47,825 nt of DNA, from NCBI GenBank assembly GCA_026713545.1, contig JAPOOG010000122.1, positions 1 to 47,825 of the forward strand, written 5' to 3'. Positions 1-47,825 of the stretch are shown here, one piece after another. The notes under the pieces are model-generated. The model was not told the DNA's origin. It worked only from the letters and a program-made list of their open reading frames with translations, and made no database searches. This DNA is from Bryobacterales bacterium. GTDB taxonomy: Bacteria; Acidobacteriota; Terriglobia; Bryobacterales; UBA6623. The position numbers and the translations under genes are program-made. Numbering within the stretch: the stretch's first letter is position 1; every line of letters begins with the position of its first letter.

Positions 1-166
1 AGGTGAAGTGCGTGCGAGGGCCGTCAGGACGAGGCGCGAGCCGCTTGGCGCGCACAGGCGTACCTGACAGTACGTCGAGCACGGCAAGCAAGCGCAACGA
101 AGTCATGGCGGTCGTATCGCGTGCTTCGACCTTCGGGTGGTGAGAAATGCAGGTCAGTTCACTTCG
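1..166. other. Structured noncoding segment at left edge
   Basis: No gene starts and ends here. The segment can fold in several places: GAAGTG (5-10) can pair with CACTTC (160-165), CGTAC (59-63) with GTACG (70-74) around a 6-nt loop, and ACC-TTCG-GGT (129-138) is a UUCG-type tetraloop hairpin. It ends directly at the stop codon of the enolase-family gene. Reading frames are open on both strands for much of it, which reflects high GC rather than a convincing protein. It resembles the kind of repeated intergenic element that bounds contigs, but copy number cannot be seen here. Confidence 0.35.
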
Positions 167-1471
167 TTACGGACGCACCACCGATCCGTCCATGCCGCGG
201 ACAGTCGTCCAATCCGCATTGCGGTGATCGTCCACCAGTGGGTACTTCGCGGCGATCTGCTCGTTGAGATCGATTCCCAATCCCGGCTTGTCGCTGCCGT
301 AGAGGTAGCCGCCGCGAATCCGAGCGGCGCCGGGCATCATTTCGTGGACCTCCTCGGGGAAGTCGTTTTCTTCCTGAATGCCGAAGCTAGGGATCGTCAG
401 GTCGACGTGGTAGGCAATGAGCTGATTGATCGGGTCGTTCTCGCCGCCCTCCTGGAATGCCGTCCGCACGCCGAACTGCTCGCACAACGCGGCGATCTTC
501 TTCGCCTGCGTAATCCCGCCGATCATCCCCACCCGGCCCCGGAAGAAATCGATCAGCCGATTCGCGATCAGCGGGCGCCATTCATGCGGATGCGTGAACA
601 ACTCGCCCATCGCCATGGGCGTCGTCGTCAGGCCGCGAATCTGCTTGTAATAGTCGATTTGCTCGGGCGGAAGGATATCCTCGACAAAAAACATGCGAAC
701 CGGCTCGAAGCGCTTCGCTAATTCGAGCGCCCCCCAGCCGGTGAGATGCTCGTGGACGTCGTGCAGAAGCTTGACTTCCCAGCCGAGCTTGTCCCTCAGG
801 TGTCTGAAGAGCTTCGGGATCGTGTCGATGTACGTCTCCTCATCGAACGCTTTGCCGCTGAAACCCGTCTCCGGGCGGCTGCCTTCCCCCGGCGGGATAA
901 AACCGCCGCCGCCATACCCGCCCATCTGGACGCGGACGTGCCGGAATCCCTTCTCCATCCAACTCCGCGCACTCTCGACGCAGGCGTCGAACGTCGGGCC
1001 GCCGGCATGCGCGTAGAGAGGAACGGCTTCGCGGGCCTTGCCGCCGAGCAGTTGATAAACCGGCATGTTGGCGCGTTTGCCCTTGATGTCCCATAGCGCG
1101 GAATCGAGCGCTGCCTGGATCACGTTCGTGATCGGCCCGTTTCGCCAGTACGAACGGACGTGGTTTGACTGCCAAAGATCCTCGATGCGATCCGGGTCTT
1201 TGCCGATCCAGAACGGCCGCATGTGCTTTTCGAGCGCCGCCTTCGCCGCCCAGGCCAGATAGCGGTTGTTGGCCGAACCGATCCCGTAGAGCCCCGGCTC
1301 GTTCGTAAGCACCTTGATGAACACCCAGGAATAGTACGGACGGGGGCTGACGCCGATGACCTTGATGTCCGTGATCTTCAACGGTGGCAGTCCGCGCGTC
1401 GCCTGCGCATACAGTTCCGACGCCCACCAGGGCGCGGCCAGCAACCCTCCCAGCAAATCTCTCCGTCGCAT
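167..1471 (-). CDS. Tat-exported mannonate dehydratase-like enolase superfamily protein
   Basis: A 434-residue enolase-superfamily (mandelate racemase/muconate lactonizing type) protein most like the ManD/RspA subgroup, which dehydrates sugar acids such as D-mannonate. Residues 1-23 look like a Tat signal (RRRDLLGG, then a hydrophobic stretch and an Ala-rich cleavage region), so the protein is probably exported, which is unusual because most family members are cytosolic. The barrel carries the ManD-style Asp-x-x-His motif (D238, H240 in LHDVHEHL), E264 (VEDILPPE) and E290 (MGELF), matching the expected metal ligands and acid/base residues. The start was chosen at an ATG preceded by GGAGGG seven bases upstream; a longer open frame to 1549 lacks these signals. 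The substrate is not determined by the sequence, and acid sugars other than mannonate are possible. Confidence 0.8.
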   Translation of the reverse strand: MRRRDLLGGLLAAPWWASELYAQATRGLPPLKITDIKVIGVSPRPYYSWVFIKVLTNEPGLYGIGSANNRYLAWAAKAALEKHMRPFWIGKDPDRIEDLWQSNHVRSYWRNGPITNVIQAALDSALWDIKGKRANMPVYQLLGGKAREAVPLYAHAGGPTFDACVESARSWMEKGFRHVRVQMGGYGGGGFIPPGEGSRPETGFSGKAFDEETYIDTIPKLFRHLRDKLGWEVKLLHDVHEHLTGWGALELAKRFEPVRMFFVEDILPPEQIDYYKQIRGLTTTPMAMGELFTHPHEWRPLIANRLIDFFRGRVGMIGGITQAKKIAALCEQFGVRTAFQEGGENDPINQLIAYHVDLTIPSFGIQEENDFPEEVHEMMPGAARIRGGYLYGSDKPGLGIDLNEQIAAKYPLVDDHRNADWTTVRGMDGSVVRP

Positions 1472-1557
1472 TGCGGTCCCTCCGAACAGGCTGAGCGGAA
1501 TAAGGGCCATCCTACCAGCTTGCCTATAATGGGTGGTTACTCGGGCCAAGAGGCGGC

Positions 1558-1824
1558 ATGCCCATCAGCGAAGATCTGCTAAGCATTCTGTGTTGTCCTC
1601 GCACGAAGGTGCCCGTGCAGATGCTGTCCGCGGATCGACTTGCGGCGTTGAACGCCAGGATCGATCAGGGCGGAGTGACCTATCAGGGCGGCGAACCCGT
1701 CGAGAAGCCGCTGCAGGAAGGGCTGATCACCGAGGACGGTGAAACCGTCTACCGCATTGATGACAGCATCCCGGTCATGCTTGTCGATCAGGCCATCCCC
1801 GGCCATTTTGCGAGTTTGCCGTAG
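1558..1824 (+). CDS. Trm112-like (UPF0434/YcaR) small protein
   Basis: An 88-residue protein of the Trm112/YcaR type. The N-terminus has the family hallmark LLSILCCPRTK followed by the usual VY-RIDDSIPVML block near the C-terminus. Eukaryotic and archaeal relatives are zinc-binding activators of methyltransferases; the bacterial form is small and its role is poorly defined. Only the first cysteine cluster (residues 12-13) is present, so a full zinc ribbon is unlikely. AGAGG lies just upstream of the ATG. The gene starts 86 bp from the divergent enolase-family gene, so the two promoters must share that short gap. Confidence 0.85.
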   Translation: MPISEDLLSILCCPRTKVPVQMLSADRLAALNARIDQGGVTYQGGEPVEKPLQEGLITEDGETVYRIDDSIPVMLVDQAIPGHFASLP

Positions 1825-1949
1825 CACCGACGGACGCGGGGACGCGTTCCGACGCTATGCCAGTCTCAATGCCAGCCGCCCCATCAGAGGTCTCTGCCTG
1901 ATTTGGGACAACCTGTTCAGGTTCCACATATAGATCACCGGCATCTCAT

Positions 1950-2400
1950 TCAGGGAGTCAGTTCCGTTTGGAGATCTGGACGCTGCCGGCACAGATCCTC
2001 CCTCTTGTCACGCATCGACATCAACTCGACCTCCTGCTCGCAGTGCCGCGACGCATAGTTCTGTACCTGCTGTTGTTGCCCTCTCAAGGATTCCAGACTG
2101 GAAATATTCCGACGCAGCCGATCCTTGTCTTCGGCCAACTCCTTGATCTGTTGACGCAGCGTTGCGACCTCTCGATCGATGTCCGCAATCTTCCGTTTCA
2201 GATCAGCGATCGGTCTGAGCTATTCGCAGCCGGCGGCGATCAGCTATTTGTTGCGGATGGCAAAACTGGTCATAGGTTGGTTTCGCGATGCTCAGCGTGC
2301 GAGAGCATTCGTTCTCTTCCGACACCGGGAACTTGACGGTCTCTCCCATCGCCGGCTCGCTACACAGCTATCTGGGCGAGACTACAGCCTTCTCGGAGTG
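1950..2400 (-). pseudogene. Decayed 3' end of a DUF4139 (MuiA-like) gene
   Basis: The minus strand here carries the remains of a protein C-terminus. From about 2340 to 2215 one frame reads a short beta-rich stretch (TVKFPVSEENE then RTLSIAKPTYDQF), then hits stops. A second frame (about 2220 to 1953) reads a charged coiled coil (IADLKRKIADIDREV, then QQIKELAEDKDRLRRNI) ending in TGA at 1950-1952. The order matches the C-terminal end of DUF4139/mucoidy-inhibitor-A-like proteins as I remember them. At least one frameshift and two in-frame stops (near 2225 and 2370) break it and no start codon is available. The upstream part of the gene is absent, replaced by the AAA ATPase gene. Confidence 0.5.
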
Positions 2401-2430
2401 TTTGGCGGCGCTGCAACTGAACCGCCGGCG

Positions 2431-3033
2431 TTACTGAATCGTGCTCGCTCCCTGAATGCCTTGATCGGTGGGTATCAGGTTGCGGTTGATATGGCGGTCC
2501 AGGTTGATCACGTAGGTCTCCGCCGCACCGATCAAGACCGGGGAATGCGTGGCCGCAACGATCCGGAAATCCTTCTGGTCAACCAGTTCCTTCAGCATCT
2601 TGAGAGTGCGCCGCTGATTCGACGCCGACAAGGCCATTTCCGGCTCGTCGAGCAGGAGAACCGTACCAGTCGGCAATGTCGGAAACAAGTCCTTGAACAT
2701 CGAGAGCATCACCTGCCCATGACTGGCGGTGTCGATGAATTCCCGCATTGCCGGGTCATCTTTGAACATCTCGGACTGCATGCGGGGATTATGCAGTTCA
2801 GCATCGAACAGCAAGACCTTGGGCCAGTCCAATCCCTCCGGCTTGTCTAGCCGATAGGAGAACCCTTCTACGTTCTCTGCCCTGAGCGCGCGGTAGATCG
2901 AGTGCAGCAGCGTCGATTTGCCGGAACCATTCTCGCCTTCCAGCATGATCAATGGATGGCTCAGGTCGACGATCATCGGCATATGAAAATCGAGACCCAT
3001 GAAAACGGGGTGGCTGAGAATCTTGAGAAACAT
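2431..3033 (-). CDS. Small AAA/ABC-type ATP-binding protein
   Basis: A 200-residue single-domain ATPase. It has a Walker A motif (GENGSGKST, about residue 34), a Walker B with catalytic glutamate (VLLLDEPE, about residue 126) and a switch histidine (AATHSP, about residue 163), the arrangement of ABC/SMC-like AAA ATPases that act on nucleic acids or as sensor ATPases. No membrane segment or partner permease is adjacent, so transport is unlikely. Start chosen at ATG 3033 because the frame further upstream looks non-coding. Its stop lies next to the remnant of a DUF4139 gene, so it may be a survivor of, or an insertion into, a rearranged locus. Function unknown. Confidence 0.7.
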   Translation of the reverse strand: MFLKILSHPVFMGLDFHMPMIVDLSHPLIMLEGENGSGKSTLLHSIYRALRAENVEGFSYRLDKPEGLDWPKVLLFDAELHNPRMQSEMFKDDPAMREFIDTASHGQVMLSMFKDLFPTLPTGTVLLLDEPEMALSASNQRRTLKMLKELVDQKDFRIVAATHSPVLIGAAETYVINLDRHINRNLIPTDQGIQGASTIQ

Positions 3034-3119
3034 GGCTTCAGAATCCGGTGATCGTCTGGCTCTGACCCAAGCATAGCAAGCAGGAAGTACCGAAGGCTCC
3101 GCTTTCGCCTTGGAGAGCC

Positions 3120-4505
3120 TTACTTCGCCGCCCGCACCCTGAGCCGCACTCTGGACTCCCAATCAATCTCCGTACTACCTTCCTGCGGACGGTTATCGAT
3201 CACCAGGATGCCGCCCTTGCCGGCCTGTTGGTAACGGGCTCGCGATCTGTTCACACGAACCTCGTAGGAGCGGCCCTCCTCGAGACCCACGACATAGATG
3301 GCCTTTCCCTCGGGGACGACTCGATCGAACGAAAGCGGCGGCTTACCGAAAAGCATCGCCCCGCCCGGAAACACCAGAGGAGCCTGCTTCTCTGTCGGCT
3401 CGATCACGTGTTCCTCGCCGTCGGCCACGATCAGTAGTCGGCCGTCGAAGTATCCGGCCCACAGGTCTTCTTCCTGCCAACCCATACGCGCGTAGACACG
3501 GCCTTCGAACTCGTCATGAAACACCAGCGGCGCGGAGAAGTAACTCAGTCCCGGCAGGTACGGGTTCACCCACAGAAACTCGTATACGGCTCCGAGAGGC
3601 GTGTACAACGTGTATGCGTCATGCCGCACCCAGCCTTGTAGAAACTGATAATCAGAGAGCGTGTTCTCGTAGGCGACGAAGACCATCGCGGCAACCCGAT
3701 TCAATGTTCCTTCGATGACTGCCGCAGACCTGTCGGTCTCCGCGGGTAAACGAAATATGCCTTCCTCTGTGCGGTGGGGGCGTGGCAACACCCTCAGCAT
3801 CAACCGCAATGGAAGAGCCCGAAAGATATCTGATGCTTGGCCCCATATCTCGATCTCGAAGTTGTGGCGCGCCACGTGGGAAAGCTCCGCCAACGCTACC
3901 AGCTCCGCGCTTGTTTGGAGCAACTCGCCTTTTTTAATCAGCGGCAGCAGACGTGCTTCCCAATGGTCTTTCATCAATGTCTGGAGAACGCGTTCATACC
4001 CAACGTGGTCTTCCCCGACCGCGACAAGCGCCATGACGACGCTCCGCACCCTCTTAAGACCGATTTCGTTCTCGCGGGAAAGACCTTCTGCGGCTGTGAA
4101 GAGCGCCTGGGCCAAGCTCCCCTTTTGCTCGTCCGACAGCAGTTCGTGGCACCAATCAAAGACCACCGCTCCCAGACGCAGATGGTCAGGCTTCTCGAAC
4201 CCTCCCGAATCCTCCTCGCCGACAGCCCAGACAATCGCCTTCCGGCCTGATTTCTCATCACCTGTAACTTGAAACAGCAACGCTTGCAGCAGGGGCTCCT
4301 CGGGAAACACGACGTCCGCCTGGACGAGTCTTTGGAGATTCCGCCAACGCTCGGACTGCCGCTCGACGTCCTTCCGCAGCCGATTCAGCCGCCGCCCTTC
4401 CAGCCAGAGCCGCGGATGAGGCGTGTAGACCTTGTAGTCCACCTGCGCGAGGAGCAGAGAAGAGAAGAGCAGGCCAAGTGTCGCAATACAGAGGAGCCGC
4501 TTCAT
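3120..4505 (-). CDS. Secreted protein of unknown function (heparinase II/III-like N-terminus)
   Basis: A protein of about 461 residues beginning with a clear Sec signal peptide (MKRLLCIATLGLLFSSLLLAQ). The mature N-terminus (HPRLWLEGRRLNRLRKDVE) resembles the opening of the alpha/alpha toroid of heparinase II/III- and alginate-lyase-like proteins. It is followed by a long helical region to about residue 290, then an aromatic, beta-rich C-terminal half. This suggests a polysaccharide-related exported protein, but I see no catalytic motif that I can name. The ATG at 4505 has only a GAGG immediately before it; a TTG two codons upstream (4511) is an alternative start. It reads away from the L,D-transpeptidase gene in the same direction, 36 bp downstream. 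Confidence 0.65.
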   Translation of the reverse strand: MKRLLCIATLGLLFSSLLLAQVDYKVYTPHPRLWLEGRRLNRLRKDVERQSERWRNLQRLVQADVVFPEEPLLQALLFQVTGDEKSGRKAIVWAVGEEDSGGFEKPDHLRLGAVVFDWCHELLSDEQKGSLAQALFTAAEGLSRENEIGLKRVRSVVMALVAVGEDHVGYERVLQTLMKDHWEARLLPLIKKGELLQTSAELVALAELSHVARHNFEIEIWGQASDIFRALPLRLMLRVLPRPHRTEEGIFRLPAETDRSAAVIEGTLNRVAAMVFVAYENTLSDYQFLQGWVRHDAYTLYTPLGAVYEFLWVNPYLPGLSYFSAPLVFHDEFEGRVYARMGWQEEDLWAGYFDGRLLIVADGEEHVIEPTEKQAPLVFPGGAMLFGKPPLSFDRVVPEGKAIYVVGLEEGRSYEVRVNRSRARYQQAGKGGILVIDNRPQEGSTEIDWESRVRLRVRAAK

Positions 4506-4541
4506 CCTCAAGCTATTGTACGAATGGCGCTCCCAGGCCGA

Positions 4542-5462
4542 CTAAATACTATCCGCTGCTTCGGACACCTCCGAGGCGATCTCCGTTGCCGAGACGTGCG
4601 CAGACTCATCGTCCATCGCGGGATGGGGAAAGTCGTTTTCGTCGAGCACGCCCCGCTCATGACCGAGCACGATCCGGGCGCCATGCGAGAGGTATGCGAG
4701 CTCCATCCATGGCGGGTCCTCTTGATAGTCGTAACCGCCCATGACCCACACCGGCGTGCCCTGCTTTTCGACCTTCCAACCGCGCGGACCGAGTTCCCAT
4801 TGGTCGCCCCACCCATACAGCCACTGCGCGTCGCGGCCCAACAAACGGACGCAGCCATGACTCGCCGGATACCCCGGCAACTCGTACTGATGGAACGCGA
4901 TGCCATCGCGATTGATGAAGTTGAAGACCCATGGCAGGAACCAGTCACGGTTCACCGTGCTGCGCCGGCCTTTCGATTTCCAATTGAGGTGAAAGTGTCC
5001 CGAGGGGGTCGGCCGCTGCTCGCCGCCGGAGCTTACCGGGCCCCAATGAACCAGCTTGCCTCTCTCGTAGGCTCCAAAGGCTTGCACCCGTTGATGAACG
5101 ACCAGCAATTTCTCGCGCAGACCCGCCCACTTCGATACGCTCGGCATCGGGCTGTAGTCCAGTTCACGCAGGTCCCAGCGGTCTGGAACCACGATCGAAC
5201 CCATCTTCACCAGGTTCTTCACGTCGGCGCGATTGAGTTTTTCGAGAATCGCGAGTTGCGCCGGCGTGAATTGACAGTGCAATTGCTCCGGATCATCCGA
5301 AACCGCTTGCAACTGAAAACGCACCGGTCGTTCCAGATCTTCGCCGAGAACCAACGGCCCCGCAGCCAGGGTGGACGCCGTCCAGAGCCAACAGAGCAAT
5401 CCCGCCGTGCTCAGCGCGGGCGTCTTCCTGAGGTGACCGGCCGGTCCACTCCGAACGCACAT
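4542..5462 (-). CDS. L,D-transpeptidase (YkuD family)
   Basis: A 306-residue exported protein. An N-terminal hydrophobic segment (about residues 18-34) is followed by a linker and the YkuD catalytic domain, with H191 and the active-site motif SHGCVRL (H202, nucleophile C204, R206). Such enzymes cross-link peptidoglycan stems 3-3 or attach lipoproteins to the wall. The start is supported by an excellent GGAGG six bases before ATG 5462; the open frame continues about 920 bp further upstream but there it overlaps the aldo/keto reductase on the other strand and is an artefact. The acidic C-terminal tail after residue 250 lies outside the catalytic fold. It probably shares a transcript with the secreted protein gene downstream. 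Confidence 0.85.
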   Translation of the reverse strand: MCVRSGPAGHLRKTPALSTAGLLCWLWTASTLAAGPLVLGEDLERPVRFQLQAVSDDPEQLHCQFTPAQLAILEKLNRADVKNLVKMGSIVVPDRWDLRELDYSPMPSVSKWAGLREKLLVVHQRVQAFGAYERGKLVHWGPVSSGGEQRPTPSGHFHLNWKSKGRRSTVNRDWFLPWVFNFINRDGIAFHQYELPGYPASHGCVRLLGRDAQWLYGWGDQWELGPRGWKVEKQGTPVWVMGGYDYQEDPPWMELAYLSHGARIVLGHERGVLDENDFPHPAMDDESAHVSATEIASEVSEAADSI

Positions 5463-5729
5463 GATTTTCCTCCTCGAGTCCAATCGTGCAAGTCCGGGGC
5501 CAAAGTCATTCCAGCAGTGCTCTGCGTCTGCCTGCCTCCACGCTTCCTCTTCGGAAGTGCTTCTGTTACTGGAGTTTTCCGCCCCATAATAAGATTTCGA
5601 GGTAGGAGCGGCCGAGAGTGCTCCGGCCCGCGGAAACGTGTAGATTTTTCGCGGCGGGGCAGTTTCTACGCGCCGGCCGGCAACCCGGAATGATATAGAA
5701 TGGGGATGCCTTTCTCTGGGAGTGACAAC

Positions 5730-6752
5730 ATGACAAACGATGGTTCTCGGCGCGATTTCTTCCGCGGTCTCTTTGGCACGGCCGTCACGGCAGCCATGGC
5801 TCAGAACGTGCTGGCGCAGCGCTCCAGCGGCGACGGCATCCCGACTGCCCGACTCGGACGCACCAACGAGCAGGTTTCGATCATCTGCCTCGGTGGTTGG
5901 CACATCGGAGCCGTACAGGACAAGAAGGAAGCTCACCGCATCATGCATCGCGCGATCGATGAAGGAGTCAACTTCTTCGACAACGCCTGGGACTACCACG
6001 ACGGCGGCTCCGAGGAATTGATGGGCGAGGCCCTCGCCTCCGGCGGACGCCGCAAGAAGGTCTTTGTGATGACCAAGAATTGCGAGCGCGGATACGGGGG
6101 CAGCAAGCGCAACCTCGAAGATAGTCTCCGCCGCTTGAGAACCGACTACATCGACCTCTGGCAGTTCCACGAAATCAACTACGACAATGATCCCGATTGG
6201 GTCTTCGACAAAGGAGGTCTCAAAGCGGCCCTGGAGGCGAAAAAGGAAGGCAAAGTCCGATACATTGGTTTCACTGGCCATAAGGATCCGCGCATCCACC
6301 TCAAGATGCTCGCGAAGCCCTATGACTGGGACACCTCCCAGATGCCCATCAACATCATGGACGCCCACTTCCGCAGCTTCCAAAAGGAAGTGGTGCCGGT
6401 CTGCCTGAACAAGAATGTAGGCGTCATCGGCATGAAGAGCCTGGGGGGCTCGCCGACTTCACCCCAAGGCCGCATACCCGGCAAGACGAAGATCAGCGCT
6501 GAGCAGTGCATCCGCTACGCGCTCAGCTTGCCGATAGCGAGCCTCTGCGTGGGCATCCGCTCCATGAAAGACCTCGAACAGGACGTCGGCATCGCGCGGG
6601 GTTTTCAGGCGCTCTCCGACAGCGACAAAGAGCAGCTCATTCAGATGGCGGCCGCCGAGGGAGGGGACGGCCGTCACGAGATGTTCAAGTCAACCAACCA
6701 CTTCGATGGGCCGCATCATCGACTGCAGCACGGCTTCGCCCTCGACGTTTGA
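5730..6752 (+). CDS. Tat-exported aldo/keto reductase
   Basis: A 340-residue aldo/keto reductase with a Tat signal (SRRDFFRGLF then TAVTAAMAQNVLAQ). After it comes the TIM barrel: LGRTNEQVSIICLGGW strand, the D/Y active-site region (FFDNAWDYHDGG, with the usual catalytic Asp and Tyr), the K in VMTKNCE, and the WQFHE strand with the catalytic-pocket His. The C-terminal helix differs from the cofactor clamp of short AKRs, and no 4Fe-4S cysteine motif is present. Export of a nicotinamide-dependent fold needs Tat-mediated folding with bound cofactor; substrate unknown. Start at 5730 is preferred because GGGAGTG precedes it by about six bases and it places the twin arginines near the N-terminus; ATG 5700 is the alternative. 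Divergent from the L,D-transpeptidase. Confidence 0.85.
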   Translation: MTNDGSRRDFFRGLFGTAVTAAMAQNVLAQRSSGDGIPTARLGRTNEQVSIICLGGWHIGAVQDKKEAHRIMHRAIDEGVNFFDNAWDYHDGGSEELMGEALASGGRRKKVFVMTKNCERGYGGSKRNLEDSLRRLRTDYIDLWQFHEINYDNDPDWVFDKGGLKAALEAKKEGKVRYIGFTGHKDPRIHLKMLAKPYDWDTSQMPINIMDAHFRSFQKEVVPVCLNKNVGVIGMKSLGGSPTSPQGRIPGKTKISAEQCIRYALSLPIASLCVGIRSMKDLEQDVGIARGFQALSDSDKEQLIQMAAAEGGDGRHEMFKSTNHFDGPHHRLQHGFALDV

Positions 6753-6772
6753 TACCCGGACGCGGGCGGCGA

Positions 6773-7015
6773 TCACTTGGGCTGGCGGTTGTGAGCCCGG
6801 CATTTGCCCAGGCCCTGTTTCGACTCCATCTCGCCCACCCACCGCAGGAACCGCCACAGTTCGCGCTGCCGGGTCCACATGAAGTTCCAAAACCGGCCAA
6901 AGTCCACTGTATCCGCCGGCCAACCCCAGTACGTCTCAATGCGCCAACGGAGATAAGGGCTGGCCCAAGGACGAAAGCGATGTCCTCGTGTCGCTTTCCA
7001 GAGGAATCGGACCAT
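6773..7015 (-). CDS. Small Trp/Arg-rich conserved-looking protein
   Basis: An 80-residue basic protein with nine tryptophans and many arginines in its first 60 residues (starts MVRFLWKATRGHR). There is no signal peptide or clear membrane helix; amphipathic helices with Trp and Arg would suit peripheral membrane or nucleic-acid contact. It lies 28 bp downstream of the VWFA gene, same strand, so probably a third cistron of that operon. No strong ribosome site is visible before the ATG, consistent with coupling to the upstream gene. I have an impression of similar short proteins in acidobacterial genomes but cannot confirm it. Function unknown. Confidence 0.55.
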   Translation of the reverse strand: MVRFLWKATRGHRFRPWASPYLRWRIETYWGWPADTVDFGRFWNFMWTRQRELWRFLRWVGEMESKQGLGKCRAHNRQPK

Positions 7016-7043
7016 CGCCGCTGCTTCGGTGAAACGCAAGGAG

Positions 7044-7982
7044 CTACTGGCTGTAGTAGCCGGGACGATGCCGGACTTTGTACCGTTTGGCATTGCCGGT
7101 CAACTCGACTCGCACACGTCGGAATCCTGGTTGAGCGGACGCCTGCGGCGTGTAGGCCAGGATGTATTGGCTTCGGATATCCCGCGCGACCTGCTGCGTG
7201 ATGGCGTGGACTTCGTCGACGCTCGCCGGGAAGTACGCCGCGCCGCCCGTTGCTCGCACGATGTGGCGAATCGCCCGGTTGGCCCGCTTCGCCTCTCGGC
7301 GGTCTTCTTCGCTCATCAGGCCGACGGCGTAAATCACGGTCTCGGTTTCCTGCAATCGCCGCACGAGCCGCTCCAAGGTGGTGCGGCTGGCATTGTCCGC
7401 GCCGTCGGTGACGATCAGCAGGACTTGCTTGTCCCGCTCGGCATCTTGTTCCAGATAGTCCAGCGACATGCTCACCGAGTCGTAGAGCGCCGTTCCGCCG
7501 CGGGAATCGATTCGCTGCAAGCCATCCTGCAAGCGGGGAAGATCGGAAGTGAAAGGAGTATCGAGGAAGGCTTCGTCATTGAAGTTGACGATGAACACCT
7601 CGTCTTGAGGGTTCGACGCCTTCACGAAGTCCAACGCGGACGCGTTCACTTGGCGGCGTTTGTCGCGCATGCTGCCGCTGTTGTCGACCAGAATACCCAG
7701 TGAAACCGGGACGTCTTCGCGCCGGAAAATTCGCAGTGTTTGCGAAACGTCTTCCTCGAAAACTCGGAAGCTGTCCTCTTTGAGATCGGTGATCAGCCGG
7801 TTATCCCTATCGAGCACGGTCGTGTGGAGAACAACGAGCCTCGTCTCTGCACGAATAATGAGGCCGGTATCGGAATCGTTGCGGATCGCCTTGGAGTCCG
7901 TCTGCGAACTCAGCGGCGCGCCCGTAGCACTGAGACAAACCACAACGGCGAGCGAACGTACCGCCCTGAACCGGAGATTCAT
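7044..7982 (-). CDS. Exported VWFA-domain protein (acidobacterial type), second copy
   Basis: A 312-residue exported protein: signal peptide, then a short beta-rich domain (ETRLVVLHTTVLDRDNRLI, DLKEDSFRVFEED), then a von Willebrand factor A domain with a complete MIDAS: DNSGSMR (DxSxS), the GGTALYD threonine and VTDGADN aspartate. VWA MIDAS sites bind a divalent metal and mediate protein contacts. The start at ATG 7982 gives a normal signal peptide; upstream frame overlaps the neighbouring VWFA gene. It is a diverged duplicate of the upstream gene (8042-9043), separated by 59 bp, and both end in the same GYY tail (RPGYYSQ versus RQGYYAPTR). Exact role unknown. Confidence 0.85.
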   Translation of the reverse strand: MNLRFRAVRSLAVVVCLSATGAPLSSQTDSKAIRNDSDTGLIIRAETRLVVLHTTVLDRDNRLITDLKEDSFRVFEEDVSQTLRIFRREDVPVSLGILVDNSGSMRDKRRQVNASALDFVKASNPQDEVFIVNFNDEAFLDTPFTSDLPRLQDGLQRIDSRGGTALYDSVSMSLDYLEQDAERDKQVLLIVTDGADNASRTTLERLVRRLQETETVIYAVGLMSEEDRREAKRANRAIRHIVRATGGAAYFPASVDEVHAITQQVARDIRSQYILAYTPQASAQPGFRRVRVELTGNAKRYKVRHRPGYYSQ

Positions 7983-8041
7983 TCTTGATGGATGCCTTTC
8001 TTGCCGGCTGAATACCGTATTGAGCCCCAGCCACGGGGCGT

Positions 8042-9043
8042 TCATCGGGTGGGGGCGTAGTATCCCTGGCGGTAGTGGGTGCGCAGACGCGGCATCCCTC
8101 GAATCTTCTTGATCTCCACCCTCATACGTCGCCACCGGCCGTCCTTCTCCTGATTGATGGGGACGTAACCCAATACATATTGGTTCCTCAACTCGACGCC
8201 GATCTTGGCGGCCACGTCGGGCAATTCATTGAGATTCTCAACCGGAAACTGCCGTCCGCCGGTTTGCTCCGCAATCTCGGTTAACAGGCTTGGACCGTTC
8301 AGTTCTTCCGGGGTTCGCCCTCGCGACGATATCGGTTCGAAGATGCCGATCGCATAGATCTGGACGTCTGCCTCACGCACCAGCCGCTTGATCTCGCGCT
8401 CCGTGTAGCGGCTGCTGTTATCGCCTCCGTCGGAAATCACCAACAGTGCCTTCTTCGTATGCCTCGCTTCCTTCATCCTCGTGATCGAGAGATAGACCGC
8501 GTCCAGCAGTGCCGTGCGGCCCTTGGACTGAGTGAAGGTCAGGCGGTTCTGAATATCCTCGATCCTGTCCGTGAAGTCCGTGATGAGTTCCGGGCGGTTG
8601 TTGAACTGCACGAGCAGGAATTCATCCTCCGGATTTGATGTCTTGAGAAACTGCGCGACCGCCTCTCGCGCTTTGCTCATCTTGTGGCCCATGCTGCTGC
8701 TGGCGTCGAAGACCAGGCCCAGTGACAGCGGAGCGTCCTCCATGCCGAACTGAGTAATATCCTGCTCGGTCTTGTCTTCAAAAATCTTGAAGTACTCTTT
8801 CTCGAGACCCGTGACAAGTCGGTTCATCGGGTCAGTCACCGTAACGCTGACCAACACCAGCTCAACATCTACCTTGATGTTTGCGCCGGACGGCAACCGT
8901 TCGAGATTGGGATCTGGGATGCGCGACTTGACGCCGACGTTGGCGTCAGCGGCGAAGACCGGAGCAACTACGAGGAGAGCAACAACCAGGCAGACGGGCA
9001 ATGCGCGGTGCGAACATGCGTTGCGGTGAGGCAGGATTGCCAA
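8042..9043 (-). CDS. Exported VWFA-domain protein (acidobacterial type), first copy
   Basis: A 333-residue VWFA protein with a signal peptide (about residues 13-31, ending APVFA). Same architecture as its downstream neighbour: beta domain (KVDVELVLVSVTVTDPMNRLV, EYFKIFEDK) then VWA with MIDAS DASSSMG, GRTALLD and ISDGGDN. The frame begins with TTG at 9041-9043; no in-frame ATG lies before the signal peptide, and AAGG shortly upstream supports TTG initiation. It heads the VWFA, VWFA, small Trp/Arg-rich cluster and is divergent from pyrG. The two copies share the layout but differ in many residues, an old tandem duplication. Confidence 0.85.
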   Translation of the reverse strand: MAILPHRNACSHRALPVCLVVALLVVAPVFAADANVGVKSRIPDPNLERLPSGANIKVDVELVLVSVTVTDPMNRLVTGLEKEYFKIFEDKTEQDITQFGMEDAPLSLGLVFDASSSMGHKMSKAREAVAQFLKTSNPEDEFLLVQFNNRPELITDFTDRIEDIQNRLTFTQSKGRTALLDAVYLSITRMKEARHTKKALLVISDGGDNSSRYTEREIKRLVREADVQIYAIGIFEPISSRGRTPEELNGPSLLTEIAEQTGGRQFPVENLNELPDVAAKIGVELRNQYVLGYVPINQEKDGRWRRMRVEIKKIRGMPRLRTHYRQGYYAPTR

Positions 9044-9101
9044 GACCTTGTCCTTACCCGCTTCAATGAATGGCGTTTCCCCGTTGCAGGCGCCTAGATT
9101 T

Positions 9102-9126
9102 TAGCACAGGCCTAGAGGGAGTGCTA
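9102..9126. promoter_or_regulatory. Inverted repeat between VWFA operon and pyrG
   Basis: TAGCAC (9102-9107) and GTGCTA (9121-9126) form a perfect 6-bp inverted repeat with a 13-bp spacer in the 319-bp gap between the divergent VWFA operon and pyrG. A rightward extended -10-like TGCTAGACT (9122-9130) and a leftward TAAAAT (complement of 9098-9103) overlap it, so it could be a regulator site or a chance palindrome. No other gene is seen in this gap. Confidence 0.25.
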
Positions 9127-9362
9127 GACTTGTCCATAGGTGTGTGTGGCAAGGAAGCGCCGTCTTGATGCAGCGCTCCCCGAGTCCCCGAAAAACCCTT
9201 CCCGCATGGCCGGTTCTCGAGGCGACCAGTCCGTCCACGAACGACACCATCCTCACTACCTCGCTTCCCTGATGCGCTCGGCCCTGCCGCTCCTGAACCT
9301 CATCTTGCGGCTTTGTCGATCCGTGCTCCACGGTTATGCTTTCGTTCCTGTTGGAGAGGTCC

Positions 9363-11033
9363 ATGGGCTCCGTTAAAAAGTGCATCTTCGTGACCGGCGG
9401 AGTTGTTTCTTCCTTGGGCAAAGGCATTGCCGCTGCGTCACTGGGCTGTCTGCTGGAAAGTCGTGGACTGCGCGTCACCCTGCAGAAGTTCGATCCCTAT
9501 TTGAACATCGATCCCGGCACGATGAGCCCCTTTCAGCACGGAGAAGTGTTTGTCACCGACGATGGAGCGGAGACCGACCTTGACCTCGGCCACTATGAGC
9601 GCTTCACGCACGCACGCCTGACCCAGGCCAACAACGTCACCAGCGGCCGCATCTACGAGCGCATCCTCGCGAAAGAGCGCCGCGGAGACTACCTCGGGAA
9701 GACCGTTCAGGTGATCCCGCACGTCACGAACGAAATCAAAGCAAGCGTCCGCAAGATCGCCACCGACGACGTCGACGTCATCATCGCCGAGATCGGTGGT
9801 ACCGTCGGCGACATCGAGTCCCTGCCTTTTCTCGAAGCCATCCGCCAAATGCGCCACGAGTTGGGCCGCGACAACTGCGTGTTCGTTCACGTAACGCTTG
9901 TCCCATGGATCGCCGCCGCCGGAGAGTTGAAGACCAAGCCCACACAGCACAGCGTCAAGGAGTTGCGCGCAATCGGGATCCAGCCCGACATCCTGCTGTG
10001 CCGCACCGAGACCGACCTTTCACGCGAGCTCCGCGAGAAGATCGCGCTCTTCTGCGATGTCGACAAAGATGCCGTGATCGCCGCGCGCGATGTCGATTCT
10101 GTGTATCGAGTGCCGATTCACCTCGCGCAACAGGGCGTCGACGACATCGTCTTGCGCCACTTCGGCATGAGTGACCTGCCCAAACGGGAACTGAGCGGCT
10201 GGGAAGACATGCTCGACCGCATGCGCCATCCTGTCGACGAGGTCACAATCGGCATCATCGGCAAGTACGTCGACTATGAAGACTCCTACAAGAGCCTCAA
10301 GGAGGCGTTGCTCCACGCCGGACTCGCTCATCAGCTCCGCGTGCAACTCCGCTGGGTTGAGGCCGAAGGCATTACCCAAGAAACCGCCCATCATCAACTT
10401 AGCGATCTCGATGGTATTCTCGTCCCCGGAGGTTTCGGCATCCGCGGCATCGACGGCATGCTCGAAGCGATCCGTTACGCCCGCGAGCAGAAAGTGCCGT
10501 ACTTCGGCATCTGTCTCGGCATGCAGACCATGGTCATCGAATACGGACGTAACGTCTGCGGGCTGGAGCGTGCGCACTCGACCGAATTCGATCCCGGCAC
10601 GCCGGTCCGGCTATTCTTCAAGTTGCGTGAACTGAAAGGCATCGAAGACCTGGGCGGCAACATGCGGCTGGGCAGTTGGCCCTGCAAGCTGGAGCCGGAC
10701 AGCTTGGCGGCCAAAGCCTATGGCTCGCCTCAGATTCATGAGCGCCATCGCCATCGCTACGAATTCAATCGCGATTACGAAGAAGTCCTCACATCCCACG
10801 GCATGAGAGTAACGGGGGAAACTCCAGACGCGATGTACGTGGAAATCTGTGAGCTTCCCGGCCACCCGTGGTACCTCGGATGCCAGTTCCACCCCGAGTT
10901 CAAGTCGAAGCCGTTGGAGTCGCATCCGCTGTTCTCGTCGTTCGTCGGAGCGGCTTTCGGCCATCGCGGAACGCGCGTTCGTAACGAGCAGGTCCGCGAA
11001 GCGGAGCAATTCCTGCGCGTCCGCGTATCATGA
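9363..11033 (+). CDS. pyrG: CTP synthase
   Basis: A 556-residue CTP synthase, converting UTP, ATP and glutamine to CTP. The N-terminal synthetase domain begins [20 protein letters not shown] with the P-loop-like [10 protein letters not shown], followed by [19 protein letters not shown]. The C-terminal class I glutamine amidotransferase domain (from about residue 295) has the nucleophile in GICLGMQ and the catalytic His-Glu in FHPEF. GGAGAGG lies just before ATG 9363; the frame extends nine codons upstream without a ribosome site. kdsA follows after 80 bp in the same direction, a likely operon in line with CMP-Kdo synthesis needing CTP. Confidence 0.97.
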
Positions 11034-11113
11034 GTCGGCCCACCCCCCGCCCCGGGCCGCTCTGATTGCGACCCCATCTCCGCCGAAGGCGCATACTACA
11101 GACTCGAAACCGA

Positions 11114-11935
11114 ATGCCTTCCGTTGACATCGGCGCCTTTTCGATCGGAGACCATGCACCTCTCGCGCTTATCGCCGGCCCTTGCGTCATCGAGTCGGCC
11201 GAGCACACTCTGGCCATGGCGCGGGCGGTCAAACAGGCTGCGGCCGGCGCGGCGCTCCCTGCAATCTTCAAAGTTTCGTACGACAAGGCCAACCGTACCA
11301 GCGTCGATTCCTACCGCGGGCCGGGTCTCGAGGATGGACTGGCGATCCTCTCCGAAGTGACGAGGCTAACCGGTTTGCCCGTCCTGACCGACGTCCACGA
11401 AGTGGCGCAGGTGGGGCCTGTTGCGGAGGTCTGCGATGTTCTCCAAATCCCCGCCTTCCTCTGCCGCCAGACCGACCTGCTCATCGAAGCAGGCCGTTCG
11501 GGCCGTGTCGTCAACATCAAGAAGGGCCAGTTTCTTGCTCCCTGGGACATGCGCTTTGCCGCCGACAAGGTCGCTTCCACCGGCAACAATCGTATTCTTC
11601 TTACCGAGCGCGGATCGAGCTTCGGCTATAGGAACCTCGTCGTTGACTTCCGCTCACTTCCGGCCATGAGGAATCTTGACTATCCCGTCGTCCTCGACGT
11701 CACGCACAGCCTGCAGCTTCCCGGCGCACAGAAAGGTGCAAGTGGGGGTCAACCCGAGTTCATCGAAACTCTGGCTTGCGCCGGGGTCGCGGCTGGCTCC
11801 GATGCGCTCTTTTTCGAGGTTCACGACTCTCCGGAAAAGGCGAAGTCAGACGGGGCCAACGCCCTGCATCTCGATCTGCTGCAGACGCTGGTCGAGAAGG
11901 TCAGCGCATTGGGCAAGCTCGTTCGAAGTTGGTAG
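11114..11935 (+). CDS. kdsA: 3-deoxy-8-phosphooctulonate (KDO8P) synthase
   Basis: A 273-residue KDO8P synthase, condensing arabinose 5-phosphate and phosphoenolpyruvate to Kdo-8-phosphate for lipopolysaccharide inner core. Family blocks seen: IAGPCVIES near residue 20, FKVSYDKANRTS, GLPVLTDVHE, the QIPAFLCRQTDLL block, KKGQFLAPWDM and the VTHSLQLPG and FFEVHDSPEKAKSDGAN metal/phosphate region. C24 in GPCVIES marks the metal-dependent class II form (class I enzymes have Asn there), with the His in THSLQ, the Glu in FFEVH and the Asp in KSDGAN as expected ligands. ATG 11114 matches the usual family start; ribosome site weak, consistent with coupling to pyrG. Its presence shows an LPS-containing outer membrane. 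Confidence 0.95.
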   Translation: MPSVDIGAFSIGDHAPLALIAGPCVIESAEHTLAMARAVKQAAAGAALPAIFKVSYDKANRTSVDSYRGPGLEDGLAILSEVTRLTGLPVLTDVHEVAQVGPVAEVCDVLQIPAFLCRQTDLLIEAGRSGRVVNIKKGQFLAPWDMRFAADKVASTGNNRILLTERGSSFGYRNLVVDFRSLPAMRNLDYPVVLDVTHSLQLPGAQKGASGGQPEFIETLACAGVAAGSDALFFEVHDSPEKAKSDGANALHLDLLQTLVEKVSALGKLVRSW

Positions 11936-12157
11936 TGGCACGACGATCAAGCAAGCCCATAAAGGTTGCTCCTGTTCTTGACGCCGGGCCGTCGGTAGAC
12001 CGCCGCTGCCAGCAAGCACGGCAGCTCATGGCTAACTACTCGACTTGGATGTACTGAAGTCCTTCGGCAAAGGGCTCCGCGGTATCGGATGGGATATCAA
12101 AGGCTTTGTCTGTTGCATGTTGGCGGACACTTTTTCGCGTTGCTACCCTCCTGCGTC

Positions 12158-15100
12158 TCAGAACTGGAAACGGACACCCAGCTTCATCGCGATCGGATCG
12201 AGAGCGGCGATCACGCGTTCGGCGTCTCCGGTTCGCAGCGAGAAGTTCGCGACCGCGTTCGAGTTGAAGAGGTTGTAGAGGTCCAGCATCAGAGTGAGCC
12301 TGTTTTTGCTCTCGGTTCCGACGGCGAACGCCTTGTCCAGACGGATGTCGGCAATCGTCACGTTCTCGGAGCGGTTCTCGGACAAGTCGGTGAGAAAGAT
12401 CGGCTGGTTGGTGCCGGTGCCCGGGATGTCCACCCGCTGGATCAGAGCGTACGGCCAGCCACTCTGATGCCGCACATTTGTTGACAGGCCGATATCGTGC
12501 GGCAGGCTGTAGCGTGCGAGCAGGCGGCCGCCCCAGTTGGTCGTCTCCTGCCTGGCATCCACGTCGAGGCTGTGGTTCTGCCAGATCCGCCCATGTCCCC
12601 CGGAGCCGACGACGAGCGGATCGGCAAAAAGCGGGCTGCGCGATTCGCCCGCCGCTGAGCGGAACTCGTTACGCCACTGGTAGTCAAAGCTGGCTTGCAG
12701 CAGTAAGCCGCCGGTGAAGCGCCGGTTTACCGCAACCTGGACCGTGTCATAGGCGGCCTCCATGCCGGGGAAGGTGGCGATCCGGTTGTGGACGAGTCCC
12801 GCTACGTCGTCTGGCGCGCGCTGGACGTTCAGTGGTGTGCCGGTGAGCGCTTTGAGCGGACAATCCCAGTCGGGATCGTCCGTGCACGCGATGCCGCGTC
12901 CTTCGAGCAGCGCGGTCTGTTGCGGCCCGTTCCAAATGCCGCTGTCGCCGTTCAGGTCCTTGCGTACGTAAGACAAGCGGACGGAGGTGTCAGCGGCCAG
13001 CTCGTGCTCCAGCGAGACGTTGATCTCGTCGACATATTCCGTCGCCAGTGTTGGGTCGACCGGCGTCCCTTCGGAGCCGAGCTCCATACCGGTGGCGCCC
13101 TGCTCGTCCAGCTTGTCGCCCAACTCGTCCGGGCCGTCGTAGATCCCGTTGGCGTTCGGATCAAGGAAGGTGTACCGGACCCACGCCGTGCTCGCCGGAT
13201 TGGCACCCTCGTGCGAGTCGGCCAGATTCAGGTAGTAGCGGCCGAAGTGTCCCTTGAGCACGGTGCCCTGGGACGGCGAGAACGCCACACCCAACCGTGG
13301 TGCCCAGGTATTCCAGACGACGTTCGTCCGGCCCGTGGCGGTGCCGGTGGGGAAGAAGTCGGCGAGGAAGGGGCTGGAAACAGCGTCGATGAAGTAGGTG
13401 CGCTGCTGCTCGAAGCGCACGCCCAGGTTCAGCGACAACCAGTGCACCGGCCGCCACGTGTCCTGAAAGAACGCCGCATGGTGCCGGTTGCGGTTGTCAG
13501 ATGCGATTTCCCCCTCGGCCGGCATGTTGAAGAGCATGATCCTGTCAACGTTGAAGGTGCGATCGTTCGCGCTGTCGTCCAGATAGCGGACGTGCCCGGA
13601 ATTGGCGTTTGAACCGAAGCGGCTGCTGTCGATCTGGAACTCGTAACCCACCTTGAAATCGTGACTGCCACCGAAGTCGGGCACATAGTGGTTCATGCTC
13701 ATAGTGGCCTGCGGCTTCCAGCGGACGAACGTGAACGGCGGCGGGCCGTTGGCCCCAGGGAACCAGCCGGCGCCGCTCAGGCGGCCGGTCGCCGTGTCCA
13801 GGCGAGGCGGTTGCTGTACCGGATCGACCTGCGGCACCATGGGCCAGCCGAACCCGAAGTGCTTGATGGCGGTGGTCATGAAGGTGCGGTTGTTCCAGAC
13901 TCGCTGCCACTCCGCCTTGTGCGCCCAGCTCCAGCTTGCCTGTGCCAGAACCGAGTCGGGACCGACGTCCGCAGACAGCCCGCGCTTCGGTTTCTCCTTC
14001 AGTCCCCACTGCGTGTAGCCTATCAACCGGTCACGATCGGTCAGCCGAAGTGTCACCTTGCCGCCGAACCCATCGAAATCGCCCAGATCGGTTGCCACGG
14101 AGCGGTTCACCCCTGATACCGCCTTGTCAATGCGAAAGTGGTTGTAGAACGCGTAGAACCAAGCGCGGTCGCGCACGATAGGCCCACCGATGTCGGCGTG
14201 AGTCTCGAAGAACAGCAGGTTCGGGTTGCCCGTGTAGCCGCGTGCCTCCAGCTCGGCGTCGGTGTTGTCGCCGACGAAGTTCTCGTGCTCGTAGTCGCCG
14301 TGGAACATGCCGTGGAAGTCGTTGCCTCCGCTTTTCATAGTCATCATGACGAGCGAGCCCGGAGCGGTCATCTCCACGTCGGCGCCGGCCGCCGTGGTCG
14401 TGAACTCCTCGATGGAGTAGTAGTCGAAGTAGAACCCGGTGCCGCCATTGCCCTCAGTCGTGTCCACGCCGTCGGCAAGAATCCGGTTCTGGTTTCGCAC
14501 GCCGAAGCTCTCGTAACCGGTCTGCTGGCTCTTGTGCGAGCCCCCAACGTCGAAGCCGCGCATGCGAACCCCCGCCGTCTGGCTGAGCACTGCCCAAACA
14601 TCGGTTGCGGACGGTACTTCCTGCAACTCCGCTACGCCGAAGTCGTTGACCAGAGAGGTCGTTTTGATGTCCACCACAGGTGCTTCGCCAGAGACGGTGA
14701 TCGTCTCCTCCACGGCGTCCACCTCGAGCACCGCGTCGATCCGGATCACTCGGGTGCCTTCCACGATGACGCCCTCACGAACGACCCTCCGGAATCCTTG
14801 CAACTCGAACGTAAGGTCATAGGATCCGCGCCTGAGCGCCCGGAATCGGTACGACCCGTCGACGAGGGTCACTGCGGAGAGGGGAGCGATGAGCGCCTCC
14901 CCGGCGATCGTGACCGTTGTACCGGGCACGGCATAACCCTGGCCGTCGATAACAGCGCCCTCGATGGCGCCCGACGTTTGAGCAGCCGCCGGTCCGGCGA
15001 CTGCTGCCAGCACCAGCGCGGCGCACCAGAGGCAAGACCGCATCGTTCCGCTCGACAAAGGGGTCCTCATCGTTCCGCTGGATCGTTCGTCAACCATCAT
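12158..15100 (-). CDS. TonB-dependent receptor with N-terminal carboxypeptidase-regulatory-like domain
   Basis: A 980-residue outer membrane receptor of the acidobacterial type. After a signal peptide (about residues 20-41, ending AAAQ) comes a carboxypeptidase-regulatory-like beta-sandwich (GAIEGAVIDGQGYAVPG, SYRFRALRRGSYDL), then a plug domain (TTSLVNDFGVAELQEVPSA, ILADGVDTTEGNGG) and a 22-strand-barrel-like region ending in the typical aromatic C-terminus KLGVRFQF. Such receptors import large substrates with TonB-ExbBD energy; the ligand is not deducible. Several in-frame ATGs exist: 15100, 15070 and 15043, the last giving the neatest signal peptide; an SSGTMR repeat precedes each of the last two. 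No inner-membrane partner is adjacent. Confidence 0.85.
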   Translation of the reverse strand: MMVDERSSGTMRTPLSSGTMRSCLWCAALVLAAVAGPAAAQTSGAIEGAVIDGQGYAVPGTTVTIAGEALIAPLSAVTLVDGSYRFRALRRGSYDLTFELQGFRRVVREGVIVEGTRVIRIDAVLEVDAVEETITVSGEAPVVDIKTTSLVNDFGVAELQEVPSATDVWAVLSQTAGVRMRGFDVGGSHKSQQTGYESFGVRNQNRILADGVDTTEGNGGTGFYFDYYSIEEFTTTAAGADVEMTAPGSLVMMTMKSGGNDFHGMFHGDYEHENFVGDNTDAELEARGYTGNPNLLFFETHADIGGPIVRDRAWFYAFYNHFRIDKAVSGVNRSVATDLGDFDGFGGKVTLRLTDRDRLIGYTQWGLKEKPKRGLSADVGPDSVLAQASWSWAHKAEWQRVWNNRTFMTTAIKHFGFGWPMVPQVDPVQQPPRLDTATGRLSGAGWFPGANGPPPFTFVRWKPQATMSMNHYVPDFGGSHDFKVGYEFQIDSSRFGSNANSGHVRYLDDSANDRTFNVDRIMLFNMPAEGEIASDNRNRHHAAFFQDTWRPVHWLSLNLGVRFEQQRTYFIDAVSSPFLADFFPTGTATGRTNVVWNTWAPRLGVAFSPSQGTVLKGHFGRYYLNLADSHEGANPASTAWVRYTFLDPNANGIYDGPDELGDKLDEQGATGMELGSEGTPVDPTLATEYVDEINVSLEHELAADTSVRLSYVRKDLNGDSGIWNGPQQTALLEGRGIACTDDPDWDCPLKALTGTPLNVQRAPDDVAGLVHNRIATFPGMEAAYDTVQVAVNRRFTGGLLLQASFDYQWRNEFRSAAGESRSPLFADPLVVGSGGHGRIWQNHSLDVDARQETTNWGGRLLARYSLPHDIGLSTNVRHQSGWPYALIQRVDIPGTGTNQPIFLTDLSENRSENVTIADIRLDKAFAVGTESKNRLTLMLDLYNLFNSNAVANFSLRTGDAERVIAALDPIAMKLGVRFQF

Positions 15101-15156
15101 TATTCACACTGGAGTCGACACGTCCACATGACGAATTTTCCCTTAGTCTGAGGCAT

Positions 15157-15347
15157 TGCCGTCGTCGCGGCGGAAGCGGTGCACCGGCGCGGAATGCGGT
15201 ATAGACGAGCAGGGCGAGGTCGGAGCTTCCGTCCGGCACCACGGGGGTCTGGGCGTTGATCGAGGCGAGCAGTTAGCGGACCTGCGGCACGGAGATTTCG
15301 CTGGTCTTGTCCTCGATGTCAGCGTAGCAGTCGCCGCGTTTGACCCC
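15157..15347 (-). pseudogene. Possible gene remnant upstream of the TonB receptor
   Basis: One minus-strand frame reads like protein on both sides of a single in-frame TAA: a DIEDKTSEISVPQVR block, stop, then LLASINAQTPVVPDGSSDLAL and LLVYTAFRAGAP. Amino acid composition and continuity look coding, and the plus strand here reads only as antisense shadow. No start codon with a ribosome site is visible and I do not recognise the family. It sits in the 351-bp gap before the TonB receptor. It could be a decayed end of another gene. The rest of the gap holds nothing that I can identify. Confidence 0.3.
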
Positions 15348-15451
15348 TTTGAATTATAGAAAACAGCAGTTCAACCTTGGCTGCGTCTCTAGTGGACTTC
15401 TGAGACTGCGCGCATGAGACCAACTCAATAGCTCGGGTGCCGATCCATGAT

Positions 15452-16294
15452 TCACCGTTGCTCTTCTTCGAGCTGCTTGAGATACAGCCCTTCGAGCCGC
15501 TCGACCTCGGAAAGGAATCCTTCCGGGTCCATGAAGGTGTCCGGGCTATAGGGCTGTCCGGGTTTGTATTTGGAGTGCAAGCCGTATTGCGAGCCGTGCG
15601 CAGCAACCCAGACGTCGATCTTCATGGCCTTCTGCCTCCGGAAGGTCTTCGCAAAGTCCTCGGCAAGGCCGTGATAGGTCGGGTCCACGACCAGGCGCTT
15701 GCCCGGGTTGATCGTCCCCATGTTCGCGATCACGACACGGTAGTCCCTGCCGTTTTCCCGGACCGTCATGGTGTAACTGACGCTGCCGGCCGTGTGACCC
15801 GGCGACTCGACCACTTTGAGCCTGATGCTGCCCAGCTCGATGGCCTCCCCGTCGGAGATGATCTTGTCGACTTCGACCGGCTCGAACGACACTTTTCCTC
15901 CGAAATGAGGGTCGCTGAATCCGCCGTCTTCAAGCACGGGCGCGTCGCCTGCCGTGGCCCACATCTCGGCTCCTGTTGCCTTCTTGATCTCGGCCAGTGC
16001 CGCGGTGTGATCCCAGTGTGCCTGCATGGTCAACAGGATCTTGATGTCGTCCATGCGAAAACCGACCGATTCAATGTTCCGGCGGATCAGCGGCGTGGAT
16101 TCCTTGAGTGCGGTGTTGATCAGAATGTGACCCTCGTCGGAAGTGACCAGGAAGACGCCAAGGTCATAGGTTCCAACCGCGTACAGGTTTCCGATCACGC
16201 GGTGGCCTGTGAACGGGCGCGTCCATCCCGCCGGCTGAGCCTCGATGGGCGATGCGGAAAGAGCCAGAAGACAGGGAATGGCGAAACGGAGCAT
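15452..16294 (-). CDS. Subclass B3-like metallo-beta-lactamase fold protein, Gln116-type site
   Basis: A 280-residue exported metallohydrolase: signal peptide (MLRFAIPCLLALSASPIEA), then the MBL fold. Metal-site residues by B3 alignment: Q91, H93, D95, H96 (QAHWDH), H167 (SPGHTAGSVSY) and H233 (AAHGSQYGLH). Gln replaces the first His of the usual HxHxDH, as in GOB-type B3 enzymes. Whether it hydrolyses beta-lactams or another substrate is not deducible. ATG 16294 is preferred because it gives the signal peptide; the frame opens upstream to 16339. It is followed downstream by the gap before the TonB receptor and preceded by cdd on the same strand, 96 bp away. Confidence 0.85.
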   Translation of the reverse strand: MLRFAIPCLLALSASPIEAQPAGWTRPFTGHRVIGNLYAVGTYDLGVFLVTSDEGHILINTALKESTPLIRRNIESVGFRMDDIKILLTMQAHWDHTAALAEIKKATGAEMWATAGDAPVLEDGGFSDPHFGGKVSFEPVEVDKIISDGEAIELGSIRLKVVESPGHTAGSVSYTMTVRENGRDYRVVIANMGTINPGKRLVVDPTYHGLAEDFAKTFRRQKAMKIDVWVAAHGSQYGLHSKYKPGQPYSPDTFMDPEGFLSEVERLEGLYLKQLEEEQR

Positions 16295-16390
16295 GCCGCA
16301 TAGTATGGCGGTTTCGGTGCCTATCCGTCGGGAGGCCATTGGATTCTTAGAGCGATCCTCACTGTTTTTCGGGCGGAGAACAGGATCGGA

Positions 16391-16795
16391 TCAGTCGAGG
16401 TTCTCGGGGCCGAATGCTGCCGGTAGTAACTCAGCAAGTGAGAATGTTTTTCGGAAACCTTCCGGACCCGCAATGTGAATCGAAGCGGACAGTCTGGCAA
16501 ATTCACGGATGCGCTGTCGGCAACCCCCGCATGGAGTACAGAGCTGCGAGCCGCCGCCGACAATGGCGATCTCTTTGATTTCGCGGCCGCCTCCGGCGAT
16601 CATGACCCCGATCGCGCTGGCTTCAGCACACTGGCACATCGAGTAGGATGCATTCTCGACATTCGCTCCGGTATGCACGGCGCCGGTCTCGTCCCGGATC
16701 GCCGCGCCAACCTTGAATTGGGAGTAGGGAGCGTGGGCTCGTTCCCGCACGGACATCGCTGCCTGGATCAGCGATTCGATGGAGCCGCTCCTCAT
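16391..16795 (-). CDS. cdd: Cytidine deaminase
   Basis: A 134-residue homotetramer-type cytidine deaminase, converting cytidine and deoxycytidine to uridine and deoxyuridine for pyrimidine salvage. The zinc site is complete: C56-A57-E58 (CAE, catalytic Glu58) and P88-C89-x-x-C92 (PCGGCRQ). Substrate-binding N45-E47 (NVENASY) is present. The AEASAIG variant after the CAE motif is common in some lineages. AGGA lies seven bases before the ATG. The 96-bp spacing from the downstream metallo-beta-lactamase gene makes co-transcription possible. Confidence 0.95.
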   Translation of the reverse strand: MRSGSIESLIQAAMSVRERAHAPYSQFKVGAAIRDETGAVHTGANVENASYSMCQCAEASAIGVMIAGGGREIKEIAIVGGGSQLCTPCGGCRQRIREFARLSASIHIAGPEGFRKTFSLAELLPAAFGPENLD

Positions 16796-17361
16796 GGTGT
16801 TTCCTGATTATCGTATGGCGAACCTGGTGCCCGAAGGAATCACCTCCGGGGAGTTGCTCCCTGACACGGCGAGTATCATCCCGAATCGAGAATGGAGTGA
16901 TTGACTCAGTGAGGCTCGCTGGCCGAACTTTACGCGGGTCGATAACGTAGCCGTACAGCCCGGCTTGGAAGATCGCGAAACCATTGGTGACGCCGGGTGT
17001 TACGGCACGCAACATCGAGGTGAGCGAACGCCGCACTCGCCAGAACCGGGCTCGGTCGATCCGTGTCATGTTCATGAAATGCTACCCGCAGGCGGGGCGC
17101 TTCGTGCTCATGCTGGAGAATCTCAATACACGTGGGATCGAGTCACTGTACGCCGCCTAACTGCCGGAGTAAGTCCAGAGGCTAGCCGGGCGTCCCAACA
17201 ATCCACTACACTCCCAAGCACGGAAGCTGGCTCAACATCGCTGAAATCGAGTTGAGCGCTCTGTGCAGACAGTTGCTTCCGGATGGTGTGCAAGAGGGCT
17301 CGAGGGGAATGGTTCCTCGTGTGCTTTCCCTTCCGCCGAGACGCTCCGACGAGAAACAAAC
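16796..17361. other. 566-bp gap with no recognisable gene
   Basis: A minus-strand frame stays open from about 17075 into cdd and its first third has some coding character (a short FAIFQAGLYGYVIDP stretch), but it overlaps cdd, lacks a ribosome site and I do not recognise it. Plus-strand frames are broken. I see no RNA gene or repeat. Confidence 0.3.
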
Positions 17362-17910
17362 ATGGCGAACCTTCAAATCGTTGCAATGATCGGCAGCCGG
17401 CGCCCCGGCAATGCCACGGCCAAGGCCCTGGCCGTAACGGTGGACGAACTTCGGCAGGTCGGAGGCATCGAGGTCGATGTCGTCGATCCCGCCGACCTCG
17501 ACCTGCGTACACCGGGCACCCAGGACCCCGAGCTTGAAAAAGTCCTGCAAGAGAAGGTGATCGCCGCCACCGGTGTGATTCTCTCTACGCCCGAGTACCA
17601 CGGCTCCTACAGCAGCGTTATCAAGCTACTTATCGAGCATCTGGGGTACCCGTCGATGCTCAGCGGCAAGCCCGTCGCATTGCTCGGGGTCGCCGCCGGA
17701 GCCATCGGCGCCGTCAAGTCGTTGGAACACTTGCGCAGCGTTTGTTCACACATCGGGGCGATCGTTCTGCCGGGATCCGTTTCCGTCGCGAGGGTGCACA
17801 AGGTCTTCGACGCAGAAGGCAACTGCGTCGATCCTGGAGTCGAAAAACGTCTTCGCCGACTTGCGAGTGATCTGAACGACTACATCCGCCGGCATCATTG
17901 TTCGACTTGA
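17362..17910 (+). CDS. NADPH-dependent FMN reductase (flavodoxin-like)
   Basis: A 182-residue flavodoxin-like reductase of the NADPH-dependent FMN reductase family. The N-terminal strand and phosphate loop (VAMIGSRRPGNATAKAL) and the ILSTPEYHGSYSS block, which contacts the flavin ring, are clear. Family members use NAD(P)H to reduce FMN, quinones or azo/chromate compounds; specificity not deducible. A start further upstream (17263) is open but ATG 17362 aligns with the family N-terminus. Only a weak GAGA precedes it. No operon partner is evident. Confidence 0.85.
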   Translation: MANLQIVAMIGSRRPGNATAKALAVTVDELRQVGGIEVDVVDPADLDLRTPGTQDPELEKVLQEKVIAATGVILSTPEYHGSYSSVIKLLIEHLGYPSMLSGKPVALLGVAAGAIGAVKSLEHLRSVCSHIGAIVLPGSVSVARVHKVFDAEGNCVDPGVEKRLRRLASDLNDYIRRHHCST

Positions 17911-18189
17911 TCGGTTCCTCCGTGCACCTGCGATGGATCGGAGCGGCCGCCCGCCCAACATAATGGACCGACTTGTTCTTCGGGTTTCACTACTTCGGGC
18001 GATTTTGCTACGGAGCCCCTGATCGTCGTGGTGCAGCCAAGAAACGTGTGGAATTTGGCTCTTTAGTGATTCCGGGATGCTGGAGCAGCCATGGAAGGTT
18101 CGGGAAATGCACCCTGCCCCAAGGCGCAAAAATCTGAGAGGTTTGTACAATGGATCGCACCCGGCATTTGCATCGGTGTAGGAGGGACG

Positions 18190-18321
18190 ATGGCGAACTC
18201 ATCAGATGAGCAGAAGCAACAGAAGAAGCCCTTGGTCAAGAGGCACCCCCTGATGATGTTCGTGGCCGGGTTTATTGTGGGAATTGTTATCGTGCTGATC
18301 ATTTCGGAGATGGTCGGATAA
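18190..18321 (+). CDS. Small single-pass membrane protein (43 aa)
   Basis: A 43-residue protein with a hydrophilic, Lys/Gln-rich N-terminus (MANSSDEQKQQKKP) and one C-terminal transmembrane helix (about residues 21-40, LMMFVAGFIVGIVIVLII). The ribosome site is the best in the neighbourhood: GGAGGGACG directly before the ATG. Such short tail-anchored-like proteins often modulate membrane complexes. A TACAAT at about 18145 could be a -10 for it. Function unknown. Confidence 0.6.
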   Translation: MANSSDEQKQQKKPLVKRHPLMMFVAGFIVGIVIVLIISEMVG

Positions 18322-18671
18322 TTTCAGTCTGCAGCTTGTCGATGGAGCGAGACATCACGGCCCGCAGCCGGACCTGCTCTTTGATGCCTGACGGCCCCGC
18401 TCCAGCTTCCGCCGCCGCCGTCAGGATTCAGCTTGCATCCGGCTCTTGTCCAGGCTCAGCGCAGCGTCCTTCTCGAGGTCTCCGGCGATCGTCTCAACCC
18501 ATCGTTCATGCGTTCTGAGTTCACCAGGTTGTAGAGAGGTCTTTCCCCGAGTCAATCTTGAACAAGTGGTTCGCGAAGGCTGAGGCCCGATCTCTCGCAA
18601 GGACACAAATCTCGCCAAGACAGACCCCTCTTCTGGGTTTGTACGCATAAGTTCGGCTAACAGCAAGCCGG
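18322..18671. other. 350-bp gap with no recognisable gene
   Basis: Lies between the small membrane protein and the end of the PIG-L gene. A minus-strand frame reads a short charged helical stretch (ERWVETIAGDLEKDA) ending at about 18421, which might be a remnant, but nothing supports a start or a family. No RNA gene is seen. Confidence 0.3.
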
Positions 18672-21248
18672 TTACTTGTTCGCTGCCACTCCAGCGCTGA
18701 GCAGGTTCGCGAAGATGCGATAAGCCCCCGGCACGCCCGCCGGCAGCTGCCGGAACCACGAATAGCCGGTGTAGATGTAAACGCCCTTGCCGTAGCGCAT
18801 GTACAGCAAGCCGCCCCGACGCAGCGGTTCGCCCGGATCGTTCGATGCCAGAAGGGCGTCATACCGCGCGTCCCACTTCGTCATGAAATAGAGCCCGCGC
18901 TCTTGTACCCAATCCTTGAAGTCCTTCCCGGTAATGGCATTGGGCTGCTGCAACAGAATATGCCGCGGATGTAACAGACGCACCGGCGCCCGTTCGTCGC
19001 TGACCCGTTCGCGCGAGGGCGTGAGCGGAAACGGAGCCAGCAGTAGCGGCGGTCCGCGCCGGGACAGCGTTTCGTACTGCACGATGAGCGTCCCGCCGTT
19101 CTCGACGTAGCCCAGAAGTCGTTCCTTCGCCGCCAATACTCCCGGACGCGTACGCAACGCTCTGATGCCCAGAACAATCGTGTCGAAGGAACTCAGCTCC
19201 CCGGACGTAACGTCTTCATCGGACAACAACGTCACTTCCGCTTCAAGTTGCTCGAGCGCTTCGGGGATCCGGTCGCCCGATCCCATCACGTACCCGATGT
19301 TCTTCACAAGCAGTTTGACGTCGACTCGTTCGACGCGCATCTCTGCACGCGGAAAGACGACCTGCAGCGGAATATGCGGATACTCGATCTCGCGAACACC
19401 GTGGTTGATGGTTCGATCTCCTAGCTTCACGTTCGCGACTAAGGTGCCTCCCGTGGACTTCTTCGGAGGATGCAAGTCAAACACGAGAGTCGTCCGCATG
19501 CCACGCCGCTCGAGTCGATAGGGCAGCGACGCCGGCGTGGTCATCCAACCTGCGGGAACGGACAGCGAGACGGAGCCCTTTGCGTTGTCTGTATGGCTAT
19601 CCAAATCGACTGCGACAGTACGGGGTTGCGCGTCGGGGAAAATTCGACTGCTGTTGTCAAGGCTTACGGCGACAGCCGGCACTACTTCAACGCGGCGGGT
19701 GCGCTCACCCTCCGTCGGGTCGATCCAACGAAAAATGACGGCTCGCCTGACAGTGAACTTCACACCGTCCGGCCCCTTGAGATGAAACAAAACGCTCAAC
19801 GGGGGCGGCGACTCGGCCTGGCCGATCATGCCGGGATCGTCTATCTGGTAAGAGTTGCCGGTGACCGGCCGACGCAGCCAGGACGGCTGAGAATACTCCG
19901 CTTCTTCCGGAATCGAGATGCGGACCATTTGCTGCACGACCTCGTTGGAACGGAGATGGTGCGCCTCAATGGACACATTTCTCGTGACCGTCCCTGCAAC
20001 CTCGGCGGCTTCCCAGTACAGCCATGCACTCGATCGATTCATGGCCGAAAGAGTCAACTCGACTTCTGAGCCGGGCGTGACATCCCAGCGCTCTGCCGCA
20101 GCATCGATCCAAAGGCCGCTCGCAAGTTCGATCGCACGAACCATCTCCTGCTCTTTGCGACGCGCCCACGGGCCGTCCAAAGCCTTGACGGCTTGGTGCG
20201 TCCGGAAAAGACCCTCGATCACGGCATCCCGGTTTCCGGTCTTGTTGGATGCGAGCACATTCGTCAGAAGAATCTTCACGCGCTCCGCGCCCGGCACCCG
20301 ATCCCAAGTCGTGTTGATCTGCTCGAAGAGATCGCGTTCGGCCCTCTCGCCTGCCACATATCCGAAGAACGCCGGTGCGTCCCCCTTGCGCTGCCGGGTC
20401 CCCATACCCTGGCTGCGATGCATGCTCCGGGCGACGCCACCGATCTCTGCGTACGAGGCTCCCAACTCCGGGTCGTACTCGCCCGTATTGATTCGAATAC
20501 GGTCCGCCCGCATGGCCTGCATTTCCTCCTGGGCGCGTGTGAAAAGTGGCGGGCTCCAATAGAGGCGCGTCGCCTGCCAGGGTTGCAAACCCTGGTCGAT
20601 CTGCTCCGGAAAGCGTTCCGGGGCAGCCGAGGCATCGTACGCCTCGCGGGCCAAGTGGCCGATCGCCGTGTGGTGGCCGTGCCCGCTGCTCGCGTTGGGC
20701 GAGAACCGCGACAGAATGACATCCGGGCGAAACCGGCGAATCACCCGGACCATGTCGCCGAGAACCTGCTCCTTACCCCAAAACGAGAGCGCTTCCTGGG
20801 GTGATTTGCTGTAGCCGAAGTCAATCGCTCTCGTAAAGAACTGCTCACCTCCATCGAGCCGGCGGGCGGCAAGCAGTTCCTGCGTTCGGATGATCCCCAG
20901 CAACTCGGCTTGTTCCGGGCCAATCAGGTTCTGCCCTCCTTCGCCGCGGGTGGCCGAGAGGTACGCCGTCCGCAAGTTCCGTCCGCGGGCGAAGTAGGCG
21001 ATCATCGTTTCGCGCTCGTCGTCGGGGTGTGCGCCGAGGATGAGAATGCTGCCGAGTGTGTTCAGTCGATCGAGAAGCTCCTGCAGTTCCGAAGCACCCT
21101 GCCAGGGTCGTGACGGGCCGGCCAGGGCCGGAAGGACCAATATGCAGACAAAGAACGCGGCCAGGATCGTGCGCACGCAGGAGCAAGCCAGCAAACGGTA
21201 GCGGCGGAGCAAGCTGCATTGTAGCGTCCAAGGAATTTGTCTAGACAT
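18672..21248 (-). CDS. Large exported PIG-L (LmbE-like) deacetylase with C-terminal amidotransferase-like region
   Basis: An 858-residue protein. After a long N-terminal region with a hydrophobic segment (about residues 28-43, ending ALAG) comes a PIG-L/LmbE domain: H74-P-D-D-E78 (AHPDDE), the TRGEGGQN loop and SGHGHHTA with the distal metal His. Relatives are zinc N-deacetylases of N-acetylglucosamine derivatives. A beta-sandwich-rich middle (residues 350-650) is followed by a C-terminal region (about 690-858) with a FDTIVLGIRALRTRPGV strand and a GGTLIVQYET strand like a flavodoxin/class I glutamine-amidotransferase-like fold without a visible catalytic Cys. Start ATG 21248 is chosen; ATG 21314 is open but runs in G/P-rich low-complexity sequence. 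It probably acts on envelope or extracellular glycans. Confidence 0.8.
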   Translation of the reverse strand: MSRQIPWTLQCSLLRRYRLLACSCVRTILAAFFVCILVLPALAGPSRPWQGASELQELLDRLNTLGSILILGAHPDDERETMIAYFARGRNLRTAYLSATRGEGGQNLIGPEQAELLGIIRTQELLAARRLDGGEQFFTRAIDFGYSKSPQEALSFWGKEQVLGDMVRVIRRFRPDVILSRFSPNASSGHGHHTAIGHLAREAYDASAAPERFPEQIDQGLQPWQATRLYWSPPLFTRAQEEMQAMRADRIRINTGEYDPELGASYAEIGGVARSMHRSQGMGTRQRKGDAPAFFGYVAGERAERDLFEQINTTWDRVPGAERVKILLTNVLASNKTGNRDAVIEGLFRTHQAVKALDGPWARRKEQEMVRAIELASGLWIDAAAERWDVTPGSEVELTLSAMNRSSAWLYWEAAEVAGTVTRNVSIEAHHLRSNEVVQQMVRISIPEEAEYSQPSWLRRPVTGNSYQIDDPGMIGQAESPPPLSVLFHLKGPDGVKFTVRRAVIFRWIDPTEGERTRRVEVVPAVAVSLDNSSRIFPDAQPRTVAVDLDSHTDNAKGSVSLSVPAGWMTTPASLPYRLERRGMRTTLVFDLHPPKKSTGGTLVANVKLGDRTINHGVREIEYPHIPLQVVFPRAEMRVERVDVKLLVKNIGYVMGSGDRIPEALEQLEAEVTLLSDEDVTSGELSSFDTIVLGIRALRTRPGVLAAKERLLGYVENGGTLIVQYETLSRRGPPLLLAPFPLTPSRERVSDERAPVRLLHPRHILLQQPNAITGKDFKDWVQERGLYFMTKWDARYDALLASNDPGEPLRRGGLLYMRYGKGVYIYTGYSWFRQLPAGVPGAYRIFANLLSAGVAANK

Positions 21249-21518
21249 GCTCAATGAACTGCTGGGCAACCCCGGAAACCGGCAGTGTGGACCGCCTCCC
21301 GCCGCCGGGTTCATTCTCGATCCAGTCCTCGACCTGTTGGGAAAATCACTCCTTCGACAGTGAGACCCAGTTTCCCATGGGCTACTGCTTGTTCATCGGA
21401 ATACATCGAGACCCATCTCTCGACATCCGGCGGCGGAGCTTCCTGCCGTGTGCGAACATCAAGGGCGGAGTCTGGTTCTTTCAGGGAACATCCCGCCCGC
21501 CATCGCTCAAGCTCCCCG

Positions 21519-22298
21519 ATGCGCATCATCACCTGGAACGTCAACGGCCTTCGCTCCGTTGCCCGCAAAGGTCTGCTCGCGTGGCTCGAAGCCGAGAAGC
21601 CCGACATCTTATGTACGCAAGAGACGAAAGCGCACCCGCAGCAGCTCCCGCCCGAACTCGAAGACCCCGACGGCTACGACGCCTACTTCCACTCGGCCAG
21701 GAAAAAAGGATATAGCGGCGTCGCCACCTGGATCCGCGACGATAGCCCGGTCACGCTCAAAGCCGAACCTGTTGCTAGGCTGGGCATCGACCGCTTCGAC
21801 GAAGAGGGCCGCGTGCTCATCACCGAGTTCGAGCCCTTCACGCTTGTCAACTGCTACTTCCCCAACAGCCAGCGCGGTCTCGAGCGGCTCGGATACAAGC
21901 TCGACTTCTACGATACTTTCCTGCACTATTGCAACCGGTTGCGGCGTCAAGGGAGACGGCTGATTATCACCGGCGATTACAACACCGCCCACAAGGAAAT
22001 CGACCTCGCCCGCCCCCGGGAGAATCGCAACAACTCCGGCTTCCTGCCGGTAGAACGTGAGTATCTCGATCAGTTCGTAGCCCACGGCTACGTCGACGCC
22101 TTCCGCCTCTTTCACGGCGGTGCGGGCCACTACACCTGGTGGAGCTACCTGTTCAACGCTCGCGCCGCGAATATCGGCTGGCGCATCGACTATTTCTTCG
22201 TAAGCGATGACCTCGTCGATGAGGTTCGGGACTGCACGATCCTCAGCGAGGTCGAGGGGTCTGACCACTGCCCCGTTTCGCTCGAACTACGCGGATGA
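21519..22298 (+). CDS. xth: Exodeoxyribonuclease III (AP endonuclease)
   Basis: A 259-residue ExoIII/AP endonuclease 1 protein, cleaving DNA at abasic sites in base excision repair. Characteristic blocks: ITWNVNGLRS with the catalytic Asn, LCTQETK with the metal Glu, GDYNTAHKEIDLARP with the Asp/Asn catalytic pair, WRIDYFFVS and the terminal SDHCPVSLEL with the catalytic His. The open frame starts upstream at 21285, but the family start aligns with MRIITWN at 21519; a convincing ribosome site is not visible. Its 3' end overlaps the symporter end by 12 bp on the other strand (convergent). Confidence 0.93.
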   Translation: MRIITWNVNGLRSVARKGLLAWLEAEKPDILCTQETKAHPQQLPPELEDPDGYDAYFHSARKKGYSGVATWIRDDSPVTLKAEPVARLGIDRFDEEGRVLITEFEPFTLVNCYFPNSQRGLERLGYKLDFYDTFLHYCNRLRRQGRRLIITGDYNTAHKEIDLARPRENRNNSGFLPVEREYLDQFVAHGYVDAFRLFHGGAGHYTWWSYLFNARAANIGWRIDYFFVSDDLVDEVRDCTILSEVEGSDHCPVSLELRG

Positions 22299-23699
22299 AG
22301 CTGTCCCGGCGGCAGGCCGAAGGATCAGATAAGCAACCATGCTCAGCACCATTCCCGGGATGATCTCATAGAAATCTCCTCCATATCCCAGTACGCCGCC
22401 CCAGACGATCCCCCCCGCCAGCCCGGCCGCCATCATACCTGTGGCAGCCGAAGTATTGATCCGCCACTGCATGGCGCGCACCACGACCAGCGGGCCGAGC
22501 GAAGCGCCCAACGCCGACCAGGACAGCGTGACCAGCGCAAATACGTTTTGGCTGGCAAACAGAGCTATGGACAGCACGACCGTCGCCACCAGCAGCGTCG
22601 CGAACTTCGATTTGACGTACGAGTCACGCCACGAAGAGAACAGGTCCTGAGTCAGCGCCGCCGAACAAGACAGCACCTGCGAATCCGCTGTCGACATCGT
22701 CGCCGAGAACAAACCCGCAAGAACCAGCCCTACCAACACTCCGGGCAGGTATGCAGCGGCCAGCGTCGGCAGCGCCAATTCCGCATCGAAAGCACCCACG
22801 TCGGGGATCAGGATGCGGCAGGCGAACGCGACGCCGTAACACGCAAACGAAAACAGCAAGTACCAAACCAGATAGATATCCCGCGCCTTCGCGATGTCCC
22901 GCCCCGAACGGATCGACATCATGCGGACCATAATGTGCGGCTGCCCGACGACCCCGATACCCGCACCGAACCAACCAAAGATGAAGAGCGCGAAACCAAA
23001 GCGCGGATCGGGCGGACTCAGGCTGATCAGTTGCGGGTCGATCGCTTCCAGTTTCGACCACAGCCCGCCTAATCCGCCGACTTCCACCAGGGCCAGAATG
23101 AACAGCAGCCAGATCGCGATGATCATGTTGATCGATTGCGCGACGTCCGTCCAAATGGAAGCGCGAATGCCGCCGGCAAAGCAGTAGATCACCACGATCA
23201 CCGCGCCCACGATCGCACCCACAGCGTACGGCCAACCGAAGAGTACATGCAGCGCCTTGCTGCCGGCATTGAGTTGGGCCGCCGCATACGTTCCCAGGAA
23301 GGTGATCGTAACCACAGCTGCAGTGGCTCGAACCAAGCTCCTGCGGCCCGGCAATGCCGCTCCGAGAAACGAGGGAATCGTGCGGAAATGATCTGCTTCG
23401 CTTTTCTCACGCAGACGCCGATGGATCCAAAACCACATCAGGTAGTCGCCGAAGATCCACCCGAATATGATCCAGATCGCAGACAGCCCCATCGTGTAGC
23501 TCGTTCCGATCAGGCCGATGAACATGAAACCGCTGTTGTTGGTGGATACGGCGGACATCGCCGTGAACCAGGGACCGATGCTGCGGCTTGCCAGCAGGTA
23601 ATCGTCGGTAGTGCTTGTCTTGCGGCGGGAAGCGTATGCCCCGATCAGAGTGAATCCAATCAGGAAGGCAAGGAAGCTGAGGATTACAGGATTGACCAT
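22287..23699 (-). CDS. Sodium:solute symporter (SSS family, PutP-like)
   Basis: A 470-residue polytopic inner-membrane protein, about 13 transmembrane helices, of the sodium:solute symporter family. Recognisable parts are the N-terminal DDYLLASRSIGPWFTAMSAV block, the GLIGTSYTMGLSAIWI helix, the GWFGAGIGVVGQPHIMVRMM block and the SATMSTADSQVLSCSAALTQ region with sodium-ligand Ser/Thr. Substrate could be proline, pantothenate or another small solute and cannot be assigned. Convergent with xth, divergent from uvrA. No ribosome site of note before ATG 23699. Confidence 0.9.
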   Translation of the reverse strand: MVNPVILSFLAFLIGFTLIGAYASRRKTSTTDDYLLASRSIGPWFTAMSAVSTNNSGFMFIGLIGTSYTMGLSAIWIIFGWIFGDYLMWFWIHRRLREKSEADHFRTIPSFLGAALPGRRSLVRATAAVVTITFLGTYAAAQLNAGSKALHVLFGWPYAVGAIVGAVIVVIYCFAGGIRASIWTDVAQSINMIIAIWLLFILALVEVGGLGGLWSKLEAIDPQLISLSPPDPRFGFALFIFGWFGAGIGVVGQPHIMVRMMSIRSGRDIAKARDIYLVWYLLFSFACYGVAFACRILIPDVGAFDAELALPTLAAAYLPGVLVGLVLAGLFSATMSTADSQVLSCSAALTQDLFSSWRDSYVKSKFATLLVATVVLSIALFASQNVFALVTLSWSALGASLGPLVVVRAMQWRINTSAATGMMAAGLAGGIVWGGVLGYGGDFYEIIPGMVLSMVAYLILRPAAGTASSA

Positions 23700-23991
23700 G
23701 CGCGGGGAAAAAACTGGCTCGCCTTCGGGGATCGACTATTGTAGCTGCCGGTTGCCCGACGGCTTGGTGCTTATGCATATGAAGGCAATCCCGATTCTTG
23801 AGGGATGTGTCAACAGAAAGCGATTTCGAGCGCCTCTTCGGATGGCGGTTCCTCTTCATCGTGACATGAGTACAACCGATTGCCGGGGTCGGGCCAATCT
23901 GTTTACTCCTTGCTCGAATTGAACGATTACCAATGTGTAAACCTTTAGCCCCGCGGCATGGGGAGGCGTCCAAAGCGCGTAGCAACCTGCT

Positions 23992-24022
23992 TTGACCCGC
24001 CACCGGCCTCGTCTCATATAAT
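23992..24022 (+). promoter_or_regulatory. Possible uvrA promoter
   Basis: TTGACC (23992-23997) and a perfect TATAAT (24017-24022) are separated by 19 bp, longer than ideal, about 50 bp before the uvrA start. The rest of the 372-bp gap (23700-24071) between the divergent symporter and uvrA holds no gene that I can support, and I see no recognisable LexA box. Confidence 0.4.
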
Positions 24023-24071
24023 CAACTCGTAGTTCCCTTCCAGCCGCGGAAGTCCCCGGAGGGCGCTGTTT

Positions 24072-26909
24072 GTGTCCCAGGATTACCTTGAAATCCGAGG
24101 CGCCCGTGTCCATAGCCTCAAGAACATCGATCTGCGCCTGCCGCACAACAAGCTGATCGTCGTCACGGGTGTTTCCGGCTCCGGCAAGTCGTCGCTGGTC
24201 TTCGACACCATCTATGCGGAAGGCCAACGACGCTACGTAGAATCCCTCTCGGCCTACGCGCGGCAGTTCCTGGAGCGCATCGAAAAACCTGATGTCGACG
24301 AGATCCACGGCATCGCGCCGGCCGTGGCGATCCGGCAGAAGAACAGCACCCGTAACCCGCGCTCGACGGTAGCCACGGCCACGGAGATCTACGACTTTCT
24401 GCGTCTGCTGTTCGCACGCGCAGGGCGAACTTACTGTTCCAACTGTAGAAACGAAGTCCGCAAAGATACCGTCGATGAAGTCGCGAGCCGCATCTTGGAA
24501 CTGCCGGAAGGGTCGCGGTGGTATGTTCTTTTCCCTGTCCATGGGTGGGTCAAGGACGACCCAGAGGACCTCAAGGACCGTCTGGCGGACCTTCGGAGTA
24601 AAGGTTTCAACCGCCTCTATCAGGATGGCGGGTTCTTCGAGTTCTCAACGCCGGAGTCGCTTCTCGATATCGATTTCGAGAAGCCTTTCTATGCCCTCGT
24701 CGATCGCCTCTCCATCCGCGGCGACCTTCGCCAGCGGATCACAGACGCCGTCGAGACCTGCTATCGCGAATCGAAGGAAGTGATCTTCGAGCACGCCACG
24801 GATAATGTGCAGCAACTCTGGTTCAGCGAGCGTTTCGAGTGCCGCCCATGCGGCATCGAATACCTGGAGCCCGAGCCGCGCCTGTTCAGCTTCAACAGTC
24901 CCTATGGCGCATGTCCGCGGTGTCAGGGTTTCGGCAACACCATCGGCATCGACATGGAACGTGTCGTCCCCGATCGTTTCAAGTCGCTCGAGGAAGGCGC
25001 AGTTGCACCTTGGAGCAAGCCGCGCTATGCCAAGTGGCAGCGGGCGATGCTCGATGCGGCGCGAGGAGCAGGCGTCCGTACAACGGTTCCGTATCACGAG
25101 TTGACGGCGAAAGAAAGGGACTTCATCTTCCACGGGGGCAACGGCTTCAAGGGGCTCGATGGATTCTGGGCATATCTGGAGCGCAAGAAATACAAGATGC
25201 ATGTCCGCATTTTCATGAGCCGATACCGAGGTTATGCCCTGTGTCCCGACTGCAAGGGCGGCCGGTTACGCGCCGAGGCGTTGAACGTCCGAGTCGGGGG
25301 AAAGAACATTCGAGAGGTGGTGAACCTGACTCTCGAGATGTCCAAGGACTTCTTCAAAACACTCAAACTGGCGGGACAGCAGGCGCAAATCGCGGAGGAA
25401 TTGGTCCGCGACATCATTCACCGGCTTACCTTTCTCAACAGTGTCGGCCTGGAGTACCTCACGCTCGACCGACTGGCTTCGACTCTTTCCGGTGGCGAGT
25501 CGCAGCGGATTCAGTTAGCGACGTCACTCGGCTCACGGCTCGTCGGCGCATGCTATGTGCTCGATGAGCCGTCGATCGGACTGCACTGCCGTGACACCGG
25601 ACGGTTGATCGGCATCCTCAAAAGCCTTCGCGACATTGGAAACACGATCCTCGTTGTCGAGCACGACGCCGACGTGATGCGAGCCGCGGATCATATCGTC
25701 GATCTCGGCCCCGGCGCCGGCGAGCTCGGGGGTGAGGTCGTTTTTTCCGGAACGGCGTGCAAGCTGCTCTCGAATGGTGGACTCTCTCTCACAGGCCACT
25801 ACCTGCGCGGCGAAAGGACGATTCCCGTTCCCAAGACCCGTCGCAAGATTCGCCCCCGGAGGCAAATCAAGTTCCAGGCAGCTTACGTTCACAACTTGAA
25901 GAACATCGACGTCGCTATCCCTCGTAACCTGCTGACGGTTGTCACCGGCGTTTCCGGGTCCGGCAAATCCACCCTTGTCCGCAATGTTGTTTTTGATGGC
26001 CTGCGTGGCCTCACCAAGGGCGCCGGCAGAGCTGACTCCGACGGCGAGTTCCAGCGCCTGCCTTGCCGCAAGATCACCGGACACACTCAAATCGAGGACG
26101 TCGTCTTCGTGGACCAGTCGCCCATTGGCCGCTCGCCGCGTTCGAACCCCGTCACCTACGTCAAGGCTTTCGATGCAGTCCGGGCGCTCTTTGCCTCGAC
26201 TCCACAAGCCAAGCGCAAGGGCCTCACGCCGGGCCATTTCTCCTTCAATATCCCAGGCGGGCGTTGCGAAACCTGCCAAGGCGACGGGACAGTCACGGTG
26301 GAGATGCAGTTTCTGGCCGATGTCCCGCTTCTTTGCGAAGACTGCGACGGCAAGCGATACAAGCAGGAAATCCTCGACATCCGTTACCAGGACAAGAACA
26401 TCGACAACGTCCTTCGGATGACGATCGACGAAGCTCTCAAGTTCTTTATTCGTTCGCCTAAGATTACTCACAAGCTATCGCAGCTTTCCGAAGTCGGCCT
26501 CGGCTATCTTCGCCTCGGCCAGTCGGCGACCACACTTTCGGGAGGCGAGGCGCAACGAGTGAAGTTGGCCGGCCATGTGGCGCAATCGAAGTCCGACGGG
26601 ACGCTCTATCTCTTCGACGAGCCGACGACCGGTCTCCACTTCGACGATATCCGCAAGCTACTTGCCGCCTTCGACAAGCTGCTCGATCACGGTGCAACCC
26701 TGCTGGTCATCGAGCACAATCTCGACATTATCAAGTCGGCGGATTGGGTGATTGATCTCGGCCCGGAAGGCGGCGATCATGGCGGAGAGATCGTTGTCCA
26801 GGGAACACCCGAGCAGGTAGCCAAGACCAAAGACTCTCATACGGGCCAACACCTTGCCCGCGTTCTCAGAGTGGCTGAGACGGCGGGACGAGGGAAAAGT
26901 TCCCCTTGA
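24072..26909 (+). CDS. uvrA: Excinuclease ABC subunit A
   Basis: A 945-residue UvrA, the damage-recognition ATPase of nucleotide excision repair. It starts with GTG at 24072 (GGAGGG eight bases upstream) reading [20 protein letters not shown]. Both ABC modules are intact: Walker [13 protein letters not shown] and [13 protein letters not shown], signatures [13 protein letters not shown] and [13 protein letters not shown], and Walker B motifs LDEPSIGLH and FDEPTTGLH. Zinc-binding Cys pairs are seen at CSNC, CRPC/CPRC and CETC/CEDC. Length matches the family. It acts with UvrB; no uvrB or uvrC lies in the window. Confidence 0.97.
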
Positions 26910-27032
26910 TGGGACGTAAGCTCTCTCCAGTCGGCGGCAGCCGTCGGCGGAGCGCCACGGTGCCATGGTGCGGGCGCACGAATCCGGTTGGAGAAGCGGC
27001 GATGGTAATCTGAGGGAAGAGTCTTCCACGAC

Positions 27033-27108
27033 GGGACGGTAGCTCAGTTGGTAGAGCAACGGCCTTTTAAGCCGTGGGTCCTGGGTTCGAGTCCCAGCCG
27101 TCTCACCA
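27033..27108 (+). tRNA. tRNA-Lys (anticodon TTT)
   Basis: A 76-nt cloverleaf including encoded CCA. Acceptor GGGACGG (27033-27039) pairs with CCGTCTC; D arm TAGCTCAGTTGGTAGAGC; anticodon stem ACGGC/GCCGT around CTTTTAA, giving anticodon TTT; T arm contains GGTTCGAGTCC. Followed directly by CCA (27106-27108). Confidence 0.95.
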
Positions 27109-27171
27109 TCTGACTCTCCTGTTTCCAACAATCCCGGGATCCGCGTTGATCCGGGTTGTGCAACCCGTCCG

Positions 27172-29127
27172 TCAGCGCCATTCTTCGGCACGCTCGGCGA
27201 AGATCGTGCCGCCGCTATCGAACCATTCTGCGAATCCGATGGTTCTGTTCGCTGTCAGGCAAGTGATCGCCGTGTTCATGGCTTCTCGCAGCGCGTCGCC
27301 GGCGGGCGTGTCGGGATAGCTGAATGCACCGTGTTCGTTGCCCCCGGTGTCGATAGCTGTCAGCCGCAGTCCCGGCATGTCGCGAGCGGCAATTCGGTTG
27401 CTGATCTCCCCCCGCGCCACGACATCCACCGTGCCCTCCAGCAATGCGCTGAGTAGTTCGTCGTCACGCTCGAAATAGAGCACCTCGGGCTGGTCATCCC
27501 CTGGCGGCGTCAGGCGGATACGGGTGGCTATGGCGGCGGACCCTGTTCCTGCGGCGATGCGCAACGCCGACTCGCTGTTTGGCGGCCCGGCGGTCAGAAG
27601 CATGCCGCCGGCCAACAAAACCTTGGTTCCCGCTCGGAGGAGACCCGCAGAGTCGATGATGGCGGTCAACTCCAACAACCGCTTCTCACCGGTGGTGGCC
27701 CGATAAGTTCCCACGCGGTGTTCGGATGTCAGATCTTCGTGACGCTCGATGGCGCTTCCCTCATGCACCAGCAACGATTGGGAAAAGCTGATATGACCCA
27801 CGCCGAACCGGATCACCGGCCGGCCCTCTGAGTCCCTGGTGCGTTCGGGCAATGCGGTGATGCCGCCACCCACCATGTCATGTGGCTCTTGCGCCGCCTT
27901 GAGCCAGATTCCGGAGAAAGGATTGCCGATGGCCAACGTGTTGAAGCTCAGCCTGCCCCCCGACAAGGCCTCGACGGCTGCGACCAGGTCCGGCTCGTAG
28001 CCCATCGGTCGCTGCGACTCGGACTCCTGCGCTACGGAATAACTCACCGGATTGTAATCGGTGTAGAAACCGTACTGAACTTGCATGGCCGGGAAGTCAG
28101 CCAACGTTTGCCGGGCCGCTACGCAAGCCGTCGCGTCCGCGCTGCCGCATCCGCCCGGCGGGCAGTCGATGTAGATTCCGGCGCCGATCAGGACCGGTAC
28201 CCCCTGCCCCGTTAGCCGCTTGATGAAGGCGGCCTTGCGCTGCCATCTCCCCGTCTCGGGATGGATCGCATGATAGTAGGCTTGGCTTTCCCCGAACGCC
28301 TCCGCCACGGCTATCACATCCCGACCGTCAAAAAACGTCCGGGGATCTCGCCCCCACTCCGGAAAATGCTCGCCGTTCCACATCCCCGAAAACAACTGGT
28401 TTCCTATCAGATCCGTCCCGAACAAGTAGATCGATCCGGCCTGCCAGCGCGGATCGCTCTCCAGCAACGGTAAGGCGAAGTATCCCTTCGACTCGACTTC
28501 CATAGCTGCGCAGCGGACGAACTCTTCCAGCCTTTCCATGGACGGATCGACCGACAGCAGGGTGGCGTTGACTTGAGCGGCATGGCAGGCGCCGGGGATG
28601 TCGCGGCGGTAGATCCCCGCACCGAGCACGGCGTCCTCCCCTTGCCAATCGATTCGTACAAGGTAGGCAGCTTTCGGCTCGATCAGGCCGCTCTCCGGGT
28701 TCAGAAACTCGTAATAGCTCCAGCCGCGGTTTCGCTGTTGCAAGACACGGAAGAATTCTCCAATCACGTCCGTTCCGAAGCCGTCGATGAGGGGGCCCAA
28801 AGGTATCCTCTCACTGCTTGGATCCGTAGGCTGGACGATGCGCTCCGACAGCTCCGAGCGGGGAGCCAGCATTCTGACGAACACGTAGAATTGACCGCTA
28901 TTCCAGTGCTCATCCTCGTGAAAGGCACGGTACGCTTCTTCGAAGCCCATTTCCTGCACGTATTCATAAGCGCACTGCACAAAGGCCTCGACATCCTCTG
29001 TGGAGCGGATGCCGGCGGCCGTAACTGAATTTTCCGCGCAGGGAACCGCCGCCTCTCCGGAGACCTTGACAATCGTAACCGTAAGCAACAGCGCCGCAAT
29101 CTGCGCCATGACCCTGGATTTGTTCAC
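27172..29127 (-). CDS. Secreted double-Cache plus type-3 solute-binding fusion protein
   Basis: A 651-residue protein with signal peptide (about residues 7-25) and no later membrane helix. Residues about 45-180 and 200-325 look like two consecutive small-ligand Cache domains; each starts with VE(A/E)FV-C-A and carries the family-like pattern of an aromatic run with NP or HP-E-G (YYEFLNPESG; YYHAIHPETG), then K-A-A and GAGIY. A Cys-rich linker (CPPGGCGSADATAC) leads into residues about 335-651, a type-3 periplasmic solute-binding-like domain (YGFYTDYNPVSYSV; GYEPDLVAAVE; GGITALPERTRD; HRVGTYRATTGEK; LLEGTVDVVARGE). No transporter, kinase or chemoreceptor part is attached, so it may sense or bind ligands and pass them to a partner. 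Start GTG 29127; ATG 29109 is an alternative. Confidence 0.7.
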   Translation of the reverse strand: MNKSRVMAQIAALLLTVTIVKVSGEAAVPCAENSVTAAGIRSTEDVEAFVQCAYEYVQEMGFEEAYRAFHEDEHWNSGQFYVFVRMLAPRSELSERIVQPTDPSSERIPLGPLIDGFGTDVIGEFFRVLQQRNRGWSYYEFLNPESGLIEPKAAYLVRIDWQGEDAVLGAGIYRRDIPGACHAAQVNATLLSVDPSMERLEEFVRCAAMEVESKGYFALPLLESDPRWQAGSIYLFGTDLIGNQLFSGMWNGEHFPEWGRDPRTFFDGRDVIAVAEAFGESQAYYHAIHPETGRWQRKAAFIKRLTGQGVPVLIGAGIYIDCPPGGCGSADATACVAARQTLADFPAMQVQYGFYTDYNPVSYSVAQESESQRPMGYEPDLVAAVEALSGGRLSFNTLAIGNPFSGIWLKAAQEPHDMVGGGITALPERTRDSEGRPVIRFGVGHISFSQSLLVHEGSAIERHEDLTSEHRVGTYRATTGEKRLLELTAIIDSAGLLRAGTKVLLAGGMLLTAGPPNSESALRIAAGTGSAAIATRIRLTPPGDDQPEVLYFERDDELLSALLEGTVDVVARGEISNRIAARDMPGLRLTAIDTGGNEHGAFSYPDTPAGDALREAMNTAITCLTANRTIGFAEWFDSGGTIFAERAEEWR

Positions 29128-29156
29128 GGGCTGAGCGTATCACAAGCCTTTCGAGC

Positions 29157-29184
29157 TTTATAAACACTGCTTATTCGATATCAA
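29157..29184 (-). promoter_or_regulatory. Possible promoter for the Cache-SBP gene
   Basis: On the minus strand, TTGATA (29184-29179) and TATAAA (29162-29157) are 16 bp apart in an unusually AT-rich stretch, 30-55 bp before the start of the Cache-SBP gene. Confidence 0.4.
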
Positions 29185-29638
29185 CGCAAAAGAGAAAGTT
29201 TTTCGCGTGCGAATAATAGGACGTTGCCATTTCTGAGCATCGGAGCAGGCGGAGTTCAGCAGAGCCCCGGTCACCTCCGGGCTTCTTCCCACAGGCCATT
29301 ACGCCATAAGGTTGGTCGGACCATGGATGTATCGCAAATCGGCAGACGGCTTGGAGCTATGCTGGCGTCTGCGGGACCGCGGCTGTCCTGGTTCTGGTTG
29401 TGGCCCTGCAATTGGTTGTCAAATCGCTCCCAACCGAGGAAACAGAGGGTGTCAGACACACCGATCGACCTCTCCTGAGGCAATACGAAACCGGGGCGGG
29501 ATGCTTTCGATCTTTGGACCTTCCACTCCCCAAGGCGAAACCACTCAGGTGTCAACGAGGTTCGTGTACGGCTCGCTTATGATAATGGCGGCCATCGCAC
29601 TGCCCTTCTTTAGTGCAATGGGACTCGGGAACCAGCCA
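29185..29638. other. 454-bp gap with a frame-broken small membrane ORF
   Basis: Lies between the divergent Cache-SBP and TldD-like genes. From ATG 29323 the frame reads MDVSQIGRRLGA; a shift of one base near 29357 then gives YAGVCGTAAVLVLVVALQL, a good transmembrane helix, followed by a polar tail to about 29582. Either a frameshifted small membrane protein or chance. The in-frame upstream extension of the TldD-like gene also runs through here but is not coding in my view. Confidence 0.3.
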
Positions 29639-31354
29639 ATGAAGTTCGCCAATCAATTCAAGAGGATCGTGCTGTGCACAATCGCTTTCCTGTCGTTCAT
29701 CAGGGTCGCAGATGCCGCAGTCGACGTGCTCGGCGTAATGGCGGCGGAACTTGATCGCTCGATAGAGGTCCTTTCCGAAGAGAGCTCTCCGCTCTACTTC
29801 CTCAGCTACGAGATTACCCAGCAGGACCGAGCCTCGGTAGTTGCTTCGTTCGGGGCGGTCTCTCAGAATTCGCGAAGTGAGGACCGTGTCCTCGACATTG
29901 ATCTGCGGGTGGGCGACAAGGACCTAGACAACACGCATCCAACCGGCAGGGGATTCGACTTCCGGGTACGGTCGCGGACACAGGTACCGGTATCCGACCC
30001 CGAAGCGCTCCGAACCGTCCTCTGGCTTGCGACGGACAGAAAGTACCGGCAAGCAACCGAGCGGCTTTCCCGAGTCAGGGCAAGCGTCCGGATCAAGGTG
30101 GATGAAGAGGACCGGGCTGCCGACTTTTCCCCGCAGCAGGCCGTGGAATTCAGGGAGCCGCCACGGTCCATCACGATAGACACCTCCGGGTGGGCCGAAA
30201 AGCTCAAGCGGTACTCAGCGCCGTTCGCTGAGGCCGATCACATTTACACCGGTTCAGTGAGCTTCTCGACCGTTGCTGAGACGCGATGGTACGTCAATAG
30301 CGAGGGGACCAGGATCAGAACCTCGCGCACGTCGTACCGGTTGGGCGTTTTTGGTTCGACGAAGGCCGAAGACGGGATGAACCTGCCCCGCTATGAGCAG
30401 TTCTTTGCTTTCGACGAGGACGGCATGCCCGACGAAGAGACAGTTATGGAAACCGTCAGGCAGGTTATCGTCGATCTCCAGGCCCTGAGAGTCGCACCGG
30501 TTGCGGAGCCGTACAGCGGGCCCGCCATTCTTTCCGGGCGTGCCAGCGGTGTCTTCTTCCATGAAATCCTGGGTCACCGTGTCGAGGGTCACCGGCAGCG
30601 CGAGGCCGACGATGCCCAGACCTTCAAGGACATGACTGGCGAGTCGGTGCTGCCAGAGACTTTCTCGGTCGTGTTCGATCCGACCATCCGCCACGCCGGA
30701 GGGACCGATCTCGCCGGCTCCTTCAGGTTTGACAACGAGGGAGTCAAAGGCCAGCGGGTGGTGGTTATCGACCAGGGCCTATTGCAGGGGTTTCTCATGT
30801 CTCGCAAGCCGATCGAGGGGTTCTCCGGTTCCAACGGCCACGGGAGGAAACAACCCGGGTTCGCCGCTGTTGCCAGGCAGTCGAACCTGTTCGTCGAAGT
30901 GGAGAAGCCGCTGTCGGAAAGCGAACTCAAGGCAATGCTCCTCAAGCGGTTGCGGGACGAGGGCAAGGAGTACGGATTGCTCTTTGACGCCATCCAAGGG
31001 GGCTTCACGTTCACGGGCCGGCGCCTGCCGAATTCATTCAATGTCCTCCCGACCATGGTGTACCGCATCTACCTGGACGGCCGTGAGGAACTCGTGCGCG
31101 GAGTCGACCTGATCGGCACACCGCTCACAACATTCAGCAAGATCGCAGCAGGCGGAATGGAACGCACAACGTTCAACGGGGTTTGCGGTGCGGAATCCGG
31201 AGGCGTTCCGGTCAGTGCGATCTCGCCTCCGATACTGGTCTCCCAGATTGAAGTGCAACGAAAAGAGAAATCCCAGCAACGCCCGCCTATTCTGCCAGCA
31301 CCCTCGGGCCTGGCGCAGAGTGGGCGCCTGCTCGCTCCGGGAGGCCTCCAATGA
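29639..31354 (+). CDS. Exported TldD-like metalloprotease (active partner)
   Basis: A 571-residue TldD/PmbA-superfamily protein with an N-terminal signal peptide (MKFANQFKRIVLCTIAFLSF, cleavage about ADA-AV). Classical TldD is cytosolic, so this is an exported form. The metal site is complete: H308-E309-x-x-x-H313 (FFHEILGHRVEGH) and the C-terminal ligand C516 (NGVCGAESGGVPVS), as in the family. Conserved flanks such as the SRKPIEGFSGSNGHGRK block and RLPNSFNVLPTM are present. TldD with TldE acts on unstructured peptides, including RiPP precursors and antitoxins. Start ATG 29639 chosen for the signal peptide; a longer frame to 29312 is open, and the ribosome site is weak. Its TGA overlaps the ATG of the next gene in ATGA. 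Confidence 0.8.
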   Translation: MKFANQFKRIVLCTIAFLSFIRVADAAVDVLGVMAAELDRSIEVLSEESSPLYFLSYEITQQDRASVVASFGAVSQNSRSEDRVLDIDLRVGDKDLDNTHPTGRGFDFRVRSRTQVPVSDPEALRTVLWLATDRKYRQATERLSRVRASVRIKVDEEDRAADFSPQQAVEFREPPRSITIDTSGWAEKLKRYSAPFAEADHIYTGSVSFSTVAETRWYVNSEGTRIRTSRTSYRLGVFGSTKAEDGMNLPRYEQFFAFDEDGMPDEETVMETVRQVIVDLQALRVAPVAEPYSGPAILSGRASGVFFHEILGHRVEGHRQREADDAQTFKDMTGESVLPETFSVVFDPTIRHAGGTDLAGSFRFDNEGVKGQRVVVIDQGLLQGFLMSRKPIEGFSGSNGHGRKQPGFAAVARQSNLFVEVEKPLSESELKAMLLKRLRDEGKEYGLLFDAIQGGFTFTGRRLPNSFNVLPTMVYRIYLDGREELVRGVDLIGTPLTTFSKIAAGGMERTTFNGVCGAESGGVPVSAISPPILVSQIEVQRKEKSQQRPPILPAPSGLAQSGRLLAPGGLQ

Positions 31355-33108
31355 ACCGCACGCGGATCTACACCCTTTTCTTGTCGCTGTGCATCGCCTG
31401 GCTCCCGGCCGTCGCGCAGCCCAGCGTGGTGATGCAGGCGATGAAGGACGAATTGTCTCGCAGCATGAACGAACTGCGGCTGGGCGAACTGGAACAGCCG
31501 TACTTCGTCTCATACACCGTTCAAGAGGTCACGGTGATTAGCGCCACAGCATCCTTGGGCGGTCTCTCCGGAAGTGGAGAGAGTGCAAGACGAACCCTGC
31601 ATGTCGAGGTCAGGGTCGGGGACCGTGATCTCGACAACACCAACTTCTTCTCCCGACCGGACTTCACCTCGTTGGTGGATATTTCTTTCGGTCCTACTTT
31701 GCTGCCCCTGGAAGACGACTATGAAGAGCTCCGTCGCGCGATCTGGCTGGCGACGGACCGCGCATACAAGGACGCTCTCGAGCGGATCGCGAAGAAGCGC
31801 GCTGTGCTCCAGAACGAAACTGTCGTCGAGGAAACGCCGGACTTCAGCATCGAGGATCGGTACAAGCACGAAGGCGGCCCGGCTTTTCCCGTAGCGGAGG
31901 AGGACACTGTCGGCGCTTTGACAATCGGCTTGTCGGCTCTGTTCAAGGAGCACACGGATATCCACGTCTCTTCGGTCGATGCACGAGCGCGTCATGTGCG
32001 CGTCCAGTACGTGAACAGCGAGGGATCGTCATTCATCCGCGATGATCCCACTGCCATGGTGACCGTAAGGGCAGGGACACGAGCTGACGACGGAACGGAG
32101 ATTTCCGATTCGTTCACAGCATTTGGCCGAATTTGGGACGACCTCCCTGGCCTTGATGAGCTGGCCGAGCAAGGCCATGCGCTGGCCGGTCGACTCGAGG
32201 ACCTTCGGCAAGCACAGATATTCGAACGCTACGCAGGGCCCGTGCTGTTCGAGGGGCAGGCAGCGGCGGAACTGGTGCGCCAAGTTCTGGTTCCACGGCT
32301 GCTCGTCCAGAAGGCTCCCATCACGGACGACCAGCGGACGCGTCGGGTAGGGGACCGCTTGACCAATCCGTTCCAGGACAAGCTTGGCAGTCGAGTCCTG
32401 CCACGATTCCTGGCAATAGTGGACAACCCGGACCTCAGGCAAAACGAGCAGGGCACGCTTTGGGGAGGCTACGCGGTAGATGACGAAGGTGTACCCGCCC
32501 GCGAGACGGTGCTCGTCCAGCGCGGCATACTCAAGACACTGCTGTCGACGCGCAATCCGATAGAGGGGATTCCTCAGAGCAACGGCCATATGCGGGCTGG
32601 TGGACCGGCCCCGTCCAACCTCCTCCTGATGTCGAGCAGTGGGCTGACGGCAGCGGAGATGACCGAAGAATTCCTCGCCTTGCTGGAGGAGAGGGAGCTG
32701 GAGTACGGTATTGTCGTGAGACGGCTCCAGGAACCAGGTGCGGGCCGGTTCCAGGCAAGGCGGGGCGGCCGCTCAAGCGGAGGCCGGTTGATCAGGGCGG
32801 TGGTCGCGGTCAAGGTCTTTCCAGACGGCCGCGAGGAACTCATTCGCGAGGCTGTGCTGACTGGGCTGTCGGAGAGCAGCTTCCGAGATATCGTCGCGGC
32901 GTCCGAAGCTCTTACCAACCACACCATCCTGTTCCGGCATAGCAGTCCGTCGTTCGACCCATTCGGTTTCGTGATGCCTTCCCGCCGGTCGGGGATCATG
33001 GCATCCCTGGTCGTCCCGTCGCTCTTGTTCGAAGACGTGTCGGTACGCCGCCCGCCGGGTAATATTCCGCGTCCACCCGTCGTTGCGAGACCTGTGTCCG
33101 GGAAATAG
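31351..33108 (+). CDS. Exported TldE-like partner with degenerate metal site
   Basis: A 585-residue paralogue of the preceding protein, signal peptide MNRTRIYTLFLSLCIAWLPA (cleavage near AQP). The N-terminal half aligns with the first gene (VRVGDRDLDNT; WLATDRAYKDA; VNSEGSSFIR). At the HExxxH position it reads RQVLVP (310-315), and the C-terminal Cys is also missing, so no metal ligand survives, as in TldE/PmbA, the non-catalytic partner in TldD-TldE heterodimers. Translation is coupled to the first gene by a 4-bp overlap (ATGA), strong evidence for 1:1 assembly. Substrate peptide unknown. Nothing resembling a RiPP precursor is seen in the flanks. Confidence 0.75.
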   Translation: MNRTRIYTLFLSLCIAWLPAVAQPSVVMQAMKDELSRSMNELRLGELEQPYFVSYTVQEVTVISATASLGGLSGSGESARRTLHVEVRVGDRDLDNTNFFSRPDFTSLVDISFGPTLLPLEDDYEELRRAIWLATDRAYKDALERIAKKRAVLQNETVVEETPDFSIEDRYKHEGGPAFPVAEEDTVGALTIGLSALFKEHTDIHVSSVDARARHVRVQYVNSEGSSFIRDDPTAMVTVRAGTRADDGTEISDSFTAFGRIWDDLPGLDELAEQGHALAGRLEDLRQAQIFERYAGPVLFEGQAAAELVRQVLVPRLLVQKAPITDDQRTRRVGDRLTNPFQDKLGSRVLPRFLAIVDNPDLRQNEQGTLWGGYAVDDEGVPARETVLVQRGILKTLLSTRNPIEGIPQSNGHMRAGGPAPSNLLLMSSSGLTAAEMTEEFLALLEERELEYGIVVRRLQEPGAGRFQARRGGRSSGGRLIRAVVAVKVFPDGREELIREAVLTGLSESSFRDIVAASEALTNHTILFRHSSPSFDPFGFVMPSRRSGIMASLVVPSLLFEDVSVRRPPGNIPRPPVVARPVSGK

Positions 33109-33496
33109 TTGACAGGGACAACGAGCCTCAGCCTGCCTCGCAGGCGGGCATTCCAATCTGGACGACACCGGGCCTATCGATTGCTGAAAAGCCGACATGC
33201 TTGGAGCGTGAGTTCTCCGTTGCATGTTCGGGAAAATATTGACTCTCTTGGGTTTCGCATTAGCCAATAGAGCGTCGAGCGGCACTTTCTGCGCGGCGGG
33301 GGCCTCGGGGTCCGACGGATGCACGAAACTCGCTCCTCTCCGCCGAGCCGCTGGACGATGTGAGAACAAGGAGCAGGGGTGTGACAAGGGCGCGCGTGAT
33401 CGCCGACATCGTTGTTCGGTACGCACCTCTGACAAGATTCGATTCAGCTCATTGGTGGCATTCGCTACATTGACGAGCTGCGCCACCGCGTGGCCG
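33109..33496. other. 388-bp gap after the TldD/TldE-like pair, with hairpin
   Basis: GCCTGC (33131-33136) and GCAGGC (33140-33145) form a perfect 6-bp stem with a 3-nt loop 23 bp after the stop codon. No T-tract follows, so it is not a textbook intrinsic terminator. The remainder holds no gene that I can support. Confidence 0.3.
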
Positions 33497-34666
33497 TTAT
33501 TCAAATTCGGCGAGCCCGATTCCTTCCTTCGTCTCGTCAGCCGCGAGCTTTACGACCGAACGCAACGCCTCGGCTTCGGTATCCCCTTCCAGCCGGCGCA
33601 GCCTGAAATGGTCGACCTGCCGGTCCGCTCCAGTGCCTTCTCGAACGATTTCTTTGGCATGGCGCAGCTCGGCGTGGCATCCGAGGGCTTGGGCGTCGTC
33701 TGCGAGTTCTTCGATCAGCAGGGCCGTGTAATCATCGATGTCCATTCGCCCGCCTTGCTCGGGATCGCCGAGGAAGGCCATCACGCCGTACCTCTGTGCC
33801 AGCCAGCGGTTCTCGGCGATGATCTCGATGGGCGGGTCCTGTGGCAGAGCACCCTCCTCGTCCCGGCGAAGCAGGTACCGGACAAGCGATGCGAAGAGGG
33901 CAACGATGCACATTGCGTCTTCGACGCGCGTGCAAATGTCGCAGATACGCAATTCCACCGTTGGAAAGGAGCGTGACGGCCGGATGTCCCACCACAACTC
34001 ACTGCCGTCCCTAATGAAGCGCATTCGAAGGTAGTCGTTCACCAAGTCATCGAATTCGTCCCACGAGGCCAACGCATTCGGCAGACCCGTTCGCGGCAAG
34101 TTGCCTACCAGGTTCAGCCTGTACGATTTGAAACCTGTCAAGCGACCCTCGTTGAACGGAGAAGAGCCGGAGAGGGCATGGAGCAGCGGCAGGGAACGCC
34201 GGAGGGCCGTCATGATGCGCACTCGGGAATCCCTGTTGCCGAACCCGGCATGAATGTGCATTCCGCCAACGAGGAACCGACGCAAGGATTCCTGAAACGC
34301 GATCACGAAATCGCGGTATCGTTGGCCGGGAGTGACCACCTGCGTCTCCCAAGAAGCGAACGGATGCGTGGAGGTTGCCAGCACTGACGCGCCGTGCTCT
34401 TCGGCTGTCTGGACCAAGATCCGGCGTGATTCGCAAATGGCCGATCTTAATTCCTCGACCGACGTGCAGACGCAAGTGTTCGTTTCGATCTGTGAGCGCA
34501 GGAACTCGCGAACGAACTTGTGCCGTCCGGTCCTTTCCTGGCAGACCTCGTAGATGCCCTCATCGGGTTCGCGGAGCAAATCGCCGGTTTCCGGATCGAT
34601 AAGGAAGAACTCCTCCTCGACTCCAAGGGTAATCGCAAGTCTGTCGCTATTTCGCCGGTGGGTCAC
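33497..34666 (-). CDS. YbdK-type carboxylate-amine ligase (GCS2 family)
   Basis: A 389-residue member of the glutamate-cysteine ligase 2 family (carboxylate-amine ligase). Clear motifs: LGVEEEFFLIDPETG at the N-terminus (nucleotide/metal acidic cluster), GGMHIHAGFGN, GFKSYRLN and ELRICDICTRVEDAM. YbdK of E. coli has weak gamma-glutamylcysteine ligase activity; the natural substrate in most lineages is unknown, so a glutathione role is not assured. GTG 34666 is chosen because GAGGGAG sits a few bases ahead; ATG 34684 six codons upstream is the alternative. No other thiol-pathway gene is adjacent. Confidence 0.85.
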   Translation of the reverse strand: MTHRRNSDRLAITLGVEEEFFLIDPETGDLLREPDEGIYEVCQERTGRHKFVREFLRSQIETNTCVCTSVEELRSAICESRRILVQTAEEHGASVLATSTHPFASWETQVVTPGQRYRDFVIAFQESLRRFLVGGMHIHAGFGNRDSRVRIMTALRRSLPLLHALSGSSPFNEGRLTGFKSYRLNLVGNLPRTGLPNALASWDEFDDLVNDYLRMRFIRDGSELWWDIRPSRSFPTVELRICDICTRVEDAMCIVALFASLVRYLLRRDEEGALPQDPPIEIIAENRWLAQRYGVMAFLGDPEQGGRMDIDDYTALLIEELADDAQALGCHAELRHAKEIVREGTGADRQVDHFRLRRLEGDTEAEALRSVVKLAADETKEGIGLAEFE

Positions 34667-35082
34667 TTTCTCTCCCTCAAGCATCTCCCGGTGAGAACCG
34701 CAGGCCGGAGCCAGAAGCCGTTCAAGCGATAGCTGAATCTGCTGGCTGGCCGGCCGGAGGAGTCATCGCCCGGGCGAGACGGGAGGCGATCCTCTTGCAA
34801 TCGCATTCCCCTCTCCTTGCACCATCCATTGTTGGCACATTTTCGCAGAGGAACTTGGCCGGTTTCCGAATTAGTAGACGCTCCCAGTATGGATCGATCA
34901 CAGTGCAACAGTTCCGACAGCCCGAAAACGATGATCGTTTTGCGTATGACCGTGCGACTAGCTGGCCGGAATCGCGACCTCTCCGAAGTTGCCCACAAAG
35001 AACGGAACTGCAACTGCCAGAGTAACTTGCAGACTGAGAGAGGGAGATCAGGAGCTGGAAGTTTGGTTGTAGAACGAAGTGA
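34667..35082. other. 416-bp gap with no gene
   Basis: Lies between the carboxylate-amine ligase start and tRNA-Ser. Open frames on both strands are short, overlap the tRNA and carry no recognisable family, ribosome site or repeat. Confidence 0.4.
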
Positions 35083-35172
35083 TGGCGGTGAGGGTGGGAT
35101 TCGAACCCACGGAGGCCGCAAGACCTCAACGGTTTTCGAGACCGCCCGATTCAACCACTCTCGCACCTCACC
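35083..35172 (-). tRNA. tRNA-Ser (anticodon CGA)
   Basis: A 90-nt cloverleaf on the minus strand with long variable arm and encoded CCA (plus-strand TGG at 35083-35085). Acceptor GGTGAGG pairs with CCTCACC; anticodon stem GCGGT/ACCGT encloses CTCGAAA, anticodon CGA (codon UCG). The long variable arm (GGTCTTGCGGCC) and GGTTCGAATCC T arm are typical of serine tRNA. Confidence 0.95.
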
Positions 35173-35369
35173 GCGAGTAGAAGGGCTACGGTCATTATAG
35201 GCAGAGACCTCAATAGCTCTTTGCCGGCAGGCTCAGAGGGAGTTTCTTGGGCTGCGCTTGGGAGTTGACGTTGATCGAGGCCTCCTCGATGCCGAACCCG
35301 TGCATCGATCCCATCGCCGCAAGAGATTACCCCACCAGCAGGTCGCTACTGCGGAAGGCCGCGGCGGAT

Positions 35370-36413
35370 TTATTCCGGATCGGTGTGGGCCGAGAAGAGC
35401 GATGGGAGCAGGCGTTGGGCAAAGGAGAAGAGGCCGGAGCCGCCCCAGAAGCGAAACTCCTCGTTGATGATGTTGTGGTCGCGGCCGAGTTCAATGGTGC
35501 AGAGGAAGCCGGCGGCCTCGCCGCGGCGAAAGCGGAAGTCGCTGAACTGGATGCGATGGCCGGTGGGGAGGGGCGTAACCTCGGCGCGGGCATAGGCGGC
35601 GAAGTCGAGATACCGTTTCGCGACGGGCCCGGAGCGCGCTTTTTGCAGGATGGCGGTCTCTTCCGCCTTGTCGATGCATCGCCACTCCCGAGACGCCGAG
35701 GAGCGGCGAGCGTCGGAGATCCTGGTCAGAAAAAACCGCTCGGTCTCAACGAAGGCGCTCCATCGGAAGAGCTCCAGCGGCAGAGGGAAGGCGGCTACGC
35801 GGACCGGCGGTCCGCCAGCGTACATTCCTTCGTTGAGGTCCGCGATGATGCGGTCGTGCAGAACCGCTCGGAATCCGATATAGGCGACGAGGATCGCCAG
35901 CCCGGCCCAGGCGAGTTTCGGAGCATACCCCGGACCCGCTCTGCTGCGGATGACCCGCTGGGCAAACAAGATCAACAGTGGGGCCAAAAGAATCGCCCAG
36001 ACCCAGAGATCGACAATAAAAAGGAGATTCCAGCTTGACCAGCGACCATCGAACGGGAGCCAGAGGCGCGTTCCGTAAGCGTTCGTCATATCAAGCGCAG
36101 CATGAGAGAGCGTTGCGATCAGGGAGACAGCGAAAGCGGGTCTCCAGCGGATTCGGCCGCCGCCGCGTCGAACAACGCGGTGAACACCCTCGACGATCAG
36201 CACCGTCAAGGCAGCCATCACGGGCACAGCCGGGAGCGAGTGCGTGATGTGCCGGTGGTATGTGAGGTAATTGATGGACGATCCGGCCGTGACGATGTCG
36301 ATGTCGGGCAGGTTGGCCGCGACGATACAGAGGGCCGTGGCGCGGGGTGTCCAGCGATCGAGACCGGCTCGTGCGAGGAGAACTCCGACCAGAGTATGAG
36401 TCAGGTTCTCCAT
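35370..36413 (-). CDS. YdjM-like membrane-bound metal-dependent hydrolase (DUF457)
   Basis: A 347-residue inner-membrane protein of the YdjM type. Motifs are NLPDID (Asp pair) and HRHITHS (His-rich) near the N-terminus, with membrane helices in the first 190 residues and a long soluble C-terminal part. The family is a predicted metal hydrolase associated with cell-envelope or DNA-damage responses; its substrate is unknown. It begins 3 bp after the stop of the DAG-kinase-like gene, so the two are translated from one message. ATG 36413 is preceded by no strong ribosome site, as expected for coupling. Confidence 0.8.
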   Translation of the reverse strand: MENLTHTLVGVLLARAGLDRWTPRATALCIVAANLPDIDIVTAGSSINYLTYHRHITHSLPAVPVMAALTVLIVEGVHRVVRRGGGRIRWRPAFAVSLIATLSHAALDMTNAYGTRLWLPFDGRWSSWNLLFIVDLWVWAILLAPLLILFAQRVIRSRAGPGYAPKLAWAGLAILVAYIGFRAVLHDRIIADLNEGMYAGGPPVRVAAFPLPLELFRWSAFVETERFFLTRISDARRSSASREWRCIDKAEETAILQKARSGPVAKRYLDFAAYARAEVTPLPTGHRIQFSDFRFRRGEAAGFLCTIELGRDHNIINEEFRFWGGSGLFSFAQRLLPSLFSAHTDPE

Positions 36414-36416
36414 CGG

Positions 36417-37394
36417 CTACAGCCGGGAGACGCTCGACACGGCTTGTGAACGAAGCGGAACCGACGGCCGGCGTTCTACGTATTCACGGGGAAGCAACAG
36501 CGTCAGCGCGTCGGGAACGGTTTCGACGGTCGCAGGGAGACGACCGGCATATTCCCCGTCGACTTCGATATGAACCTGCCCGCCAGAGCGGGGGAGGAGC
36601 TCGACGCAATCGGTGCGATGGAAGGTCACGCCTTCGAATTGATCGAGCGTACCGGTGGCGACTTGGGCCAGATAACCGACATAGCGCAGAGGCGTCTCGC
36701 CGTGGAAGAGGACGACCTGAAAATACCGGGCAAGCAAGTGTGCTCCGGAAGCGATGATCAGCTTTCCGGCGTAGCGGCGGCTTTTGCTGATGAGCGCGAA
36801 GGTGCAGCCGTGGATTTCGCCGTTGATGCGGACATCGAAGTGCTGGAACTTGCGTTGTTGGAACTGCTCCAGTGAGCCGAGCACATAGGCACCCTTGCCG
36901 AGATATTTCTTGAGGCGAGTGTTCAGGCGATAAACGATATCCGCGTCGACGCCGACGCCGCACATGAGCAAGAAAACACGCGAACTCTCATCCACACTCC
37001 GCTTCCGGACGCGGCCGAGCGGCACTTTCACGGCGACAAGCGAAGGAAGCAAGGCCGCCGTCTTGGCGGGATCGACGGGAAACGAGACCTCTTCGGCCAG
37101 GACGTTTGCGGTTCCCGCCGGGAGAGCGAGCAGGGGTACGTCGGAGCCTGCCATGCCGCGGATAGCTTCGTTGATGGTGCCATCGCCGCCGCAAGACGCA
37201 ACCAAGTCACAGCCGTCGGCGACGGCCTTTGCGGCAAGGCGCGTGGCTTCGCCCTGGCTGGAAGTCCGCGCCAAGTGCACCTTCTCGACCGACGGCTTCA
37301 TAGCGTCGCAAGCTCGGAGGACGGTCCTTTCCCGCTTGTTACGCTTTCGCCCGGAAGTCGGGTTATATATGAGAACCGCTCTCCGAAAGTGCAT
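36417..37394 (-). CDS. Diacylglycerol/lipid kinase family protein
   Basis: A 325-residue DAGK catalytic-domain (YegS/DgkB-like) lipid kinase. The N-terminus has YNPTSGRKRN (nucleotide loop), SCGGDGTINEAIRG (GGDGT, phosphate loop) and ALPAGTANVLAEE; the C-terminal half is the typical beta-sandwich with CGVGVDADIVYRL and HIEVDGEYAG. It phosphorylates diacylglycerol or a related lipid. ATG 37394 has no ribosome site upstream; a TATTAT-like -10 lies only about 20 bp away, so the transcript may be leaderless. The gene is the first of the pair with YdjM-like, and divergent from ligA 31 bp away. Confidence 0.85.
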   Translation of the reverse strand: MHFRRAVLIYNPTSGRKRNKRERTVLRACDAMKPSVEKVHLARTSSQGEATRLAAKAVADGCDLVASCGGDGTINEAIRGMAGSDVPLLALPAGTANVLAEEVSFPVDPAKTAALLPSLVAVKVPLGRVRKRSVDESSRVFLLMCGVGVDADIVYRLNTRLKKYLGKGAYVLGSLEQFQQRKFQHFDVRINGEIHGCTFALISKSRRYAGKLIIASGAHLLARYFQVVLFHGETPLRYVGYLAQVATGTLDQFEGVTFHRTDCVELLPRSGGQVHIEVDGEYAGRLPATVETVPDALTLLLPREYVERRPSVPLRSQAVSSVSRL

Positions 37395-39470
<2,076 letters not shown>

Positions 39471-39612
39471 CCGCCGCAATCGGCTGATCGACTCACGCGA
39501 AGTTTCAGTCAGGGATCAGGGTTGCGAGGTTACGGCTACTGGTGAAGTCCCGCTACCATCGGCATTCCGGCCGAGCTGTCGAGAAGGAAGCCACGGGGGA
39601 AACCGAAAACGT

Positions 39613-40452
39613 TCAGTGGCCCACGGACAGCGATTCACCCTCATCGGGGTAGCGCCATCTTCTGAGGGACCGGTGGTGGAGAGACGTGAAGAGAATACGT
39701 CCGTCCATATAGACTTTCATCGCGCGGGGCAGCCAAAAGCCTTCCTCGTTCCGGATCGTCTCCACGAGTCCGTCGGCGACGGTCACGTTCCCGAGGATCC
39801 CGTACCATAGACGCACGGGCTCCATCAAGTGGAACTCGACGCGCGCGACGCCATAGTCTTCGGAGTCGATCCATACGCGGCCATTCGACTTGTTCAGCGC
39901 ATAATCCATCCGCCTTCTTACGGGTAGTTTCCCGTGCCTGGGTTCGAACTCGATCACATAGGCTTCTCGGCCGTGAACGGTTTCCCGACCTGCCAGCTTC
40001 GCCTGATAGCGCTCGACCAATTCGCGATTGAACTCGACTCGATCGTTCTTCGGTTTGTAGGACTTGTTCCCTCGGTTGCGCTCGATTTCCCTCAGGAACT
40101 TCTCCTTGCGGGCTTTCTCGTCATTTGCTTCTTTTTCCGTCAACTTGCGGCCGTTGACGAGAATCTTCTCATGGAAATAATGACCGTCGTGCAGGCTTTC
40201 TCGAAAGACGATTTCTTCCCTGGATTCTGTTGAGCCCTCATCGTCAAGACGCTCAGTCACCTTGATCAGCTCAGCCAAGGAGATGCGGCTGATCTCCAAC
40301 TTCTTCTGCCACTCGGCCCTTGCGAGGGCCTTTTGGATGATTGTTTCGATAGGCGGAAGCGCATCCTCGGCGCCGTTCTGGGCATTCGCAAAAGGAAACG
40401 TCGTCAGAAAGACGAACAGGAGCCTACCTGGGAGCTTCTCGGGCAAGATCAT
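39613..40452 (-). CDS. LolA-like/outer-membrane lipoprotein-sorting-like protein
   Basis: A 279-residue exported protein (signal about residues 8-24, ending FANAQ). The C-terminal half has the LolA-like signature of alternating strands (LAGRETVHGREAYVIEFEP; GRVWIDSEDYGVARVEF; GLVETIRNEEGFWLPRAM). A charged, Lys/Glu-rich helical segment (residues about 60-150) precedes it. Relatives in acidobacterial genomes are annotated as outer membrane lipoprotein-sorting-like, function largely unknown. It is the last gene of the TetR-RND cluster, 42 bp after the permease stop, and may help assemble or load the pump's outer-membrane parts. Confidence 0.65.
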   Translation of the reverse strand: MILPEKLPGRLLFVFLTTFPFANAQNGAEDALPPIETIIQKALARAEWQKKLEISRISLAELIKVTERLDDEGSTESREEIVFRESLHDGHYFHEKILVNGRKLTEKEANDEKARKEKFLREIERNRGNKSYKPKNDRVEFNRELVERYQAKLAGRETVHGREAYVIEFEPRHGKLPVRRRMDYALNKSNGRVWIDSEDYGVARVEFHLMEPVRLWYGILGNVTVADGLVETIRNEEGFWLPRAMKVYMDGRILFTSLHHRSLRRWRYPDEGESLSVGH

Positions 40453-40494
40453 GGCGATCGCGAAACCAGACCTCCCTGTACCCTTTCTGAACGG

Positions 40495-43400
40495 TTAATC
40501 ATCCTTGCGCTGGACAGCGAGCGGCGAAACGCCTCTGCCAATGGGGTCCGTGCCGCTCGAGACCGCTCCGACTTGACGAGGGCCGGGCGCACCGTTCGAC
40601 TCGAGCAGCGATGTCCCGGATACGGACGGAGAGTCTGTACCGGCTGCCATCGAAGGCTCCGGCAGAGGACGATAGATCCACACCAGCCCTCGCATCACCC
40701 AACGCCCCGACTGCTTGATGTCCTCGATAATCAGATACAACGACGGCACCAGCACAAGCGAAATCACGGTCGCGAACAACACACCGAAAGCGAGGGCCAC
40801 GGCCATCGGGATCAAGAACTTCGCTTGCACGCTCTCTTCCAGCATCAGCGGCGTAATGCCTGCCGCTGTCGTGAGAGACGTCAACAGAATCGGCCGGAAA
40901 CGCACCAGCCCCGCGGTGCGCACTGCATCGTACAGACCCTTTCCTTCGTTGCGCTGACTATTGACGTAGTGGACCAACACGAGACTGTCGTTGACGACTA
41001 CGCCCGTCAACGCGACGAGGCCCAGCATCGACATGATGCTCAACTCGTACCCCATAACCGCATGTCCCCAAACCGCGCCGACGATCCCGAACGGCACGGC
41101 GATCATCACGATCAACGGCTGGGAATATGACTTGAACGGGATCGCCATCAATGCATAGATCACGAATAGCGCTACGGCGAAACCCATCGCCAACTCGTTC
41201 AGCAACTCCATCTGCTCGCGCTGCTGCCCTTCCAGCGAGAAGCTGACATTCGAGTACTGCGTCGCGATCAGCGGCTCCAGGAACGTGCGGCTTACGTCTT
41301 CAATGACCGTGTTCTCATTCGTCTGTGAAGCATCGACATCCGCCGTCACGTTGATGACGCGCTGCCGGTCGACCCGCCGGATTTTCGCGAACCCGCGGCC
41401 CAATGAAGCGTCCGCAACCGTTGAGAACGGCACCTCGTTCCCGCTTGGCGTCCGGATCCGCATCGACTCGAGATCGCCCAGAGAGTTTCGCTCCTCCCTC
41501 GGATAACGCACCATCACCCGGATGTCATCGCGTCCCCGCTGAATCCTCTGCGCCTCTTCGCCATAGAATCCCTGCCGCACTTGATTCGCGAGATCCTGAA
41601 GCGTCAACCCCAGCGCCTCTCCTTCCGAGTTCAGAGCCAGCTTGACCTCCGGTTTGCCGCCCCGGAAGGAGTCCGTAATGTCATAGACACCCGGATACTC
41701 CGCCAATTTGGCCTTGAGTTTCTCCGCCACCTGGCGCAACGCCTTCGTGTCGCGTCCGCGGAGCTGAAAGTCAATGTCGGAGCCCCCCGCCAGCAAGTCC
41801 GCCGTGAACTTCAACTCGACGGCGCCCGGAATCGGCCCTGTCAAGACTCGCCAGCGGTTGGCCAATTCACCGCTCGGGATCGTACGGCTTTCCGACGGAG
41901 TCAGCTCGATTCCGATTTCACCGATGTTGGAACCGCCGTCGCCGGCTGTTCTCTCACCGGTGTTTTGACGGTTCTCCGTCGTCACGGGCTGATTTCCCAC
42001 CGACGCCAGCAGGTGACGAAACACCTTCTCTCCCGATTCGGCATCAATCTGTCGCTGCAGACGCTCCGCCGACGCCTGCATTTTCTTTACCGCCCGCTCG
42101 GTTACGGTTGCCGGAGTTTCCAGGGGAAACGTGACCGTTCCGATGACATAGTCCGCCTCGACTTGCGGGAAGAACGTGAACTCCAGGAAGCCGCCGCCGA
42201 CCAACCCCAGGGTCAACATGAGCGTCGCAGCCGCCACCGCCATCGTCACATAGCGCCAGTTCAGCATGCGTCTGAGCGCCGGCCCATAGATGTTCCGGAT
42301 GAACCACTGCAGCGACGCGTCGAAGAAGCCGAAAAACGCGATCCACATTCTCGCCAGCAGATTCCGACGCCGGCCCTGATCGCTGTGCGCCCGTGTCCAC
42401 GACAGGTGATGCGGCAGCACAAGCTGCGATTCAATCAACGAGAACAGCAAAGCCGGAATCACGGCTAGCGGAATCATCCGCCAGATCTTGCCCATGTACC
42501 CCGGCAGGAACAACATCGGCGAGAACGCGGCTACGGTTGTCAGCACACCGAAAATCACCGGCACACCGACGGTCCGCGTCCCCCGAATCGACCCTTCCAC
42601 GCCTTTATTCCCGCGTCGTTGCTCGGTAAAGATACTCTCGCCCACGACGATGGCGTCGTCCACAACGATGCCCAGCACCAGAATCATCGCGAACAGCGAA
42701 ATCATGTTGATCGAACCGCCGTACAGCGGCATCAGAGCCAACGCCCCCAGGAACGAAATCGGAATCCCGATCGTCACCCAAAACGCGAGCTGCATCCGCA
42801 GGAACAGCGCCAGCACGATGAACACAAGGACCAGCCCGTTCGCGGCATTCCGCAGCAGCAAATCGATACGGCCTCGCAGGAAAGACGCATTGTCTTTCCA
42901 GACCTCGATGGCAATGCCTTCCGGCAAATGGGCACGCGCCTGCTCAACGTAGTCGTGAATGGTCGCCGACACCGTGATGGCGTTCTGATCCCCTACTCGA
43001 TACACGGACACCATCATCGACGGCTTGCCATTGAAAAATGCCCACTCATCCGTATCCGTGAAGCCGTCCACCACAGTGGCAACATCTTCGAGATACAGCT
43101 TCGTGCCGTCCGGTTTCGTCAACAGCGGGAGCTTTTCGAAGTCCTGACCGACATAGGCCTGCCCCTTTGTCCGCAGCAGAATATCGCCCGTCTCGGTCTT
43201 CAGCGACCCCCCCGGCAAGTCCAGCGAAAAACGCCGCACCCTCTGCGCCACGAAATCGAAAGTCAGGTTGTGACGCCGCAGCGCCTCCTCCGAAACTTCG
43301 ATGGATATCTCGTAGTCCCGCGCATTGACCAGTTCGGCGTGCGTGATCCCCGGGAGGTCCATGATCTCGTCACGCACCTGTTCGCCCAGCCGCTTCAGCG

Positions 43401-43848
43401 TCTTCTCATTCGTGTTGCCGGAGATCGAAACGTTGATCACCTGCCGCCGGTTCAGAATTTCCCGCACCACCGGCTTCTCCGTTTCGTCGGGGAACGTGTC
43501 GATCGAATCCACCCGCGACTTGACGTCGTCGAGCAGCCGGCGGGAATCATATCCCGGCGCCACTTCCACACTTACCGTCCCATTGCCTTCCGCCGCCGTC
43601 GAGGTGATCTTCTTGATGCCGTCCAGATCCTGAATTTCTTCCTCGATCCGGATGCAGACGGTCTCCTCGATCTCCTCCGGCGTGCCGCCGCGGAAATCCA
43701 CCGACACGGTCACCATATCGATTGCGTACTCGGGAAAGACTTCCTTCTTCAACCTCGGGATCGTCATCGCTCCCATCACGATGATGACGATCATCAACAG
43801 GTTGGCGGCAACCCCGTTACGGGCAAACCAAGAGATCAATCCGTGCAT
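40495..43848 (-). CDS. RND efflux transporter permease
   Basis: A 1117-residue resistance-nodulation-division permease (AcrB/MexF-like, HAE1-type layout). Two six-helix repeats with large periplasmic loops, N-terminus reading FARNGVAANLLMIVIIVMGAM. The proton-relay Asp pair sits in TM4 (GIVVDDAIVVGES). Length is slightly above usual because of a soluble Pro/Ser-rich C-terminal tail of about 70 residues. It is separated from the adaptor by 19 bp in the same operon. Substrate specificity cannot be read from the sequence. Confidence 0.93.
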   Translation of the reverse strand: MHGLISWFARNGVAANLLMIVIIVMGAMTIPRLKKEVFPEYAIDMVTVSVDFRGGTPEEIEETVCIRIEEEIQDLDGIKKITSTAAEGNGTVSVEVAPGYDSRRLLDDVKSRVDSIDTFPDETEKPVVREILNRRQVINVSISGNTNEKTLKRLGEQVRDEIMDLPGITHAELVNARDYEISIEVSEEALRRHNLTFDFVAQRVRRFSLDLPGGSLKTETGDILLRTKGQAYVGQDFEKLPLLTKPDGTKLYLEDVATVVDGFTDTDEWAFFNGKPSMMVSVYRVGDQNAITVSATIHDYVEQARAHLPEGIAIEVWKDNASFLRGRIDLLLRNAANGLVLVFIVLALFLRMQLAFWVTIGIPISFLGALALMPLYGGSINMISLFAMILVLGIVVDDAIVVGESIFTEQRRGNKGVEGSIRGTRTVGVPVIFGVLTTVAAFSPMLFLPGYMGKIWRMIPLAVIPALLFSLIESQLVLPHHLSWTRAHSDQGRRRNLLARMWIAFFGFFDASLQWFIRNIYGPALRRMLNWRYVTMAVAAATLMLTLGLVGGGFLEFTFFPQVEADYVIGTVTFPLETPATVTERAVKKMQASAERLQRQIDAESGEKVFRHLLASVGNQPVTTENRQNTGERTAGDGGSNIGEIGIELTPSESRTIPSGELANRWRVLTGPIPGAVELKFTADLLAGGSDIDFQLRGRDTKALRQVAEKLKAKLAEYPGVYDITDSFRGGKPEVKLALNSEGEALGLTLQDLANQVRQGFYGEEAQRIQRGRDDIRVMVRYPREERNSLGDLESMRIRTPSGNEVPFSTVADASLGRGFAKIRRVDRQRVINVTADVDASQTNENTVIEDVSRTFLEPLIATQYSNVSFSLEGQQREQMELLNELAMGFAVALFVIYALMAIPFKSYSQPLIVMIAVPFGIVGAVWGHAVMGYELSIMSMLGLVALTGVVVNDSLVLVHYVNSQRNEGKGLYDAVRTAGLVRFRPILLTSLTTAAGITPLMLEESVQAKFLIPMAVALAFGVLFATVISLVLVPSLYLIIEDIKQSGRWVMRGLVWIYRPLPEPSMAAGTDSPSVSGTSLLESNGAPGPRQVGAVSSGTDPIGRGVSPLAVQRKDD

Positions 43849-43867
43849 GGACAGCTCCGCTTCCCCA

Positions 43868-45061
43868 CTACGACCCAGGAACGGCTTCCCCTTCTGTAGC
43901 GATGACTTCCACCTTCATTCCCTCGATGGCCGTCTCGATGTTCGAAATACAAACCCGTTCGCCCTGTTGCAAGCCGGAACGGACGAGCACGCGCTCCCGC
44001 TCGGCCCGCAGCACATCGACGGCGCGGAACTCCAAGCGGCCGTCATCATCGATGACGTACACCGTGTCCCCGTCACGCAGCGCTACGCGAGGCAGCACCA
44101 CCGACGAAGTCCACCTGCCCTCGATCTCGGCCTCGACGAACATTCCCACAGCCAACGGGGGCCGGCCGGGTCGTCCCCCCTGACCATACGGGTCCGCGAC
44201 GCGAGCCACCGCTTGCACCATGCGGCTCTGCGGATCAATCTCAGCTTCGGTGCGAACGATGCGCGCTTGCCAGGTATGCTCGCGGCCGGCGAACTGCGCG
44301 CGCAGCGTCACTTTCGGTCCGTTCACATCGCCCAGCTGCCCACGAAACGCCAAAGGCAAGTCCACGTACGCCAGTTCCGCATCCGGGATCGGGAGCCGCA
44401 CTTCGGCATAGTCCACCGCATAGACGCGCGCCACCGGCGCGCCGCGGCTTACGAACTGCCCGACGTCCACGCTCTTCGACCGAATCCGACCTGCGTAGGG
44501 CGCCTTCACGACGGTGCGCTCGAGGTCATACTCGGCCTGCGCCAACGCCGCCCTTGCCGAAGCGAGAGCAGCTTGGGCCTGGGCGACCTGGGGCTCGCGG
44601 AACGTCAACGCGGTCGGTTCGCCCTTGCCCAGACTCTCCCACTCTCGCCGCGCCAGGTCCGCCTCTTCCTGCTCCGTGGCCAGCATCAACTCCGCTTGCG
44701 CCACCGCGGAATGAGCCCGCACGACCGCCAACTCATACTCGCGCCGGTCCAGCTTCAACAGTTCCTCATCCTTTTCGAAGAAACCGCCCGAAGCGAGCGA
44801 AGGCGACACCCAAACAACACGCCCCGAAATCTCCGGCACCAACTCCGTCTGCGTACGCGGAACCACCGTCCCTTCCGCTGTCACCGTCAGCCGCTGGCCC
44901 GTCGGCTTGACCTCGAGCACCTGCACCAGCGGCAGCGGTATTTCGATCGGCTCCGTTTCAGGCTCCTCCCGAGCCTCGACCAACGTCACCGCCACATACC
45001 AGCCGATGCCGAGAATCGCCAGCGGCAACAGAATCTGAAGCACGATTCTTACGACTTTCAT
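43868..45061 (-). CDS. RND efflux periplasmic adaptor (HlyD-like)
   Basis: A 397-residue membrane-fusion protein. An N-terminal helix (about residues 5-25) anchors it. Then come the barrel-sandwich/lipoyl half (ISGRVVWVSPSLASGGF), an alpha-hairpin (residues about 95-165, Ala/Glu-rich), the second lipoyl half (VVKAPYAGRIRSKSVDVGQFV) and beta-barrel/MP domains. It connects the permease to the outer membrane channel. The ATG overlaps the stop of the outer membrane factor gene by 4 bp (ATGA), so the two are translationally coupled. Confidence 0.93.
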   Translation of the reverse strand: MKVVRIVLQILLPLAILGIGWYVAVTLVEAREEPETEPIEIPLPLVQVLEVKPTGQRLTVTAEGTVVPRTQTELVPEISGRVVWVSPSLASGGFFEKDEELLKLDRREYELAVVRAHSAVAQAELMLATEQEEADLARREWESLGKGEPTALTFREPQVAQAQAALASARAALAQAEYDLERTVVKAPYAGRIRSKSVDVGQFVSRGAPVARVYAVDYAEVRLPIPDAELAYVDLPLAFRGQLGDVNGPKVTLRAQFAGREHTWQARIVRTEAEIDPQSRMVQAVARVADPYGQGGRPGRPPLAVGMFVEAEIEGRWTSSVVLPRVALRDGDTVYVIDDDGRLEFRAVDVLRAERERVLVRSGLQQGERVCISNIETAIEGMKVEVIATEGEAVPGS

Positions 45062-46518
45062 AAGTCCTCCGCCGCTGACAACTGCGAAACCTCGATTGCA
45101 GACTCCGGCACAGGTGGTTCAAAACCGCCTCCCAGCGCAAGATGCAAATCGACTCGGTTGTCGAGCCGCTGCCGGCGCAACGCGAGCAGTTGGCTTTCGG
45201 AATCGAGCGCCGTCCGTTGCGATGAAAGCACCGTAATGATGTCCGCCAAGCCGCGCCGATAGCGGTCTTCCGCCAAGTCGCGCGCGGCCAGAGACTTCTC
45301 GGTCGCCGCCACGAGTGCGTCTTCCTGCCGCGCCAGAATGTCCTCCGCGGCGAGCGCGATTTCGACTTCGCCGTATGCCCGCAGAAGAGAACTCTCGTAG
45401 CGCGCCATCGTCTCCGTCACGAGCGCTTCGTCACGGGCGATTCCCGCTTTCAAACGTCCGCGGTTGTAGATCGGGTGGAGCAACCCGCCAATCAGATTCC
45501 ACGCCATCAGATTGCCGTTGATCAAGTCATGCAACTGATTGCTGGCGGTTCCGAACTGCGACGTCAAGTTGAAACGCGGACGCAAGTTGGCCCGCGACTG
45601 CGCCACTCGCGCATCCGACGCCAACAACTCCTGTTCGGCCGTCTTCAGGTCCGGGCGGCGATGAACGAGCTCCGACGGCAAGCCACCGGGAACGCGTACC
45701 GGCAGATCGGGAAGATCCTCAGCGAGTGCGTATGCGCCGGACGGATACCGCCCCAACAGAATCTCGATCTGTCGAATCAAGGAGGCGCCTTGCGCCTGCC
45801 GCTGCGCGACGAGCGCCTTGGCCCTGTCCACTTCGGTCAACGCCAGCCGCAGGTCAAGAGAAGGCCGCAAGCCGCGTTCAAAACGCTCCCGCACGCGCGC
45901 GACCGAGGTGTCGTAGCTCTCCAGCGTTGCCCGAGCCAACCCCACTTGCCGCCGCGCCTCGACGGCGGCGAACCAGGCCTTCGCCACCTGCCCGGAAAGC
46001 GACAAGCGAGAAGCCGACAGGTCCTCTGCACGAACTCCCACCGCGGCTATCGCCGCCGCTTCACCGCTCTTGATCCGACCCCAAAAATCGGGCTCCCAAC
46101 TCAGCGCCAGGTTCACGCCGGCGCTGGAGTAGGTCGTCGAGAGCACGCTGCCTTCCCGCCCCGGAATCGGCAACCCGACGAAGTTCTGCCGCTGCCGTCC
46201 ACGCGCCAGGTTCAGGTCGATCGTGGGCCGCAGATCCGCTCCCGCTGCCCGCGCCTCGGCCAGCGCCGCTTCCACCCGCGCCGCCGCCGTCCGCAGGTCA
46301 TAGTTGTGCTTCAGGGCCGCATTGATCGCGGTGTCGAGTCCGTCGTCACCCAGGTAGCTCCACCAACGAGCGTCCGATATGCCCGTGATGGCCCTGCCGC
46401 CCGTCCACTCCTGGGGCGCCTGGATGCTGAGCGGATGCGGCGGCGCCTGAAACTTGTTGCCGCAGCCGGATGCCATCAAGCTCGCGCTGACGATGACCAC
46501 CCAGAGAGCCTGTTTCAT
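45058..46518 (-). CDS. Outer membrane efflux lipoprotein (TolC/NodT-like)
   Basis: A 486-residue outer membrane factor. The N-terminus is a lipoprotein signal (MKQALWVVIVSASLMASGCG, Cys19). The rest is the duplicated helical-barrel pattern, with repeats such as AAARVEAALAEARAAGADLRP and an Ala/Leu/Gln-rich helical stretch around residue 300-420. GGGGG lies about eight bases before ATG 46518. The ATG overlaps the tetR stop (46515-46517) by 4 bp and the stop overlaps the adaptor start, so translation is coupled in both directions. Confidence 0.9.
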   Translation of the reverse strand: MKQALWVVIVSASLMASGCGNKFQAPPHPLSIQAPQEWTGGRAITGISDARWWSYLGDDGLDTAINAALKHNYDLRTAAARVEAALAEARAAGADLRPTIDLNLARGRQRQNFVGLPIPGREGSVLSTTYSSAGVNLALSWEPDFWGRIKSGEAAAIAAVGVRAEDLSASRLSLSGQVAKAWFAAVEARRQVGLARATLESYDTSVARVRERFERGLRPSLDLRLALTEVDRAKALVAQRQAQGASLIRQIEILLGRYPSGAYALAEDLPDLPVRVPGGLPSELVHRRPDLKTAEQELLASDARVAQSRANLRPRFNLTSQFGTASNQLHDLINGNLMAWNLIGGLLHPIYNRGRLKAGIARDEALVTETMARYESSLLRAYGEVEIALAAEDILARQEDALVAATEKSLAARDLAEDRYRRGLADIITVLSSQRTALDSESQLLALRRQRLDNRVDLHLALGGGFEPPVPESAIEVSQLSAAEDL

Positions 46519-47204
46519 GAACCAACCCCCACTTCGATGCCCTCCGGTTCCAGCGCAGCCCGTGTCTTGCGCGGCAGCGTCGCCGGGGGTGATTTCATCC
46601 CCGCCGCCGCGAAGTTCACCATGTGCTCCACGACCGCCTCGACGTCGCTCGGGTCGCAAGCGCCACACGAAATTCGTCGAAGCTTCTCGCTGTCAAGCAG
46701 CGTATGCACCATGACTCCGACCGTAAAGTGAATCCGCCAAAGCAGCTCCGCCGGCGGCAGGTCGGGGCAAGCTTTCCGGAAGGCCGCCACATAGCGCTCG
46801 ATGATCTTGCGGAACAAACGGTCGAAAATCGGCTGCAGGTGGTCCCCCGCCTCGGTATAGAAGCGGCCGCATGTCTTCATGAACGTCCGTCCGCGCTCCG
46901 AATCCAACGCAAGCTGAATCGCCGGGGTCACGAACGCCCGCAGCACTTCCTCCACCGGCGGTGCTCCGTCCCATTCGGCCTCCAACCTGTCCAGCCACGC
47001 CAATCGCGCCTCGTTCACCGGCCCCACACGGCGTTCGAAGACCGCCTCGACCAAAGCGTCCTTCGACCCGAAGTGATAGTGAACCGCCGCCAGATTCACC
47101 TCCGCCTCCGCAATAATCGTCCGCAACGACACCGCGTGGATGCCGTTTTCGGCAAACATCCGCTCGGCGGCATCCAAAATCTGCTCTTTCGTATCCGCTG
47201 CCAT
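46515..47204 (-). CDS. TetR-family transcriptional regulator
   Basis: A 229-residue TetR-type repressor, first gene of the efflux operon. The N-terminal helix-turn-helix (TKEQILDAAERMFAENG; VNLAAVHYHFGSKDALVEAVF) is followed by an all-helical ligand/dimer domain. Start ATG 47204 puts MAADTKEQ at the N-terminus; the upstream frame to 47246 lacks a ribosome site. Autoregulation is likely through the operator just upstream (47250-47267). The stop overlaps the outer membrane factor start by 4 bp. Confidence 0.9.
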   Translation of the reverse strand: MAADTKEQILDAAERMFAENGIHAVSLRTIIAEAEVNLAAVHYHFGSKDALVEAVFERRVGPVNEARLAWLDRLEAEWDGAPPVEEVLRAFVTPAIQLALDSERGRTFMKTCGRFYTEAGDHLQPIFDRLFRKIIERYVAAFRKACPDLPPAELLWRIHFTVGVMVHTLLDSEKLRRISCGACDPSDVEAVVEHMVNFAAAGMKSPPATLPRKTRAALEPEGIEVGVGS

Positions 47205-47249
47205 TTCGCTACGACCTTGACGCACCGGACAGCTTGGCCGGCACAAGAA

Positions 47250-47267
47250 TTCAAACGACCGTTTTAA
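47250..47267 (-). promoter_or_regulatory. Palindromic TetR operator
   Basis: TTCAAACG-AC-CGTTTTAA is an 18-bp near-perfect palindrome (one mismatch in eight per arm), adjoining the -10 box of the tetR-RND promoter on the downstream side, 46 bp before the tetR start. The position and the AAACG/CGTTT half-site pattern fit a repressor site that blocks promoter clearance. A second small inverted repeat (ATTCAA 47249-47254 and TTGAAT 47280-47285) surrounds the same promoter. Confidence 0.55.
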
Positions 47268-47295
47268 TCATACGTCCAATTGAATTTGTTGTCAA
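47267..47295 (-). promoter_or_regulatory. Strong promoter of the tetR-RND operon
   Basis: On the minus strand, TTGACA (47295-47290) and TATGAT (47272-47267) are separated by exactly 17 bp, a near-consensus housekeeping promoter. A second TTGACA lies about 24 bp further upstream. The -10 abuts the TetR operator. Confidence 0.65.
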
Positions 47296-47434
47296 CCAGA
47301 ACGTGACCCTGTCAACGCAATCCAGAACGTTTCCCTTTCCCGGCATGGCTTCATTTTGCGTTCGCGGCAACGGAAGAAGCCCGGAGGCTGCGGGAGCTGC
47401 GGCCAACGGCGCGCGGACACCAGCTCGGGGGGGG

Positions 47435-47484
47435 CCGACGAATTCCGACGAATTGTGGGGAATTGTGGGGAATTGTGGGAAATA
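47435..47484. repeat. Five 10-bp tandem units ending AATT
   Basis: Five consecutive 10-bp units: CCGACGAATT twice, then GTGGGGAATT twice, then a final diverged unit GTGGGAAATA. The repeat changes motif in the middle but keeps phase, suggesting slippage. Confidence 0.8.
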
Positions 47485-47497
47485 GCGAGTTTTTGAC

Positions 47498-47560
47498 TCG
47501 TTATGATTCGGTAAAAAGTCGTTATCAGGCGGCAAAAACCCGTTCTCACGCGGTAAAAAC
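47498..47560. repeat. Three 21-bp tandem units
   Basis: Three 21-bp units with strongly conserved CGTT (positions 2-5) and CGG.AAAAA (positions 12-20) and variable middles. Minus-strand translation gives FLPRENG, FLPPDND, FLPNHNE, a seven-residue repeat, but no convincing start or ribosome site exists. A 5-bp stem (CGAGT 47486-47490, ACTCG 47496-47500) overlaps the first unit. Confidence 0.8.
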
Positions 47561-47825
47561 CCCGGAATGTCGAGGAATGGCCCCGTCAACATTCGCAGCG
47601 AAGTCATCAAGGGGCGGCGGGCGCGACGGTCCGGTCGGCGGTTTCTGGTTGCGGGACACTTGCGCACCCCCGGGGAACCGATCGGCCATAAAGGCCGTGT
47701 TACGTGTCTCGTGAGCCGCAGGCACTTCGCCTCGCCACCTGGCGAGACAGGCAGGCCATGATTCCCGTCTCCCAGCGTGGACACTGCTTGCGGGGCAATA
47801 TTTTTAGCCGAACAATGGCGAACAT

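Follow-up and report, generated by a model that had tools for sequence, protein, structure and literature searches.

TldD/TldE proteases occur in about 60% of bacteria (PMC5810440). In the E. coli TldD/TldE pair (MEROPS M103, PDB 5NJ5-5NJF), which is cytosolic and belongs to the MccB17/CcdA context, one subunit carries an HExxxH motif and a distal Cys and the other is an inactive paralogue. The roles of TldD residues H262, E263, H267, E270, C454 and R362 have been described, and a pencil-sharpener mechanism has been proposed for the pair (PMC5810440). TldE/PmbA homodimers (1VL4, 3QTD, 3TV9, 1VPB) have the same fold without a catalytic site. Searches of the open-licence literature turned up no account of an exported TldD/E pair. 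As a lead, the 'Peptidase U62' MXAN_2519 was detected by mass spectrometry in outer membrane vesicles of Myxococcus xanthus (PMC4158809); its likeness to the proteins described below lies in the family name and the extracytoplasmic detection.

The window analysed here is a whole stretch of 47,825 nucleotides from a 5.6 Mb genome that most likely belongs to the order Bryobacterales (Acidobacteriota). It encodes two adjacent paralogues, designated A and B, that share with E. coli TldD/TldE the combination of an HExxxH plus distal Cys subunit and an inactive partner, as well as their paired presence and predicted whole-chain fold. They differ in being larger, poor in Cys and predicted to be exported by the Sec system. 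The features of the locus, with the evidence for each, are as follows.

29639-31354, + strand: gene A, predicted exported TldD-like metallopeptidase subunit, 571 aa (PF19289, PF19290 and 5nj5_A matches; site conservation)
29639-29716, + strand: predicted signal peptide of A (MKFANQFKRIVLCTIAFLSFIRVADA), cleavage point approximate (hydrophobic segment and charge; kept in relatives)
30560-30577, + strand: HEILGH metal-binding motif of A (H308, E309, H313), equivalent to H262/E263/H267 of E. coli TldD (conservation in A relatives)
31184-31186, + strand: codon for Cys516 of A, predicted third metal ligand, equivalent to Cys454 of E. coli TldD (Cys in 111 of 112 A relatives)
31351-31354, + strand: ATGA shared by the stop of A (TGA) and the start of B (ATG) (sequence)
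31351-33108, + strand: gene B, predicted exported, catalytically dead partner, 585 aa (PF19289 match; AlphaFold fold match)
31351-31416, + strand: predicted signal peptide of B (MNRTRIYTLFLSLCIAWLPAVA), cleavage point approximate (hydrophobic segment and charge; kept in relatives)
32278-32295, + strand: RQVLVP of B (residues 310-315), degenerate counterpart of HEILGH in A (alignment with A relatives)
27172-29127, - strand: Cache/solute-binding-like protein, flanking the pair and unrelated to it (family search)
33497-34684, - strand: YbdK-type carboxylate-amine ligase, flanking the pair and unrelated to it (family search)

The coupling of the two genes by an ATGA overlap, proposed in an earlier note made from the sequence alone, was confirmed. 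Genes for tRNA-Lys (27033-27108) and tRNA-Ser (35083-35172) bracket the pair, and the window also encodes a 945-aa UvrA (24072-26909) that scores over the NCBIfam cut-off.

The C-terminal metallopeptidase domain PF19289 was detected in both A (E 9.5e-23, 81 bits) and B (E 2.2e-15, 56.9 bits; cut-off 22). A also gave a weak match to the central domain PF19290 (E 6.5e-5) and a sequence match to E. coli TldD (5nj5_A, E 6.1e-16). The first domain of the Pfam description, PF01523, had no match in either protein in the Pfam search, and the NCBIfam cut-offs for classical TldD equivalogs were not reached (67.6 bits vs 635; 54.1 vs 513). A has the metal site of a classical TldD, HExxxH plus a distal Cys, but the residues of the clamp tether (Lys456/Asp272) are replaced and the N-terminus resembles an export signal.

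Conservation of the site was counted in a 250-row alignment containing 112 relatives of A and 106 of B, and equivalences to E. coli TldD were placed by counting along the alignment of A with the 5nj5_A sequence. H308, E309 and R413 are present in all 112 A relatives, and H313, E316 and C516 in 111 each; in the order H308, E309, H313, E316, C516 and R413 these residues correspond to E. coli H262, E263, H267, E270, C454 and R362. The four residues singled out in the earlier note (H308, E309, H313 and Cys516) are therefore indeed kept in A and nearly invariant in its relatives. Its statement that B has RQVLVP and no Cys also holds for mature B. The stretch of B aligned to this region reads VRQVLVPRL, and the first His and the ligand Cys were found in none of the 106 B relatives (0/106 each), with mostly Gln at the position of the catalytic Glu; the equivalent of Arg362, R413 in A, is lost as well. 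The clamp-tether residues Lys456 and Asp272 of E. coli TldD are replaced in A by A518 (109/112 relatives) and H318 (95/112), so the site of A is not identical to that of E. coli TldD.

N-termini were assessed with a simple hydrophobicity rule of thumb (not SignalP), using starts picked by position rather than by hydrophobicity. By this rule 112 of 116 A or fusion rows and 111 of 113 B rows, some of them near-duplicates, have signal-like N-termini, as the earlier note had proposed for the window's pair, whereas the rule is passed by 6.5% of internal windows and by no canonical TldD/TldE N-terminus (0/32). The passing rows have a hydrophobic core, usually preceded by a positive n-region, and small residues are frequent before the mature start across phyla. 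In the window, the hydrophobic segment of A scores 2.81 (12-residue mean) with a net charge of +3 ahead of it; the values for B are 2.14 and +2. Cys content gave a second, independent sign of export, since depletion of Cys fits an oxidising compartment. C516 is the only Cys of mature A, mature B has zero (its lone Cys, C14, lies within the signal peptide), and in 77 of the 112 A relatives the metal ligand is the single Cys of the mature protein. The mean number of Cys per chain is 1.5 for A and 1.0 for B vs 4.5 for canonical TldD. We infer that A and B are both exported via Sec. A different possible case of export was observed in genome G122 (locus L132, 2126-3691), which encodes a TldD with HExxxH and the TldD fold, like A; it differs from A in its twin-arginine-like N-terminus (MTRRSFVKSASAGTAGGAWVLPGAW), a possible Tat signal, and groups with canonical TldD. 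Its TldE neighbour has no signal.

AlphaFold modelling of B from 40 alignment rows gave a pLDDT of 87.4 and a pTM of 0.87, and the model matched TldD (5njc_C) with Z 29.9 over 428 residues and TldE (5nj9_B) with Z 24.6. A natural A-B fusion of 1134 residues (locus L056) was modelled from an alignment of fusions, same-frame read-through A-B pairs and B rows, giving a pLDDT of 86.4 and a pTM of 0.84; its A half matched TldD with Z 34.1 over 442 residues. For that half the alignment was shallow, with 11 paired rows, 7 of them read-through products of same-frame neighbours; in these rows, which served the alignment only, the stop codon of A was translated as an amino acid. Significant PDB matches of the B model and the fusion's A half were confined to the TldD/TldE/PmbA family; MHC-like fold matches of both models were weak and were disregarded. 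The models thus predict the whole two-domain TldD/TldE fold for B and for the A half of the fusion. The pTM of 0.84 for two equal halves suggests a confident prediction of how they are placed relative to each other; although such a score speaks only indirectly for an interface, it makes a defined A:B arrangement likely.

Maximum-likelihood trees recover A, B, TldD and TldE as four separate groups and unite A with B in a clade with a support of 100. In a profile comparison B scored somewhat better to TldE than to TldD, but shared loss of catalytic parts would also bring its profile nearer to TldE. We rejected the possibility that B is a TldE: it groups with A, its similarity to A is much stronger than that to TldE, and a tree constrained to join B with TldE was rejected (p-AU 6.1e-5). 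B thus resembles the TldE/PmbA homodimers in having the fold without a catalytic site but differs from them in lying nearer to A by tree and sequence and, in its model, nearer to TldD than to TldE. From these relationships the inactivation of B would be independent of that of TldE, and the active/inactive arrangement seems to have arisen twice, with long branches limiting certainty. The host genome also encodes a canonical cytosolic TldD/TldE pair on another contig (C58, 9360-13061; locus L004), which accounts for its sole PF01523 matches. Since that pair persists, A-B is an additional system and not a relocated one. The earlier note had likened the locus to a TldD-TldE heterodimer moved to the periplasm; of this, an exported active/inactive pair, most likely a heterodimer, stands on the signals, ligand pattern, co-occurrence, fusions and fold, but the move of the classical pair does not.

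Several observations bear on whether A and B work together. Both genes are present in all 44 Acidobacteriota genomes that carry a full A, in 22 of 23 genomes with A from the phylum to which the Ignavibacteriae locus L082 belongs, and in 6 of 6 from that of locus L053. In several genomes of the L082 phylum A and B lie on separate contigs, with B mid-contig in most of those checked. Of the 60 relatives searched, most keep the two genes adjacent (locus L037 is 96% identical to the window over A), which argues that the pairing is not due to chance. Where junctions could be compared, 84 of 95 were at most 50 bases apart and 35 of 95 had a 4-base overlap. In five loci (L056, L069, L073, L088 and L136) A and B are fused in a single open frame; the signal peptide of B is gone at the junction, leaving one N-terminal signal per chain, which for L069 falls outside the sequence as this frame begins at the contig edge. 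The fused A halves sit at two separate places in the tree, so fusion arose at least twice independently. Together, the fusions, the near-strict co-occurrence and the junctions support, strongly though indirectly, a 1:1 complex whose subunits share a compartment, and A and B most likely work as a heterodimer. In L082 (11667-12200), and at the same position in L100, L105 and L112, a conserved small ORF (about 177 aa) that resembles a membrane protein and has no Pfam match lies between A and B.

Relatives are encoded in at least 578 candidate stretches (one genome per species). By their titles, the best 80 of these at least 578 include Acidobacteriota, marine and sponge-type gammaproteobacterial MAGs (the sponge association is deduced from isolate names), Ignavibacteria, Kapabacteria and Aminicenantes, with one Gemmatimonadota and one Desulfobulbaceae record. 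Few gammaproteobacteria overall have the pair (1/274 genomes); three gammaproteobacterial MAG loci (L074, L076, L083) have tandem arrays of up to three A-B pairs. Five of eight tested genomes with an A-B pair, mostly drafts, lack a PF01523 match, and the exported pair can thus exist without a canonical one. The absence of an adjacent precursor or substrate gene, reported in the earlier note for the window, holds across relatives: clustering of the neighbours revealed no partner gene or substrate conserved across phyla. Genes of the panD/glmU/gpmA type (names read from sequences) lie upstream of the pair in Ignavibacteria and were rejected as partners, as they look like housekeeping context. 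MacB-like transporters near some of the arrays were rejected as well, with other genes lying in between.

We consider it probable that A and B form a Sec-exported, stand-alone metallopeptidase heterodimer of the TldD/TldE fold that trims unfolded peptides in the envelope independently of ATP. Once in the periplasm or cell envelope, the two proteins would fold and pair 1:1 as a hollow heterodimer, in which A would bind Zn or Fe via H308, H313 and C516 and use E309 as the general base, and B would supply and stabilise the other half of the shell. Unfolded peptides would thread into the chamber and be trimmed with no need for ATP, following the mechanism suggested for E. coli TldD/E. Given the lack of a dedicated neighbour gene, the pair most likely serves the general turnover of envelope peptides or of chains that are misfolded or imported. 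More broadly, we lean towards the view that A-B represents a second, widespread TldD/E-type lineage located in the envelope, with an active/inactive heterodimer that evolved independently of cytosolic TldD/TldE and would form an extracytoplasmic chamber for trimming peptides without ATP. Such a lineage suggests an unrecognised ATP-independent turnover of envelope peptides in several phyla. Being exported, with an inactive partner of its own, natural fusions and, in five of eight genomes tested, no canonical pair, it also allows the need for a dead subunit to be tested cleanly.

Other readings of the locus concern its substrate or its architecture. The pair might be devoted to maturing one particular exported peptide (RiPP-like) or other substrate encoded elsewhere in the genome, much as cytosolic TldD/E is often encoded apart from the RiPP clusters it serves (PMC10885120), and the tandem arrays of sponge-associated gammaproteobacteria, with as many as three pairs, could mean specialised substrates. 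We regard this as unlikely, given that no neighbour is conserved in Acidobacteriota or gammaproteobacteria, that the Ignavibacteria upstream genes are only of the housekeeping type, and that presence in many unrelated phyla suggests a general role. Hydrolysis of a non-peptide or wall-derived amide in the envelope, by an N-deacetylase-like activity or on peptidoglycan stem peptides, would be permitted by the near-site changes H318 and A518, and a 2022 review, cited in PMC10885120, names TldD/TldE-type N-deacetylases in its title. The retention in A of the peptide-cleft residues of TldD (the Arg362 equivalent, HExxxH and Cys) makes such a substrate very unlikely.

With respect to architecture, A could be a homodimer, and B, instead of forming half of the enzyme's structure, could act separately as a regulator, chaperone or decoy. 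A Sulfolobus TldD homodimer is reported to be active, according to the discussion in PMC5810440, and B is conserved even when unlinked from A, as a regulator would be; however, the fusions join A and B 1:1 in one chain, the fused model has a high pTM and the two proteins co-occur almost strictly, and we judge this arrangement decidedly unlikely. That the N-terminal segments are uncleaved anchors, or that the proteins remain cytoplasmic, is highly improbable: across phyla the hydrophobic core is short, the n-region is positive and small residues are frequent ahead of the mature start, and both proteins are depleted in Cys; anchors facing the envelope would still count as exported. A possible cytosolic outgroup was noted in locus L135 (3268-4917), where a 550-aa A-like protein with HEAVGH has neither a signal peptide nor a B neighbour and its gene adjoins one for a thioredoxin-like membrane protein.
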